Below, one piece after another: positions 1 through 64,000 of a DNA stretch of 64,000 bases. The notes under the pieces are model-generated. The model had not been told where the DNA came from and searched no databases. It saw nothing but the letters and a program-made list of their open reading frames with translations. Within the stretch, counting starts at the first letter, position 1; each line of letters starts with the position of its first letter. The position numbers were made by a program, and so were the translations under genes. Origin of the DNA: Chromatiaceae bacterium (lineage in GTDB: Bacteria > Pseudomonadota > Gammaproteobacteria > Chromatiales > Chromatiaceae); the NCBI GenBank assembly GCA_027078745.1, contig JALWWO010000019.1, positions 281,972 to 345,971 of the forward strand, written 5' to 3'.

Positions 1-2198
1 AACGGGTCCACATCCAAGGACCAGCGCACCCGCATCTGGATGCTATAGAGCGCAGGCACCCAGGCCCGAAGAAATGCCTGCAACTGCGGACGGTGCTGAG
101 CCTGAAGCAATAATTGGGCGCGATAGCGACCGGCGCGCCGTTCTCTGGGGGCGGGCACCGGACCCAGTACGAGAATGCCTGCCGCATCCAGGTTTTCCAT
201 GCGCTGCATCGCTTGTTCTAAATAGGCTTGGGCAGTCTCGGGCTTTCGAGCCTCCGCAGACAGCAGGGCTTGGAAGCTGTAGGGGGGCAAGCCCGCTTCC
301 CTGCGCTCCGCCAAGGCCTTTTCCGCAAACTCGGCATAACTTCCTCGCTGCAAGATCTGCAACAGGGGGTGATCGGGATGACGGGTCTGCAGCAGCACCT
401 TACCCGGGCGCTGGGCACGGCCCGCCCGACCTGCCATCTGAAGGATGAGCTGCGCCATGCGCTCCGGCGCCCGGAAATCCAGACTGTACAAGCTGTTATC
501 CACCCCCAGAATGCCCACCAAAGTGACTTGGGGGAAATGGTGCCCCTTCGCCAACATCTGGGTGCCCAGGAGCAAGGGATAGCGCCCCGCGCGGGCGTCC
601 GCCAAGAGCTGATGCAAGTGCCCTTTCCGCTGGGTGCTGTCCCGATCCACGCGCGCCATGGGCAGATCGGGAAACAGGACGCGGAGATTCTCTTCCAAGC
701 GTTCCGTGCCCTGGCCCAAAGGTCGCAGATCCAAGCCCCCGCAGTTCGAACAGCGTTTGGGCAAGGGCTGAGAAAAGCTGCAATGGTGACAGCGAAGCCG
801 ATGATCGGACCGATGCACCACCAGCTGGACCCCACAATGGGGGCAAGTGTGGATCCAACCGCACTGATGGCAGCAGAACGCCGGCGCATAGCCCCGTCGG
901 TTGAGCAACAGGAGTACCTGGCCGCCCTGAGCGAACTGCTGCCGCATTGCCTCGATCAGTGCGGGAGAAAGCCCCCCGCAGAGGGGTTGATTCCGAATGT
1001 CGATCAGGTGCATCGGAGGGATTTGCGCGTTGCCCGCCCGTCGAGGCAGGCGCAACCAGCGGTAGCGCCCTTGCTGCGCATTGTGCAAGGTCTCTAGGGC
1101 AGGGGTTGCAGAGCCTAGGACCACGGGGCAGCCGGTTCGCCGGGCGCGAAGCACGGCCAGGTCTCGGGCGGAATAGGGAAAGCCCTCCCGCTGTTTAAAG
1201 GAAAGATCCTGTTCTTCGTCCACCAGGATCAAGCCCAGACGGGGCAGGGGAGTGAAAACGGCAGAGCGTGTGCCCAACACCACATCTGCTTCCCCGCGCG
1301 CCGCCTGTTGCCAGGCGCGCAGCCGCGCCCCCGAGGACAATCCCGAGTGCAGCACCGCCAAGCGCCCGCCGATGCGCTCGGTCAACCGCCGTTCCAACTG
1401 GGGGGTCAGGCCGATTTCTGGCACCAGCAGCAAGGCTTGCTTGCCGGCGGCGATCAGGGAAATCAAGAGGCGAATATAGACCTCGGTCTTGCCGCTGCCC
1501 GTAACTCCTTCCAGCAGAAAAGCTTGAAAGCGGCCGAAACTCGCCTGCACGGCTTGGATAGCCCGCTGCTGATCGGGATGCAGGGAAAAGGGCGCCTCCT
1601 TGGTCGGACGGGCAGGGAAGGGGGCTGAAATCCGGCAGGATTCGACCCAACCCCGCTGCTTCAGGTTTCGCAAACTGGCGTCGCAAGAACCCAGCGCCGC
1701 CTGCAGGGCTGCCCTAGATACCCCTTGGGGAGATCGCTGCAAGTAGATCAGGATTTCCCGCTGTTTCTTCGCCCGACCCAACTGAGCAGGATCCGCCTGT
1801 TTGCCCAGATCGGTGAGCCGGAACCCCGGGAGATCCAAGGGCGGCAGGGGTTTGGGTTGTCGAAAAGGGGGAGGCAAGGCGCTGAACAGGGCTTGTCCCA
1901 GGGGATAGCCATAGTAATCCGCTGCCCAGCGGATGAAATCCAGATCTTGCGCCCGCAGTATAGGTTGGTCGTCGATCCGGCCAAGGATGGACTTGATGCG
2001 ATCCGGGGGCAAGGGGCTCCCTGCACCGGTCCCCAAGATCAGCCCCACCCGCGTCTTGGTGCCGAAGGGAACCTGCACCCGCATCCCCGGCAGGAGCGAA
2101 TCGCGCCAGCCCTCTGGCACCCCGTAATCGAAGCATCGGGGCACGGCCACCGGCAGGGCGATGCGGAGGATCTGGGAGGGAACCTCGGGAACAGCCAT
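1..2198 (-). CDS. priA: Primosomal protein N' (PriA helicase), 3' end cut by window edge
   Basis: Replication-restart helicase that reloads the replisome at stalled forks. The frame stays open from the ATG at 2198 to base 1 (732 codons) and the last visible residues (LDVDP) match the usual extreme C terminus, so only a few codons are missing. Visible are the N-terminal DNA-binding region (starting MAVPEVPSQ), Walker A GVTGSGKT (about residues 231-238), Walker B DEEQ (about 327-330), and a zinc-binding insertion with paired cysteines (CCHQCG, CPHCG, CHHC, CSNCG) at about 445-490. The E. coli form has DEEH where this has DEEQ. It lies downstream of the permease gene with about 140 bases between, so it may have its own promoter. 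Family assignment is firm. Confidence 0.96.
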   Translation of the reverse strand, partial: MAVPEVPSQILRIALPVAVPRCFDYGVPEGWRDSLLPGMRVQVPFGTKTRVGLILGTGAGSPLPPDRIKSILGRIDDQPILRAQDLDFIRWAADYYGYPLGQALFSALPPPFRQPKPLPPLDLPGFRLTDLGKQADPAQLGRAKKQREILIYLQRSPQGVSRAALQAALGSCDASLRNLKQRGWVESCRISAPFPARPTKEAPFSLHPDQQRAIQAVQASFGRFQAFLLEGVTGSGKTEVYIRLLISLIAAGKQALLLVPEIGLTPQLERRLTERIGGRLAVLHSGLSSGARLRAWQQAARGEADVVLGTRSAVFTPLPRLGLILVDEEQDLSFKQREGFPYSARDLAVLRARRTGCPVVLGSATPALETLHNAQQGRYRWLRLPRRAGNAQIPPMHLIDIRNQPLCGGLSPALIEAMRQQFAQGGQVLLLLNRRGYAPAFCCHQCGWIHTCPHCGVQLVVHRSDHRLRCHHCSFSQPLPKRCSNCGGLDLRPLGQGTERLEENLRVLFPDLPMARVDRDSTQRKGHLHQLLADARAGRYPLLLGTQMLAKGHHFPQVTLVGILGVDNSLYSLDFRAPERMAQLILQMAGRAGRAQRPGKVLLQTRHPDHPLLQILQRGSYAEFAEKALAERREAGLPPYSFQALLSAEARKPETAQAYLEQAMQRMENLDAAGILVLGPVPAPRERRAGRYRAQLLLQAQHRPQLQAFLRAWVPALYSIQMRVRWSLDVDP

Positions 2199-2336
2199 AG
2201 GTTAACTGCCTTTCACGAGTGGAAGGAACCGAATGACGCACCGCCGTCCAAGCGAGTGGATGAACTGACTGAGCTAAGCCATGTCCTCTGGGCCCAGGGC
2301 ATTCGGGATTGACTGGACAGGGAAAAAATAAGTGTC

Positions 2337-3398
2337 CTAAGAAATTTCCGAAGTCTGATAGAGCCAGACGAGAAAGAGCTTGTAGCCCAACACCAAGACC
2401 ACTGCCCCCACGAACAGACCGAGGATACCGGCGCTGATAAAGCCCCCGATCGCCCCGATGAAGATCACCGGCATGGGCACCGCTACCCCCCGACCCAGCA
2501 GAATCGGCTTGAGCACATTATCGATGGCACCGGTCAAGATGCTCCACAGGAGGAAGAGCACCGCCGGCCCCGTGTCACTGGTGGAGAAGACATAGAACAG
2601 AATGGGAATCACCACGGGCAAGGGCCCGATCTGGATGACGCTGAGAATGAGGCATAGCAGCGCCCAGAAGCCCGCGCCCGGGATCTCCATGACCAAAAAG
2701 CCGATGGCGATGAGCACGGATTGAATGAGCGCCACGCCGAGAATGCCTCGAGCCACGCTGCGCACCGTAGCTTCCGCGAGCTGTGCGAACTCTAGCCCCC
2801 GATCTCCCATCAGCCGCCGCGCAAGGACCTGGGCAACCTGAGTCCCAGCCTCCCCATGCACGAGGAAAACGCCTGCGATGAGGATGGCGAGGATGAATTG
2901 CAGGATGGAAAAACCGACACCTAGGGCCGTGCTCAGCAGCCAAGTGCCTAAGCTCTGCAATTCTGGAGCGATCTTGTCCAAGGTCGCTTCCAGATTGTTG
3001 GACGCCTGATCCCAGAATTCAAACAGCATTTTACCCCCTAGAGGCCAGGATCGAATGCTTTCCGGTGGGGGGGGGATGGCGATGGAACCATCCCGAAAAC
3101 CCTGGGCGAGGGCGTGCAAGGTATCGATGAGGGTCCCACTGAGGAGCATCGCCGGCAGGATCAAGGTCGCTAGCATGAGCAAGACCAGCAGTACGGCGGG
3201 CAGCACCCGCCGTCCGCCGAACCGGGCGCGCAAGGTGCAAAAGGCTGGGTAGGTGCCGATGGCGAGGATCAAGCCCCAGACCAGGGGAATGAGAAAAGGT
3301 CTGGCGATGGAAAAGCACCAGGCCGAGAGGACCGCGAGGGCAGCGATGCGGATCGTGGCTTCCAGAACCTTGTCTAAAAACTGCTTGTCCTCGTTCAT
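2337..3398 (-). CDS. AI-2E family transporter (PerM/YdiK-like permease)
   Basis: Inner-membrane protein of 353 residues, the usual size for the AI-2E/UPF0118 family. It has paired hydrophobic segments near the N terminus (residues about 15-85), a soluble central section (about 100-150), and several long hydrophobic segments in the second half ending in LVLGYKLFLVWLY. Members have been linked to autoinducer-2 export or Na+/H+ exchange, and the substrate cannot be told from sequence. Its ATG overlaps the stop of the upstream hyuB by 4 bases, so the two are translationally coupled. It ends a leftward run hemB-aroE-hyuB-permease in which each junction is a 4-base overlap. Confidence 0.88.
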   Translation of the reverse strand: MNEDKQFLDKVLEATIRIAALAVLSAWCFSIARPFLIPLVWGLILAIGTYPAFCTLRARFGGRRVLPAVLLVLLMLATLILPAMLLSGTLIDTLHALAQGFRDGSIAIPPPPESIRSWPLGGKMLFEFWDQASNNLEATLDKIAPELQSLGTWLLSTALGVGFSILQFILAILIAGVFLVHGEAGTQVAQVLARRLMGDRGLEFAQLAEATVRSVARGILGVALIQSVLIAIGFLVMEIPGAGFWALLCLILSVIQIGPLPVVIPILFYVFSTSDTGPAVLFLLWSILTGAIDNVLKPILLGRGVAVPMPVIFIGAIGGFISAGILGLFVGAVVLVLGYKLFLVWLYQTSEIS

Positions 3399-4929
3399 TC
3401 GGCCTTACCCCAACCCCCGCCCCCTGGGGTTTCGATCCGCAGCCGGTCCCCTGGCTGCAAATTCAGGGTCGTTTTCCCAGGCAGGGGCTTTCCGTTCAGC
3501 AGATTGCGCCCGGGCTTGCCCGCCTCGCCCCCCGCCAATCCCCAGGGGCCGCGGGTCCGCCGCTCCGTCAGCAAACTGACTTGGGCAGGGGCTTGCAGTT
3601 CAAATTCTCGGATCAGCCCATCGCCGCCCCGATGCAGCCCAGCACCGCCGGAACCTCGGCGCAGGCAATATCGCACCAGGCGCAGGGGATAACGGCTTTC
3701 CAAGATTTCCACCGGTGTGTTGCGGGTGTTGGTCATATGGGTTTGCACACCGGAGAGCCCATTCCTTGCGGGCCCTGCCCCCATGCCGCCGCCGATGGTC
3801 TCGTAATAATCCCAAGCGGCGCCCGGCTGGGTGCTGCCCAGGGCGAGATTGTTCATGGTGCCCTGACTCGCCGCCGGAATGCCCTGGGGCAGGGCAAGGG
3901 CCAACGCCTTCATGACCACATCCACCACGCGGGAACTGGTCTCCACATTGCCTGCCGCCACGGCGGCGGGAAATCGGGCGTTGAGCAGACAACCGGCGGG
4001 CACCTCCAGTTGCAGCGGGCGAAAGCTGCCTGCGCAAGCGGGGGTCTGGGGAGGCATGAGACAGCGGAACACATAGAACACGGCAGCCGCCACCACCGAC
4101 AGGGGGCAATTGATGTTGCCCGGCACCTGGGGCGCGGTGCCGGAGAAATCCAACCGTGCGCGCCCCTCGGCAAGGGTGAGCCGCAGGCGGATGGGCAGAT
4201 CTTTGTTGCCCTGCCCGTCGTCCTCCATCCAATCCAGGGCCTCATAGGTACCTGTAGGCAGCCGATCGAGAGCAGTTTGGGCCAGCCGTTCCCCGTAGTC
4301 GTTGAGGACCTGCAAACCCGCTTCATAGGCGGTAGGGTTCATGGTCTCCATCAAGGCCTGAAGCCGCTTGACCCCGATGCGATTAGCGCTGATCTGGGCC
4401 ATGAGATCCCCCCGCACCTCGGCGGGATTGCGGGTCTTCTCCAGAATCCGGTTCAGGCCAGTTTCCCAGAGCTCGCCTCGGCGGATCAGGTGCATGGGAG
4501 CGATGATCTGTCCTTCTTCCTGCAAGCTGCGGGAAACCGGCATGGAACCCGGCACAGGGGCCCCGATGTCCGCATGATGGGCTCGATTGACCACAAAGCC
4601 CCGGAGATCATGATGGGAAAAGACCGGCGCGATCAGGGTGACATCCGGCAGATGGGTACCCCCTAAGAAAGGATCGTTGAGGATCACCATATCCCCGGGC
4701 TGCCAGGCCATCCTCGCCACCAGATCCCCCATGGCGAAAGCCATGCTGCCCAGATGCACGGGGATGTGGGCAGCCTGGGCACAGAGTTGCCCTCGCGCAT
4801 CGAAGAGCGCGCAGGAAAAATCCAAGCGATCCCGAATGTTTGGGGAAAAAGCCGCGTTGCCCAGGGCTGCGCCCATTTCCTCGCAGATGGCATTGAGGCG
4901 GCTGGCGAAGATGCTCAGATCGATGGGAT

Positions 4930-4933
<4 letters not shown>
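3395..4933 (-). CDS. Hydantoinase B/oxoprolinase family protein (HyuB), orphan
   Basis: 512 residues, full length for the HyuB family (beta subunit of N-methylhydantoinase, acetone carboxylase and 5-oxoprolinase-like enzymes). Family features are the start MNPIDLSIFASRL, the D-x-S-C-A-L-F-D region near residues 38-45, the LNDPFLGGTHLPDV segment (about 85-98), and a glycine-rich C-terminal section (GDRLRIETPGGGGWG). These enzymes normally need a HyuA ATPase partner encoded next door. None is present here: the flanking genes are aroE and a permease. It overlaps both neighbours by 4 bases, so it is co-transcribed with them. The substrate is unknown. Confidence 0.88.
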
Positions 4934-6782
<1,849 letters not shown>

Positions 6783-6901
6783 TTACGATAGCGCAGAGCT
6801 TTCGCCTTCAGCAAACCGCTGGATAGAAAGGTGAAAGAGAAATAAAAAGGATGGTCGGATTGGATGATTCCCTCATTCCGGACGATGCGCAGCGCCGAGC
6901 C

Positions 6902-6925
6902 GATTCCTGCCTTCGCGGGAATGAC
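6902..6925. repeat. dRS3-like inverted repeat (attcct...gggaat)
   Basis: The core at 6903-6922 reads ATTCCTGCCTTCGCGGGAAT, an imperfect inverted repeat of the ATTCC-N10-GGGAAT type followed by GAC. It resembles the short dispersed repeats seen between genes of many proteobacteria. The preceding bases (from about 6871, CATTCCGGACGATGCGCAGC) look like the flank of such a repeat. Only one clear copy is visible in the window. Confidence 0.45.
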
Positions 6926-6940
6926 AAGGGGGTTCCTATG

Positions 6941-6981
6941 GACTCCCGCGAAAGGCCCGCTCCCGCAGGTGCGAGGGAGTC
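6941..6981. repeat. Inverted repeat GACTCCC...GGGAGTC
   Basis: Perfect 7-base arms GACTCCC (6941-6947) and GGGAGTC (6975-6981) separated by 27 bases that themselves contain GC-rich self-complementary stretches. It lies immediately next to the dRS3-like element, so the two may form one composite repeat unit. No T-run follows, so it is not an obvious intrinsic terminator. Confidence 0.4.
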
Positions 6982-7095
6982 CTCACCAGGCTACCCATTC
7001 GAAATCCGGATTTTTCGCCCTTCGCATGGTTATCGGCAATGCTTTTAGTTCCACCCTGTTGCCCTTCATTCCGCGCAGCGTCTTGCTCGGTTTTC

Positions 7096-7983
7096 TCAAC
7101 GCCGGGTCAATCGCAATTCCGCTTCTCGGTATTTCTCAGCGGTTTTGCGGATGATCTCCGGAGGCAGTTCGGGCCCAGGAGGCTGTTTATCCCAATCCAA
7201 GGTTTCCAGATAATCCCGCACGAATTGTTTATCGAAGCTGGGCGGGTTGATGCCCGGCCGGTACTGATCCGCAGGCCAGAAGCGGGAGGAATCCGGGGTG
7301 AGCATCTCATCGATGAGATGGAGCCGGCCTTCCCCGTCCAGACCCAGTTCGAACTTGGTATCCGCGATCAGAATACCCCGTTCCCGAGCATAGGCCGCGC
7401 ATTGGGTGTAGAGGCGAAGGACTGTGTCCCGCACCTGCTCCGCCAGGGATCGCCCCAGCAAATCCACCGTGCTTTCGAAATCGATATTTTCATCGTGCGC
7501 ACCCAACGCGGCCTTGGTGGAAGGGGTATAGATCGGCTGGGGCAATGGATCCGCTTGGCGGAGGCCTTCTGGCAGCGCGATGCCGCAGATCTGCCCGGTT
7601 GCTCGATAATCCCGCCAGCCGGAACCGATGAGATAGCCCCGCACGATGGCTTCCACCGGCAGGGGCTGCAACCGCCGGACAACGACCGCCCGATCGCCGA
7701 GCAGGGCCCGTTCCTCCGCATCGGGCACCACGGCTTCCAAGGGGATTTCCGTGAGATGATTGGGAATCTGCTGTGCCGTCCGGCGCATCCAGAAATTGGA
7801 AACTCGGGTCAGTACTTCCCCCTTGCCCGGGATGGGTTGGGGCAACACCACATCAAAGGCGGACAACCGATCGGTGGCGACGATGAGCAGATGTTCCCCA
7901 TCGATCTCATAGAGATCCCGCACTTTGCCTTGATGCAGGCGCTTGAGGGCCGGGAGTTGCGCTTCGTAGAGTGCAGCAGTCAT
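7096..7983 (-). CDS. purC: SAICAR synthetase (phosphoribosylaminoimidazole-succinocarboxamide synthase)
   Basis: Joins CAIR and aspartate with ATP in purine synthesis. About 295 residues, the longer variant rather than the roughly 237-residue E. coli form. Signatures are [24 protein letters not shown] near the N terminus, [18 protein letters not shown] in the middle, and [12 protein letters not shown] with [13 protein letters not shown] in the last third. I prefer the ATG at 7983 (MTAALYEAQ), which aligns with relatives. An in-frame ATG five codons upstream (7998) is possible. It is divergent from recC with about 75 bases between. Confidence 0.95.
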
Positions 7984-8058
7984 GAGGAGCTTTCCCATCT
8001 AGCCATCGCCCAGCCAAAGGCCTAGGCTGATATTAGGTGTAAACAACGATAGATTCCC

Positions 8059-11000
8059 ATGTTCCGACTCATCCGCTCCAATCGGGTCGAGATCCTGCTG
8101 GAAATGTTGGCGGATCGGTTGACCCAGCAGCCCCTGTCCTCCCCCTTTGCGCCGGAACTAATCTTGGTGCCCACGCCGGCCATGGGGCGCTGGCTGCAGT
8201 GGCAGTTGGCCCAGCGTCAGGGCATCGCCGCTAATATACAGTATCCCTTGCCCGCAAAGTTCCTCTGGGCGCTGGCTCGGGATCTGCTGCCGGAGGTGCC
8301 CGACAGCGATCCCTTAGTTCGGGAACGATTGGCTTGGATGGTCTACCGCCTGTTGCCGGAATTGATGGATCGACCGGGCTTTGCCGAACCTAAGCACTAT
8401 TTACAAGACGATCCCCAGGGCTTGCGGCGCTGGCAGCTGGCGGAGCAGGTCGCAAGCCGGCTGGATCGCTATCAGTTCTATCGCCCGGAATGGATTCGGG
8501 CTTGGGATCGGGGAGAGGAAGCGGATTGGCAGGCCCAATTGTGGCGGCGGCTGACAGCGGACCTGCCCTGCCCCCATCGCATCGCTCTGTTCGATGCCCT
8601 GATCCAGCGGTTGCATACGGCGCCCAAGCCAACGCCCTGCCCGGAGCGGCTGAATCTCTTCGCCCTCTCCACCTTGCCCCCCCTGTTCCTGGAAGTGTTC
8701 CAAGCCCTCGCCCGGCATACCCAAGTGGAGTTCTATCTGCACGGGCCCACCAATGCCTATTGGGCGGACCTGGTTTCCCAAAAGACTCTGGCCCGCAAGC
8801 GCTTGCAGCATCCTGAACATGCGAAGCTCTGGGAAGTGGGGCATCCCTTGCTGGCTTCCTGGGGTCGTCAGGGGCAAGCCCTGCACGATCTGCTGTTAGC
8901 TCGAGAAATCCCCATGGAAGAGGTAGACCGCTACCAGGAGCCTAGGGGAAACAGCTTGCTGGAACGCTTGCAACGGTCGATTTACCAGTTGCAGCCGCCG
9001 CCCAGCGATCCTGCGCAGCGCGTTCCCGTGGTCCCAGATGATTCCATCCAGGTGCATCGCTGCCACAGCCCCTTGCGGGAATGCCAGGTGCTGCATGATA
9101 CCCTGTTGCGCCTGCTGGAAGAAAATCCCGATCTGAGGCCGGAAGATATTCTGGTCATGGTGCCGAACATTCAGGCCTATGCGCCGGCGATTGAGGCCGT
9201 GTTTCAGCAGCAGGAACCCCCCGCCCAGCGGCCCTTTCTTCCCTGGAATCTCTCAGATATCACGCCCCTAGAAGAACATCCCTTGGTGCAGGTCTTCCTG
9301 CGCCTCTTGACCCTGCCGGAAAGCCGCTTCACCCAATCGGAAGTCTTGTCCTATCTGGATGTGCCAGAACTGGTGGACCACTTCGGCCTTGCCGAGGAAG
9401 AGATCGTGCAGATCAAGCGATGGTTGGCGGAAGCCCAAGTCCGCTGGGGGCGGGATGGCGCGCATCGCGCCCAGCTCGGCCTGCCCGATCTGATGGAAAA
9501 CACTTGGGCCCAGGCGGGGCAACGGCTGTTCGCGGGTTATGCTCTGGGAGAGAGGGAAACCTTCGGTGAGATCGCGCCGATCCCTGGCATTCTGGGCAAA
9601 TCCGCCGAAGTGCTCGGCCGTTTCTGGCAGTTTTTCCACTGCCTGCAGCATTATGCGGATCAATTGAGCGAACCGCGCACACCAACCCATTGGGCAAGGG
9701 ATCTCAATCGATTGCTGGATGACTTCTTCGGCACCGCAGATCCTCCCTGCATGTCGGCCATTCGGGAGGCGGTGGCTAGCCTGGCCCGCTGTGCCGAATC
9801 CGTGGATCAACCCATCTCCCTGCCCTTGGTGCGGCACTGGCTGCGAGGGCACCTGCGTCAGGAAAATCCTCGGATGCGCATGTTCAGCGGCGGCATCAGC
9901 CTGTGCGGCTTGCAGCCCCTGCGCAGCCTGCCCTTTCCCATCATCTGCATCCTGGGTTTGCAGGAACAGGACTTCCCCCGCCGAGAACTGCCCGTCGCCT
10001 TCGACCGCATGGCGGGGCGCTGGCGGCCCGGCGATCCCCATCGGGGCTTTGCCGATCGCTATCTCTTTTTGGAAACCCTGTTGTGCGCCCGCCGCTATCT
10101 CTACCTCAGCTATGTGGGGCGGAGCATTCGAGACAATAAGGTCCGTCCCCCCTCGATCTTGGTGGAAGAACTGCTGGATTATCTGGATCGCTGTTACCGA
10201 CCGGAATCTGACTCGGGCAAGCTCAGCGAGCTGCTCATTCGGGAACACCCCTTGCAACCCTTCAGCAGGAGAAACTTTCTCTCCCCGCAGAGCTACGATG
10301 GCTATTGGCTGGAGATCGCCAAAGCCCTTCATCCCGATGCCAAAGCGGAAGCATCCGGCGCCCTCACCGCTCATGCCGTTCCACCATGCCTCCAAGAAGC
10401 CGCCGCGCCGCTTCCAGAAGTCAGCCTGAACACCTTGGAACACTTTATCGCCCACCCCCTGCGCCATTGGATCCAGAAACGGCTGGGGATCTATTTTCCC
10501 AAGACCGAGAAAGAGGAAGACAAAGAGGAAGACGAAGAATCCTTTGTCCTGAATAACCTGCAAAGTTATCGGGTCCGGCAGCGATTGGCGGAAGGCTATC
10601 TGCAAGGCCGCATCCCCCCTCGGGAACAGCTCAGCGCAGAAGGCCTTTTGCCTCATGGGGTGCAAGCCCTGCTCGCTTACGAGGAACAGCGGCAGGCATC
10701 GGCCAAGCTCTTCCAGCAGCTCAAGCCCTATGTAGGACAGCAGCCTAAACCCTTATATGTGGATATCCAACTGGACCTGGACGGCACCCGCTGGCGAGTG
10801 CACGGATCCATTCGGGGCGATTACGCAGGGGGGAGGCTGCTGCACTGGCGGCCGCGGAAGCTGCGCGGGGAAGATCTGTTAGTGTTCTGGATTCACTACC
10901 TGGCCTATCGTGCGGGGGGTAGCGCGCCGAGCGCAGCCCGGCTCTGCACGCTGACGGAACAGTTTTGCTTGGAACAAGGCCTGTCGCCGGACGAAGCCCG

Positions 11001-11313
11001 AGCAGCCCTAGCCCAATATCTTCGCTGGTACAGCCAGGGCACCCAGCAACCTCTGTTCTTCTTTCCAGAAAGCAGTTTCGCCTATGCCAAACTGCTGTGG
11101 CAGGGGAGATCTCCGGAAGAAGCCCAGAAAGCAGCCAGAAATGAATGGCAGGGAAACTTCTATCAGGGAAAATCTGGAGAGCGGGAGAAACCTGATATCT
11201 CGCTGGCCCTGCGGGGGTATTCGGAGGAACCCTTGGAAAAGCCGGATTTCGCCCGGCTCGCCCAAGCCTTTTATCAGGCGCCCCTATCTGCGGGCCGCCT
11301 GTCAGCAGAATAA
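8059..11313 (+). CDS. recC: Exodeoxyribonuclease V gamma subunit (RecC)
   Basis: 1084 residues, close to the 1122 of E. coli RecC. RecC holds the RecBCD complex together, splits the duplex and recognises Chi. The N terminus MFRLIRSNRVEILLEMLA, the segment VPTPAMGRWLQWQLA (about 36-50) and the central ISLCGLQPLRSLPFPIICILGLQ are typical. An acidic, lysine-rich stretch (about residues 816-832) interrupts the C-terminal half. The partners recB and recD do not follow: the next gene is an aminotransferase, so the usual recC-recB-recD cluster is split in this genome. It starts about 75 bases from the divergent purC. Confidence 0.94.
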   Translation: MFRLIRSNRVEILLEMLADRLTQQPLSSPFAPELILVPTPAMGRWLQWQLAQRQGIAANIQYPLPAKFLWALARDLLPEVPDSDPLVRERLAWMVYRLLPELMDRPGFAEPKHYLQDDPQGLRRWQLAEQVASRLDRYQFYRPEWIRAWDRGEEADWQAQLWRRLTADLPCPHRIALFDALIQRLHTAPKPTPCPERLNLFALSTLPPLFLEVFQALARHTQVEFYLHGPTNAYWADLVSQKTLARKRLQHPEHAKLWEVGHPLLASWGRQGQALHDLLLAREIPMEEVDRYQEPRGNSLLERLQRSIYQLQPPPSDPAQRVPVVPDDSIQVHRCHSPLRECQVLHDTLLRLLEENPDLRPEDILVMVPNIQAYAPAIEAVFQQQEPPAQRPFLPWNLSDITPLEEHPLVQVFLRLLTLPESRFTQSEVLSYLDVPELVDHFGLAEEEIVQIKRWLAEAQVRWGRDGAHRAQLGLPDLMENTWAQAGQRLFAGYALGERETFGEIAPIPGILGKSAEVLGRFWQFFHCLQHYADQLSEPRTPTHWARDLNRLLDDFFGTADPPCMSAIREAVASLARCAESVDQPISLPLVRHWLRGHLRQENPRMRMFSGGISLCGLQPLRSLPFPIICILGLQEQDFPRRELPVAFDRMAGRWRPGDPHRGFADRYLFLETLLCARRYLYLSYVGRSIRDNKVRPPSILVEELLDYLDRCYRPESDSGKLSELLIREHPLQPFSRRNFLSPQSYDGYWLEIAKALHPDAKAEASGALTAHAVPPCLQEAAAPLPEVSLNTLEHFIAHPLRHWIQKRLGIYFPKTEKEEDKEEDEESFVLNNLQSYRVRQRLAEGYLQGRIPPREQLSAEGLLPHGVQALLAYEEQRQASAKLFQQLKPYVGQQPKPLYVDIQLDLDGTRWRVHGSIRGDYAGGRLLHWRPRKLRGEDLLVFWIHYLAYRAGGSAPSAARLCTLTEQFCLEQGLSPDEARAALAQYLRWYSQGTQQPLFFFPESSFAYAKLLWQGRSPEEAQKAARNEWQGNFYQGKSGEREKPDISLALRGYSEEPLEKPDFARLAQAFYQAPLSAGRLSAE

Positions 11314-11368
11314 ATAGCTGCCGTTCTGCTAAAATCTCTGCCCAATCTTTCGGGCAAGGAACAATCAG

Positions 11369-12550
11369 ATGAATATCAAACTTTCCGCACGGGTACAGGC
11401 CGTGAAACCTTCCGCAACCCTTGCCATCACCGCCCGGGCCAAGGCGCTGCGGGCAGCGGGCAAGGATGTGATCGGATTGGGTGCGGGGGAACCGGATTTC
11501 GACACGCCGGACCACATCAAGCAGGCGGCGATTCGCGCGATTCAGGAAGGCTTTACCAAGTACACCGCCGTGGATGGCACGCCGGAACTCAAAGCGGCGA
11601 TTCAGGAAAAATTCCAGCGGGAAAACGGGCTCCGCTATGAGCTGGATCAAATTCTAGTGTCCTGTGGGGGCAAGCAGAGTTTCTATAACCTGGCCCAAGC
11701 CTTGCTCAATCCCGGGGATGAAGTGGTCATTCCCACCCCCTATTGGGTTTCCTATCCGGATATGGTGTTGCTCGCCGGCGCGGCGCCCGTGTTGGTACAG
11801 ACAAATGCAGCCCAGCGCTTCAAGATCGCCCCCAATCAGCTGCGGGCTGCCATGACGAAGAGCACCAAGCTCGTGGTACTCAACAGTCCGTCCAATCCCA
11901 CGGGCATGGCCTACAGCCGTGAGGAATTAGAAGCTTTGGGCGCAGTGCTGCGGGACTATCCTCGGGCCATCATCGCCACCGATGACATGTATGAGCACAT
12001 CCGCTGGAGCGATGGTCCCTTCGTCAACATCCTCAACGCCTGCCCGGATCTAGCACCCAGAACCCTGGTGCTCAACGGCGTTTCCAAAGCCTATTCCATG
12101 ACTGGCTGGCGAATCGGCTATGCGGCGGGCCCCAAGGCCATCATTCAGGCCATGAAAAAGGTGCAGTCCCAGAGCACTTCCAATCCCACCTCTATTTCCC
12201 AGGTAGCCGCCCAAGCTGCCTTAGAAGGTCCCCAAGACTGCATCGCCACCATGCTGAAAGCCTTTCGGGAACGGCATGATTTCGTGGTGGAGCGCCTGAA
12301 CCAGATTCCAGGCATCGAGTGCTTGCCCACGGATGGCACCTTCTATGTCTTCCCCCAGGTGCGGGGCTTGATCGAGCGCTTGCCTGTGACCAACGATTTG
12401 GAACTGGCAGAGCACCTGATCGAAGCGGCGGGGGTTGCCTTGGTGCCGGGCTCTGCCTTTGGATCCAGCGGCCATGTGCGCATCTCCATCGCCACCAGCC
12501 GGCAGAACCTGGAACAAGCCTTGGATCGCATCGCTAGAGTTGCCGGCTGA
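11369..12550 (+). CDS. aspC: Class I aspartate aminotransferase (PLP)
   Basis: Transfers the amino group between aspartate and 2-oxoglutarate. 393 residues, standard for the type I-gamma family (Thermus/Bacillus-like, not the enterobacterial AspC type). Visible motifs are GLGAGEPDFDTPDHIK (about 36-51), NSPSNPTGMAYS (about 172-183), DDMYEHIRW, and the PLP lysine in NGVSKAYSMTGWRIGYAAG. A C-terminal GSAFGSSGHVRIS fits substrate-carboxylate binding. Preceded by a short hairpin-forming leader (TGCCC...GGGCA, 11339-11356). The gene symbol is used for function; another aminotransferase specificity is possible. Confidence 0.88.
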   Translation: MNIKLSARVQAVKPSATLAITARAKALRAAGKDVIGLGAGEPDFDTPDHIKQAAIRAIQEGFTKYTAVDGTPELKAAIQEKFQRENGLRYELDQILVSCGGKQSFYNLAQALLNPGDEVVIPTPYWVSYPDMVLLAGAAPVLVQTNAAQRFKIAPNQLRAAMTKSTKLVVLNSPSNPTGMAYSREELEALGAVLRDYPRAIIATDDMYEHIRWSDGPFVNILNACPDLAPRTLVLNGVSKAYSMTGWRIGYAAGPKAIIQAMKKVQSQSTSNPTSISQVAAQAALEGPQDCIATMLKAFRERHDFVVERLNQIPGIECLPTDGTFYVFPQVRGLIERLPVTNDLELAEHLIEAAGVALVPGSAFGSSGHVRISIATSRQNLEQALDRIARVAG

Positions 12551-12595
12551 GGCTTGACCTCCAGAGGAAATCGGTTTAGCATTTCGATCCTCAAT

Positions 12596-12671
12596 TCCCC
12601 GGTAGCTCAGTTGGTAGAGCGGATGACTGTTAATCATTAGGTCACTGGTTCGAGTCCAGTCCGGGGAGCCA
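12596..12671 (+). tRNA. tRNA-Asn (anticodon GTT)
   Basis: 76-base cloverleaf. The acceptor arm TCCCCGG (12596-12602) pairs with CCGGGGA near the 3' end, the discriminator is G, and CCA is encoded (12669-12671). The D-loop has AGCTCAGTTGGTAGAGC, the anticodon GTT is at 12629-12631 in the loop CTGTTAA, and the T-arm loop is GGTTCGAGTCC. It lies 45 bases after aspC and borders an A+T-richer patch with an unusual gene. Confidence 0.97.
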
Positions 12672-12930
12672 AATTCCTATCCGCTGATGACTGATCGCAG
12701 TCAGTCCGCGATGCAGACCCTCTGAGATTCCTTCTATATCCTATGTCGGGCAAAAGCCCGAGGAGCACCCGTACCCTTTTGGATTCAGTTCTAGCTGGCC
12801 TATTTGGCTATAGTGAGGGGCGGCCTCTTTTTCACAAAGGCAGCGTTTTTGCACGATCGTACGTTGTTTCAATGTTCAGGCAGACGGCAACCCCTGGCAA
12901 CTGAGTCCCTGAGAGCGCGGAATCCGTGGA
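12672..12930. other. Non-coding gap between tRNA-Asn and the NYN gene
   Basis: 259 bases with no credible gene. It contains a perfect 6-base hairpin TCGGGC-AAAA-GCCCGA (12746-12761), which could end the tRNA transcript although no T-run follows. I looked for a second copy of the tRNA 3' end further right as an integration mark and did not see one before gmd. Confidence 0.4.
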
Positions 12931-14232
12931 TCAAGTAACGCGCTTTGCTCGATAGCTGCGGATCAGCTCATGCACTTCCTGTTGATGTTCCTCGTTCCCG
13001 AATAGGATTCGGGAAAAGTAAAGGACATCGACTTCTTGGTCTAATCCCACATTATCCAGAATGCGTTTTATGATCATTCGATAGATTCGGGACCTTAGAT
13101 CGGTCTCTGTTTTTATTGTCTCGGACAAAGAAATCTGATTTGGGTTGATACGAAAGCAGTAGGCTTTATATAATAAATTCTTGATTCTCAAGCCCTCTGG
13201 ATGGCTAATCTGAATATCAGACCCTGCCAGTTTTTCACGTAGTCGGCTGATGAAATCTGAATACGAGCTGAATGTGGTTTCTTCCTTAAATAGCTCAACG
13301 ATCGCAGGAAAAGAATGGGCTAGGATCTCAGGATTAACCAGACGGATTTGTTGCTTCCTGAGAATCCTGTCATAGGGGTGTAAGTCAGAGATCGGGCCTT
13401 CTTCTCGGTCGTCGATAGGTATTGATGTCGCCGGCTCCTCCGAGCCAGGCTCTTTCAAAGCGATGATGAGATCTTTTGGCCCCTTTCTCAGTTCGATAAT
13501 ATCGTTGCATTGCGTTAAAAATTCGGTAAAGCTGGAGAAACCATAATGGGCTTCATCAAAGGAAGGATCCAGTCGGGTCATTGCCTGCTTAACTGCGGGC
13601 CGCAGCATATGGTTCTTGCCGGTCTTCAAAAATAGTTCCAATAGGGCTTTCTTGAGAAGCGCTTTAGCCTCGTCTAGATCAAGTTCGTCTTCGCTTGGCA
13701 CTATTGGGGACAAGGCGCTTTCCTCGATCGGCACAATACTGGAATAAAATTTGAATTCATTACAGGACCTAATCCAGAATTGGTTGGTCGTCTCTTCAAC
13801 CCCGATACCGATGATTTTTTTTCCCATCCTGCGCACTTTTTGCGCGATGGAAATATAATCGCTGTCGCCGCTGATCAACACGATTGTGTTCAAGTGAAAA
13901 TGGCGCAGACAATCTTCTAGGATGTCCACTGCAATCCGAATATCTGCCCCATTTTTTCCATGGGGGCCCCTGGGAAACAATTGAATGAGGTCGATGGAGT
14001 AATTATGCAGTGCAGCACTGTAGGCGTAAAAAAAGCTCCAATTCGCATAAGCTCGATTGATGTTGACGCTCCCTAGTCCAGAGATGAATTCCATTATCTT
14101 TTCGATCTTGATCAAATCAGGTTGCTTTGTGAACATATTCTTTCTATACCAATTCTCTCCATTTAGTAAGCTACAGAGGGAAATATGGACGTTCTCAAAG
14201 TCCCAGTAGACGGCAATATTATTCCTTACCAT
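12931..14232 (-). CDS. NYN-domain (PIN-like) nuclease with OST-HTH/LOTUS domain
   Basis: 433 residues. The N-terminal half is an NYN/LabA-like domain: IAVYWDFENVHI (about 6-17) supplies the first acidic residue, HGKNGADIRIAVDILED the second group, and TIVLISGDSDYISIAQKVRRMGKKIIGIG the third. This fold cleaves RNA. Residues about 185-260 (EAKALLKKALLELFLKTGK...YGFSSFTEFLTQ) resemble an OST-HTH/LOTUS RNA-binding domain, and a second related segment may lie near the C terminus. The gene is clearly A+T-richer than its neighbours and has different codon use, suggesting transfer. It lies next to tRNA-Asn. Target and role are unknown; RNA decay or a defence role are possibilities. Confidence 0.8.
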   Translation of the reverse strand: MVRNNIAVYWDFENVHISLCSLLNGENWYRKNMFTKQPDLIKIEKIMEFISGLGSVNINRAYANWSFFYAYSAALHNYSIDLIQLFPRGPHGKNGADIRIAVDILEDCLRHFHLNTIVLISGDSDYISIAQKVRRMGKKIIGIGVEETTNQFWIRSCNEFKFYSSIVPIEESALSPIVPSEDELDLDEAKALLKKALLELFLKTGKNHMLRPAVKQAMTRLDPSFDEAHYGFSSFTEFLTQCNDIIELRKGPKDLIIALKEPGSEEPATSIPIDDREEGPISDLHPYDRILRKQQIRLVNPEILAHSFPAIVELFKEETTFSSYSDFISRLREKLAGSDIQISHPEGLRIKNLLYKAYCFRINPNQISLSETIKTETDLRSRIYRMIIKRILDNVGLDQEVDVLYFSRILFGNEEHQQEVHELIRSYRAKRVT

Positions 14233-14335
14233 GGTTCCTCCTCACAGGCCCATCCCGACTCCAATTAGTCAACTACAATTTCAAACCGATTTCTTTTCAT
14301 TTTAGACGGCTAAAAAGTTCTCGTCAAGCAAAAAT

Positions 14336-14593
14336 CTAGGAAGATAGATCAACCGGAATTGGTACAAAGTAGGGTAGAGCTTCTCCTATCCACTTCCCAG
14401 ACCAGACACCTAATGCATTGATTCCGGCCAATTCATCCGCTGCTAAAGAGAGAGGGATCGCGGATGAATCAAAAAGCGAGAGATGCTCAACTATATTTAC
14501 TAACCCGACATCCGAGACCAGGAAGCCCTGGCGCAAAATTTCCAAGGCAAATTTGAGGCGCTCAATGGGATGTGTTCCGATACTGACGAACAA
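14336..14593 (-). CDS. Hypothetical protein or gene fragment
   Basis: An 85-codon frame from a TTG (14593) to the stop at 14336, starting FVSIGTHPIERLKFALEILRQ. The same frame is open for another 15 codons upstream but contains no ATG or GTG, and no good ribosome site precedes the TTG. The protein looks natural (mixed hydrophobic and acidic, no low-complexity) but I do not recognise it. It may be the remnant of a larger gene in this A+T-rich patch. Low certainty that it is expressed. Confidence 0.3.
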   Translation of the reverse strand: MFVSIGTHPIERLKFALEILRQGFLVSDVGLVNIVEHLSLFDSSAIPLSLAADELAGINALGVWSGKWIGEALPYFVPIPVDLSS

Positions 14594-14867
14594 ATGATGC
14601 AGCGAAGAATACCCGAGGGGAAAAGCCTGCTGTATGGTCTAGGCTAGCAACCCATCAAAAAAGCATCCCTTCAAGCCAGGCAAGCAGAAAAAATCATGCA
14701 TCCTCTAACCTATATAAAGACCTCCCATGGGTAGAGCAGGAATTGGCGGGCATCTTCGGCATGGAAAGTTTCTGAGTGGGATTTGACTAATCCTCAGCGG
14801 CATAGTGAAGGATCTCGCTTTCAGTGTATGGCGGAAGTTCTGCGCTTTTTCTAAATAGGAGATTCTT
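14594..14867. other. Non-coding leader upstream of gmd
   Basis: About 270 A+T-richer bases with no credible gene. The last part holds the gmd ribosome site (AGGAG at about 14852-14856, 6-8 bases before the ATG). The gmd promoter must lie here, but no unambiguous -35/-10 pair stands out. Confidence 0.35.
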
Positions 14868-16976
14868 ATGAAAAAAGCCCTGATCACCGGCATCACCGGT
14901 CAGGACGGCGCCTATCTGGCGGAATTTTTGCTGAACAAGGGTTACGAAGTTCACGGTATTAAGCGCAGGACTTCCCTGTTCAATACGGGTCGCATCGATC
15001 ATTTGTATCAGGATCCCCATGAACCGGATCGCCGCTTCATCCTCCATCATGGAGATCTCACAGATGCTTCTAGCCTGTTGCGCATCCTGCAACAGGTACA
15101 GCCCGATGAGCTCTATAATCTAGCCGCCCAATCCCATGTGGCCGTGTCCTTTGAGGAACCCGAGTACACGGCCAATTCCGACGCCCTGGGCACTCTGCGC
15201 CTGCTGGAGGCGATCCGCATCCTGGGGTTGGAGAAGAAAACCCGCTTCTATCAGGCTTCCACCTCCGAACTATTCGGCAAGGTGCAGGAGATTCCCCAGC
15301 GGGAAACCACGCCTTTTTATCCCAGATCTCCCTATGGGGTGGCCAAGCTCTACGCCTATTGGATCACGGTGAACTATCGGGAAGCCTATGGGCTGTATGC
15401 CTGCAACGGGATCCTGTTCAATCATGAGTGTGTGGCAGGCCGTACCCCCTTGTTGGTCCGCAAGGGAAAGATCCTGGATGTAGTGGCCGTGGAAGATCTG
15501 GTGCCATTGCGTGGTAAAGGACCAACCGTGCAGCACTTCGAAGTGCCCGGGCTGGAAACTTGGGATGGGCGTCAGTGGGTTTCCATCGGCGGCATCACCG
15601 CTACCAAACGCAAACGAGATAACCCGGATCACCAGATGATATCGCTGGAGTCGCGAGCCGGCGTTGTGAGCGTTACTGCGCATCACCAGGTGTTGGATGC
15701 TGAAGGCAATCCCAGAAGGGCGGACGCAACCGAGGCAGGTATGCGCTTGCTGCTTGCCGACCAGATGCCGGACAGTCCCGCTTGGGCGCTTGTGGGAACC
15801 GAGATGGCGGAGTTTCTCGGTTTACTGACTGCTGACGGTTCTATTCCCCCTGAGCGCAAGATAATGAAGTTCACTAACAACGACCCTGCATTGCGCGCGC
15901 GAGTGGCAGAACTTTGGGAACGCCTCTTTCTGGGCAACGCCAGGATGGCGGAGGGCAGCTCCGGATTCTCTGAGGCACCGGTCAGGCAACTCTACCTGAG
16001 CGGCGGGGGATCCGTGATGAAATGGTTGCGGGAGCAACTCTACGATTCACGAGGGTATAAAAAGATCCCGGCACTGATTCTGAATGCGCCAGCGGATGTT
16101 CAGGCTGCCTATCTCGAAGGTTACTATAAGGGTGATGGTCTGAAAGCTGGCAACGGGGATTCCGTCAAGACAAACAGCCCATTGCTGGCGCAAGGTCTTT
16201 GCTGGTTGTATGGGAATCAGGGGCGGCAGGTTTCTGTTTATCGCCAGCATCACAACGGTCGGAGCTATTACCTGCTCAACCTTCAGACCGCTCATCCGAT
16301 AGGTCAGAAAGGACAACATCTGCGAAAGGATCCCGCTGAATTGCGCAGATTGGAAACCGGCGTGCAAGACGAAACGGATGAATGGGTGTATGACCTGGAA
16401 ACCGCCAGTGCGCGCTTCATGGCGGGGGTGGGTCGGTTGGTGGTCCACAACAGCCCCCTGCGGGGGGAGACCTTCGTCACCCGTAAGATCACCCGCGCCT
16501 TGGCTCGTATCAAGCTGGGCTTGCAGGAACGCTTGTATCTGGGGAATCTGGATGCCAAGCGGGATTGGGGGCATGCGCGGGACTATGTGGAAATGCAGTG
16601 GCTCATGCTGCAACAGCCGGAACCCGAGGATTTCGTCATCGCCACCGGCGAGCAACACAGCGTGCGGGAATTCGTGGAGCTGGCTGCACGGTCGCTGGGC
16701 TGGGAGATCCGATGGCAGGGAAAAGGCGTGGAAGAGGTGGGAATCGAGGTTCAGAGCGGCCGCCCGATCATCGCTATCGATCCCCGCTATTTCCGTCCGA
16801 CAGAGGTGGAAACCCTGCTGGGAGATGCTTCCAAAGCCCGGGAGAAATTGGGCTGGTCTCCCCGCATCCGATTCCAAACCCTGGTGGAGGAAATGGTGCA
16901 AGCCGATCTGCGGGAAGCGGAGCGGGATCAACTCTGTCAACGAGCGGGCTATCCCACGCCTGAGCGAAAGGAATGA
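14868..16976 (+). CDS. gmd: GDP-mannose 4,6-dehydratase interrupted in frame by an intein
   Basis: 702-codon precursor. Residues 1-187 and 529-702 join into a 361-residue GDP-mannose 4,6-dehydratase, which makes GDP-4-keto-6-deoxymannose for fucose, rhamnose or perosamine-type sugars. Extein motifs: NADP-binding TGITGQDGAYLAEFL, catalytic STSELFGKV, and the SDR YGVAK tyrosine-lysine pair. The conserved FNHE/SPLRGETFVTRKI motif is split between E187 and S529 by a 341-residue intein (residues 188-528). Removing it restores the motif exactly. The C-extein begins with Ser, a valid +1 nucleophile. A clean AGGAG ribosome site precedes the ATG. The nearby Wzm/Wzt genes may export the polysaccharide built from this sugar. 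Confidence 0.96.
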   Translation: MKKALITGITGQDGAYLAEFLLNKGYEVHGIKRRTSLFNTGRIDHLYQDPHEPDRRFILHHGDLTDASSLLRILQQVQPDELYNLAAQSHVAVSFEEPEYTANSDALGTLRLLEAIRILGLEKKTRFYQASTSELFGKVQEIPQRETTPFYPRSPYGVAKLYAYWITVNYREAYGLYACNGILFNHECVAGRTPLLVRKGKILDVVAVEDLVPLRGKGPTVQHFEVPGLETWDGRQWVSIGGITATKRKRDNPDHQMISLESRAGVVSVTAHHQVLDAEGNPRRADATEAGMRLLLADQMPDSPAWALVGTEMAEFLGLLTADGSIPPERKIMKFTNNDPALRARVAELWERLFLGNARMAEGSSGFSEAPVRQLYLSGGGSVMKWLREQLYDSRGYKKIPALILNAPADVQAAYLEGYYKGDGLKAGNGDSVKTNSPLLAQGLCWLYGNQGRQVSVYRQHHNGRSYYLLNLQTAHPIGQKGQHLRKDPAELRRLETGVQDETDEWVYDLETASARFMAGVGRLVVHNSPLRGETFVTRKITRALARIKLGLQERLYLGNLDAKRDWGHARDYVEMQWLMLQQPEPEDFVIATGEQHSVREFVELAARSLGWEIRWQGKGVEEVGIEVQSGRPIIAIDPRYFRPTEVETLLGDASKAREKLGWSPRIRFQTLVEEMVQADLREAERDQLCQRAGYPTPERKE
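15429..16451 (+). mobile_element. Intein with LAGLIDADG homing endonuclease inside Gmd
   Basis: 341 codons, in frame with gmd. Block A begins with Cys1 (CVAGRTPLL). Block B has VVSVTAHH with the T-x-x-H pair at intein residues 83-86. Two LAGLIDADG-like helices, FLGLLTADG (129-137) and YLEGYYKGDG (228-237), both keep the metal-binding aspartate before the final glycine. Block F is EWVYDLETASARFMAG, and block G ends LVVHN with the penultimate His340 and Asn341, followed by Ser+1. All residues needed for class 1 splicing are present, and the endonuclease may be active. The usual block F histidine is replaced (ARF). Splicing itself is inferred. Confidence 0.95.
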
Positions 16977-16977
16977 T

Positions 16978-17877
16978 TCAACAAATTCCAGCTGCCCGGG
17001 CTTCTGCGATCAGACCCAGAATGCCCCGACGGCCGCAATGATAGCCTGCCAGACGGTTGGCCCGTCGCAATAGGGATTCTAGGGAAAGCCCCTGCAAGCA
17101 GCCGTCGATGCAGGCAGCTAGGAACACATCCCCCGCCCCCAGGCTGTCCACTACTCGGGATGGTGTCTCTGCGGGAACAAATTGAAGCGGCCCCCCCCGA
17201 GCCTGTCCATAGCTTCCTATCTCTCCCCAGGAGAGCAACAGCAACGCCGCTCCCACCTGGTCCCATTGGGCAGCGAGAAAGTCCCCAGGCTTCTGAAATC
17301 CCCTGGCTTGCGCAAAGGCTTTGGAGAAAACGATCATTCGAGGTCCCTGGAACAGAGATTCTATGCCAGGCCTGGGCTTCTCCACTTCCAGGGAAAGGGG
17401 GCAGTTCGGAGCGGCGGTGCGGCACCGATCTAACATGCGCCGGGTTTCCGACGGATGGCGTCCCTCAAAGTGAATCCACTGGAAGTCCGCCAGGGGGATG
17501 GGACGCAGAGCTTCGGCGGGAAGTTCGGGCAGGGTGCGATGATGGACGATGGTCCGGCTGCCCGTGGCTCGATTGAGCAGGACGCAGGATTTCGGGGAAC
17601 GGGCGTTTTCCTGAGGCACTGCCCAGCGGGTTTCGATGCCCTGGGCTTGGAGATGGTGCAGAATGCTTGCACCTGCTTCATCTTTCGCATAGGGGCCGCA
17701 CCAATGGCAATCGTGCCCCAGCTGCTGGAGGATACTCAAGCTGTTCGCTACATTGCCGCCGATGCGCTGGAACTGGGCCAGAGCGCGCATCTCCGCATCC
17801 TCTTGAGGATAGGTAGCGATCTCCCAAATTTCATCCAGGACTGCGCTGCCGATCCCTAGGATCCGGGCCTTATTCAT
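16978..17877 (-). CDS. PfkB-family sugar kinase
   Basis: About 299 residues of ribokinase/PfkB fold. The N terminus MNKARILGIGSAVLDEIWEI and the following GGNVANSLSILQQLG (sugar-binding G-G-N motif) are typical. The C-terminal signature VVDSLGAGDVFLAACIDG carries the catalytic Asp in the G-A-G-D anion hole. The substrate is not clear: ketohexokinase-like or fructosamine-like is possible. I chose the ATG at 17877, which overlaps the stop of the upstream FGE-like gene by 8 bases. A longer in-frame start at 18027 would run through that gene and adds a poorly structured 50 residues. It converges on gmd with one base between the stops. Confidence 0.86.
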   Translation of the reverse strand: MNKARILGIGSAVLDEIWEIATYPQEDAEMRALAQFQRIGGNVANSLSILQQLGHDCHWCGPYAKDEAGASILHHLQAQGIETRWAVPQENARSPKSCVLLNRATGSRTIVHHRTLPELPAEALRPIPLADFQWIHFEGRHPSETRRMLDRCRTAAPNCPLSLEVEKPRPGIESLFQGPRMIVFSKAFAQARGFQKPGDFLAAQWDQVGAALLLLSWGEIGSYGQARGGPLQFVPAETPSRVVDSLGAGDVFLAACIDGCLQGLSLESLLRRANRLAGYHCGRRGILGLIAEARAAGIC

Positions 17878-19312
17878 CCCGTGCGATGCGGAACCCGAGC
17901 ATGTTGAAACGCGCCTTGGCGTCGATAGCATTGCGATGGGTGCTGGCGATGGAGCGGGCAGGCTTGTTGAAGGCACCTCCTCGGGCCACCCGAAGTGTAC
18001 AGTCTCCGCTGACCCAGGGCAGACCATCTTGGGGCGCGCCCCGATAATTCGGGTGATAGCAGTCTTCTACCCATTCCATGGCATTGCCCGCCGTGTCATA
18101 GAGCCCAAAGGGATTGGGCGGGAAACTGGCCACGGGTGCAGTGGATTTCCGATCCCAGGGGCTGCCACAGTCCAAGCAAACTGCTCGCCCTTTTTCCAAC
18201 TCATAGCCCCACCAATAGGTGCTTCGTCTGCCCGCAGAAGCCGCATATTCCCATTCCGCTTCGCTGGGCAGTCGATAGACCTTGCCCGTTTCCTGAGAGA
18301 GCCAACGGGTATAGGCGACGGCTTCTTCCCAGCTCACATCCACCACCGGCCGGCGACCCCGTCCCCAACCGAAATCATTGGGCATCCTGGCCCCCGTGGC
18401 TTGGGCATAGCGGTCGTACTCCTCGAAGGTGACTTCCGTAGCCCCGATGCGATAGCTGGCCAGATGGACTTGATGGGCGGGTCCTCGGTCATCGCTGGCG
18501 ATGGAGACGTTTTTGCCCATGGTGAAGGTGGCGGAAGGCACCAGGGCCATCAGAGGGCCTGGGGTGCCATCCCGAAGCCGATCCCGACGCATGGGCAAGG
18601 TCTTAGGCTTCTCTTGGGTACCAGGGTTTTGCTCGGGTATTTGGGAAAGCCCAGCGGTGGGCGCTGGGCTTTCCATCGGTGGGGCGTTGGGGTCCGAGGG
18701 GGATCGGGTTGGCGCAATCTGATTATCGGCCGGTTGCTTGAAGAAGATCCAGCCGAGCAGCAATCCACCCAGAAGCACGACGACAAAGGAAAGTCCAGCG
18801 ATCAGCCCGATCATGAAGGACTGGGAAAAGCGCTTCTTCTGGGTCTCCTGAGAGGTTGGTTCATCTTCGATGGCGCTCTCTGGGATGAACATGGAGCTGT
18901 GCTCATCCAAGAGGTTTTGGTAACGAGATTCGATATCTGACCGTTCTCGGCTCAGCCGAGAAGCTTGCTCTCGTGCTGCAGCCAAGGATTGCTTAGTGCG
19001 TTCCAGATCCTGCTTGAGGCTGTCATAAGCGAGGCGCTGATCTTCCAGCTCATCTTCCAGACGGCGACACTGATCCGCGGTAGTTTCTATGATGCGGTCC
19101 TTTTCCTTCAGCTTGCGGCGCAGGGAATCGATTTCCTGCTGCAGAGCCAGGATTTCGGTGACGGAATCTACATCGCGTTCCGCATGGCTTTCTTGCTGAG
19201 CACGTTCGAGTGCAGCTTGAAGCCGCCGGATTTCTGCACGCAACACAACGACACTGTTGATGCTATCGAGATCTTCGCGGACAGGCATGGTGCTTGGATA
19301 GTTGGCAGGCAA
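17870..19312 (-). CDS. Membrane-anchored FGE-fold (SUMF1-like) protein with coiled coil
   Basis: 480 residues. Residues about 18-140 form a long coiled coil rich in Glu, Arg, Leu and Gln. Residues 166-191 are one transmembrane helix (SFMIGLIAGLSFVVVLLGGLLLG), then a Pro/Ser linker, then a C-terminal formylglycine-generating-enzyme fold from about 250 (TFTMG, EVTFEEYDRYA, RLPSEAEWEYAA, FGLYDTAGNAMEWVEDCY, RGGAFN, MLGFRIARDE). The C-terminal strand lacks the cysteine pair that binds copper in true FGEs (STHRNAIDAKARFN instead), so it is unlikely to make formylglycine. The topology suggests a cytoplasmic coiled coil and a periplasmic FGE domain. The PfkB kinase gene follows with an 8-base overlap. 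Confidence 0.85.
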   Translation of the reverse strand: MPANYPSTMPVREDLDSINSVVVLRAEIRRLQAALERAQQESHAERDVDSVTEILALQQEIDSLRRKLKEKDRIIETTADQCRRLEDELEDQRLAYDSLKQDLERTKQSLAAAREQASRLSRERSDIESRYQNLLDEHSSMFIPESAIEDEPTSQETQKKRFSQSFMIGLIAGLSFVVVLLGGLLLGWIFFKQPADNQIAPTRSPSDPNAPPMESPAPTAGLSQIPEQNPGTQEKPKTLPMRRDRLRDGTPGPLMALVPSATFTMGKNVSIASDDRGPAHQVHLASYRIGATEVTFEEYDRYAQATGARMPNDFGWGRGRRPVVDVSWEEAVAYTRWLSQETGKVYRLPSEAEWEYAASAGRRSTYWWGYELEKGRAVCLDCGSPWDRKSTAPVASFPPNPFGLYDTAGNAMEWVEDCYHPNYRGAPQDGLPWVSGDCTLRVARGGAFNKPARSIASTHRNAIDAKARFNMLGFRIARDE

Positions 19313-19375
19313 AAGGATCTAGAGCACTATACCGGATTCGGCAGGATAGCGCAGGGGTTGTGGGATTTGAAGCCT

Positions 19376-20242
19376 TCAACCAGGAGAATCGGAAGATTGC
19401 TTGAGGGCGAGCCTGTAGAGCCAATTTTTCTTCGCGCCCGTGATCTCTGCTGCCAAGGCGACCGCTTGTTTGTGGGGCAGGGTGCGAGCGAGGATCTGGA
19501 GCACCCGATGGGCTTCTTCTTCCTCAGAGGGACCCCGATGCCCGCCCACGAGCAGCACGATTTCCCCTTTCCTTTGGTGCGGCTCCGCTTGCACTCGGTT
19601 GCGCAGCTCGGACAAGCTGCCGGAAAGAAAGGTTTCAAAGCGTTTGGTCAACTCGCGGGCGAGCACTGCGGGGCGGCTCGCTCCCAGAATTGCCTGAAGA
19701 TCCGTCAAGGTCGCGGATAATCGTTGGCCGGATTCGTAAAAGATGAGGGTGCCCGGTTCCTGGCGGATCGAGCGGAGCCAGGCCCTGCGCTTTTCTCCGG
19801 TGCGGGGGGGGAAGCCGAGGAAGAGAAAGCGATCGCTGGGCAGTCCGGCAGCGGACAGAGCGCAGAGGGCTGCGTTAGGGCCTGGGATGGGTACCACGCG
19901 ATAGCCCTGGGCCCGAGCAGCCCGCACTAAGGCATAGCCGGGATCGCTGATCAGGGGGGTGCCCGCATCGGAAACCAGAGCGATATCCTCCCCCGCTGCC
20001 AAGTGGGTGAGGACCTGCGCCATGCACGCCTGCTCATTGTGTTCGAAGTGGGACCAGAGCTTGCCGGAAATGCCGAAGTGCTGGAGCAAACGACGGGTGC
20101 GGCGGGTGTCCTCCGCAGCGATGCCCTGGACAGTTGCGAGCACTTCCAAAGCGCGTTGAGAAATATCCCCGAGATTGCCGATGGGCGTGGCGACCACATA
20201 CAATGTGCCACCAGATTGCAAGCGCGCTTCCCCTGCTTTCAT
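19376..20242 (-). CDS. rsmI: 16S rRNA (cytidine-1402-2'-O)-methyltransferase
   Basis: 288 residues, the E. coli length. RsmI adds the 2'-O-methyl group to C1402 at the ribosomal decoding centre using SAM. Motifs: GTLYVVATPIGNLGDIS, AAEDTRRTRRLL, LVSDAGTPLISDPG and PIPGPNAALCALSAAGLPSD. The ATG at 20242 is preceded by GGGAG about 7 bases upstream. This start codon overlaps the divergent lpoA start (ATG at 20241), so the two translation starts sit back to back with no spacer. The order rsmI<>lpoA-yraN-dolP matches E. coli. Confidence 0.95.
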   Translation of the reverse strand: MKAGEARLQSGGTLYVVATPIGNLGDISQRALEVLATVQGIAAEDTRRTRRLLQHFGISGKLWSHFEHNEQACMAQVLTHLAAGEDIALVSDAGTPLISDPGYALVRAARAQGYRVVPIPGPNAALCALSAAGLPSDRFLFLGFPPRTGEKRRAWLRSIRQEPGTLIFYESGQRLSATLTDLQAILGASRPAVLARELTKRFETFLSGSLSELRNRVQAEPHQRKGEIVLLVGGHRGPSEEEEAHRVLQILARTLPHKQAVALAAEITGAKKNWLYRLALKQSSDSPG

Positions 20243-21302
20243 GATGATCTCCCACCCCAGAATCTTGTTCTTGCTCGGGTACCTGTGGGCGCTCGCTGGC
20301 TGCACGGCGTTGCCCAATACCGCCGATCCTGGCACATACCGTTCCCAAGAACAAATTGCCGTGCTACTACCCCTGTCCGGGCGCTATGCCGCTGCGGCGC
20401 GGGCAGTGCGGGAAGGGCTGTTGGCGGCGCAAGCGGCCACGCCGAAACAAAACCGCCCCCAACTCCGCTTCTACGATACCACCGATCCCGAGGGAGTCCC
20501 AAATCTCCTGCGGCGGGCAGCGGCTGCGGGTGCCGTTCAAGCGATCGGTCCCTTGCGCAAGGCATCCGTGCAAATCTTGACGCAACTGCCCCGACTGCCC
20601 ATCCCCACCCTCGCCCTGAACCGCACGGATTCGGCGCATCTTCCTGAGCCTCTCTATCAGTTCGCCTTGGCGCCGGAAGAAGAATCCCAATCAGTGGCAG
20701 AGGCCGCCTGGCAGGCAGGGCATCGCCGGGCCCTGATCCTCTATCCAAAGGCAGCTTGGGGGCAGCGCCTGCTGCAGGGATTTCGGCAACGCTGGCGGCA
20801 GCTCGGGGGACAATTCGTCGGGGAGATCCCCTATTCCTCGCCTGCAGAGCTACGGATCCCCTCGGATCGCCCCGCCGATTTTCTCTTCCTGATCGCCACC
20901 GCAGATCAGGCCCAATCGCTCGTGCCCAGGCTGCGGGAAACTCGGCTTCCCCTTTACAGCACTTCCCATGTCCTCGGCGACATGAGTCGCCCGAAGCCCG
21001 AGTTAGCCGGCCTGTACGTCGTGGAAATTCCCTGGTTACTTCATCCCGAAGGGAACGATGCGCTGTCCTTAGAACATCTTCGCAGGCGGACTGCTTTTAA
21101 CCCCCATTATGTCCGTCTCTATGCTATGGGGATCGATGCTTATCAACTGCTACCCAAGCTCCCCTGGCTAGAGGATCATCCCCAGGCCCGGTTTCCTGGA
21201 AAGACAGGAAACTTACGGCTCGACCCGCAGCGGCGGATACATCGGCAACTCCCCCTGGGTCGCATCAATGCCACCGGTAAGCTTGTTCCTCAGCCTCGAT
21301 GA
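20241..21302 (+). CDS. lpoA: LpoA-like penicillin-binding protein activator lipoprotein, short form
   Basis: 353 residues. The N terminus MMISHPRILFLLGYLWALAGC is a lipoprotein signal with lipobox L-A-G-C. The mature part begins after Cys with a periplasmic-binding-protein fold: QEQIAVLLPLSGRYAAAARAV, AAAAGAVQAIGPLRK, HRRALILYPKAAWGQRL and ADFLFLIATADQAQS. E. coli LpoA (678 residues) has an N-terminal TPR-like domain before this fold, and here it is absent. The C-terminal domain is the part known to activate PBP1A. No strong ribosome site is visible upstream because the start lies against the divergent rsmI start. Its stop overlaps yraN by 4 bases. Confidence 0.9.
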   Translation: MMISHPRILFLLGYLWALAGCTALPNTADPGTYRSQEQIAVLLPLSGRYAAAARAVREGLLAAQAATPKQNRPQLRFYDTTDPEGVPNLLRRAAAAGAVQAIGPLRKASVQILTQLPRLPIPTLALNRTDSAHLPEPLYQFALAPEEESQSVAEAAWQAGHRRALILYPKAAWGQRLLQGFRQRWRQLGGQFVGEIPYSSPAELRIPSDRPADFLFLIATADQAQSLVPRLRETRLPLYSTSHVLGDMSRPKPELAGLYVVEIPWLLHPEGNDALSLEHLRRRTAFNPHYVRLYAMGIDAYQLLPKLPWLEDHPQARFPGKTGNLRLDPQRRIHRQLPLGRINATGKLVPQPR

Positions 21303-21670
21303 GTAGACAGAACCCGCAGGCCATCGGGCACGCTAAAGAGCAGCAAGCCCGCGCCTATTTGGAAGCCCAGGGTTTGCAACAGATCGTGAACAATTATCGT
21401 TGCCGCTTCGGAGAGATCGACCTCATCATGCGGGAAGGCGACACCTTGGTCTTCGTAGAAGTGCGCTTTCGCAGCTCAGATCGTTTCGGCACCTCGGCGG
21501 AGACCGTAGGGCTGCGCAAGCAACGGCGTCTCATCGCGGCGGCGGAACACTATCTTCAGCGCCATCCGTCCTGCATGCGCTGCCGCTTCGACGTGCTGGC
21601 GCTGGGTCCCGGAGAGCAGATGCAATGGATTCAAAACGCTTTCGAAGCTGGCGGATCTCGTTGCTCCTAG
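21299..21670 (+). CDS. yraN: YraN family protein (UPF0102, nuclease-like)
   Basis: 123 residues of restriction-endonuclease-like fold: GHAKEQQARAYLEAQGLQ, NYRCRFGEIDLIMREGDTLVFVEVRFRSSDRFG (the E-I-D...E-V pattern of the PD-(D/E)XK core), then RLIAAAEHYLQRHP. The biochemical role is not established; the family is usually next to lpoA and rsmI, as here. The start overlaps the lpoA stop (ATGA) and its 3' end overlaps dolP by 46 bases. Confidence 0.92.
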   Translation: MSRQNPQAIGHAKEQQARAYLEAQGLQQIVNNYRCRFGEIDLIMREGDTLVFVEVRFRSSDRFGTSAETVGLRKQRRLIAAAEHYLQRHPSCMRCRFDVLALGPGEQMQWIQNAFEAGGSRCS

Positions 21671-22242
21671 GGGGCTGCCTGCTGCTGCCCGCTCTGTTGC
21701 TTTCAGGCTGCGGCGCAGTGGTGGTCACGGGCGTGGCCGCCGGGGCAGCAGTGCTCCACGATCGGCGGAATGCCAGCACAGTGCTGGCAGATTCGGAAAT
21801 CGAGTATCAGGCGGCTCAGATCTACTTTGCGGAATCCGAGCGCTTCCCGGACTGCCGCATTTCCACTACGAGCTACAACCGCATCGTGCTCCTCACCGGA
21901 CAGTGCGGCAGCGAAAGCAGTGCCCGAGCCTTTGCCGAGCGCATTCGCCAGTTGCCCGAAGTGCGGCAGGTACTGGACGAGATTCAGATCGGTCCCTTGG
22001 CGAGCCTTGGACAGGAGAGCGAAGATCTGCTCATCCATTCTCGGGTCAGCCTCGCCCTCGCTCAGGTGAATCACGGCGATTTCGACCTCACTCGGGTGAA
22101 CGTAGTGGTCGAATCCGGTGTGGTCTATCTCATGGGCTTGTTGACGCCTCAGGAAGCCCGAGCGGTGGTGGAGCAGGTGCGCCATGTACCCGGGGTGAAA
22201 AAGGTGGTCCAGGCCTTTGAATACTTGCCCATCCCTCAGTAA
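21625..22242 (+). CDS. dolP: BON-domain outer-membrane lipoprotein (DolP/YraP-like)
   Basis: 205 residues. The start MDSKRFRSWRISLLLGG leads to a lipobox (LLLSGC, Cys about residue 28). Two BON domains follow: about 70-120 (DCRISTTSYNRIVLLTGQC...RQLPEVRQVLDEI) and about 135-200 (VNHGDFDLTRVNVVVESGVVYLMGLLTPQEA...VPGVKKVVQAFEY). DolP supports outer-membrane integrity at the division site. The start lies inside yraN (46-base overlap), and diaA, which separates them in E. coli, is missing. An upstream in-frame extension exists but would be antisense to good start logic. Confidence 0.92.
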   Translation: MDSKRFRSWRISLLLGGCLLLPALLLSGCGAVVVTGVAAGAAVLHDRRNASTVLADSEIEYQAAQIYFAESERFPDCRISTTSYNRIVLLTGQCGSESSARAFAERIRQLPEVRQVLDEIQIGPLASLGQESEDLLIHSRVSLALAQVNHGDFDLTRVNVVVESGVVYLMGLLTPQEARAVVEQVRHVPGVKKVVQAFEYLPIPQ

Positions 22243-23614
22243 ATCCTTTTTGGCAGCGCTGCGCCGCTTTCTGGGGAAAGGCTTGTTGACCGATCCCGCC
22301 GACTGCTGGCCCTATGGCTATGACAACAGCCGCCGCCAGGCCCTCCCCCAAGCGGTGGCCCTGGTCACGGAAGCCCATCAGGTGCAAGCCCTTGTGCAGT
22401 GCTGCGCTGCGGAGGGCATCCCCCTGATCCCCCGAGGGCGGGGCACGGGCACCACCGGCGCCACGGTGCCCGATCTCGGGGGCATCGTCGTTTCCTTCGA
22501 ACGCATGAATCGGATTCTGGACATCGACCCCGAAAACCGCATCGCGCGGGTAGAACCTGGCGTGATCAACGGGGATTTGCAGCGAAGGGCCGCTGCGCAA
22601 GGGTTTTTCTGGCCGCCTGATCCCACCAGCGCATCAGTCTGCACCCTAGGGGGCAATCTGGCCTATAACTCAGCGGGACCTAGGGCAGTGAAATACGGCA
22701 CCCCCCGAGAAAATACCCTGGGTTTACAGGCGGTTACTGGCGAGGGCAAGATCATTCGCACAGGTGTTTCCACCACCAAGGGAGTGGTGGGCTATGATCT
22801 CACCCGTTTGCTCATCGGTTCTGAGGGTACTTTAGCGCTCTTTACCCAAGCGATTCTCCGCCTCAGTCCTCTGCCGGAGACCAAACGAACCCTGCGGGCT
22901 ACCTATGGGGATATCCAGGCCGCCGCCGCTGCGGTAGCCGCCATCATGGCCCAGCCCCAAACCCCCTGCGCTTTGGAATTCATGGACGGGGCTGCCTTAG
23001 CCATGGTGCGCCGATTTTCCGATCTAGGCCTGCCCGAAGATACGGGAGCTTTGCTCATGATCGAGGTGGACGGATCGCATCAGGGCATCGATTCCGCCGT
23101 GCAGGCGATCCGCCGCGCGGCCGCCGTGCCCGGGGTGCGGGAGATACACAGCGCTTCCGATCCCGCAGAGATCGCCGCCCTCTGGAAGACCCGCAAAGCC
23201 CTGTCCCCCGCCCTCCGCCAGGTGGCTCCGAAGAAAATCAATGAAGATGTGGTGGTGCCTGTCTCCCGTCTGGGCACCTTCATTCAAGAACTGGCCAGGC
23301 TCTCCCAAGAATTTCGAATTCCCATCGTCAACTTCGGCCATGCGGGCAACGGAAACATCCATGTCAACCTGTTGGTGCATCCCGAAGACCCGGAAGAGAT
23401 GGCCCGAGCAGCGCGCTGTTTGGATGCCGTGTTCTCTCTCGTCCTCGAACTGGAAGGCACTCTGTCCGGGGAACATGGGGTGGGGTTGGAAAAGCGGGAT
23501 TTCATCGAACGGGAGTTGGATTCCGAAACCCTTCGGCTCATGCGCGGCATCAAGGATTTGTTCGATCCTCATGGGATCCTGAATCCAGGCAAGGGTTTGC
23601 CCCCGATTTCCTGA
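22217..23614 (+). CDS. FAD-linked oxidase (GlcD/D-lactate dehydrogenase family)
   Basis: 465 residues with an FAD-binding type 4 domain (PLIPRGRGTGTTGATVPDLGGIVVS, about 73-97; VCTLGGNLAYNSAGPRAVKYG) and the C-terminal FAD-oxidase domain (VPVSRLGTFIQELA, NFGHAGNGNIHVN, GEHGVGLEKRDF). Such enzymes oxidise D-2-hydroxyacids such as glycolate, D-lactate or 2-hydroxyglutarate. The exact substrate cannot be read from sequence. The apparent start is TTG at 22217, 26 bases inside dolP; no later ATG precedes the fold. No iron-sulfur partner (GlcF) follows. The amtB terminator is just beyond its stop. Confidence 0.88.
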   Translation: MNTCPSLSKSFLAALRRFLGKGLLTDPADCWPYGYDNSRRQALPQAVALVTEAHQVQALVQCCAAEGIPLIPRGRGTGTTGATVPDLGGIVVSFERMNRILDIDPENRIARVEPGVINGDLQRRAAAQGFFWPPDPTSASVCTLGGNLAYNSAGPRAVKYGTPRENTLGLQAVTGEGKIIRTGVSTTKGVVGYDLTRLLIGSEGTLALFTQAILRLSPLPETKRTLRATYGDIQAAAAAVAAIMAQPQTPCALEFMDGAALAMVRRFSDLGLPEDTGALLMIEVDGSHQGIDSAVQAIRRAAAVPGVREIHSASDPAEIAALWKTRKALSPALRQVAPKKINEDVVVPVSRLGTFIQELARLSQEFRIPIVNFGHAGNGNIHVNLLVHPEDPEEMARAARCLDAVFSLVLELEGTLSGEHGVGLEKRDFIERELDSETLRLMRGIKDLFDPHGILNPGKGLPPIS

Positions 23615-23618
23615 GCGC

Positions 23619-23644
23619 AAAAAAATGGGGCCCGCAGGCCCCAT
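23619..23644 (-). terminator. Intrinsic terminator for the porin-glnK-amtB operon
   Basis: Perfect 8-base stem ATGGGGCC (23625-23632), loop CGCA, GGCCCCAT (23637-23644), with seven A residues at 23619-23625. Read on the minus strand, the hairpin is followed by a T-run, so it ends leftward transcription from amtB (stop at 23666). Its position right after the convergent oxidase stop means it may also slow rightward transcripts. A second hairpin, CCGGTAGT-AGCG-ACTACCGG (23653-23672), overlaps the amtB stop. Confidence 0.88.
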
Positions 23645-23665
23645 CTCTCTATCCGGTAGTAGCGA

Positions 23666-24928
23666 CTACCGGCCCGAACCCTTGGCACCGACGAATTCGG
23701 GATAGGCTTCCAAGCCGCATTCGCCCACATCGAGCCCTTCCCATTCTTCCTCTTCGCTGACCCGAATGCCCACCAACAGCTTGATGACCCACCAGCCGAT
23801 GAAGGAGGTGACAAAGACCCAGAAGAAGATGGTGATCAGGCCGATCAGCTGGGCCCAGAGGCTCGCTTCTGCGTTCGTCAGGGGTACGGCGAGGAGTCCC
23901 CACATGCCCACGACCCCATGCACCGAGATGGCGCCCACTGGATCATCGATGCGCAGCCGGTCGAAGCCCAGGATGGAGAAGACCACGATCAAGCCACCGA
24001 TGGCACCGATGAGGGTAGCCACCAGGGGACTCGGCGTGAGGGGTTCCGCCGTGATGGCCACCAGACCGGCGAGGGCACCGTTCAAGGTCATGGTGAGATC
24101 CGTTTTGCCAAACCGAACCCGAGCGACGAACATCGCCATGACCAGCCCGCCGGCGGCCGCCATGTTGGTGTTGACGAACACCGCCGCCACTGCATTGGCT
24201 TCTTCGATATTCGAGACCTTCAGTTCTGAACCCCCGTTGAACCCGAACCAGCCGAGCCACAGGATGAAGGTGCCCAGGGTCGCCAGCGGCAGGTTTGCAC
24301 CGGGGATCGCATGGACGGAGCCATCCTTGCCATATTTGCCCTGACGGGGGCCGAGTAGGAGCACGCCCGCCAGCGCTGCCGCCGCGCCAGCCAGATGCAC
24401 TACACCGGAACCGGCGAAATCTTGGAAACCCAGTTGATCCAAGAAACCACCGCCCCATTTCCAATAGCCTTCCAGGGGATAGATGAAACCGGTCATCAGG
24501 ATGGCGAAGAAGAAGAAAGACCAGAGCTTCATGCGCTCAGCCACGGCACCGGAAACGATGGACATGGCGGTAGCCACGAAGACCACCTGGAAGAAGAAAT
24601 CGGACAGCCCGGAATAATAGGTCTCGCCCTTGCTGGCGAGGACCGCATCCACGGAATGATCGCCGCCGAAGGGGAAGGACCAATTGATCTCGGGAATCAG
24701 GCCGTTGCCCCCGCTGGGATACATGATGCCGTAACCGATCAGCATGTACATGATGCAGGCGATGGCGAATAGGGCGATATTCTTGGTGAGAATTTCCGCC
24801 GTATTCTTGGTGCGCACCAGGCCCGCCTCCAGCATGGCGAAACCCGCAGCCATCCACATGACCAGTGCGCCGGAAACTAGAAAGTAAAAAGTATCCAGCG
24901 CATAGGCGAGTTGCGTGAGCTGTTCCAC
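23666..24928 (-). CDS. amtB: Ammonium transporter AmtB
   Basis: Trimeric inner-membrane channel for NH3/NH4+. About 420 residues with eleven hydrophobic segments. The first contains FYFLVSGALVMWMAAGFAMLEAG, and the core has GSGVVHLAGAAAALAG and GTFILWLGWFGFNGGS. The conserved C-terminal tail that contacts PII reads GLDVGECGLEAYPEF. I prefer the GTG at 24928 (GAGG about ten bases upstream); an in-frame TTG at 24979 is possible. It is third in porin-glnK-amtB, consistent with GlnK gating AmtB. Confidence 0.96.
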   Translation of the reverse strand: MEQLTQLAYALDTFYFLVSGALVMWMAAGFAMLEAGLVRTKNTAEILTKNIALFAIACIMYMLIGYGIMYPSGGNGLIPEINWSFPFGGDHSVDAVLASKGETYYSGLSDFFFQVVFVATAMSIVSGAVAERMKLWSFFFFAILMTGFIYPLEGYWKWGGGFLDQLGFQDFAGSGVVHLAGAAAALAGVLLLGPRQGKYGKDGSVHAIPGANLPLATLGTFILWLGWFGFNGGSELKVSNIEEANAVAAVFVNTNMAAAGGLVMAMFVARVRFGKTDLTMTLNGALAGLVAITAEPLTPSPLVATLIGAIGGLIVVFSILGFDRLRIDDPVGAISVHGVVGMWGLLAVPLTNAEASLWAQLIGLITIFFWVFVTSFIGWWVIKLLVGIRVSEEEEWEGLDVGECGLEAYPEFVGAKGSGR

Positions 24929-25032
24929 TGCGATATACCTCAAAGTTTCGATGGAAAACAAACACCCCCTAACCGCCAAGAAGGGATTTCAGCGGCTTGA
25001 GTTACTAAGGGAATGGAAAGAAATGAGATCTG

Positions 25033-25410
<378 letters not shown>

Positions 25411-25441
25411 TTATGGGTAATCAGGGATGCGCATCCCAAGA

Positions 25442-26185
25442 CTAGAATTCCTTTGTCCAACCCACCCAGAATTTGGGTTCATTATCGTAGCCACCCGGGG
25501 AATCGGGTTCTCCGTTGTTCTGATCCCAGTTGAGGCTGAAGGTACCGAACTGCCCCGCATCCTTGCTGAGGGAAGCGCCGTAGTGCCAGTAATCGGCGGA
25601 TTCCGTCTGGATCCCGGGCAGGACGCGGAGGCTGTCGTGGCGGAAATCGTAGTAACCCGCCCGCAGGTTCAGAGCGAGACCAAAGGGCAGTTCATCCAGG
25701 TCAAAGGCAGCGTGGTAGTAAAGATCCCCATCATCGTAAAGCCCCCCATCGTTTTCCCCGTAGATCGTGTACGCAATCCCTAAGGTAAACCATCGGAAGG
25801 TGCCGCTCGCACCGATTTCCCAGAAGTCGGAATCCCGGCCATCCGGATAGGCGTAATAGGTAGTGCTGAGGCTATAGCTGAAGTCGTCGCCAATCGATCC
25901 TTCGAATCCGCCGTAGAGATCCAATTCATAATTGGGAGTATCTGTGCCCCAATCGATGTTGGAAATCCAGGTACCCAGAGAAAAACCGCTCTCATGGTTG
26001 TAGTCGATGCCCCCTTGCACCGCCGCGCCATCCTGGGTTTGGGTGATTCCGCGCCAGATATAATTGCTCACTACCCCGATGTTGGCGCTCAGGGAACCGG
26101 CCATGCCGAGACTGGGCGCAGCCAAGGACAGAGAGAACAGAAAACCGAACGTTCCCTTTGCAAGGGCGTGTCGTTGCATGTTCAT
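25442..26185 (-). CDS. TorF family putative porin
   Basis: About 247 residues: a Sec signal (MNMQRHALAKGTFGFLFSLSLAAP, ending near the SLGMAGS segment), then alternating aromatic beta strands (NIGVVSNYIWRGITQTQDGAAVQGG, GFSLGTWISNID, YELDLYGGF, FSYSLSTTYYAY) and a terminal WTKEF, giving an outer-membrane barrel. The family (TIGR02001) is repeatedly found with glnK-amtB, so a role in nitrogen uptake is plausible. The ATG at 26185 has GAGG eight bases upstream. It is the first gene of the operon and sits 46 bases downstream of the predicted sigma-54 start. Confidence 0.86.
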   Translation of the reverse strand: MNMQRHALAKGTFGFLFSLSLAAPSLGMAGSLSANIGVVSNYIWRGITQTQDGAAVQGGIDYNHESGFSLGTWISNIDWGTDTPNYELDLYGGFEGSIGDDFSYSLSTTYYAYPDGRDSDFWEIGASGTFRWFTLGIAYTIYGENDGGLYDDGDLYYHAAFDLDELPFGLALNLRAGYYDFRHDSLRVLPGIQTESADYWHYGASLSKDAGQFGTFSLNWDQNNGEPDSPGGYDNEPKFWVGWTKEF

Positions 26186-26241
26186 AGAACACCTCATCCG
26201 TAGTTCGATAGTCGGCCGATCTGATCGATGGGCGGATTAGA

Positions 26242-26258
26242 TGCATGCCATGTGCCAA
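26242..26258 (-). promoter_or_regulatory. Sigma-54 (-24/-12) promoter of porin-glnK-amtB
   Basis: On the minus strand 26258-26242 reads TTGGCACATGGCATGCA. It has TGGCAC at -24 and ATGCA at -12, with exactly ten bases between the GG and GC dinucleotides, as sigma-54 requires. The only mismatch with the TGGCAC-N5-TTGCW consensus is the first base of the -12 element. Transcription should start near 26231, about 46 bases before the porin ATG. Confidence 0.88.
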
Positions 26259-26363
26259 TCATCGATTCCCAAAAAGAGGAAGGTCGTCGCGCAGTGCGCT
26301 AGACCTAGGTCGGAAGGCAGAGGAACAGAAGCAGTGCACGTTCCTTTTCCACGGAAAACAGTG

Positions 26364-26380
26364 TGCACTATCTTAGTGCA
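26364..26380. promoter_or_regulatory. NtrC-like enhancer site
   Basis: TGCAC-TATCTTA-GTGCA, a perfect inverted repeat with a 7-base spacer matching the NtrC operator (GCAC-N7-GTGC type). It sits about 130-150 bases upstream of the predicted sigma-54 start point, the usual enhancer distance. A further GTGCAC half-site pair lies at 26334-26339. It also overlaps the region just upstream of the ubiK -10 box, so NtrC binding could influence ubiK too. Confidence 0.8.
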
Positions 26381-26407
26381 ACCCAGCGAATTTCCCAGCC
26401 CTTCCGA

Positions 26408-26413
26408 TATAAT
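26408..26413 (+). promoter_or_regulatory. Sigma-70 -10 box for ubiK-comM
   Basis: A perfect TATAAT 31 bases before the ubiK ATG (26445). No good -35 hexamer is found at 16-18 bases upstream, so it may need an activator. The first transcribed base would be near 26420. Confidence 0.55.
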
Positions 26414-26444
26414 TCTTGTCATCTTCTAGCCATGGATATGTTTT

Positions 26445-26729
26445 ATGTTAGATCCGAAACAGCTCGATGAACTCTCTCACCGCCTGGCCGACAGTCTGCC
26501 CAAGGGGTTACAGGCCCTGCAGGAAGATCTACAGCGCAACTTGCGCGCTGCGTTGGAAATCGGTCTCAGCAAGCTGGATCTGGTGACCCGAGAAGAATTC
26601 GATGTGCAACGCGCCCTGTTGGCCCGCACGCGGGAAAAAGTCGATCGATTGGAAGCAGAAGTGCGATTGCTGGAACAACAGGTCCTGGACAAGAACACCA
26701 CTTCGGCAAAAGAGCCTGCGTCCGATTGA
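26445..26729 (+). CDS. ubiK: Ubiquinone biosynthesis accessory factor UbiK
   Basis: 94 residues of the BMFP/YqiC family. The first half is amphipathic (LDPKQLDELSHRLADSLPKGLQ). The rest (LVTREEFDVQRALLARTREKVDRLEAEVRLLEQQVL) forms a trimeric coiled coil. UbiK assists UbiJ in aerobic ubiquinone synthesis, probably by membrane fatty-acid binding. The stop overlaps the TTG start of comM (TTGA), so they are co-transcribed. The promoter region is shared with the divergent porin operon. Confidence 0.92.
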   Translation: MLDPKQLDELSHRLADSLPKGLQALQEDLQRNLRAALEIGLSKLDLVTREEFDVQRALLARTREKVDRLEAEVRLLEQQVLDKNTTSAKEPASD

Positions 26730-28228
26730 GTCTCTGCACCCTTTACAGCCGGGCCCAGACCGGCATCGACGCGCCGGCGGTGACGGTGGAAGTCCAGCTG
26801 GCCAACGGACTGCCAGCGATCTCCATCGTGGGCTTGCCGGAAATGGCGGTGCGGGAGAGCAAGGATCGGGTGCGGGGCGCGCTGGCGAGTGAGCGATTTT
26901 CTTTCCCCGCAGGGCGCATCACCGTCAACCTGGCGCCGGCGGATCTTCCCAAGGAAGGAGGGCGCTTCGATCTGCCCATCGCCCTGGGCATCTTGGGCGC
27001 TTCGGGACAGATCCCCCTGGAATCCCTGGCCCAGCTGGAATTTCTCGGAGAACTGGCCCTTTCCGGTCGATTGCGTCCGATACAAGGAGTGCTGCCCGCC
27101 GCCTTGGCCGCCAAGGAAGCGGGGCGGGCTTTGGTGTTACCGAGAGAAAACGCAGAGGAAGCCGCATTGGTGCGGGGATTAACCCTGTATCCCGCGGATC
27201 ATCTCAAGGCGATCTGCGCCCATCTTCAGGGCAATGCTCCGCTCCCCCCGTACAGCGGTCAGCCCCAGCGAGCACCTTCCAGTTCCTATCCTGATCTAAA
27301 CGAGGTGCAGGGGCAGGCCCATGCCAAGCGCGCTCTGGAGATCGCTGCAGCAGGCGGGCATAGTCTGCTCTTCGTCGGCCCGCCTGGTACAGGAAAATCC
27401 ATGCTCGCCAACCGACTGCCGGGCATTCTGCCGCCCCTCAGCGAAGAAGAAGCCTTGCAAGTGGCTGCGGTGCGCTCGGTCAGCGACGCCACCTTCGATC
27501 CCGAGCGATGGCGGGAACGTCCCTTTCGCGCTCCTCATCATACTGCTTCCGCCGTCGCCCTTGTGGGGGGCGGCAGCAACCCCCGTCCCGGAGAAATCTC
27601 CCTCGCTCATCTGGGGGTGCTCTTTCTGGACGAACTGCCGGAATTCGATCGCCGGGTGCTGGAAGTGTTGCGAGAGCCCTTGGAGTCCGGCTTCATCCAC
27701 ATCTCCCGCGCCCAGCGTCAAGCTCGTTTTCCGGCGCAATTTCAACTGATCGCTGCCATGAACCCTTGTCCCTGCGGCTATTTGGGCGATCCTAGCAGCA
27801 AGTGCCACTGTACCCGAGTGCAGGTTGCCCGCTACCGCGCGCGCATCTCAGGTCCCCTGTTGGACCGCATCGATCTCCATGTGGAAGTGCCTCGTCTTTC
27901 TCCGGAGGAACTCAGCCATCGACCTTCGGGAGAAACCAGCGCCCAGGTGCGTGAGCGAGTGATCGCCGCCCGCGATCGCCAGCTCAGTCGTTCCGGCAAG
28001 CTGAATCATGCGTTGACTCCCGGGGAAATCCAAAGGTTCTGTGGGCTGGATGCAGCCAATCAGGCTCTATTGAATCGTGCGCTGAAACAACTGGGTCTCT
28101 CCGCTCGCGCCTATCATCGCATTCTCAAGGTAGCCCGCACCATCGCCGATCTGGCAGAACAGGAAATGATTCAGCTACCCCACCTCACCGAAGCCATCGG
28201 TTATCGGAGATTGGATCGAGATGTTTGA
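26726..28228 (+). CDS. comM: ComM/YifB-type Mg-chelatase-like AAA+ ATPase
   Basis: 500 residues, the family length. ComM is a hexameric helicase promoting branch migration of integrated donor DNA during natural transformation. The N-terminal Lon-like domain contains VEVQLANGLPAISIVGLPEMAVRE; the Walker A GPPGTGKSMLANRL is near residue 220, the Walker B HLGVLFLDELPEFDRRVLEVLREPLE near 290. The C-terminal domain includes a zinc-like CPCGYLGDPSSKCHC. The start is TTG overlapping ubiK. The 3' end runs 54 bases into the convergent wzt gene. Together with PilMNOPQ it suggests competence potential. Confidence 0.94.
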   Translation: MSLCTLYSRAQTGIDAPAVTVEVQLANGLPAISIVGLPEMAVRESKDRVRGALASERFSFPAGRITVNLAPADLPKEGGRFDLPIALGILGASGQIPLESLAQLEFLGELALSGRLRPIQGVLPAALAAKEAGRALVLPRENAEEAALVRGLTLYPADHLKAICAHLQGNAPLPPYSGQPQRAPSSSYPDLNEVQGQAHAKRALEIAAAGGHSLLFVGPPGTGKSMLANRLPGILPPLSEEEALQVAAVRSVSDATFDPERWRERPFRAPHHTASAVALVGGGSNPRPGEISLAHLGVLFLDELPEFDRRVLEVLREPLESGFIHISRAQRQARFPAQFQLIAAMNPCPCGYLGDPSSKCHCTRVQVARYRARISGPLLDRIDLHVEVPRLSPEELSHRPSGETSAQVRERVIAARDRQLSRSGKLNHALTPGEIQRFCGLDAANQALLNRALKQLGLSARAYHRILKVARTIADLAEQEMIQLPHLTEAIGYRRLDRDV

Positions 28229-29542
28229 TCTACTTTCCAGACTGGAAGGTTCGTATTTCTCTATGGTCCAGTGATGATCTACTAATACTGTTTTTCCCTG
28301 CCATCTCTCTGGCAGGTTGCGGCTGGTTCCATAATAGGATGCTGGCGCTACCTCGATGGAGAACGACTCCTGTAACCGATCTTGCATCACATTGTCCACC
28401 CCCAAATGGAGCGTGACTAAATATTGCCCTTCACTGAGGGGTAATCGGTCGACATGGCAAATCAATTTATGATAAGGGTTTTCTAACCACAAGTTTTCTC
28501 GAACAGCAACATCACTCGCAAATAAGATCAGGGGCGTACCCAAAGCATTGCTGAGCAATAATTCCGCTCTGAAACACCCCTTCTTTCCTTTGGGCCCACG
28601 TACTGTCATAATAAATTTACACGGGCCACCAACTACAGGATGAGTGATTTCGCCTCGATCATTTGTAATGCAGAACTCTTGGAATTTCCATTCGCCCTTA
28701 CCAATTCGGTCAAATTGAGATAAATCAATACGGACTGATTGCGCATGCACCCGATTAGATAAATAATGTGCGACCACATCTTGCACATAGCCCTTCTGGA
28801 TCATGGTTCCTTTTTCCAGAAGAATCGCCGAATCACATAAGTGTTGTATTGCAGCCATGTTATGACTTACGAATAACACGGTTCTGCCATGGCCGGCCAC
28901 ATCTTTCATCTTGCCCAAACACTTTTTCTGAAACTCCGCATCGCCCACGGCCAGCACTTCATCCACAACCAAGATTTCCGGTTCTAGGTGAGCCGCCACG
29001 GCGAAGGCCAGGCGCACGTACATGCCGGAAGAATAGCGTTTGACTGGGGTGTCCAAGAATTTTTCCACACCGGCAAAATCGACGATTTCATCGAACTTCT
29101 GCTTGATCTCGGCTCGGGTCATGCCCAGGATAGCGCCGTTGAGAAAAATGTTCTCCCGCCCAGTCAATTCGGGATGAAAGCCGGTGCCCACTTCCAGCAG
29201 GCTAGCCACGCGACCGCGGAGGGTAACACGGCCCTCGCTAGGTTCCGTGATCCGCGAGAGCACCTTGAGGAGGGTGGATTTTCCTGCACCATTCCGGCCG
29301 ATGATACCGACCACTTCTCCGCGCCGGATCGCAAAATTGATCTCTCTGAGTGCCCAGAATTCTTCCAGCTCGTCCCCAGCTACGAGGGCCTTTCCCTGTA
29401 TCATATCCCTCGCGGAGCGAACCAGATTCTTAAAGGTTCGCGCTAACACATCTCGCAGGGCATTATATCGCTCGTTCTGCTGATGACCGATGATATATTT
29501 TTTGCCGAGGTTCTCGGCAGCGATGATGATATCCTGATCCAT
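28175..29542 (-). CDS. Polysaccharide ABC exporter ATPase (Wzt-like)
   Basis: 455 residues. The N-terminal ABC domain has Walker A IIGRNGAGKSTLLKVL (about 70-85), the KpsT/Wzt-type signature YSSGMYVRLAFAV and Walker B LVVDEVLAVGDAEF. The C-terminal domain (about 270-455) is a Wzt-type carbohydrate-binding beta sandwich (LIL..SEGQYLVTLHLGVDNVM), which recognises the glycan terminus in O-antigen export. The ATG at 29542 shares a TGATG junction with the Wzm stop. The frame continues upstream but has a poor start. The last 18 codons overlap comM in antisense. Confidence 0.9.
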   Translation of the reverse strand: MDQDIIIAAENLGKKYIIGHQQNERYNALRDVLARTFKNLVRSARDMIQGKALVAGDELEEFWALREINFAIRRGEVVGIIGRNGAGKSTLLKVLSRITEPSEGRVTLRGRVASLLEVGTGFHPELTGRENIFLNGAILGMTRAEIKQKFDEIVDFAGVEKFLDTPVKRYSSGMYVRLAFAVAAHLEPEILVVDEVLAVGDAEFQKKCLGKMKDVAGHGRTVLFVSHNMAAIQHLCDSAILLEKGTMIQKGYVQDVVAHYLSNRVHAQSVRIDLSQFDRIGKGEWKFQEFCITNDRGEITHPVVGGPCKFIMTVRGPKGKKGCFRAELLLSNALGTPLILFASDVAVRENLWLENPYHKLICHVDRLPLSEGQYLVTLHLGVDNVMQDRLQESFSIEVAPASYYGTSRNLPERWQGKTVLVDHHWTIEKYEPSSLESRSNISIQSPITDGFGEVG

Positions 29543-30372
29543 CAGACCAAATCTGCAAAGGTTTTTTCCGTTTTGCGGAAATAAGAGATCCCATACCAGA
29601 GGAAAAACGCCACGATTCCAAAACTCATCAGAAATCCGGGAAGATAGAGCTCGCTTTCCCCACCCAGCAAGCACCAGCGAAAGCCATCGATGATCCCCAC
29701 CACGGGATTGAGACTGTAGAGCAACCGCCATTGCTCCGGAATGATGCTGCTGGAAAATCCCACTGGAGAGACATAAAGACCGAGTTGAATAAGAAAGGGA
29801 ATCACATAGCGGAAATCTCGGTATTTGATATTGAGTGCGGTGATCCAGAGGGCCGGGCCTAGGCTTGCAGCGATGGCGAACAGGATAAACAGGGGTAAAA
29901 ACAGGATTTGCCAGCTAGGCAGAAAGCCATACCAGAGCATCAGACCGGCGAGGATGAAGAAGCTGATGCCGAAATCCACCAGGGTGACCACGGCGGAAGA
30001 GAGCGGAATAATCAATCGAGGGAAATAGACTTTGCTGATCAGATTTGCATTGCCGATCAGACTGTTGGAGGCGCTGTTCAGGATGCCGGAAAAGAGTTGC
30101 CAGGGCAGCATGCCTGCATACACCATCACCGCATAGGGTGTCTCTCCATCTGCTGGCAACTTAGCGAGCTTTCCAAAGATGACGGTGAGCACCACCATGG
30201 AAAAAAAGGGTTGTAATAACGCCCAGAGCACCCCGATGACCGTCTGCTTATAGCGTACTGCCACATCCCGCCAGGCCAGGATGATGAACAGCTCTCGATA
30301 ATGCCAGAGATCGCGCCAATAATGCCGTTCTGCGCGTCCGGGTTCTAGGATTAATACTCGTTCCGACGGCAT
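29542..30372 (-). CDS. Polysaccharide ABC exporter permease (Wzm-like)
   Basis: 276 residues with the ABC-2 fold: an amphipathic start (RAERHYWRDLWHYRELFIILAWRDVAVRYKQT is the characteristic N-terminal helix region), then six hydrophobic segments, including VIGVLWALLQPFFSMVVLTVIFG and the YLPGFLMSFGIVAFFLWYG end. Together with the downstream ATPase it should carry an O-antigen or capsule glycan across the inner membrane. It is likely to handle sugars including products of gmd, though this link is inferred. The start is about 50 bases from the divergent yheS. Confidence 0.9.
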   Translation of the reverse strand: MPSERVLILEPGRAERHYWRDLWHYRELFIILAWRDVAVRYKQTVIGVLWALLQPFFSMVVLTVIFGKLAKLPADGETPYAVMVYAGMLPWQLFSGILNSASNSLIGNANLISKVYFPRLIIPLSSAVVTLVDFGISFFILAGLMLWYGFLPSWQILFLPLFILFAIAASLGPALWITALNIKYRDFRYVIPFLIQLGLYVSPVGFSSSIIPEQWRLLYSLNPVVGIIDGFRWCLLGGESELYLPGFLMSFGIVAFFLWYGISYFRKTEKTFADLV

Positions 30373-30419
30373 GCTACGATCCGGCGATCAAATGGGCTAA
30401 AGATTGCGGGGAAAAGATC

Positions 30420-32303
30420 ATGTTACAACTGCGTCAGATCAAATTGCGGCGAGGTGCCAAGGTCCTGCTCCAAGGGGCGGAATTGCAAGTTTATCCCGGC
30501 CAGAAAGTGGGGTTGGTGGGGCCCAATGGGTCGGGTAAGTCTAGCTTATTCGCACTGATTCGGGGGGAGCTGATGCCAGAATCCGGTGAGGTTCGGTTGC
30601 CCAAGGAGTGGCGCATTGCCCATGTAGCCCAGCAAACCCCTGGCGGTCCCCGCCCGACCCTGGAATTCGTCTTGGATGGGGATGAAGAACTGCGTCAGGT
30701 ACAGCGGGCGATTCAGCGCGCGGAACAACAGAACGATGGAATCCATTTGGGAGAATTACACGCTCGGTTCGAAGCCATCGGCGGCTACAGTGCCCAAAGC
30801 CGAGCGGCGCGCATTCTCCAAGGTCTTGGCTTTGCCCCAGACCGTTTCCAAGATCCGGTGGAACGCTGGTCTGGCGGCTGGCGGATGCGATTAGCCCTCG
30901 CCCGCACCCTGATCGCCCGTTCCGATCTCTTGCTCCTGGATGAGCCTACTAACCATTTGGATCTGGATGCGGTCCTCTGGCTGGAAGCCTGGCTGCGTCA
31001 GTATCCCGGCGCCCTGCTGTTGATCTCCCATGATCGGGAATTTCTCGATGCCGTTGTGCAGCAAATCGTCCAGATCCAAGGGCAGCGACTCCATGGCTAC
31101 GGGGGGAATTATAGCGCGTTCGAGGCAGTCCGCGCGGAGCGACTTGCTCAGCAGCAATCCGCGTATCGCCGTCAGCAGCAGGAAATCGCTAGGATTCAAG
31201 GGTTTGTGGCAAGGTTTCGCGCCAAAGCCACCAAAGCGAAACAGGCCCAGAGTCGGTTGCGCGCCCTGGAACGCATGAAACGCATCGTGCCGGCCCATGT
31301 GGATGCGCCCTTTCGATTCGCTTTTCCCGCGCCCAAGCGCTTGCCTTATCCCTTGCTGACCTTGGAGCAGGCCGGCGCAGGCTATGGCGATCCGCTGGTT
31401 TTGGAGAACGTGAGCCTGAGCCTTGCCCCAGGGGATCGAATCGGATTGCTCGGTCCGAATGGGGCGGGAAAATCTACCCTGATTCGGATGTTAGCTGGCA
31501 CCCTGCCCTTGCGATCCGGTCGCCGAATCTCCGCGCGAGATCTTCAGATCGGTTATTTCGCCCAGCATCAGTTGGATCAATTGCACCCGGAAGAAAGCCC
31601 CTTACAGCATCTTCAGCGCCTGGCACCGGAAGCGACGGAGCAGGAACTAAGGAATTTCTTGGGGGGATTCGCTTTCACCGGAGATCGAGTATTGGAGCCA
31701 GTAACGCATTTTTCCGGTGGGGAGCGGGCGCGCTTGGCCCTTGCGCTGCTCGTTTGGCAACGGCCCAACCTATTGCTGTTGGATGAGCCGACAAACCATC
31801 TGGATCTGGATATGCGCCAGGCCCTCAGCGAGGCGCTGCAATCCTTGGACGGGGCGCTGGTGATCGTTTCTCATGATCGCCATCTGCTCCGAGTTACCGC
31901 CGATCGATTGCTATTAGTGGAGCAAGGGCGCGTCGTGCCCTTCTCCGGCGATCTGGATGCGTATGCCAACGAGCGATGGAATAACGCCCAAGCACGGCCC
32001 CGCACAGTGGCAGCCGCTGTCCCTTCCCGCAGGGAGCAAAGGCGCAGGGAGGCGGAAGCGCGCCGCCGCCTGCGACCGCTGAAACAGCGTCTCCAAACCT
32101 TAGAGAAGGATTTAGCATCCCTTGCCCAACGGAAACAGCAGCTAGAGGCGCAGTTCGCAGCCCCAGCGCTTTACGAACCGGAGAACAAGGCGCAATTGCG
32201 CGCGCTTTTAGAGGAAAAGCGGCAGTTAGAGGGGGCGTTGGCTCGTCTGGAAGCGGACTGGCTCGCCGCCAGCGAAGTTTTAGAAGCGCAAGAACATGGC
32301 TGA
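30420..32303 (+). CDS. yheS: ABC-F ribosome-associated ATPase YheS
   Basis: 627 residues with two ABC domains: Walker A GPNGSGKSS (about 40-48) and GPNGAGKST (about 345), signatures WSGGWRMRLALA and FSGGERARLALAL, and two identical DEPTNHLDLD Walker B/D-loop stretches. The linker ARFRAKATKAKQAQSRLRALERM is the ABC-F tRNA-interaction motif. The C-terminal 100 residues are charged and coiled. The best match is YheS, which helps ribosomes past hard-to-translate sequences. It overlaps mobA by 8 bases. Confidence 0.92.
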   Translation: MLQLRQIKLRRGAKVLLQGAELQVYPGQKVGLVGPNGSGKSSLFALIRGELMPESGEVRLPKEWRIAHVAQQTPGGPRPTLEFVLDGDEELRQVQRAIQRAEQQNDGIHLGELHARFEAIGGYSAQSRAARILQGLGFAPDRFQDPVERWSGGWRMRLALARTLIARSDLLLLDEPTNHLDLDAVLWLEAWLRQYPGALLLISHDREFLDAVVQQIVQIQGQRLHGYGGNYSAFEAVRAERLAQQQSAYRRQQQEIARIQGFVARFRAKATKAKQAQSRLRALERMKRIVPAHVDAPFRFAFPAPKRLPYPLLTLEQAGAGYGDPLVLENVSLSLAPGDRIGLLGPNGAGKSTLIRMLAGTLPLRSGRRISARDLQIGYFAQHQLDQLHPEESPLQHLQRLAPEATEQELRNFLGGFAFTGDRVLEPVTHFSGGERARLALALLVWQRPNLLLLDEPTNHLDLDMRQALSEALQSLDGALVIVSHDRHLLRVTADRLLLVEQGRVVPFSGDLDAYANERWNNAQARPRTVAAAVPSRREQRRREAEARRRLRPLKQRLQTLEKDLASLAQRKQQLEAQFAAPALYEPENKAQLRALLEEKRQLEGALARLEADWLAASEVLEAQEHG

Positions 32304-32889
32304 GATTGCCAGGCATGCCATCACCGGCTTGATCCTCGCCGGCGGCATGGGTCGCCGGATGAGGGGACAGGACAAGGGATTGTTGCCTTTTCGAGGCAAG
32401 CCCTTGGTCGAACAGATCGCCCGAGAACTGGCGCCCCAGGTCGGTGCGCTTTTCATCAATGCCAACCGCAACCTAACCCGCTATCAGGCCCTCGGCTATC
32501 CAGTGCTTTCAGATCGATTTCCGGGATTTCTCGGACCCCTCGCCGGTGTGCTCACCGGGCTGCAGGCGATCCAGACCCCCTATCTGCTCACGGTGCCCTG
32601 TGATGTGCCCGATCTTCCCCCCGATCTGGTGGCAACCCTGAGCCGAGCTTTGCAGGTGCAGAATGCCTCGCTGAGCGTCGCTTGGGATGGGGAACGCTTT
32701 CATCCCGTGTTCAGCCTGTTGCATCGGATGCTGTTACCGGATCTACAAGCCTATTTCGCTGCGGGGGGGCGCAGCATGGGCGATTGGCAGCGCCGTCATG
32801 ATCCGGCGCGAGCGGATTTTTCCCTTCGTCCAGAGGTTCTGCGCAACCTCAACCGACCGGCGGATTGGGCAGCGTTGGAAAAACGATAG
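32296..32889 (+). CDS. mobA: Molybdenum cofactor guanylyltransferase
   Basis: 197 residues. MobA attaches GMP to molybdopterin to make MGD, the cofactor form used by nitrate, DMSO and formate enzymes. The N-terminal nucleotide loop GLILAGGMGRRMRGQDKGLLPF (about 11-32), then LGPLAGVLTGLQA and the metal-binding PCDVPDLP are visible. The start overlaps yheS by 8 bases, giving a two-gene operon that ends at the hairpin at about 32970. Confidence 0.94.
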   Translation: MAEIARHAITGLILAGGMGRRMRGQDKGLLPFRGKPLVEQIARELAPQVGALFINANRNLTRYQALGYPVLSDRFPGFLGPLAGVLTGLQAIQTPYLLTVPCDVPDLPPDLVATLSRALQVQNASLSVAWDGERFHPVFSLLHRMLLPDLQAYFAAGGRSMGDWQRRHDPARADFSLRPEVLRNLNRPADWAALEKR

Positions 32890-32968
32890 CTGGGGGTTTT
32901 CTCTTTATTGAGGATTGCGGAGATACAACCTCCCGCCGGTTGCCCGAAAATTTGTGTTAGCGTTATGC

Positions 32969-32993
32969 AAACCCGCAGAAGACGGGCTTTTTT
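32969..32993 (+). terminator. Terminator after yheS-mobA, directly ahead of soxX
   Basis: A short GC stem CCCG (32972-32975) and CGGG (32983-32986) with a 7-base loop, outer A-T pairs, and six T residues at 32988-32993. The stem is only four perfect pairs, so strength is moderate. It lies about 80 bases past mobA and ends 27 bases before the soxX ATG. It could therefore end the mobA transcript or act as an attenuator in a sox leader. Confidence 0.55.
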
Positions 32994-33020
32994 CTTTCAC
33001 CAACCGAGGAGGTTTTATCT

Positions 33021-33365
33021 ATGTATCCAAGACCTATGGCACTCGCCACCCTCGTTGCCGCGCTGGGAATTTCGTCCGAGACAGCCTTGGCAGGGAATGT
33101 GTCGGCGGGAAAACAGATCGCCACAGATCGTTCCCGAGGCAACTGCATCGCCTGTCATTATCTGCCTGGGGGCCAAAGTCCGGGCAACATCGGCCCAGCG
33201 CTCGTGGGCATTCAAAGCCGCTACCCCACTAAGGAAAGCCTGATGGCACAGATCTATGATGCCACTGTCGCCAATCCAGAAACCATCATGCCGCCCTTCG
33301 GTAGACATCAGATTCTCAGCGACCGGGAACTAGAAGATGTGGTGGAATACATCTGGTCCCTTTGA
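33021..33365 (+). CDS. soxX: Sulfur-oxidising c-type cytochrome SoxX
   Basis: 114 residues with a Sec signal (MYPRPMALATLVAALGISSETALA) and one c-type haem site (NCIACH, about 40-45). An axial methionine is in ETIMPPFG, and the last helix is LSDRELEDVVEYIWSL. SoxX pairs with SoxA in the SoxXA complex, which joins thiosulfate to the SoxY carrier in the periplasm. A strong ribosome site GAGGAGG precedes the ATG. The adjacent soxA and soxK-L genes form one operon; soxYZ and soxB are not in the window. Confidence 0.93.
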   Translation: MYPRPMALATLVAALGISSETALAGNVSAGKQIATDRSRGNCIACHYLPGGQSPGNIGPALVGIQSRYPTKESLMAQIYDATVANPETIMPPFGRHQILSDRELEDVVEYIWSL

Positions 33366-33380
33366 ACCCAGGAGGCAATC

Positions 33381-34217
33381 ATGAAACCAATGTTCGCTAT
33401 TCTCTTAGCGCTGAGCCTCAGTGGGTTCAGTACTCTGGCAGCCGCTGCCACACCGGAACAGGAACAAGCTCTTTGGCAGCGCTACTTCCAAGCCCGCTTC
33501 CCCGATGTACCCTGGGAGGAATTCCCCAACGGGGCCTATGCCATCGATCCCATCGGTCGGGAGAACTGGGAGGCTATCGAAGAGTTCCCTCCCTATGAGA
33601 CGGCCATCTCCGAGGGGGAAGCGCTCTGGAACACACCCTTCGCCGATGGGAAAGGATATGCGGATTGCTTTCCCGACGGGCCGGCGATCATGAATCAATA
33701 TCCCCGCTGGGATCGGGCGCGGGGTATGGTGGTTACCCTCCCCCTGGCCATCAACGAATGCCGGAAGGTTCATGGGGAAAAGCCCCTGAAATACAAAAAA
33801 GGCCCCATCGCCAGCTTGCTCGCCTATATCGGCTATGAGAGCCGAGGGCAGATCATCGACGTGAAGATTCCCAAGGATGATCCTCGCGCCCTAGCAGCCT
33901 ACGAGAAGGGCAAGCAGTTCTACTTCGCCCGCCGGGGCCAGCTCAATTTCTCTTGCGCCCATTGTCATGTCCTCTATGCGGGCTATGTGCTGCGCACCGA
34001 GACCCTGAGCCCCGCACTCGGGCATACCACTCATTTTCCGGTGTACCGATCCAAATGGGGCGAGATGGGCACCCTTCACCGCCGCTATATCGGTTGTAAC
34101 AAACAGGTGCGCGCCAAGCCCTTCAAACCTCAGAGCGAGGAATACCGCAATTTGGAATATTTCATGACCTATATGAACAACGGCTTGCCTCTCAATGCAC
34201 CCGGTGCCCGGAAATAG
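33381..34217 (+). CDS. soxA: Sulfur-oxidising c-type cytochrome SoxA, single-haem type
   Basis: 278 residues with a signal peptide (ending about SGFSTLAAAA). One haem motif (FSCAHCH, about 190-196) is present. The N-terminal half has lone cysteines (YADCFPD and INECRKVHG) instead of a second CxxCH, the arrangement of single-haem SoxA proteins. The sulfur-handling ligand cysteine is in RRYIGCNKQ, followed by the conserved SEEYRNLEYFMTYMNNGL. It combines with SoxX to attach thiosulfate to SoxYZ. AGGAGG lies just upstream of the ATG, and it is 15 bases after soxX. Confidence 0.95.
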   Translation: MKPMFAILLALSLSGFSTLAAAATPEQEQALWQRYFQARFPDVPWEEFPNGAYAIDPIGRENWEAIEEFPPYETAISEGEALWNTPFADGKGYADCFPDGPAIMNQYPRWDRARGMVVTLPLAINECRKVHGEKPLKYKKGPIASLLAYIGYESRGQIIDVKIPKDDPRALAAYEKGKQFYFARRGQLNFSCAHCHVLYAGYVLRTETLSPALGHTTHFPVYRSKWGEMGTLHRRYIGCNKQVRAKPFKPQSEEYRNLEYFMTYMNNGLPLNAPGARK

Positions 34218-34234
34218 GCGGAGGAACTGGAACC

Positions 34235-35188
34235 ATGAAAACCCATCTTTCTGCAACCCTGCTCGCCGGTCTGCTGATCGCTTCCCCGATCAGCCAAGGG
34301 GCAACCAAGATTCAGGCCCTCGATGCCATCGCCGCTGCGGAACAAGCCCGGCAGCGGGCGGCTGCCATCGGGGGAGAATGGCGGGATACGGGCAAGCTCA
34401 TCAAAAAGGCTAAGCAGTCCTTGGAAGCTCATCTGTATACCCAAGCGGTGGAACTGGCTAATCAAGCCCGGCTGCAAGGCAAGCTCGGTTATGAACAAGC
34501 CATGCGCCAGCGCAATGCGGGCTTTCCGCAGTATATGATCGCCTTCGTGGAGAGCCAGCAGGCGGCGGAGATCGCCCGAGCCACTGCTTCCGAAACGACA
34601 AGCGATCAAGGCATTCAGCCCTTCCAAGTACTGCACGACGGAAAGCCCGTCACCATCGCCCGCGCGCACGATAAAAAGGTCCGCCTTCCCCAGGAATTTC
34701 TCCAAGCAGGTCGGCACTGCCCGCCCTTCTGCATTCAGCCCATTCGGGCTGCGGAAGGTGTGGAAACCATCGGGGAATTGGAAATGCTGGATTTCCTGAA
34801 AAAAATGGCGGACGGAAAACCGGTCCTCGTCATCGACAGTCGCACGCCGGAATGGGTGCTGCGGGGCACGATCCCCGGGTCCATCAACATTCCTTGGACC
34901 CAGATCGATCCCCAACAGCAGGGTATGTTCGGCGATCCTGGGGAGGATCGGTTGCGGTCTCTCATGATCGACCGGTTCGGGGTCATGCAGACCGAAGAAG
35001 GCGACCTGGACTTCAGCCAGGCGAAAACCCTGGTGCTCTTCTGCAACGGGCTCTGGTGTGGACAGTCCCATGCGAACATTCGCACCCTGTTGAGAGCGGG
35101 CTATCCGCCGGAAAAGCTCAAATGGTATCGGGGCGGCATGCAGGACTGGGCGGTTGCCGGCTTGACCATCGTGAAGCCGAGCTTCTAG
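34235..35188 (+). CDS. SoxXA-binding protein (SoxK) fused to a rhodanese domain (SoxL-like)
   Basis: 317 residues. A signal peptide (about 1-22) leads to a SoxK/SAXB-type helical domain (about 25-105) with [16 protein letters not shown] and [20 protein letters not shown]. After a linker come a CPPFCIQP motif (162-169) and a rhodanese domain (about 180-317) with [24 protein letters not shown] and the active-site loop CNGLWCGQS (Cys270 is the expected catalytic cysteine). SoxK stabilises SoxXA, and SoxL-type rhodaneses move sulfane sulfur. Elsewhere these are usually two genes. The stop TAG shares bases with the convergent metH stop. Confidence 0.85.
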
Positions 35189-38100
35189 GTTGCCGGATCA
35201 TAGGCCAGATTCTGGGCGAGCCAGCGTTCCACTTCCGCAGGTTCCCAACCCTTGCGCGCGGCATAGTCCAGAACCTGGTCTCGGTCGATCTTGCCCAGGG
35301 TGAAATAGCGGGCATCGGGATGGGAGAAATAGAACCCGCTCACCGAGGCGGTGGGCACCATGGCCCTGGACTCCGTGAGCCAGATGCCGATCCGTTCTTT
35401 CACTGCCAAGAGTTCCCAGAGCAGATCCTTTTCCGTGTGATCGGGGCAGGCGGGATAGCCTAAAGCGGGACGAATGCCCCGATAGCGCTCTTCGATCAGG
35501 GCTTGATTGTCCAGGTCTTCTTCCCTGTCGTAGCCCCAATAATGTTTGCGCACCTGCCGGTGGAGCCATTCCGCCAGGGCTTCCGCCAGTCGATCCGCTA
35601 GGGCTTTGAGCAGCAGGGCGGAATAGTCATCTCCCGCCGCTTCGAAGGCTTGCACCTTCTCATCGATCCCGATGCCCGCCGTGCAGGCAAAAACCCCCAG
35701 GTAATCCGGAATGCCCGTCTCCAAGGGCGCGATGAAATCCCCCAGGGATTCGTTATAGCGGCCCCGAGGTTGCTTGCCCTGCTTGCGGAGGAAGTGAAAG
35801 GTGCACCGAGGTTCCGAGCGGCTTTCATCGCTGAAGAGCTGCACATCCTCCCCCAGGCTGTTGGCGGGAAACAGACCGATGACCGCTGCCGCCTGTAACC
35901 AGCCCTCCCGCAGGAGGACCTCCAACATGGCTTGGGCATCCGCATAGAGCTTGCGGGCTTCCTCGCCTTTCTTCGGATCGTCCAGGATCTGGGGATAGCG
36001 TCCCCGCAGCTGCCAGGCGTGGAAGAAGAAGGTCCAATCAATATAGGGGCGGATCCGGTTCAGGGGGATGTTCGGGAAGCACTGGATCCCCAGGGTTCTG
36101 GGCACCGGCGGTCGATAATGGGCCCAATCGATGGGTGTAGCATTGGCCCGCGCTTCCGCGAGGGAAACCAGGTTACGGCGCTCGTCCCGCTTAGCACGCT
36201 GTTGTCGAATGGCTTCGTATTCCTCCGAAAGTTCCCGCAAGAAGGCCGGTTTCTGGGTTTCCGAGAGCAGGGCGCTGGCGACCCCCACGGCGCGGGAGGC
36301 ATCCGGCACATAGACCACGCCGTGCTCGTATTCAGGGGCGATCTTCACCGCGGTGTGGGCCTTGGAGGTGGTGGCACCGCCGATCATCAAGGGGATGGTA
36401 AAGCCCTGCCGCTGCATCTCCTTGGCCACCTGAACCATCTCGTCCAGGGAAGGGGTGATGAGCCCGGACAAACCGATGAGATCCACTTGCTTTTCCCGCG
36501 CGGTTTGCAAGATCTTCTCCGCCGGCACCATGACTCCCAGATCGATGACCTCATAGCTGTTGCACTGGAGCACGATGCCCACGATGTTCTTGCCGATATC
36601 GTGCACATCTCCCTTCACCGTGGCCATGAGGATGCGGCCTGCGTTTTCGGCAGGACACTCTTGTTTCTCCGCTTCCAGATAGGGTTGCAGCACCGCCACC
36701 GCCTGCTTCATCACGCGGGCGGATTTCACCACCTGGGGCAAAAACATCTTGCCCGCTCCGAAGAGCTCTCCCACCTGATTCATGCCCGCCATCAGGGGAC
36801 CTTCGATGACCTGAATGGGCCGGCCCAAGACTTGCAAGGCTTCCAGAGTATCGGGTTCGATGTATTCTGTGATCCCCTTGCGCAGGGCATGGGCCAGCCG
36901 CTTTTCCACCGGCCAAGAACGCCAGGCCAAATCTTCCTTTTTCTCCTCCGCCGCGCCGGTGTCCGCATACTTGGGGGCCAGGGCTACCAATCGATCCCCG
37001 GCTTCGGGATCTCGGTTGAGGATCACATCTTCCACCGCGCGGCGCAGCGCTTCCGGCACTTCATCATAGACCACGAGTTGGGCGGCGTTGACGATGCCCA
37101 TGTCCATCCCCGCCCGAATGGCATGGTAGAGGAACACCGCATGAATGGCCTCCCGCACCGGATTGTTGCCGCGGAAGGAAAAGGAGACATTGGAAACCCC
37201 ACCGGAGACCAGGGCATGGGGCAAGTGCTGCTTGATCCAGCGGGTAGCTTCGATGAAGTCCACCGCATAGTTGTTGTGCTCGGGAATGCCGGTGGCCACG
37301 GCGAAAATGTTGGGATCGAAGATGATGTCTTCCGCCGGAAAGCCTTCTTCTTCCGTGAGGATGCGATAGGCCCGCTGGCAGATCTCGACCTTGCGAGCAT
37401 AGGTGTCCGCCTGTCCCTGCTCATCGAAGGCCATGACGATGGCGGCGGCCCCGTAGCGGCGGCACAAACGGGCTTGCTGCCGGAATTTTTCCTCCCCCTC
37501 TTTGAGGGAGATAGAATTGACGATGGGTTTCCCCTGCACGCACTGCAACCCCGCCTCGAGGATCGCCCATTTAGAGGAATCGATCATGAAGGGCACCTTG
37601 GCAATCTCCGGTTCGGCGGCGCAGAGATTCAGAAAGCGGGTCATGGCCGCCTTGCCGTCCAGCATGGCTTCATCCATGTTCACGTCCACCACCTGGGCCC
37701 CGTTCTCCACCTGGGTGCGGCAGATCTCTAGGGCTTCCTCATATTCCTCGTTGAGGATTAGGCGCTTGAACTTGGCGGAGCCGGTTACATTGGCCCGCTC
37801 GCCCACATTGACGAAGAGGGAATCTTCCGTGATGTTGCAGGGTTCCAGCCCGGACAATCGGCAGGCGGGGGGGATCTGGGGCAGGGCTCGGGGGGCTTTG
37901 TCCGCCACCGCCCGAGCCATGGCGGCGATGTGTTCCGGTGTGGTGCCGCAGCACCCGCCCACGATGTTGAGGAAGCCGGATTCCGCCCATTCTGCGATGG
38001 AATCCGCCATGGCCTCCGCATCCAGATCATATTCCCCAAAGGCATTGGGCAGACCAGCGTTGGGATGGGCAGAAACAAAGGTTTCGCAGACCCGAGAGAG

Positions 38101-38871
38101 TTCCTCGATATAGGGCCGCAGCAGATCTGGACCCAGGGCGCAGTTCAACCCCATGGAAAGGGGTTGGGCATGGCGCAAGCTGTTGTAAAAAGCTTCCGTA
38201 GTCTGGCCCGACAGGGTGCGCCCGGATTGATCGGTAATGGTGCCTGAGATCAGGATGGGCAGCTTTCGCCCCAGTGTGCGGAAGACGTCCTGCAGGGCGA
38301 AGATCGCCGCCTTCGCATTGAGGGTGTCGAAGATGGTTTCAATAAGGATCAGATCCACCCCGCCCGCGATCAAGCCCTGGGCGGCTTCCCGATAATGTTC
38401 CACCAGTTCCCCGAACTGAATGGCCCGATAGCCGGGATCGTTCACATCGGGGGATAGGGAGAGGGTCTTGCTCGTAGGGCCCAGCACCCCCGCTACAAAG
38501 CGGGGCTTCTCCGGCGTGCTGTACTGATCCGCTGCTTCCCGCGCGAGCCGCGCTGCCGCCATGTTGATCTCGTACACCAGCTCTTCCATGCCGTAGTCCG
38601 CCATGGAGACGCGGGTGGCGTTGAAACTGTTGGTTTCCAGAATATCCGCGCCGGCCGCGAGATATTGGGTGTGGATATCCCGGATGATCTCGGGTTGGGT
38701 GAGGCAGAGCAGATCGTTGTTGCCCTTTAACTCCGTCGGCCAGTCAGCAAAGCGCTCGCCGCGATACTGGGCTTCGTCGAGCTGATACCGCTGAATCATG
38801 GTGCCCATGGCACCGTCCAGCAGCAGGATGCGCTCCCGCAGCAGGGTTTGAAGGCGTGCCTGTGTATCCAT
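35185..38871 (-). CDS. metH: Cobalamin-dependent methionine synthase
   Basis: 1228 residues, full length. Moves a methyl from methyltetrahydrofolate to homocysteine through methylcobalamin. Domains in order: homocysteine-binding (1-330, zinc cysteines in [14 protein letters not shown]), pterin-binding (about 350-640, [13 protein letters not shown]), cap (about 650-740), B12-binding (about 745-880, with cobalt-ligand motif [13 protein letters not shown]), and the SAM-binding reactivation domain (about 900-1228, [12 protein letters not shown]). The start is 5 bases after the 5'-nucleotidase stop, so they form an operon. No cobalamin riboswitch is seen immediately upstream. Confidence 0.97.
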
Positions 38872-38876
38872 GGCGG

Positions 38877-40523
38877 CTAGGGAGAGACGGCTAAGCAGGG
38901 GCGGTGGGGCGCTTGCACATTGCAGATCCGGCCCTCTACCTGCGGGGCGATGCCCTGGGGTTCCGCCGCTCGCAGGGCTTGGATCACCAGGGTTTTGAGT
39001 GCCGGCCCCTGGTCCGGCGGCACCAAGACTTGCGCGCGGTTCAGCATTACATAGCCATCCTGCCCCCGAGCGGGGTTCAGGAGAAACCCGTTGGTAACCG
39101 CTAGGATCATTTCATCGGGCCGCACCGGCCGGGGGCCTTCCGGCGTCAACAGGGTCAGATCATAGGCCCGTTCCTCCTCGGGATCCTGACGGAAGGCGAA
39201 GCCCGCGATCTGCAGCCACCAGCCGTTGCCCGTCCAGTCCTGCACTGCATGATCGACGATTTGTTGCAAGGTACGACCCCGGATGCGAATCAGGCCTAAG
39301 GGGGTCGGGTAGGGAAGGAGTTGGGCAAGGTGCGTCTGGGTGAGGGCAGTGCCTGCGGGAAGGTTCTGATTCAGACGCAGGCCGCCGGCGTTGAGAAAGG
39401 CGATCTGCGCGCCCTGTTCCCGAAAGGCGGCCAAGGCCTGATCCGCCAGCCAGTTCCCCAGATTGGTTTCCCACTTCCGAATCTGCAATTCTTCCCCGAT
39501 CAAGGGCACTTGGGTATGACCTAGGGGTTTGGCGAGGCAGTCTTCCGGTTTGCCCTGTGCTTTGCACTGATCCCGCCGATAGCGAGCCCACCAGTCTTCC
39601 ACCCGTTTTTCCAGATCGGGATCCGGCGGAATGCTGGCATCTAAGGTGATGAACTGGGGCTGGATCCGGATCTTGCCCTGGCAATCCAGTTGGATGCGCA
39701 CCTGACCCGCGGTGCGGGCGTCCGCATCCGCCTTGATGACCAGGCGATGACCGGAGGCCCGGTGGATCTGCCGGTCGTGCTCATGGCCGCCGACGATGAG
39801 ATCCGGCCCCTCCTCTTCCAGGGTTTCCAAGATGGCCCGATCCCGACGGGCTCTCAGATGGGTGAGGGCGATGACCACCTCCGCCCCCTGCTGCCGCAGG
39901 GCTTCGCTATAGTGCCAAGCGGTTTCCAAGGGATCGGAAAATTCCGATACATATTGGGGATGCTTTCGCTCCGTGGTGAGGCTGAACAGGCCGATGCGCA
40001 TCCCCCCGCTTTCCACAAGCGCTGTTTTTTCCAGTTGCTTCGCTGCGATCAAGGGTTTGCCCGACGGATCCCGATCGAAATGCACATTGGTGCCGAGCCA
40101 ACGAAACTGAGATTCCGCGATGCGCTGCTGCAACAGGGCAGCATCTTCCCGCCGAGACCGGTCAAATTCATGATTGCCGAAGGTGACGAACATGCGTGCA
40201 TCGAAGGCTTGAGGATCGCCGTCCAATCGGTTCATGAGGTCGATGATCTGGGCGCCCTGATATCGACGGCTCAGGACCGAGGGAAAGAGAAAGTCTCCGG
40301 CGTGCAGCAGGAGGAGATCCGGCGCTTCCCGTTCCAACTGCTTCCGCAGGGTGCGCAGGCGGGGCAGTCCGCCGAGCGCCCCCCCGTTCAACCCGCCGAT
40401 TTGGTACACATCATTGATTGCTAGAATGGTGGCGGTGCGGCTGCCGGAACAGGGATCGGCAAACCCGTTCAACCCGATGCTGAGGAACCCTATGAACAGA
40501 CTGGCTTGAAAGATGGATCGCAT
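38877..40523 (-). CDS. Periplasmic 5'-nucleotidase family (UshA-like) metallophosphatase
   Basis: 548 residues. A Sec signal ([22 protein letters not shown]) precedes the metal domain: [28 protein letters not shown] and GGHEHD. The C-terminal substrate domain has [29 protein letters not shown] and LLPYPTPL. It probably removes phosphate from nucleotides or other organic phosphates in the periplasm. SoxB belongs to the same superfamily, but this gene is not beside soxXA and lacks an evident Tat signal. It lies 5 bases upstream of metH and may provide adenosine or phosphate salvage; this link is inferred. Confidence 0.85.
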
Positions 40524-40618
40524 GAGCAGCGCTCAAATGATAGGGAGATTGGAACCAGAGCATAGCAGAAACCGCCCTGCCTAGGCGGCAGGTAGGGGTG
40601 TGCAGGCGATTTCTGTAG

Positions 40619-41809
40619 ATGGCGGGAAAACCCTTTGTCGTCGAACACAGCACGGGCCGGAAAAATCCCTTCTTGCGGGGCATTCTGGTGCAATCCCTGG
40701 TGACAGCAGGCATCTCCTTCCAGGATGCCTATGAGGTAGCTCGGTATATTCGGGAGAAACTGGATGCCCGTGGGGAACCGGTGGATACTCGGCATCTGCG
40801 CCAGCTGGTCGCGGAAGAACTGGAACAGCGATTTGGGGCGGTGGTGCGCCGCCTGTATGAGGCCGGCGGGCAGCGAGACCGCCCGTTGCTCATCCACAAG
40901 GGGGGACGGGTAGAACCCTTTTCCATCGGGGTGCTGACCCGCTATCTGGAAGGCTGCGGCATCCCCCATCGGGAAGCCGTGAAAGGCGCCCGCTTGGTCC
41001 ACGATCGCTTGCGCAGCCGAGCGGAAGCCATGATCGAACGGGACACCCTGCGCCGCCTCATCTATGAGACCTTGCACCAAGACTGCTGCCACGGGGCGGC
41101 CGATCGGTTCCTCTCCCGCTGTCTGTTCAACGACAGCGGAGAACCCCTCATCATCCTCATCGGGGGCACCACGGGAGCGGGCAAGAGCACGGTGGCTGCT
41201 CGCCTCGCCTATCTGCTGGATATCGTGCGCACCCAGTCCACGGACATGATGCGGGAGATCATCCGCTGCTATCTGGTGCCCCATGTAGCCCCTACCCTGA
41301 GGTTCTCGAGCTTCGACGCCTGGAAAGGGCTGCCCCCTTCGGGGGAATCGTCGGGGGACAGTCCCATCATCACGGGATTTTTGGCCCAGTTCGGTACGGT
41401 GCGCGTGGCGCTGGAAGCCACCATTCAACGGGCGGTGAAGGAGCGGCACCCACTCATCATCGATGGGGTCCATGTGCTCCCCAGTCATCTCGACCTGGAA
41501 TCAGTGCGGGAGAAGGCGGTTTTGGTACCCCTGATGGTGGCGGTCACCACTCGGGCAAAGCTGGATGAACATCTGATCCAACGCAGTCGAGAACAGCCGG
41601 ACCGAGATTCCGCCCATCATCGGGAAATGCTGGATGCCATCTGGCAGTTGCAATCTTTTCTCATCGATCAAGCGGAAAAGGCGGGGATCCCCGTGATCGC
41701 GAACTGGGAGCCGGAGGAAACCCTAGCTTCCATCATGGAAGAGATCACCGCCCGCATTCGAGCTCGTTTCCCACCGGATCCCCGTCGGATGGGCTGGGAT
41801 GCAGTATGA
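40619..41809 (+). CDS. 2-phosphoglycerate-kinase-like P-loop protein with ATP-cone domains
   Basis: 396 residues. The N-terminal region has one clear ATP-cone-like segment (about 5-70: VEHSTGRKNPFLRGILVQSL) and a second related one (about 98-155: VEPFSIGVLTRYLEGCGI). The P-loop kinase domain starts at GGTTGAGKST (182-191) and includes DGVHVLPSHL near 282. This resembles 2-phosphoglycerate kinases, known from archaeal cyclic-2,3-diphosphoglycerate synthesis, and bacterial relatives of unknown role. ATP-cones sense nucleotide levels. Its stop overlaps the following histidine kinase start by 4 bases. The substrate is not established. Confidence 0.72.
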   Translation: MAGKPFVVEHSTGRKNPFLRGILVQSLVTAGISFQDAYEVARYIREKLDARGEPVDTRHLRQLVAEELEQRFGAVVRRLYEAGGQRDRPLLIHKGGRVEPFSIGVLTRYLEGCGIPHREAVKGARLVHDRLRSRAEAMIERDTLRRLIYETLHQDCCHGAADRFLSRCLFNDSGEPLIILIGGTTGAGKSTVAARLAYLLDIVRTQSTDMMREIIRCYLVPHVAPTLRFSSFDAWKGLPPSGESSGDSPIITGFLAQFGTVRVALEATIQRAVKERHPLIIDGVHVLPSHLDLESVREKAVLVPLMVAVTTRAKLDEHLIQRSREQPDRDSAHHREMLDAIWQLQSFLIDQAEKAGIPVIANWEPEETLASIMEEITARIRARFPPDPRRMGWDAV

Positions 41810-43740
41810 TCTGGCGAACTCCCGCCCAGGCGAAAGGCTGGCTGCTAAAGTCCCCCAGATACTGGGCTTATCTGCCCCTCGCTTTCACCGCGCTGCTCGG
41901 TGTCTCAGCCACTTGGCTTGTGTTCCTGCAGGTTACTGAACTGGAAGAGCAGCGGCAGATCAGCGCTTTCTCAGAAGCGGCCCGAGATCGCATTCAGGTG
42001 GTACAGCGGGAACTAGCCTATGCCCTCGGCGTTGTGCAGGATATCGCCAGCTTTTTTGAAGTCTCTCATCAGGTATCCCGCCGTCAGTTTCGGGAATTCG
42101 TCGGTCCTGCCCTGCGGCGCAATCCAGGCATCCGCGCCTTGGGCTGGGTGCCTCAGGTTCCGGAGGCGCAGCGCGCCGCCTTTCTGAAAGAAGCCCGCAG
42201 AAGCCTGCCGTCCTTCCGCCTGTTGGAGCGGAATGCTCAGGGAAAGGCGATCCCCGCGCAGCGCCGACCTGTGCATTATCCCGTGCTCTATGTTCAACCC
42301 TATCCCGAAAACAAACCCCTGCTGGGGCTGGACCTCGCCGCTTGGCCAAATCTGCTGCGCAGGTTAGAGGAAGGGGCCGCAGATCCCCGCATTCATCTCT
42401 GTGAAACCCTCGATCTACCGGGCGCGCCTTTTCCTGCCTACGAGATCGCCGCCTATCGACCTGTCTATGGGGAGCTGAACAGTGCGGGGCGCCTGGAAGG
42501 GTTTTCCTTCGGAATCTTCCAGGTGGGGCAGGTGATCGAACAGGCCCTGAAGAATTTGAGTCCCGCCGGCGTGGACATGCGGTTCTTTTCAAAGGGTTTT
42601 CAGGACGGGCAAGTACCCTTCTACATCCATGCCTCTCGGGCCCGCCAGACGGGGCACCGCCGAGAAGTACCGGAAGCAGTCTTGGCGGATCGTCCCCATT
42701 TTCGAGATCGCATTCCCGTGGGCGATCGGTATTGGTCTGTGGTCTGCAACCCGATTCCCGGCTATTTCGAGCCAGACCATTGGAACAGCCGGTTGATCCT
42801 GGTGGGTGGGCTTTCCTTCACTGGCCTGGGCTGCATCTATCTCTTCGCCCTCATCGGACGCGCTCAGGAAGTCCGGCGGCTCGTGGAGCAGCGAACCCGA
42901 GAGTTGCAACAGGTCAACCAGGCCCTGAACGCGGAGATCGCAGAGCGGCGGCAGGCGGAGCAAGCGCTGCAGATCCTGAATCACACTCTAGAACATCGCA
43001 TCGCCAGGCGCACGGCAGAGGCGGAGCGGCGGGCCCGGGATCTGGAGCAATTCGCCTATGTGGCCTCCCACGACCTTAAGGCACCCTTGCGGGCGATTGC
43101 TAATCTAGCAAGTTGGTTGAAAGAAGATCTTGGAAAGGATCTGAAGCCGGAAACCGCGGAACAGCTGGATCTGCTCTGCGACCGAGTGGCTCGCATGCAT
43201 GCCTTGGTAGAAGGACTGCTCGCCTATTCTCGCATCGGTCATGCAAAGACACAGGTAGCGGAGATCCACACGGCGGAATTGGTGGAAAAGGTGGTGGATT
43301 CCCTGGCGCCGCCCTCTGGATTTCGGATCGAGATCGGGGACAATATGCCTCGGATTCGGACGGATCCCCTACAGTTGGGCCAGGTTTTCGCCAATCTCAT
43401 CGACAATGCCATCAGCCATCACGACCGAGACCAGGGACGAATTCGTATTCAGGGCAGATCCCTGGGCGAATACGTGGAATTTCAGGTGGAAGACGATGGC
43501 CCGGGCATTCCCAGTGCCTATCATCAGCGGATTTTCCTGATGTTCCAGACACTGACCGTCAAGGATTTCGGGGCCAGCACGGGCATCGGTCTAGCGCTGG
43601 TGAAAAAGCTGGTGGAGGAACACGGCGGCACCATCGACTTGGATTCTGGATCAGGCCGAGGTGCGCGGTTCCGGTTCACCTGGCGCAACGAGAAGTTAGA
43701 AGCAACGGCAGGCAGAGAGGAAAGGGGGAACGATGGTTGA
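41806..43740 (+). CDS. CHASE-domain sensor histidine kinase
   Basis: 644 residues. A transmembrane helix (about 20-45), a periplasmic CHASE-type domain (about 80-285: SRRQFREFVGPALRRNPGIRALGWVPQ), then a second helix (about 325-350), a coiled coil (about 360-405), a HisKA dimer helix with SHDLKAPLRAI (His about 421), and the ATPase with the N-box DNAISHHD and G-boxes DDGPGIP and STGIGLALVKK. The sensed ligand is unknown. It overlaps the kinase-like gene before it by 4 bases and the response regulator after it by 8, so all three are co-transcribed. Confidence 0.9.
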   Translation: MIWRTPAQAKGWLLKSPRYWAYLPLAFTALLGVSATWLVFLQVTELEEQRQISAFSEAARDRIQVVQRELAYALGVVQDIASFFEVSHQVSRRQFREFVGPALRRNPGIRALGWVPQVPEAQRAAFLKEARRSLPSFRLLERNAQGKAIPAQRRPVHYPVLYVQPYPENKPLLGLDLAAWPNLLRRLEEGAADPRIHLCETLDLPGAPFPAYEIAAYRPVYGELNSAGRLEGFSFGIFQVGQVIEQALKNLSPAGVDMRFFSKGFQDGQVPFYIHASRARQTGHRREVPEAVLADRPHFRDRIPVGDRYWSVVCNPIPGYFEPDHWNSRLILVGGLSFTGLGCIYLFALIGRAQEVRRLVEQRTRELQQVNQALNAEIAERRQAEQALQILNHTLEHRIARRTAEAERRARDLEQFAYVASHDLKAPLRAIANLASWLKEDLGKDLKPETAEQLDLLCDRVARMHALVEGLLAYSRIGHAKTQVAEIHTAELVEKVVDSLAPPSGFRIEIGDNMPRIRTDPLQLGQVFANLIDNAISHHDRDQGRIRIQGRSLGEYVEFQVEDDGPGIPSAYHQRIFLMFQTLTVKDFGASTGIGLALVKKLVEEHGGTIDLDSGSGRGARFRFTWRNEKLEATAGREERGNDG

Positions 43741-44131
43741 ATCCGCCAGCATTCTGCTGATCGAGGATGATCGGGTCGATATCATGACGGTGCAGCGGGC
43801 CTTAAAGAAACATGCGATCTCCAATCCCCTGCAGATCGCCCGCACCGCTACTGAAGCCCTGGACATGCTGCGAGAATCCAATGCACTGCCCGCCCTGGTG
43901 CTCTTGGATCTCAACTTGCCTCGCATGAGCGGCATCGATTTTTTGCAGGAGCTGCGCCGAGATCCAAAACTGCGGGATCTCAAAGTCATCGTGCTGACTT
44001 CTTCCAATGAACCCAACGACCGGGCCGCCGCGTTCCGCTATGAGGTGGAAGACTATATCGTCAAGCCCCATTCCTTCGAGGCCTTCGCCGAGGCGGTACA
44101 GATGGTGATCAAGGATGTTTTGGAAGATTAA
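43733..44131 (+). CDS. Single-domain response regulator (Rcp1-like)
   Basis: 132 residues, receiver domain only, with no output domain. The acidic pocket EDDRVD, phosphoacceptor Asp59 in LLDLNLPRMSG, the switch T in LTSSNEPND, and the lysine in YIVKPHSFE are all present. The extended loop and size match Rcp1-type receivers, which pair with phytochrome-like or CHASE kinases and relay phosphate. The start overlaps the histidine kinase by 8 bases. The stop (TTAA) overlaps the convergent CorC-like stop. Confidence 0.93.
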   Translation: MVESASILLIEDDRVDIMTVQRALKKHAISNPLQIARTATEALDMLRESNALPALVLLDLNLPRMSGIDFLQELRRDPKLRDLKVIVLTSSNEPNDRAAAFRYEVEDYIVKPHSFEAFAEAVQMVIKDVLED

Positions 44132-45408
44132 TAATCGGTTTGTTCGGGGGAGGGAGAATCGGTTCCCGCCGCTGCCTTGTCTGGTTCGGCTGTCAGAATG
44201 ACTTGGCGGATATGACTCTGGGAAGCATCGTGGATCTGAACGTTCAAGCCATCCAGGGAGAATTGTTCTCCCTTTTCGGGAATGCGGGCGGTGTGGGATA
44301 GAATCCAATGACTCACTGTGTCCGTAGGCTTGCCCGGTAAGTCTCTGCGGAAGAAGCCCTCCACAACCCGCAGCTCCGCATCACCGGTTACCAAAATGCC
44401 TCCCTCCGGTAGGATTTTGTAGGACTGAGGCAGCTGATCTTTTTCATCGTAGATCTCCCCCACCACTTCTTCTAACAAATCTTCTAGGGTGACCACCCCT
44501 TCTAAATAGCCGGTTTCATCCACCACGATGGCCATGTGCTGCTTGTGCTTGCGCAGCAGGGACAACAACTGGTCTGCCCGCTGGTTGACCGGAACGAATA
44601 GGGGAGAGCGACCGATTTTCAGCGCGGGGATATCCAGATGCCCCGCGATGCCTTCTTCCAAGAGATCCCGAACGAAGAGAATGCTGAGGATCTCGTTCGG
44701 GTTCTCTCCGTAGAGGGGAATCCGAGAATAGGGCTTTTCAAGGACTTCCGGCAAGATCTCTGAGAGCAGGCGGCGGCCATCCAGCATGAAGACCCGCCGG
44801 GCCGGTGTCATGATATCGCCGGCTCGCAGGTCGTTCAGGAAGAAGATCCGCTCGATCATCTCCCGTTCATCGGGTTCGATGGTGCCCTCTTCTTCTCCAT
44901 GCTCGACCATACTGATGAGCTCTGCTTCTGTAACCGTGGGATCACCTTCCTTGCCGGTGAGCCGCTGCACCCAGTTGGTGAAGCTGCTGAACAGCCAGAC
45001 TAAGGGATAGATCAGACGCATGAAGCCGTACATCAAGGGCGCGATGACTAGGGAAATCCGCTCCGAATAGCGGGTGGCCAGGCTCTTCGGGGTGATCTCC
45101 CCGAAGATCAAGATGAGGATGGTGAGCACACCCACGGCAATTCCTGGTCCAAGATGGCCTAACCATTCCGTCGCCACGATGGTGGCCAGGGCGGAGGCAG
45201 CGATATTGACCACATTGTTGCCGATGAGGATCGTGATCAGCATGCGGGAGGGATCGATCTTGAGAGCGTACAGCGCAGCGGCACCGGCGCGCCCTTCTCG
45301 CTGCAGGGCTTCCGCTCGGGCGAGGGAAATCGAAACCAGTGCAGTTTCCGAACCGGAAAATAAGCCAGAGAGGATCAGGAGCAGCAGCAGTGTCAGAACT
45401 TCTTCCAT
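44128..45408 (-). CDS. HlyC/CorC family transporter (CNNM + CBS + CorC domains)
   Basis: 426 residues: a DUF21/CNNM membrane domain (about 1-185, three or four helices, starting with LTLLLLLILSGLFSGSETALVSISLARAEAL), a CBS pair (about 205-330, TPARRVFMLDGRRLLSEIL and HMAIVVDETGYLEGVVTLEDLLEEVVGEI), and a C-terminal CorC_HlyC domain (about 345-420). Relatives extrude or sense Mg2+ or Co2+. The substrate is not resolved. Its stop overlaps the convergent response regulator by 4 bases. The 339-base gap upstream holds its promoter. Confidence 0.9.
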   Translation of the reverse strand: MEEVLTLLLLLILSGLFSGSETALVSISLARAEALQREGRAGAAALYALKIDPSRMLITILIGNNVVNIAASALATIVATEWLGHLGPGIAVGVLTILILIFGEITPKSLATRYSERISLVIAPLMYGFMRLIYPLVWLFSSFTNWVQRLTGKEGDPTVTEAELISMVEHGEEEGTIEPDEREMIERIFFLNDLRAGDIMTPARRVFMLDGRRLLSEILPEVLEKPYSRIPLYGENPNEILSILFVRDLLEEGIAGHLDIPALKIGRSPLFVPVNQRADQLLSLLRKHKQHMAIVVDETGYLEGVVTLEDLLEEVVGEIYDEKDQLPQSYKILPEGGILVTGDAELRVVEGFFRRDLPGKPTDTVSHWILSHTARIPEKGEQFSLDGLNVQIHDASQSHIRQVILTAEPDKAAAGTDSPSPEQTDY

Positions 45409-45747
45409 GGATTACACAGCGCTTGGCAATTTATCCCGGGAATGATTGTAGCCGATTTGGTTCTGAACCATGCACAGGTGCTTTCCGAACCCCTGCGCTG
45501 TGTTCATCGCGTTCATCTTGTAAAGAAAGTCTCGTTGAGGCGGGAGGGCGGATGTCCTCAGGATGCTCCAGGACCGTTCAATGCCCTTGGTTGCGTCTGG
45601 CCTTTTCGAGACCAGGACCCAACCGCTGGGAAATGGACAGCAAAAGAGCCGAGGCCCGAGCTTTAACGCTGGGTGAGGAGCCAGGTGGATCCATCGGCTT
45701 TCAAGGGACATCGGCGGCCTGCGGATGCACAGACCGCCGCAAGGTCT
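45409..45747. other. Non-coding gap between CorC-like and superoxide reductase genes
   Basis: 339 bases with no convincing gene on either strand; the longest frames give low-complexity basic peptides. On the minus strand a TACAAT (-10-like, 45445-45450) lies about 37 bases before the CorC-like ATG, overlapped by GGTTCAGAACC. Near 45713-45741 a GC-rich inverted repeat sits just after the superoxide-reductase stop and may help end that transcript, but no T-run follows. The rest is unexplained. Confidence 0.4.
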
Positions 45748-46176
45748 TCAGATTTGCAGGCTGTTCAACCAAAGATCGTGCTTGTTGCACAGGCTCAAGG
45801 CATAGACGACTCCTCGATAGTCTGCGGGGAGTTGGAATTCGGAGATCGCTTCCTCCTTTTCTGGATCGAACATTTTCTCCCCTAGGAATCGATATGTCTG
45901 GTCAAACAACTGATGCTTGACGATGTAATGGCGGTAGCCGTGCATCCCATGATCCGTGGTCACCCGGATGAGGATTCCTCCCTTCCCCCCTTGATGTTTC
46001 TCTAACATGGGCAGATGGCTGTCCACTTTCTTTGCCCAGCGTCCAGGATTTTCCCGCGTGTAATACAGGGCGCCCGCACGAGCATCCGCACAAGCGGCTT
46101 GGACGGAACTGGAAAACGGCAGGGCGGAGAGGGTACCCCCCGCCAAGCTGAGCCGAATGAAATCGCGACGATCCAT
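45748..46176 (-). CDS. Tat-exported superoxide reductase-like protein (desulfoferrodoxin family)
   Basis: 142 residues. A twin-arginine signal (DRRDFIRLSLAGG, residues 2-14) implies folded export to the periplasm. The remainder matches the SOR iron site: His in KKVDSHLPMLEKH, two His in DHGMHGYRHYIVKHQLF, and the Cys/His pair in CNKHDLW, giving the Fe(His)4Cys centre. No N-terminal desulforedoxin domain is present, so it is a neelaredoxin-type protein. It would reduce superoxide to peroxide in the periplasm. It diverges from the ykgJ-like gene. Confidence 0.82.
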   Translation of the reverse strand: MDRRDFIRLSLAGGTLSALPFSSSVQAACADARAGALYYTRENPGRWAKKVDSHLPMLEKHQGGKGGILIRVTTDHGMHGYRHYIVKHQLFDQTYRFLGEKMFDPEKEEAISEFQLPADYRGVVYALSLCNKHDLWLNSLQI

Positions 46177-46243
46177 AATAGTTTCCCCTTGTAGATCGGT
46201 TGTGCATCCTCGGTTTTTGTCCTACCTAGAGAATGCGCTTCTG

Positions 46244-46249
46244 TATAAT
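46244..46249 (+). promoter_or_regulatory. -10 box (TATAAT) ahead of the YkgJ-family gene
   Basis: Perfect TATAAT 37 bases before the ATG at 46286, in the gap separating it from the divergent superoxide-reductase gene. The best -35 candidate (TTGTCC, 46217-46222) is 21 bases away, too far for strong unaided use. Confidence 0.4.
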
Positions 46250-46285
46250 CGGGCCGAACGGAAGTAATCCTAGGGCGCCTTCAGC

Positions 46286-46591
46286 ATGAAAAATAAACTC
46301 AAACGATTTGCAACTGCTTTTCTCCCTGTCTCCAAGGCGAGGCGCGGTTCCTGTAATCGTTGCGGAGAATGCTGCAAGCTCCCCTTTCCCTGTCCCTTTC
46401 TGCGGTACGATGAACAGGGCCTGAGCAGCTGCGCAGTCTACTACGCCCGCCCCCTGAGCTGCCGGAAGTATCCACGTACCCCAGAAGAGAATCTGACAGC
46501 GGAAACCTGTGGTTACTATTTCGTCAGTACGGACGAGGCAGAGGAATTGAAGAAATTCGTGCCGGCACCGGCGGCGGATAAGACTGCTTAA
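46286..46591 (+). CDS. YkgJ-family cysteine-cluster protein
   Basis: 101 residues with the metal-chelating cluster [18 protein letters not shown] (about 22-40), followed by [17 protein letters not shown] and ETCGYYF, the typical cysteine spacing of the UPF0153 family. These proteins bind zinc or iron-sulfur; the role is not known. The N terminus is basic and amphipathic ([12 protein letters not shown]). Its TAA overlaps the rnhA stop (TTAA) on the other strand. Confidence 0.85.
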
Positions 46592-47178
46592 GCGGTGGGA
46601 ATCCCGCGATTGGCCAGCTGATCCGCCCGTTCATTCTCCGCATAACCCGCATGGCCGCGCACCCAACGCCAATCGACCCTATGATGGGACGCATGGTAGG
46701 AAACCAGCTGATCTAAGCGTTTCCATAAATCTTGGTTCTTCACCGGTTTCCGATCCGCAGTGCGCCAGCCGTTCTTCTTCCAACGGGGCATCCATTGGGT
46801 AATTCCCTGATGCACATATTGGGAATCTGTCGCGATCTGCACGCGCATGGGCCGTCTCAGGGGTTTTAACCCCTGGATCACCGCCCTGAATTCCAGAGTT
46901 TCCTGCCTCTGGACAACCCGAGAATCCGTCGTAATCTGCACGCGCATCGGCTGTTTCAAGGTTTCCAGCTCCTGGATAACGGCCATGAATTTCAAGATTT
47001 CCAGCCCTTGAATGACCGCCATGAGTTCCATGCGGTTGTTCGTCGTATGGACTTCCCCGCCATAAAATTCATACTGTTTCCCACCTTCAGCACGTAGCAA
47101 AACCCCCCATCCTCCCGGGCCCGGATTGCGTTTGCAAGCACCATCGGTGAACAACTCGACCTTTCGCGATTCAACCAT
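46588..47178 (-). CDS. rnhA: Ribonuclease HI with an internal duplication
   Basis: 196 residues, about 45 longer than the usual 150-155. It cuts RNA in RNA-DNA hybrids. The fold runs normally from the start ([18 protein letters not shown], Asp12) to [11 protein letters not shown] (Glu51). Next come two extra partial repeats: [21 protein letters not shown] (65-85) and its companion [20 protein letters not shown] (99-118). The chain then returns to normal ([24 protein letters not shown]; His176, Asp186). Asp118 looks the native active-site residue and Asp85 its copy. Whether the folded enzyme is active is unknown. It overlaps the upstream methyltransferase by 8 bases. Confidence 0.9.
46855..46989 (-). 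repeat. Diverged internal duplication in rnhA (45 codons)
   Basis: Minus-strand codons about 64-108 of rnhA are extra. A 33-residue unit (about 65-97) is repeated at 98-130 with conserved core PMRVQI-x-TDS, and a shorter 12-residue copy ([11 protein letters not shown]) precedes both. The copies differ at several positions, so the duplication is not recent. Exact limits are approximate because the copies have diverged. Confidence 0.8.
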
Positions 47179-47917
47179 GTTCTGCTTCTCGGGTAGTGGG
47201 CTTCACAGCACCGCCGGGTAGGAATCGGCGGCGTTTCATCCACGCGGGTCGCAGGGGCGTTAATGTGGATACCCGCTTCACCGCGCGGATCGCATAGACC
47301 CCCCCGAACGGAGACCAAAACCGACTACCCAAGGATTCGAGCAAGGGCAACTGCGCCCGTGGGAAGGTGCGTCGCCAAGGAGGGCGAAACATGAGGTTTT
47401 CCCGTTGTTCTATGGCAAACCCTAATAAAGATAACCAATCGCACACTCGAAAAGCACTGAGGAACGCCCCACACCAAGGCATCTGCCTTCGCTGACTGGG
47501 AATCCAGCGCCGGAATCCCCAGAGGCTCAGATTGTTGAAACCCAACAGGATGATCCGACCTTCGGGAATGAGCACCCGATCCGCTTCTCGGAGCACCTGA
47601 TGGGGATCTTCTGTGAAATCCAGAGTATGGGGCAGGAAAATCGCATCTATGCTGTCCGTTTTGATGGGCAGAGCTTCGGGATGAGCTAAGATTTGAGGAC
47701 CAAGCGCCTGAGGACAGGCATGAGGAGGGACCAAAATGCGAGATCGGATCGGACTTGCGGCCACCGCCCGCGCGAAATGGATGGGCAGTCCGATCTGAAG
47801 CAGATAGTAGCCGAAGACCCCTTCCAACATTCTCTGGATACAGGGTTCTTCCTGCTGAAGCAGTTCTTGCCCCAAGGGGGATCGGAACCAGTCGGTCAAG
47901 TGATCTACGGTCTCCAC
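47171..47917 (-). CDS. SAM-dependent methyltransferase (YafS-like, next to rnhA)
   Basis: 248 residues. The class I fold is visible in part: [52 protein letters not shown] (motifs II-III of the Methyltransf_11 type). A typical glycine-rich motif I is weak. The gene sits directly upstream of rnhA (8-base overlap), the same place as yafS in E. coli. The substrate is unknown. It is divergent from the AlgZ-like gene, with about 40 bases between. Confidence 0.75.
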
Positions 47918-47955
47918 AGGAATAAGCCCTTCGCGCTACAACCGGCATAACCCTT

Positions 47956-49038
47956 TTGCTGCGCACAACGCGTTTTCTCACCATGTTTTCAAGCGTTGCT
48001 TCCAGACGAACTACCGGTTTCTTACCGGATGTCTGTAACTTTTCCTGGGTGCTCGGATTGCTGTTGACAGCCCAGCTTCTCAGCTTAGTAATCCTGTTGG
48101 CGGCTCGAGGCTTCGGACCCGACTTTTGGGAACAGCTCGGATTGCTCTCCCTCTACATCCAGATGATCGCCCTAAGCGCCTGCACCTTGCTTTGCCTACT
48201 ACGTCCGATCCTCATACCCCTCTCCAATCTCTGGATCGCCCTGATCGCCTGGACGCTCATCCTAGGGATCACTGCGCTGGTGACCTGGTTAGCCCATAGC
48301 CTCCTGCCCTTTCCAGGTGCCGGTTTACCTTGGGAAAATGGACTGGGCAATTTCATGGTGCGGGTGCTGCTCATCAGCGCTATTCTGGCTGCACTCCTGC
48401 TGCATTATCTCTATGTTTATCACCTTTGGCGCACCCAGGTCGAGGCGGAAGCAGAGGCCCGTTTTCAGAGTCTGCAGGCTCGCATTCGACCCCATTTCCT
48501 ATTCAACAGCCTCAACACCATCGCCAGCTTGATCCCCATCAATCCCGAGCTCGCCGAGAACCTGTTACAGGATCTTTCCGATCTGCTCCGCGCTGCCCTC
48601 AGCCAAGAGAAACTGAGCACCTTGGAAGAGGAGCTAGCGTTGACGCGCCATTATCTTCAGATCGAAAGCCAACGGCTGGGCGCGCGGCTTCAGGTGGAAT
48701 GGGATCTGGATCCCGAGCTACCCTTGGAGGCCCCCCTGCCCCAACTCAGCCTGCAACCTTTGGCAGAAAACGCCGTGCATCACGGCATCAGCCCGACCCG
48801 CAAGCCAGGCTATTTGCACATCTGCGGCCGCTATGAACAGAAAACCGTACGGTTCGTCCTGTGCAACAGCCTGCCGGAAGCGGAAAACCATGCATCTCCT
48901 GGTCATGGCATGGGCATTGAAAACGTGCGCCAGCGGCTGGAAACCTTGTATGCCGGTGCAGCAAGGCTCACCCAGGAGCGCACGGCGACGGAATTCTGCG
49001 TGCGCCTGCAGTTCCCCTATCCTTGGAGAGGAAGATGA
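47956..49038 (+). CDS. algZ: LytS/AlgZ-type sensor histidine kinase
   Basis: 360 residues. Four to five hydrophobic segments occupy about 30-155. The cytoplasmic part carries the His_kinase family signature RIRPHFLFNSLNTIASLI, then LSDLLRAALS and the ATP-site ENAVHHGI and GHGMGIENVRQRLETLY. AlgZ (FimS) with AlgR controls alginate and type IV pilus genes in Pseudomonas. Pilus genes are 4 kb away here. The start codon choice (ATG at 47956 or a later one at 47983) is uncertain. It overlaps algR by a few bases. Confidence 0.85.
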   Translation: MLRTTRFLTMFSSVASRRTTGFLPDVCNFSWVLGLLLTAQLLSLVILLAARGFGPDFWEQLGLLSLYIQMIALSACTLLCLLRPILIPLSNLWIALIAWTLILGITALVTWLAHSLLPFPGAGLPWENGLGNFMVRVLLISAILAALLLHYLYVYHLWRTQVEAEAEARFQSLQARIRPHFLFNSLNTIASLIPINPELAENLLQDLSDLLRAALSQEKLSTLEEELALTRHYLQIESQRLGARLQVEWDLDPELPLEAPLPQLSLQPLAENAVHHGISPTRKPGYLHICGRYEQKTVRFVLCNSLPEAENHASPGHGMGIENVRQRLETLYAGAARLTQERTATEFCVRLQFPYPWRGR

Positions 49039-49766
49039 AACTGTTGATCGTCGATGACGAACCTCATGCCCGCACGCGTCTCCGGCGGTTGATCGAAAAA
49101 TTGGGCACCGCCTATGAAATCGTCGGGGAAGCGGAAGAGGGGACGACCGCCCTGGCGCGCTGCAAGGCGCAAGAAGTGGACGTGGTCTTGCTCGATCTCG
49201 AGATGCCGGGGGTCCACGGGCTGACAGTGGCGCAGCAACTCACCCAGCTCGATCCCCCGCCCGCGATCCTCTTAGTCACAGCCTATCCGCAACATGCCCT
49301 GAAAGCTTTTGAACGGGGCGTGCAAGATTACCTGGTGAAGCCCGTGCGATTGGAACGCCTTCAGCAAGCCCTGGAACGGGTTCAGACCCTCACCCGTCCC
49401 CAACAGCCTGCAAAGGAACCCTCGCACCGGCGTCGCTTCCTCAGCGCAACTCGCCGGGGACACATTGAAACTGTCCCTGTAGAAGAGATTTATTATCTGC
49501 GGGCAGAGCAAAAATACGTCACCCTTCACTATGCTGGCGGTTCCCTGCTCATCGAAGATTCGCTCCGCACCCTGGAGCAGGAATTTCCCGACCTTTTCCT
49601 GCGCATTCATCGCAATACTCTGGTGGCTCGCCGCCAAATGCAAGGGTTAATCAAGGTGCCAGAAGGGGGCTATCGGGTTCGCTTGCGAGGCCTGGAAGAA
49701 ACCTTACCCGTAAGCCGCCGCCATCTTCCGGAAGTCCGGCGATGGCTGCGGGGCAAACAACGCTAA
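49035..49766 (+). CDS. algR: LytTR-family response regulator (AlgR-like)
   Basis: 243 residues. The receiver domain (1-120) has VDDEP, phosphoacceptor Asp54 (LLDLEMPGV) and the lysine in DYLVKP. The LytTR DNA-binding domain (about 140-240) has EEIYYLRAEQKYVTLHYAGG and FLRIHRNTLVARRQM. Start ATG at 49035 with GAGAGGA upstream, 4 bases before the AlgZ stop. The stop TAA overlaps the convergent small gene's stop (CTAA). Its target genes are not visible; pilM-type and fimV promoters are candidates. Confidence 0.88.
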   Translation: MKLLIVDDEPHARTRLRRLIEKLGTAYEIVGEAEEGTTALARCKAQEVDVVLLDLEMPGVHGLTVAQQLTQLDPPPAILLVTAYPQHALKAFERGVQDYLVKPVRLERLQQALERVQTLTRPQQPAKEPSHRRRFLSATRRGHIETVPVEEIYYLRAEQKYVTLHYAGGSLLIEDSLRTLEQEFPDLFLRIHRNTLVARRQMQGLIKVPEGGYRVRLRGLEETLPVSRRHLPEVRRWLRGKQR

Positions 49767-49951
49767 GCCCTCTTCTGATCGGCCTCCCGATTACAGTGCT
49801 CGATCAGGTGGCGCAGGGAACGGGAAATGCGAGGCAGTCGCTGCAGATCATAGCGATGTCCCCGTCGCCACAGCGCTTCGGCTTCATCTGCGCAGAGGGG
49901 TAATCCCTGCCGACAGAGCTCCCAATGGGCGCGTGCTTGAGTGTGGGTCAT
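49763..49951 (-). CDS. Small hypothetical protein (62 aa)
   Basis: 62 residues starting MTHTQARAHWELCRQGLPLC, rich in Arg, Leu and Glu, with no membrane segment. A near-perfect ribosome site (AGGAGGTG, about 6 bases upstream of the ATG at 49951) and a stop that overlaps algR in the same style as other pairs argue that it is a real gene. I do not recognise a family. The function is unknown; a longer start at 49975 (MSSIRRW) is in frame but lacks a comparable site. Confidence 0.6.
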   Translation of the reverse strand: MTHTQARAHWELCRQGLPLCADEAEALWRRGHRYDLQRLPRISRSLRHLIEHCNREADQKRA

Positions 49952-50005
49952 GATCCACCTCCTGATACTGCTCATCTCAGAATGCTTGTAGAGGCTTTAG
50001 CACCG

Positions 50006-51115
50006 CTAGGGAAAGGCTTGGGTGAGCACCTCGATGTGCAGGGGATGGCTCCCGCGCCAGACCTCTAGAGAGATCGGTACCTGTTCCCCAGCCTCTACAA
50101 TGGCTTGATGCAATTCTTGTACCGATAGCACAGGACGTTGACCGATGCGCGTGATCACATCGCCTGGGCGAATATCTGCCTGATCTGCCGGACTCTGGGC
50201 AAAGGTACGATCCACCAACACTCCTTGACCAACCTGTAGACCGAAATCCGCTGCTAAGGCGGCATTCACTGTGCGCCCCTCGATCCCGATCCATCCGTGC
50301 GTTGCTTTTCCGCGGTTCAGGATCGATCGGGCGACGCGCATGGCCAGATCGATGGGAATGGCAAAGCCGATCCCTTCGGCGCCGCCGCTCTGGGAAACGA
50401 TGGCGGTGTTAATGCCCACCACCTCACCGGCCGCATTGATCAGAGCCCCACCTGAGTTGCCGGGATTGATGGAGGCATCGGTCTGAATGAAATTCTCGAT
50501 GGCGGCGATGCCGAGCTGGCTGCGTCCCGTAGCGCTCACGATGCCCAGGGTAACTGTCTGTCCCATGCCATAGGAATTGCCGATGGCGAGCACCACATCC
50601 CCCACCCGCAGAGCGCGGGGTTCTCCCACTGGAAGCACGGGCAATCCTTGGGCTTGCACGCGGAGTACAGCCAGATCCGTTTCCGGATCTGTGCCCAGGA
50701 CTTGGGCGTCGAATGCGCGGCCGTCGGCGAGCTCTACCCGAACAGCCCCTGCCCGATCCACAATATGTCGATTGGTGAGAATCACCCCGGAATCTCGGAG
50801 AATCACTCCGGAACCTAAGCTAGTGCCCATCGCCCTTTGGGTCTGTCGCAGCGCATGATCATAGGGGCTTTGAAAATAGGGGGACAGGAAGGGGCGCCTC
50901 TCCCGACGCGCCTTAGGCTGGGTGCTGAAGATATTGACGACTGCGGGCGCTGCTCGGGATACTGCCTCCGCATAGCTCGGAGAGGCAAGAGAACAGGCGT
51001 GCATTTCCCGGACAGCTATTGAGTTGGGTGGGCCAAACATGCGAGACTGCGTTTCCCATGCGATCCACAGTGTGAAAATGCAGGAAAGGGGCACCCAAAA
51101 CCAATGAATCTGCAT
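50006..51115 (-). CDS. degS: DegS-like periplasmic serine protease
   Basis: 369 residues. An N-terminal signal anchor (about 5-22), a trypsin-like domain (about 50-265) and one PDZ domain (about 275-365: LQVGQGVLVDRTFAQSPADQADIRPGDVITRIGQ). Triad: His in ILTNRHIVD, Asp in PETDLAVL, Ser in NPGNSGGAL. The single PDZ and anchor fit DegS, which starts the sigma-E stress response by cutting RseA. No rseA is visible nearby. It is divergent from the Nif3-like gene with 34 bases between. Confidence 0.88.
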   Translation of the reverse strand: MQIHWFWVPLSCIFTLWIAWETQSRMFGPPNSIAVREMHACSLASPSYAEAVSRAAPAVVNIFSTQPKARRERRPFLSPYFQSPYDHALRQTQRAMGTSLGSGVILRDSGVILTNRHIVDRAGAVRVELADGRAFDAQVLGTDPETDLAVLRVQAQGLPVLPVGEPRALRVGDVVLAIGNSYGMGQTVTLGIVSATGRSQLGIAAIENFIQTDASINPGNSGGALINAAGEVVGINTAIVSQSGGAEGIGFAIPIDLAMRVARSILNRGKATHGWIGIEGRTVNAALAADFGLQVGQGVLVDRTFAQSPADQADIRPGDVITRIGQRPVLSVQELHQAIVEAGEQVPISLEVWRGSHPLHIEVLTQAFP

Positions 51116-51149
51116 GAAAACAAAAACAGCTGTGGGCTGAGGATGGAGA

Positions 51150-51902
51150 ATGCTTTCTGCTGCTGAGCTACAAAGCTACTGCGATCGACTGCTTGCCACT
51201 GAGGAATTTGACGATTTTTGTCCCAACGGGCTTCAAGTAGCCGGTGAACGGCCGATTCGATACCTGATTTCCGGCGTGACAGCCAGCCTCGCGCTGATCG
51301 AAGCGGCAGCCGCACAGGAGGCGGATGCTATTTTGGTCCATCATGGCTGGTTTTGGAAAGGGGAATCGCCCCGTCTCGTTGGGATCAAAGGGCATAGAAT
51401 CCGAGCGCTTGTTCGATCGGGCATGAGTCTGCTCGCCTACCATCTCCCCTTAGATGCGCACCCCGAGATCGGCAATAATCGCAGTTTGGGAGAAAAACTC
51501 GGCTTTCGAGCCATGGAAGCTACAAAAGCCGGGGGCGGTTTGCTTTGGAAGGGCATGCTCGCAACTCCGCTGACCGGCCGAGCACTCGCGCGTCAGATCG
51601 GGACTCGACTGGATCGAATGCCGCTGCACATTGAGGTACGGGAAGAGCCTATCGCTTCCATCGCCTGGTGCACGGGCGCTGCCCAGCACTTGATCGAGGA
51701 GGCAGCCGCCCAAGGTGTGCAAGCCTATCTCAGCGGGGAAATTGCTGAACAGACCGTTCATCAGGCTCGAGAGCTGGGGTTGGACTATTTCGCCGCCGGC
51801 CACCACGCGACTGAGCGCTACGGCGTGCAGCGATTAGGGGAGCGAATCGCTGCTGCCTTTGAGATCCGACACAGTTTCCTCGACCTAGATAACCCAGCTT
51901 GA
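51150..51902 (+). CDS. Nif3-like dinuclear metal centre protein (YbgI family)
   Basis: 250 residues. Metal-site features: [33 protein letters not shown], and the C-terminal [15 protein letters not shown]. Core segments LYLLSG-type strands and [15 protein letters not shown] match the GTP cyclohydrolase-like Nif3 fold (hexameric). The exact reaction is not established. The stop region overlaps the gltA frame (TTG at 51899), though the likely gltA start is 51944. Confidence 0.9.
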
Positions 51903-51943
51903 AAGCACTGCCCATCTCCTCGCCCACCGAGCGGAGCGTTTCG

Positions 51944-53236
51944 ATGCCAAGAGAATCGATCACCCTGACGAACAATAAGACGGGCGAACGTTACGAATTC
52001 GAGCTGAAACAGGGTACCTTGGGGCCGCCTGCTTTCGATATTTCCGCGCTCCATCGAGAAACGGGCATCTTGACCTATGACCCTGGCTTTTTCTCCACCG
52101 CTGGTTGCGACAGCAGCATCACTTATATCGATGGGGAACAGGGGATTCTGCTGTACCGCGGTTATCCCATCGAGCAGCTGGCAGCGAAGGCAAGTTTTCT
52201 AGAAGTAGCCTATCTGCTGCTCTATGGCGAGCTGCCTTCTGAGCGGGAACTCACTGAATTCGAGCAGATCATCACCTACCACACTATGCTCAATGAAAAG
52301 ATCAAGGCCTTCTTCACGGGGTTTCATTACAACGCCCATCCGATGGCCATGCTCGTGGGCGTGGTGGGTTCTCTCTCCGCTTTCTATCACGAATCCATCG
52401 ATATCCATGATCCCCGCAATCGGGAGATCTCCGCTCATCGGCTCATCGCCAAGCTGCCTACGATCGCGGCGGCGGCTTATAAATATGGGCGAGGCGAGCC
52501 CATCATGTACCCGCGCAATGACCTCCGGTATGCGGCCAATTTTCTGCACATGCTGTTCGCAACCCCCAGTGAGGCCTATGAACCGACCCTCATCGCAGAG
52601 AAGGCCATCAATCTGCTCCTCATCCTTCATGCGGATCACGAGCAGAATACGAGCACATCCACGGTACGGCTTGCCGGCAGCTCTGGCGCCAACCCCTTCG
52701 CCTGTATCGCGGCGGGAATCGCTTCCCTCTGGGGTCCGTATCATGGTGGAGCAGGCGAGGAAGCCCTGTCCATGTTGGAAGAGATCGGCCATCCGAGGCA
52801 TTTAAAACGCTATATTGAGAAGGCAAAGGATAAGAACGACCCCTTCCGTTTAAGGGGGTTTGGGCATCCGGTCTATAAAAACCATGATCCCCGAGCCGGG
52901 ATTCTCCGCGAGGTCTGCCATCAGGTGCTAGAAGAACAGGCAAGCCATCCCTTGTTCGAACTGGCTCTGCAGTTGGAGGCAATCGCATTGCAGGATGCCT
53001 ATTTTATCGAGCGCAGGCTGTATCCCAACGTGGACTTCTATTCCGGTCTCATCTATCAGGCCTTGGGTATCCCCCGCAACATGTTCCTCGTGCTGTTCGC
53101 CGTGGCCCGCACTGTAGGTTGGGTCGCTCACTGGATGGAGATGATCGCCGATCCTGCCCATCGAATCGGTCGCCCGCGTCAGCTCTACTGCGGGGTAGCG
53201 CCCAGGGAATACGTCCCTATCTCGCAACGGAGATAG
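51944..53236 (+). CDS. gltA: Citrate synthase
   Basis: 430 residues, Gram-negative type II. Makes citrate from oxaloacetate and acetyl-CoA. Visible are [13 protein letters not shown], the catalytic histidines in [11 protein letters not shown] / [19 protein letters not shown] and [17 protein letters not shown], the aspartate in [14 protein letters not shown] and the C-terminal RPRQLYCG. The N terminus starting [14 protein letters not shown] matches the family, so the ATG at 51944 (GGAG upstream) is preferred. An in-frame TTG at 51899 overlaps the Nif3-family gene. Confidence 0.96.
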
Positions 53237-53405
53237 ACAAAAAACAACAATTTGGCCAAAATCAACCTCGGGGAAAGAGCAGACGGGCGGGAATCGATTT
53301 TTCTGTTTAAGGATTCCCAGGTTCCTCTATAGTTGAACCCGAAGAACCCGAAACCGTAGGATCCACGCGAATTTAGTTCTTTGTTGCGCAAAAGGCACGA
53401 TTGCC

Positions 53406-54491
53406 ATGTTTAGTTTTGGTCGAAAAAAAGCGCCGCTCCTAGGCATCGACATTGGCACCACAGGTATCAAGCTCATCGAATTGGCAAAAAACACGGGGAG
53501 AACGGATTTTCCCTACCGGCTTGAAAGCTACGCAATAGAGCCCTTGCCCCCCAGCGCGGTGATAGAAAAAAAGATCGCAGAGGTGGAGACCGTAGGAGAA
53601 GCCATTCAGAGAGCGGTTGCGAAGTCCGGCACCAAGGCAAAGAATGCCGCAGTCGCTGTGTCTGGCTCTGCAGTGATTACCAAGGTGATCAGCTTGCCAG
53701 CGGGGCAAAGCGATGCAGAGATCGAAGCTCAGATTCGTTTGGAAGCGGATCAATACATTCCCTATGATCTGGAAGAAGTCAATTTAGATTTCGATATCAT
53801 CGGCCCCTCTGCCTCCGGTGCCGATCAGATCGATGTGCTGCTCGCTGCTTCCAAGAGTGAAAACATCGATGAACGGGTGAGCGCCCTAGAGATCGCTGGC
53901 TTGACGGCGACGATCGTGGATGTGGAAGCCTATGTGATGGAGCGGGCTTGTGCGCTTCTCTTAGAAGAGGAAGGGAGGGAAGAAAATACGGACCAGACGG
54001 TAGCCGTGGTGGATATCGGCTTGTCCGCAACCACACTGCAGGTGCTTCACGAAGGACACACTGTTTATCTGCGAGAGCAAAACTTCGGTTCTCAACAACT
54101 CGTGGACGAAGTACAGCGCCGCTATGCTCTGCCCCGTAAGCAAGCGATCGAACAGATCATCGATGGCGGGCTACCGGAGAAATACCCGATTGAAGTCCTC
54201 TCCCCCTATAAGGAAGCCCTGGCACAACAGATCAATCGAGCTCTCCAATTTTTCTATTCTTCTAGTTCCTTCAACCGAGTGGATAAAATCATTCTCGCAG
54301 GGGGGGCGGCGAGCATCCATAGCATCGATGAACTGATCGAAGAACGACTGGGCATTCCCACCATGGTCGCTGATCCCTTCATTCACATGTCTTTTTCCGC
54401 CAAGATAAAAGAGGCGCAGAAGAGATTAATCCATCGGGATGCACCGGCACTCATGATCGCAACTGGACTAGCCTTGCGGGGGTTTGACTAA
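53406..54491 (+). CDS. pilM: Type IV pilus assembly protein PilM
   Basis: 361 residues, actin-like cytoplasmic ATPase fold (LGIDIGTTGIKLIELA, about 14-29; VAVVDIGLSATTLQVL, about 200-215; KIILAGGAASIHSIDELI, about 300-317). PilM binds the N terminus of PilN and ties the inner-membrane platform to the motor. It begins the five-gene pilMNOPQ operon with 1- to 4-base overlaps at most junctions. About 170 bases upstream separate it from gltA and contain a possible -10 (TATAGT near 53330). Confidence 0.95.
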   Translation: MFSFGRKKAPLLGIDIGTTGIKLIELAKNTGRTDFPYRLESYAIEPLPPSAVIEKKIAEVETVGEAIQRAVAKSGTKAKNAAVAVSGSAVITKVISLPAGQSDAEIEAQIRLEADQYIPYDLEEVNLDFDIIGPSASGADQIDVLLAASKSENIDERVSALEIAGLTATIVDVEAYVMERACALLLEEEGREENTDQTVAVVDIGLSATTLQVLHEGHTVYLREQNFGSQQLVDEVQRRYALPRKQAIEQIIDGGLPEKYPIEVLSPYKEALAQQINRALQFFYSSSSFNRVDKIILAGGAASIHSIDELIEERLGIPTMVADPFIHMSFSAKIKEAQKRLIHRDAPALMIATGLALRGFD

Positions 54492-55084
54492 TGCCTCGAA
54501 TCAATCTATTGCCCTGGCGGGAAGCCGAGCGGAAGCGCAGACAGCAGGAATTCATCGCGATGGCAGTGGGGGGAGTCATCTTCGCGCTGATCGTCGGCGC
54601 CATAGTTCATTGGCAGATTGCACAACAGATCGCTAATCAAAAGGCCCGGAACGCCTTGCTAAACCGAGAGATCAAGGAATTAGACAAGCAGATCTCCCAG
54701 ATTAAAGAACTGGAAAAGACCAAGGAAAATTTGATCGCTCGCATGGAGATTATCCAAGATCTACAGCGCAGTCGCCCAGGTATTGTTCATCTCTTCGATG
54801 AATTGGTCAAAACGATTCCTGGGGGAGTTTATCTGACTTCCCTACAGCAGAAGGGAAAGACTATTATTGTCGAAGGCAAGGCACAGTCCAACGCGCGGGT
54901 ATCCGCCTTCATGCACAATATTGAGAACTCCGCTTGGATCGGAAATCCCACCCTGCTGCTCATTGATAATCAGGACAAGGGGCCAAGAACCACAGGGAAT
55001 AATCCCATGGAGATGATCGGCCTCAGCCGCTTCAGACTACAATTTCAACAGAAAATGCCGGAACAGGAAGAAGAGGCTACCTAG
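54491..55084 (+). CDS. pilN: Type IV pilus assembly protein PilN
   Basis: 197 residues. The conserved PilM-binding start PRINLLPWREAERKRRQQEF is exact. A transmembrane helix (about 23-45) is followed by a coiled coil (ALLNREIKELDKQISQIKELEKTKENL) and a ferredoxin-like periplasmic domain (VYLTSLQQKGKTIIVEGKAQS). With PilO it forms the alignment subcomplex. The start shares a base with the pilM stop. Confidence 0.94.
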   Translation: MPRINLLPWREAERKRRQQEFIAMAVGGVIFALIVGAIVHWQIAQQIANQKARNALLNREIKELDKQISQIKELEKTKENLIARMEIIQDLQRSRPGIVHLFDELVKTIPGGVYLTSLQQKGKTIIVEGKAQSNARVSAFMHNIENSAWIGNPTLLLIDNQDKGPRTTGNNPMEMIGLSRFRLQFQQKMPEQEEEAT

Positions 55085-55119
55085 ACTTGCCTGCTTGGGC
55101 CACAGGAGGGTTACCTGCT

Positions 55120-55734
55120 ATGGATCTCAATCAACTGAATGAGCTTGATTTTAATAATATGGGCGAATGGCCGGGCATCGCCAAGGCCATCGCTGTACTC
55201 CTGCTCTGTGCGGCCACGGGAGGTGCCTGGTATTACTTCGATACCCAGCATCAATTAACACAGCTCGCAAGGGAAGAGAAGAAAGAAGCTGGGCTGCGCA
55301 AAACTTTTGAGGACAAGCAGAAAAAGGCCGCGAATCTGGATGCTTATATGGATCAATTAGCGGAGATGAAAGAATCTTTCGGCGCGATGCTTCGACAATT
55401 ACCCAATAAGACCGAGGTTGCTTCTCTCTTAGTGGATGTTTCGCAAACTGGACTGTCCGCCGGATTGGAATTTGAGTTATTTCGTCCTCAAGGGGAACAA
55501 AAGAAGGAATTCTATGCAGAGCTCCCCATCGATATTCAGGTGCTGGGTAAATATCACGAGTTCGGCCTTTTTATCAGTGGATTGGCCTCCCTGCCCCGCA
55601 TTGTCACGATTCATGATGTCAATATCCAAAACACCCAACAAGGTCCGGGTAGCAAGAAGAGAAAAGCCCAACTAACCCTCAACGCCACAGTGAAGACCTA
55701 CCGCTATCTCGAAGAAGAGGAGGAGGAGCAATGA
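55120..55734 (+). CDS. pilO: Type IV pilus assembly protein PilO
   Basis: About 204 residues (start MDLNQLNELDFNNMGEW, AGGAGGG about 11 bases before the ATG; an in-frame start at 55087 gives a longer odd N terminus). One transmembrane helix (about 21-40), coiled coil (about 50-95), and a PilO periplasmic domain (KTEVASLLVDVSQTG, LPIDIQVLGKYHEFGLFISGLASLPRIVTIHDVNI). Partner of PilN; links to PilP. Confidence 0.93.
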   Translation: MDLNQLNELDFNNMGEWPGIAKAIAVLLLCAATGGAWYYFDTQHQLTQLAREEKKEAGLRKTFEDKQKKAANLDAYMDQLAEMKESFGAMLRQLPNKTEVASLLVDVSQTGLSAGLEFELFRPQGEQKKEFYAELPIDIQVLGKYHEFGLFISGLASLPRIVTIHDVNIQNTQQGPGSKKRKAQLTLNATVKTYRYLEEEEEEQ

Positions 55735-56258
55735 ACTGGAGAGGGGGGCTTTCCATTCTCCTCGGACTGACGCTCAGTGCGTGCAGCAGTAGGGATATGA
55801 GTGATCTGAAGCAATATATTGCTGAAGTAAAAGCGCGGCCCCCGGGTGATATCGATCCCATCCCAGAGATCAAACCTGTGGAAACCTTTACCTATGAACC
55901 GGGAGATCGGCGAGATCCCTTTGTCATCGATCGGGAAACAGTGGAAGCAGTGACTTCTAGTCTGATCGCATCTAGCGGCATCGCACCGGATCCCCTGCGG
56001 CGCAAGGAGGAACTGGAACGCTTTCCCTTAGATTCCCTCACCATGCAGGGCACTTTGGAACAGGACGGGATTATGTGGGGACTGATTCGAGACCCAGAGG
56101 GCACTCTGCACTTGGTGCGTACGGGAAATTACATGGGGCTGAATGATGGGCAGATCATTCGAATCTCGGAAGAAGAAATCGAGCTTACGGAAATCGTCCC
56201 AGGGGAAACCCCTGGTACCTGGCGGGAACAACGTGCGAGTATCGCACTCAGCCAATAA
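55731..56258 (+). CDS. pilP: Type IV pilus biogenesis lipoprotein PilP
   Basis: 175 residues. Lipoprotein signal with lipobox (LTLSAC, Cys about 18), a proline-rich linker and the HR-like beta domain (DRRDPFVIDRETVEAVTSSL; LDSLTMQGTLEQDGIMWGLIRDPEGTLHLVRTGNYMG) that docks onto PilQ. The start overlaps pilO by 4 bases. Confidence 0.93.
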   Translation: MNWRGGLSILLGLTLSACSSRDMSDLKQYIAEVKARPPGDIDPIPEIKPVETFTYEPGDRRDPFVIDRETVEAVTSSLIASSGIAPDPLRRKEELERFPLDSLTMQGTLEQDGIMWGLIRDPEGTLHLVRTGNYMGLNDGQIIRISEEEIELTEIVPGETPGTWREQRASIALSQ

Positions 56259-56277
56259 ATCATTTGGAGATTTCGGC

Positions 56278-58425
56278 GTGATCAAGAACCTCTTTCTCTT
56301 TTTCCTCTCCCCCCAGGCAATCCGTGGTGAACGCGGTCTAGGAAGGCAAATCAGGGGGATCTTAGCTTCGTTCCTGCTGTTGCCCAATCTGGTATTGGCC
56401 TCGGCCAACCTCGATGAGGTGCAGTTCTCTGCTCTTCCTGGCAATCAAGTGCGGATCGACCTCATTTTTTCTGCTCCTGTGCCACCACCGAAGGACTTTT
56501 CAACAGATTTTCCAGCCCGGATCGTGTTGGATTTTGCAGGGGTTGCCAATGCACTGGGCAAGAAACGCGTGCCGATTTCCGTAGGTCCGGTGCAGAGCTT
56601 AGTCGCCCTTCAGAGCAGTGGCCGCACTCGTGTAGTAGTCAATCTATCCAGCGCAGTGCCCTACCGCATTCACGCCCAGGGAAGTCGCATCTTGCTTTTA
56701 GTCAATGATTCATCGAGCGGTAGCCAAATCGCTGCGCCTTCCCCCTCTCGAGCTCAGCCGAGCAATGTACCTCATTCCACGCCCTCGCAACCTGTTGGCA
56801 ATAGTATTCAAGCGATCGATTTTCGGCGCGGCCCCAAGGGAGAAGGTCGCGTACTGGTGACCCTACCGAGTCCCGATACCCGAGTGACGGTTTCCGAAAA
56901 AGGCCGGCACGTGCTCGTACAAATTCAAGATGTAAAGTTGCCTTCTCGTCTGCTGCGCCGTTTGGACGTGACGGACTTTGCCACGCCGGTCACCACCATT
57001 GAATCCTTACCCAAGGGTCGCCATGTGCAGATCGACATCCAGACAGGTACGGAGTACGAATATCTCGCCTATCAGGCCGATCGCTTGTTCACTGTAGAAT
57101 TCCGCCCTTTGACTCCACAGGAGAAGCAACGTCTTGAGCAGCAAAAACCCGTCTACACAGGAGACCGGCTCTCCCTGAACTTTCAAAACATCGAAGTGCG
57201 GGCAGTCCTGCAGCTCCTCGCGGATTTCACCGGGCTAAATCTAGTGGCCAGCGATACGGTCACCGGCAACATCACCTTACGTTTAAAGAATGTGCCCTGG
57301 GATCAAGCCTTGGACATTATCCTCAAGACTAAGGGTCTTTCCATGCGGCGCACGGATAATGTTATCCGAATCGCGCCCACGGAAGAGATCGCAGCGCAGG
57401 AGAAATTAGAGCTGGAATCCAAAAAGCAGGTGGAGGATCTGGCTCCGTTGCACTCAGAGTTCATTCAGATCAACTATGCTAAAGCACAGGATATTGCGGA
57501 TTTACTGAAATCCGATGAAAATAATATTTTAACCCCAGACCGCGGCAATGTAACCGTGGATGCACGGACGAACACCTTGATCGTCCAGGACACGGCTGCA
57601 AGATTGGAAGAAATCCGCCGGATCGTACATCGATTGGATGTACCTGTGCGTCAGGTCATGATCGAATCACGAATCGTCGTTGCTAACAACGATTTTGCCC
57701 GAGACCTCGGCGTGCGGTTTGGCTATGAGCTTCTTCGAGTTAACCGAAATCAGAATACGGTTCGCGAACTCAGTGGGTCTTTAGAGGGGACCTATGATGA
57801 AGACGGCTATTGGGGAAGCACAGTAAACAAAACCGTTCCTCTTCTCGTCGACCTTCCTGCAACAACGCCATCGGGAGGAATGAATCTACTCATCGGGAAG
57901 ATCGGCTCCTATCTACTGCAATTGGAACTCACTGCGATGCAGCGAGAGGGACGGGGAGAAATCATTTCCAGTCCTCGCGTGATCACCTCTGATAAACAGC
58001 AAGCTACGATCAAGGTAGGGAAGCAGATCCCCTATCAGGAATCCAGTGCTTCAGGAGGAACAACCGTTAAATTCAAAGATGCGGTACTGCAGTTAGATGT
58101 TACCCCGCAGATCACGCCGGATGATCGGATTATTTTAACCCTCAATGTAGAGAAGAACAATGCGGATTTCTCCCGTTCTGTAAACGGCGTGCCACCCATC
58201 GATACCCGTGCTGTAAAAACTTCTGTCCTGGTGGACAATGGAGAAACTGTGGTGCTCGGCGGTGTCTATGAACAGGAAAAAGCCTATAATCGGGAGCAGG
58301 TTCCCTGGTTAGGCTCTCTGCCCATTTTAGGCCATCTTTTCCGGAGCACTACCCGGCGAGACAATAATGAAGAGTTGCTGATTTTTGTAACGCCGAAGAT
58401 CCTCAAGGATATGGAGCTACCTTAG
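56278..58425 (+). CDS. pilQ: Type IV pilus secretin PilQ
   Basis: About 715 residues. Best start GTG at 56278 (GGAG nine bases upstream, 19 bases past pilP). The N terminus has a basic segment and a hydrophobic stretch (GILASFLLLPNLVLA). Two AMIN domains (about 50-260), an STN-like N0 domain (about 290-345: LSLNFQNIEVRAVLQLLADFTGLNLV), N1 (about 390-450), and the secretin domain ending VPWLGSLPILGHLFRSTTRRDNNEELLIFVTPKIL. It is the outer-membrane pore for pilus passage, also used in DNA uptake. Confidence 0.95.
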   Translation: MIKNLFLFFLSPQAIRGERGLGRQIRGILASFLLLPNLVLASANLDEVQFSALPGNQVRIDLIFSAPVPPPKDFSTDFPARIVLDFAGVANALGKKRVPISVGPVQSLVALQSSGRTRVVVNLSSAVPYRIHAQGSRILLLVNDSSSGSQIAAPSPSRAQPSNVPHSTPSQPVGNSIQAIDFRRGPKGEGRVLVTLPSPDTRVTVSEKGRHVLVQIQDVKLPSRLLRRLDVTDFATPVTTIESLPKGRHVQIDIQTGTEYEYLAYQADRLFTVEFRPLTPQEKQRLEQQKPVYTGDRLSLNFQNIEVRAVLQLLADFTGLNLVASDTVTGNITLRLKNVPWDQALDIILKTKGLSMRRTDNVIRIAPTEEIAAQEKLELESKKQVEDLAPLHSEFIQINYAKAQDIADLLKSDENNILTPDRGNVTVDARTNTLIVQDTAARLEEIRRIVHRLDVPVRQVMIESRIVVANNDFARDLGVRFGYELLRVNRNQNTVRELSGSLEGTYDEDGYWGSTVNKTVPLLVDLPATTPSGGMNLLIGKIGSYLLQLELTAMQREGRGEIISSPRVITSDKQQATIKVGKQIPYQESSASGGTTVKFKDAVLQLDVTPQITPDDRIILTLNVEKNNADFSRSVNGVPPIDTRAVKTSVLVDNGETVVLGGVYEQEKAYNREQVPWLGSLPILGHLFRSTTRRDNNEELLIFVTPKILKDMELP

Positions 58426-58469
58426 GCTAAAAGGTCGAGTAGAAAGTTGAGGTAGGAAAACCACGCACG

Positions 58470-58982
58470 ATGCCCCCCAAGAATATCTTTCTCATCGGTC
58501 CCATGGGGGCGGGTAAATCCACCACGGGTCGCCACCTCGCGGAGCTCCTATCCTATCGCTTTTTAGATAGCGACTTAGAGATCCAGCGGCGAACAGGGGT
58601 AGACATCCCCACCATCTTTGAATTCGAGGGAGAAGCGGGCTTTCGTAAGCGAGAACGTCAAGTCATCGAAGCGCTTACTCGAGAGACGGGCATCGTGCTG
58701 GCAACCGGAGGGGGTTCTGTGCTGCACGCGGATAATCGGCGGGATTTGGCAGCGCGTGGCTTTGTCATCTATCTTCATTGCAGTCCGGAGCAACAGTATA
58801 GCCGCACCGTTCGAGATCGCAGCCGCCCTTTACTTCAAACCGAGGATCCATTGAAACGTCTGCAAGCACTCATGGTCCAGCGAGATCCCCTTTACCGTCA
58901 AGTCGCCGATCTGATCGTGTCCACGGAAAAGCGCAGTGCAGCTGCCGTGCTCAGGGAAATCCGCCGTCGCCTCGGAGAATAG
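58470..58982 (+). CDS. aroK: Shikimate kinase
   Basis: 170 residues, standard. Walker A LIGPMGAGKSTTGRHLA (about 8-24), shikimate-binding DSDLEIQRRTG (about 33-43) and GEAGFRKRERQVI, then LATGGGSVL and the lid RTVRDRSRPLL. It follows pilQ by about 45 bases, as in many gammaproteobacteria, and precedes aroB by 3 bases. Confidence 0.95.
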   Translation: MPPKNIFLIGPMGAGKSTTGRHLAELLSYRFLDSDLEIQRRTGVDIPTIFEFEGEAGFRKRERQVIEALTRETGIVLATGGGSVLHADNRRDLAARGFVIYLHCSPEQQYSRTVRDRSRPLLQTEDPLKRLQALMVQRDPLYRQVADLIVSTEKRSAAAVLREIRRRLGE

Positions 58983-58985
58983 GGC

Positions 58986-60065
58986 ATGTTGCATACGCTT
59001 CAAGTCCCTCTCGGCGCGCGCACCTATCCCATTTACATTGGCCCCGGACTGCTTCGAGATCCCCAGTATTACCTGCCCCACATCCGTGGAAAGCAGGTCA
59101 TGGTCGTTACCAATACCACGATCGCACCGCTGTATCTGGAAGCAGTTCGGGAAGTGTTGGAAACCCTGCAAACTGAAACCGTTATATTGCCAGATGGTGA
59201 GGAATACAAAACTCTCAGCGTCTGGAATCGGATTTTCGATGCGCTCCTCCGCCATCGGATGGGGCGAGACTGCACGATTCTCGCGCTCGGTGGCGGAGTT
59301 ATCGGCGATATGGGGGGGTTCGCGGCGGCCTGCTACCAGCGAGGGGTCGATTTCATCCAGGTGCCCACTACCCTGCTCGCCCAGGTGGATTCCTCTGTCG
59401 GGGGGAAAACCGGCATCAACCATCCCCTGGGTAAGAATATGATCGGCGCTTTTCACCAACCTCGCGCGGTGATCGCCGATACAGATACCCTGCGCAGCCT
59501 GCCCGATCGAGAACTCTCCGCGGGATTGGCAGAAGTCATCAAATACGGTTTGATTCGAGATCCAGCCTTTTTCGCCTGGCTGGAATCCCACATCGAAGCC
59601 CTTCTGAACCGAGATCCCGAGGCCTTGACCTATGCTATCGAGCGATCCTGTCAGAACAAAGCAGCGGTCGTGGCAGCGGATGAACGGGAAGCAGGCCAGC
59701 GGGCCCTGCTGAACCTGGGACACAGCTTTGGGCATGCCATAGAAGCCGGATTGGGCTATGGTCATTGGCTCCACGGGGAAGCGGTGGCTGCGGGTATCTG
59801 CATGGCTGCAGAATTATCCCAGGAATTGGGCTGGTTATCGGGGAAGAGCGTAGCGCGCATTCGGGCGCTCCTCCGTGCGGCCCGATTGCCGGTAACCCCC
59901 CCCAAGGAATTGGCGCCGGACCGGTTCTTAGCACTCATGGCAGTGGATAAGAAGGTCCAAGCAGGGCGGCTCCGCCTGGTGCTATTGCGGGCGATCGGCG
60001 ATGCGGAGGTGACTGAGAATTTCGACCCTCAGGCCTTGCGGAGCGTTTTATCGGCCCATGGGTAG
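58986..60065 (+). CDS. aroB: 3-dehydroquinate synthase
   Basis: 359 residues, the E. coli length. Opens the shikimate pathway with NAD and zinc. Motifs: [48 protein letters not shown] in the middle (glycine-rich NAD loop and lysine of GGKTGIN), [28 protein letters not shown] with the zinc histidines. Starts 3 bases after aroK, so they form one unit with the pil genes. FimV follows by about 100 bases. Confidence 0.96.
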
Positions 60066-60161
60066 TGTTTTCTCCGTTCAGCTGGTGTACAGGCTGGTAA
60101 ACACCCCTGTATCATGCGCAGGGACTGGGAATCAACACTCATTTTTAAGCGAGGGAGGAGG

Positions 60162-63050
60162 ATGTTTCGCAAACTGATCCTGGCGTCTGCGGTTTCGTTA
60201 GCCCTCTTACCGGGAACCTCTTGGTCGCTGGGTCTCGGCGGAATCCGCACCCAATCGGCGCTCAACGAGCCCTTCCTGGGAGAAATTGACCTCTACGAGG
60301 TTAAGCCGGATGAACTGGACAGCGTTAAGGTGCGCCTCGCTCCCAAAGAAGAATTTGAAAAAGCAGGTTCCCCTTGGTCTACTGCGCTGAGTAAATTGCG
60401 CTTTCAAGCCCGTCCCGCAGGTTCCGGCGCAGTCATCGAGATCACGAGCAAGGAACCGGTCCGTGAGCCTTATTTGGATTTCCTCATCGAAGTGATCTGG
60501 CCCCAGGGCCGCATGGTCAAAGGGTATACGGTACTCTTAGATCCCCCCGTTACGCTGAAGAGTCTGTCTCCCCAAGTTCCGCTGAGCGCAGCTGCAAAAA
60601 CGACCCGCCGAGCTGCACCGCCCCGAGATCGAACGGGCTATCCCCTTCGCTATGGACCCGTGAAACCGGGGGATAGCCTGTGGAAGATCGCACGCACTCT
60701 GGCACCAGCAGGTGCTACCATCGCACAGACTGCCATGGCGATTTATCGGACTAACCAGAATGCCTTTATCCGAGGCAATATCCACCGGCTTCGGCAAGGC
60801 GTCCTTTTGGAGATCCCCACACCAGAAGAACTGTTCGCCCTAGATGTCCGCAGTGCGCAAAGGGAGTTTTCCAACGCCCTCGCCGGTCGTCGAGTCACCG
60901 CATCCCCCCTCACGGACATCACTCAGTCCAGGCTAGAAATCGCTGCAGCGCCTTCCCCTGAGACGGCACGAATGCCCATATCTGCTTCGGGAGGGGCTGC
61001 AGGTCCTGGGAGAACAGCAGAATTCGACGCATTGCAACGGGAATTGTTGCTGGTTCAGGAATCGGCGGAAACCAATAAGCAGGAAGCCGAAGAACTGCGC
61101 GCCCGTGTCCGGGAACTAGAAAGTCAGCTCAATGACATCAGAATGCTCTTGAAGCTGCGCAATGAGCAGATCGCACAACTCCAATCCTTGCAATCCAATC
61201 GCAGTCCCGCACCACCGGAGCCTTCGGTGGTGGCAATGCACACTCAAGAAGTACCCCTGGGCATAGGCGAGGCACTTCCGGCCCAGGGGATCGCTGCGGA
61301 ACCACCAGAGCCAGCGGCGGAGTCTTCAGCGTCTGAAGAAGCCGGCGAAGAAACCGCTCCCACTGTGCCCGATGCGGCGGAGTATCCGGATGTAGCGATG
61401 TACCCGCCTGAGGTGCTGCAACCGCCCGTGGAGGAAATACAACCTCCCGCTGAGTTGCCGGAATTGGGCGGGGAAACAGATCAGGAGATCAACGTTCTGG
61501 ATCTCGGAGGAACTTCCGAACCCACAACCACTGTACCGGAACAGCCCGATGCGCAGGTCTTTTTCCCACCAGCGGAGGAAACAGGACCATTGCCAGCGGA
61601 GACTATGCCCCAGGAAATCGCTGTACCTCAGGAAATCACTGTACCTCAGGAGACAAGCGAACCTCAGGTTACAGACCGCCTTCCACCCGTCGGTCCCGTA
61701 TCTGAAACGGCTGTTCCGGATACAGCAGTACCGCCGAAAGAACTTCCAGGTATCTCGCAGAAACCTGCGGTTACTCCCTCCGACACCTTTTCTTTGAGCA
61801 ACCTTTCTTTACCCCTGTTAGGCGCTGCTGCAGGCATTCCCATCGGCCTCGGCTTGCTCGGTTTCTGGTGGATGCGGCGGAAGAAGGTAGAGGAGGAAGA
61901 AGAATTCTTGCTATCCCCTACCCCGACGAGCACGGGATTGGATACGTCGGAACCCAGTCCGGATGCGGATACAGAGAGCTTCGACAGCAACTTACCCCCG
62001 AGCACGGACTCCTTCAGTTTGGACAAGGACACAGAGGAGGCCGATGTCCTTTCCGAAGTAGATGTCTACCTGGCCTTTGGTCGCTATCGGGAAGCGGAGA
62101 ATTTGCTCAAGGAAGAGCTCCAGACAACACCGGACCGGCTGGAGCTCAAATTCAAGCTCGCCGAGGTCTATCACGGCAGCGAGAATCTGAAGGATTTGAT
62201 GGCCTTGCGCGAAGAGTTGCGCAAGGCAGAAGCAGAAACGCGGTATCCCGATCTTTGGAAACAGCTTAACCGCTGGGTATCGGAACTGGCTGAGCAATCT
62301 CAGCCCCAGGATGAAGTACCTCCGTCAGAGTCCGAACCCCTGGATATTCCTTCCTCCACCCCGACGACCAGCGAGTTGGATACGATCCAACAACCGATCT
62401 CCGAGACAGCCTCGGAAACCTCCGAGATGACTGCACCCTTTGAGCTATCTGCTCTGGCGGAAGGGCCTTTTACGGAAGAACCCTCCTCCCTACCCTCGGG
62501 ACTTTCGGAAGAGATTCTTCCCCACCCGAGCCCGAGCAGCCAGAGCAAGAGCATCGGCATGGATCTCTCTTCGGTACAAGGGGAGCTGGATACAAGCGAT
62601 GATCTAGATGACATTGCCTCTACCTTCCCTGAGGAAGAAGAGACGATCACTGCAGAGGATCAACGGGATACTCTGCGGGTGGATGGTTCCTCCGTCTTCG
62701 ATTCCCGCATGGATGACTCAGAGTCGCGCTCTCCAGAATCCTCGGTTCCCAGCACTTCGGCAGAAGGCATCACTCCGTCGGATTCCACAATCCAGACCAC
62801 CGAGAATCTGGACCCCTTCAGTGAGGGGGTCGGCACCAGCGAATCTGAAGCGAATGATGTGTTCTCTTCTCAGTGGGATATGGATTCTGGCCTCTGGGAT
62901 GAGACGGGCACGAAACTCGACCTTGCCCGCGCCTATATGGAAATGGAAGACACGGAGGCTGCTCGAGAGATCCTCGAAGAAGTCATCGCGGATGGAAACG
63001 AGCAGCAGAAAAAAGAAGCGCAAGAGATGCTGAAAAGGCTCGAACAGTAG
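60162..63050 (+). CDS. fimV: FimV-type motility and pilus hub protein
   Basis: 962 residues. Signal peptide (MFRKLILASAVSLALLPGTSWS), a FimV N-terminal domain (about 23-130: LGGIRTQSALNEPFLGEIDLYEV), a LysM peptidoglycan-binding domain (about 165-225: RYGPVKPGDSLWKIARTL), coiled coil (about 290-340), a long acidic Pro/Glu linker, one transmembrane helix (about 545-570), and an acidic cytoplasmic region with a TPR-like part (about 625-700) and the C-terminal FimV TPR (TKLDLARAYMEMEDTEAAREILEEVI). FimV localises to the pole and stimulates cAMP and type IV pilus assembly. Start ATG at 60162 after GGGAGGAGG. Between aroB and truA. Confidence 0.95.
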   Translation: MFRKLILASAVSLALLPGTSWSLGLGGIRTQSALNEPFLGEIDLYEVKPDELDSVKVRLAPKEEFEKAGSPWSTALSKLRFQARPAGSGAVIEITSKEPVREPYLDFLIEVIWPQGRMVKGYTVLLDPPVTLKSLSPQVPLSAAAKTTRRAAPPRDRTGYPLRYGPVKPGDSLWKIARTLAPAGATIAQTAMAIYRTNQNAFIRGNIHRLRQGVLLEIPTPEELFALDVRSAQREFSNALAGRRVTASPLTDITQSRLEIAAAPSPETARMPISASGGAAGPGRTAEFDALQRELLLVQESAETNKQEAEELRARVRELESQLNDIRMLLKLRNEQIAQLQSLQSNRSPAPPEPSVVAMHTQEVPLGIGEALPAQGIAAEPPEPAAESSASEEAGEETAPTVPDAAEYPDVAMYPPEVLQPPVEEIQPPAELPELGGETDQEINVLDLGGTSEPTTTVPEQPDAQVFFPPAEETGPLPAETMPQEIAVPQEITVPQETSEPQVTDRLPPVGPVSETAVPDTAVPPKELPGISQKPAVTPSDTFSLSNLSLPLLGAAAGIPIGLGLLGFWWMRRKKVEEEEEFLLSPTPTSTGLDTSEPSPDADTESFDSNLPPSTDSFSLDKDTEEADVLSEVDVYLAFGRYREAENLLKEELQTTPDRLELKFKLAEVYHGSENLKDLMALREELRKAEAETRYPDLWKQLNRWVSELAEQSQPQDEVPPSESEPLDIPSSTPTTSELDTIQQPISETASETSEMTAPFELSALAEGPFTEEPSSLPSGLSEEILPHPSPSSQSKSIGMDLSSVQGELDTSDDLDDIASTFPEEEETITAEDQRDTLRVDGSSVFDSRMDDSESRSPESSVPSTSAEGITPSDSTIQTTENLDPFSEGVGTSESEANDVFSSQWDMDSGLWDETGTKLDLARAYMEMEDTEAAREILEEVIADGNEQQKKEAQEMLKRLEQ
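61610..61668 (+). repeat. Short tandem repeat in fimV (PQEI-[A/T]V units)
   Basis: Three to four consecutive 18-base units encoding Pro-Gln-Glu-Ile/Thr-x-Val-like hexapeptides (PQEIAV, PQEITV, PQETSE) in the periplasmic linker. The bases are nearly identical between copies 2 and 3 (GTACCTCAGGAAATC), so copy number could vary between strains. Confidence 0.6.
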
Positions 63051-63065
63051 AGCCCGACCGAGTCG

Positions 63066-63848
63066 GTGGATCAGGCGCATCGAATCGCCCTGGGAATCGA
63101 GTACGACGGGAGCGGTTTTCATGGATGGCAACGGCAGGTCGGCGTCCGCACTGTGCAACAGGTGCTTGAAGAAGCCCTTTCTCGGGTAGCCGATCATCCG
63201 GTTCAAGTGCAATGCGCGGGCCGCACGGATGCGGGCGTGCACGCGGAAGAACAGGTCGCACACTTCGATACCCAAGCACAGCGGACGCCCCGCGCCTGGG
63301 TGTTGGGCACCAATGTCCATTTACCGCCGGAAGTTGCCGTGCGCTGGGCAAAACCGGTTTCTCGAGACTTTCACGCGCGTTTCTGCGCGCAGGCTCGCCA
63401 CTATCGTTATCTCATCCTCTGCAGGACGAGCCGTTCCCCCCTGTATCATCATCGGGCTGCCTGGGTCCATCAGGTTTTGGATGTGGACCGCATGAATACT
63501 GCTGCTGCGGATCTGGTGGGAAAATGGGACTTCTCGAGCTTTCGAGCTCTGGCCTGCCAGGCCAAAAGCCCGGTGCGCCAAGTGCACTATTGCAGGTTAG
63601 TCCCGCAAGGGGATCTTCTGGAACTGCGCATCGGTGCGGATGGTTTTCTCCATCATATGGTGCGGAACATCGCCGGTGTGCTCCTAGCCATTGGCAAGGG
63701 GGATCGGCCGGTGCACTGGGTGCGGGAATTGCTGGCTGTTCGAGACCGCAGGCGAGGGGGGGTAACCGCGCCCCCGCAGGGCCTGTATTTCGTGCGGGCT
63801 GACTACCCCGCTTCCTTCCAGTTGCCTCAGCAACCCTTCGTTCCATGA
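63066..63848 (+). CDS. truA: tRNA pseudouridine(38-40) synthase
   Basis: 260 residues. The start is GTG at 63066 (VDQAHRIALGIEYDGSGFHGWQRQ). The catalytic Asp is in QCAGRTDAGVHAEEQV, with other signatures HYRYLI, GKWDFSSFRALACQAKSPVRQV and FLHHMVRNIAGVLLAIGKG. It modifies positions 38-40 of the anticodon arm of many tRNAs. It follows fimV by 15 bases and its stop overlaps trpF (ATGA). Confidence 0.96.
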   Translation: MDQAHRIALGIEYDGSGFHGWQRQVGVRTVQQVLEEALSRVADHPVQVQCAGRTDAGVHAEEQVAHFDTQAQRTPRAWVLGTNVHLPPEVAVRWAKPVSRDFHARFCAQARHYRYLILCRTSRSPLYHHRAAWVHQVLDVDRMNTAAADLVGKWDFSSFRALACQAKSPVRQVHYCRLVPQGDLLELRIGADGFLHHMVRNIAGVLLAIGKGDRPVHWVRELLAVRDRRRGGVTAPPQGLYFVRADYPASFQLPQQPFVP

Positions 63849-64000
63849 AGCAGCGGCGTACCCGAGTCAAGTTCTGCGGCATCCGGCGGCCTGTGGATCT
63901 CTCGACAGCCGCGCGCTTAGGCGCAGATGCCATCGGCTTGGTTTTCTTTCCAGCGAGTCCCCGAGCGATCTCCGGGGAACAAGCCAAGGGATTGTTGCAA
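63845..64000 (+). CDS. trpF: Phosphoribosylanthranilate isomerase, 3' end beyond window
   Basis: The first 52 codons are visible: RVKFCGIRRPVDLSTAARLGAD (catalytic Cys in FCGI, about residues 10-13) and AIGLVFFPASPRAISGEQA, the strand and loop conserved in TrpF. It continues past base 64000. Its ATG overlaps the truA stop by 4 bases. The pair truA-trpF is common in gammaproteobacteria. Confidence 0.93.
   Translation, partial: MKQRRTRVKFCGIRRPVDLSTAARLGADAIGLVFFPASPRAISGEQAKGLLQ

Follow-up and report, generated by a model that had tools for sequence, protein, structure and literature searches.

An RNase HI with an In-Frame Tandem Duplication of Helix A and Strand 4 in a Chromatiaceae Bacterium

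Introduction

Ribonuclease HI (RNase HI), which clears away RNA strands paired with DNA, is an ordinary enzyme and serves as a standard model in studies of protein folding and of catalysis by metal ions. In bacteria it is encoded by rnhA and is described by the family models PF00075 and NF001236. The rnhA product reviewed here resembles other bacterial RNases HI in its family score, catalytic residues, and core fold, as well as in helix B, the Trp-rich stretch that follows helix B, and the C-terminal half. Two features set it apart: an additional 45 residues that repeat helix A and strand 4, which none of 32 closely read relatives has, and a further 4 residues at positions 160–163. Searches of open-licence papers by title and abstract listed none on an RNase HI that is internally duplicated.

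Internal duplications have been described in other proteins. An engineered tandem duplication of a helix, reportedly from the Matthews laboratory, is said to be tolerated in T4 lysozyme, and it is similar to the present case in being an internal tandem copy of a secondary-structure element in a globular enzyme; the rnhA repeat, in contrast, is natural, diverged, and includes the catalytic strand. In engineered alternate-frame-folding proteins (barnase and others), two folds are made to compete by duplicating a segment that carries a functional residue (PMC10018487). The likeness is that functional residues are also doubled in the rnhA product (Asp85/Asp118 and Glu51/Glu96), so that two registers could compete, and the difference is that the engineered copy sits at a terminus with a linker, whereas the rnhA copy is a natural internal tandem known from sequence. 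Natural in-frame duplications with an effect occur in the v1 loop of TRIM5alpha, including one of 20 codons in African green monkeys (PMC12230231). They are alike in being kept in the protein but concern a flexible recognition loop, unlike the alpha/beta core element duplicated in the rnhA product. The latter would be a ready test of whether a small alpha/beta fold absorbs a duplicated helix–strand unit by looping, by an added strand, or by a register switch; if the unit is only looped out, the protein is an example of tolerance and is otherwise ordinary.

The rnhA Gene and Its Genome Context

The window, i.e., the whole stretch of 64,000 nucleotides that was analyzed, contains rnhA on the reverse strand. 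The features of the gene, with the evidence by which each was defined, are as follows:

46588..47178, reverse strand: rnhA, RNase HI, 196 codons (open reading frame call, NCBIfam, and Pfam)
46855..46989, reverse strand: 45-codon insert, residues 64–108, between helix A and strand 4 (unpaired against 28 relatives; spacing fixed in 32 of 32)
46906..47004, reverse strand: first 33-codon unit, codons 59–91, with helix A copy 2, a strand 4 copy (Asp85), and a turn remnant (repeat comparison)
46807..46905, reverse strand: second 33-codon unit, codons 92–124, with helix A copy 3, strand 4 (Asp118), and the start of helix B (repeat comparison)
46990..47031, reverse strand: helix A copy 1, codons 50–63, with the likely catalytic Glu51 (codon offsets, alignment, and family score)
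46954..46995, reverse strand: helix A copy 2, codons 62–75, at the 12-codon offset, with Lys63 at the Glu51 position (codon offsets)
46855..46896, reverse strand: helix A copy 3, codons 95–108, with Glu96 at the Glu51 position and Pro107 near its end (codon offsets and family score)
46921..46953, reverse strand: loop and strand 4 copy 2, codons 76–86, with Asp85 (codon offsets, family score, and drift simulation)
46822..46854, reverse strand: loop and strand 4 copy 3, codons 109–119, with Asp118 (codon offsets, family score, model, and drift simulation)
46690..46701, reverse strand: separate 4-codon insertion, residues 160–163 (SYHA) (alignments with relatives)

The product is an RNase HI, as a preliminary description made from the DNA letters had proposed. 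It matches the NCBIfam ribonuclease HI equivalog NF001236 with 231.5 bits (cut-off 160) and Pfam PF00075 with 168.3 bits (cut-off 25.8), carries the DEDD carboxylates and the histidine, and has the RNase H fold. Residues D12, E51, D118, D186, and H176 occupy invariant columns in an alignment of 13 rows (the rnhA product and 12 relatives), and the likely catalytic set is D12, E51, D118 (or D85), and D186. The counterparts in E. coli RNase HI are the DEDD carboxylates D10, E48, D70, and D134, together with H124. The predicted activity of the rnhA product is cleavage of RNA in RNA–DNA hybrids.

The source genome (2.18 Mb, 24 contigs, 97.17% complete) is the only one of its genus in the set used. 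A genome-wide search gave one RNase HI match, which is rnhA itself; a second normal rnhA, named in the preliminary description as part of a finding that would speak against its reading, was not found in this search of all 24 contigs. The same genome has one RNase HII gene; its best match to dnaQ is on a different contig (C19). A small cysteine-rich open reading frame at 46286–46591, for which there was no NCBIfam match, is convergent with rnhA, and the ends of the two overlap by 4 bases at the rnhA stop.

Architecture of the Internal Repeat

The in-frame repeat in rnhA is real. At the DNA level it appears as a pair of 96-nt direct repeats with 74% identity and a spacing of 99 nt, and at the codon level as a 33-codon tandem repeat comprising codons 59–91 and 92–124. 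When the gene is compared with itself, an offset of 33 codons pairs 58–86 with 91–119, an offset of 12 codons pairs 50–63 with 62–75, which is the recurring part of helix A, and an offset of 45 codons pairs 50–58 with 95–103. In frame, the repeat scores 35 at best, while codon shuffles (n = 300) reach at most 11.5. The 33-residue unit present twice and the 12-residue piece present once more, as originally noticed, are thus borne out. In a screen of 55 mechanically called open reading frames of the window, each compared with the maximum of 20 shuffles, only two exceeded that maximum by more than 5, namely rnhA and the frame at 60114–63050.

When the product is aligned with 28 relatives by MAFFT, residues 64–108 stay unpaired, and these correspond exactly to the interval 46855–46989 first proposed for the duplication. 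The copies of helix A are not equivalent at the catalytic position, Glu51 recurring as Lys63 in copy 2 and as Glu96 in copy 3, and the TTNNR stretch is absent before Glu96 in copy 3.

Distribution among Relatives

The comparison with close relatives that the preliminary description had suggested shows that none of those searched carries the insert. An RNase HI search at the family level matched 202 of 210 genomes, the source genome included. A single joined match (449 bits) is seen for the source genome only; the next best genome reaches 141 bits, and the other family genomes have two matches each in the per-genome table, except for G015 with four and G185 with three. The four matches of G015 were considered as an extra duplication and rejected, being two separate loci, and G185 was likewise rejected as an independent duplication, its third match lying on a different contig, in an open frame of 63 residues. 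The weaker genomes of the family were judged from such per-genome match counts, and positions were taken only among the matches listed.

The relatives that were read closely number 32 and consist of the best 29 other genomes together with G219, G095, and G185. In all 32 the stretch from the TTNNRME motif to just past the catalytic TDS is 40 residues long, so that the link between helix A and strand 4 has a fixed length in them, as opposed to 45 extra residues in the rnhA product. The long link is a variation and not a defining feature of RNase HI membership.

Beyond the family, a 65-residue query covering the insert region matched 1 of 369 genomes in a sample of the class and 1 of 398 in a sample of the phylum; the two samples overlap, and the match is the source genome in both. 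A scan of viral contigs found no relative and no copy of the insert, and a scan of genome contigs with the whole protein gave 16 loci, the insert being absent in all 12 that were aligned. The RNases HI of four spirochaete metagenome-assembled genomes (L042–L045) have approximately 15 extra residues between strands 2 and 3, in a place other than that of the residues 64–108 insert.

Origin and Age of the Duplication

Both rnhA copies contain the PMRVQI motif, which none of the 32 relatives has; this indicates that the copies derive from one another in this lineage and not from a foreign rnhA. The same motif makes a foreign source unlikely for an assembly artefact in which two rnhA pieces were joined. 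In favor of such an artefact is that the assembly is split into 24 contigs; however, only one rnhA was found in the genome search, the copies differ by 26% in DNA, and the frame is kept across the join, which together leave an artefact extremely unlikely. The insert and the remainder of rnhA have the same G + C content (0.541 and 0.546, respectively).

Over 28 codons, the two copies show 11 synonymous and 10 replacement differences, with a dN of 0.174 and a dS of 1.027 by NG86; for one comparison, YN00 gives a dN of 0.179 and a dS of 2.284. Synonymous sites are near saturation (dS 1.03 versus dN 0.17), so the long form of rnhA is old, in agreement with the earlier proposal that the copies have diverged and that the long form has been kept over time. 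The codons TTC, ATC, and CAG are common to copies 2 and 3 and do not occur in copy 1. The 33-codon event therefore looks later than the 12-codon event, and this suggests the order in which the smaller duplication came first.

In a tree of 41 rows, which include 40 of the 44 loci L002–L045 (L007, L008, L016, and L030 were left out), the rnhA product without its insert groups with sequences of the same family, with a support of 87/79 that is not firm. Its end branch is 0.55 in comparison with a median of 0.21, and the alignment with relatives shows separate small indels at residues 160–163 and near residue 32. The long branch, the additional small indels, and the one RNase HII gene of the genome would fit a decaying or inactive enzyme, in which the presence of RNase HII relaxes selection on rnhA and the insert counts as one scar among several that have been tolerated. 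On the other hand, the 196-codon frame is open, the catalytic set is intact, and the lone genus may by itself explain the long branch. Given also the drift simulations described below, a decaying enzyme is distinctly unlikely.

Selection and Family Fit of the Copies

How well each segment fits the RNase HI family was scored with 29 relatives as the reference. The scores are 44.0, 32.8, and 28.2 for helix A copies 1, 2, and 3, respectively, and the 11-residue loop–strand segments score 32.5 for the one with Asp85 and 31.1 for the one with Asp118. For helix B, residues 120–129 after Asp118 score 40.3 and residues 87–96 after Asp85 score −0.6; in the latter, the helix B resemblance has been lost (shuffle P 0.13). 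By these scores, the catalytic strand has been kept twice and helix B once. The claim that the active-site aspartate is doubled thus holds for the sequence, where both Asp85 and Asp118 are found, but not for the surroundings, since a recognisable helix B follows only Asp118.

Neutral evolution of both copies was rejected, as simulated drift rarely gave so few replacements (P 0.000–0.015), which argues against the decaying enzyme; neutrality of one copy, with P 0.035–0.305 over five divergence settings, is not firmly rejected. When the segments are taken separately, a single neutral copy has P 0.010–0.094 for the strand part (11 codons) and P 0.110–0.454 for the helix part in the settings reported. 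In the 11-codon strand segment, copies 2 and 3 differ by 4 synonymous and 2 replacement changes, and this is suggestive, short of proof from 11 codons only, of constraint acting on both strand copies. Across residues 65–86, 29 of 32 relatives are closer to copy 2 than to copy 3, with 2 ties and 1 opposite case, although these relatives are non-independent; this closeness and the few strand replacements would argue against a useless loop and count against the loop reading favored below.

The same observations bear on a sheet expansion, in which the extra helix–strand unit is built in as a sixth strand beside strand 4, both Asp-bearing strands are structural, and the edge of the active site is reshaped. 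Such an expansion would account for the nearly equal family fit of the strand copies, for their small amino acid difference while synonymous sites differ, and for the fact that the repeat is one whole helix–strand unit.

Predicted Structure and Proposed Mechanism

The rnhA product was modeled with AlphaFold2 from the 13-row alignment, giving a mean pLDDT of 83.0 and a pTM of 0.80. The model has one long helix at 47–73, a helix at 92–103, and a strand at 112–117 that ends before Asp118; residues 80–96 are under pLDDT 50, and no strand is drawn at 76–86. In the PDB it matches E. coli RNase HI entries best, with a TM of approximately 0.84 by target length. The model was built with the sequences of relatives, and the input alignment has gaps across most of the insert, so its choice of register is not independent. 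The model thus indicates that the RNase HI fold can accommodate the insert and does not tell which copy is used. A single-sequence model places strands at 78–84 and 111–117, but its mean pLDDT of 38.8 is too low for it to be used.

The extra strand at the edge of the sheet, which the preliminary description had envisaged, is not seen in the model, although the gapped alignment biases it in that respect. The change in hybrid specificity raised alongside it is speculative. From the geometry of the fold, moreover, an added strand could be housed only by displacing strand 5 or by separating strand 4 from strand 1. Despite the features of the strand copies that favor it, a sheet expansion is unlikely.

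It is also conceivable that copies of helix A and strand 4 vie for one place in the core, giving at least two interchangeable folds that use Glu51 or Glu96 and Asp85 or Asp118. Core-compatible residues and a possible catalytic aspartate are kept in each copy, and engineered switches are designed on the same principle, with a segment that holds a functional residue present twice (PMC10018487). Against such competing registers stand the loss of helix B after Asp85, the lysine (Lys63) in place of glutamate in copy 2, the lack of TTNNR before Glu96 in copy 3, and the expectation that use of Asp85 would place 33 extra residues as a loop directly beside the active site. Competition between registers is accordingly very unlikely, and marginally less likely again is its extension to a natural alternate-frame-folding protein, in which the registers would differ in activity or substrate and selection would therefore keep both strand copies.

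The reading that we favor, and consider probable, is a working RNase HI that uses Glu51 and Asp118 and in which Asp85 belongs to a loose excursion. The protein would be the single, vertically inherited RNase HI of the source bacterium, in whose lineage tandem in-frame duplications would have occurred, first of a helix A piece (12 codons) and then of a helix A–strand 4 unit (33 codons). A normal RNase HI fold would be formed from helix A copy 1 with Glu51, strand 4 copy 3 with Asp118, and the intact helix B, and catalysis would be carried out by D12, E51, D118, and D186. Helix A would be lengthened, continuing into copy 2, and the remainder of the insert, including Asp85, would loop out, loosely ordered, on the face opposite the active site. 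The repeat, its age, its confinement to this lineage, and the intactness of the catalytic set are established, whereas the order of the two events, the activity, the register, and the looseness of the insert are inferred. We infer from the fold that its placement in the link between helix A and strand 4 keeps the insert away from the active site.

Other Loci in the Window

The region 33021–35188 contains a SoxX gene (93.8 bits, cut-off 61) and a SoxA gene (244.7 bits, cut-off 110), by which the source organism is probably a sulfur oxidiser. The start of the open reading frame that follows them within this region resembles a SoxAX-binding protein, with 74.9 bits, below the cut-off of 95. At 38877–40523, a 548-residue 5'-nucleotidase-like protein is encoded, whose match to the thiosulfohydrolase SoxB is weak (56.6 bits, cut-off 550). 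The second repeat-bearing frame of the window, at 60114–63050, has 978 codons and is, we presume, FimV-like; its in-frame repeat has a 6-codon offset at codons ~499–513 (score 23, null maximum 15).
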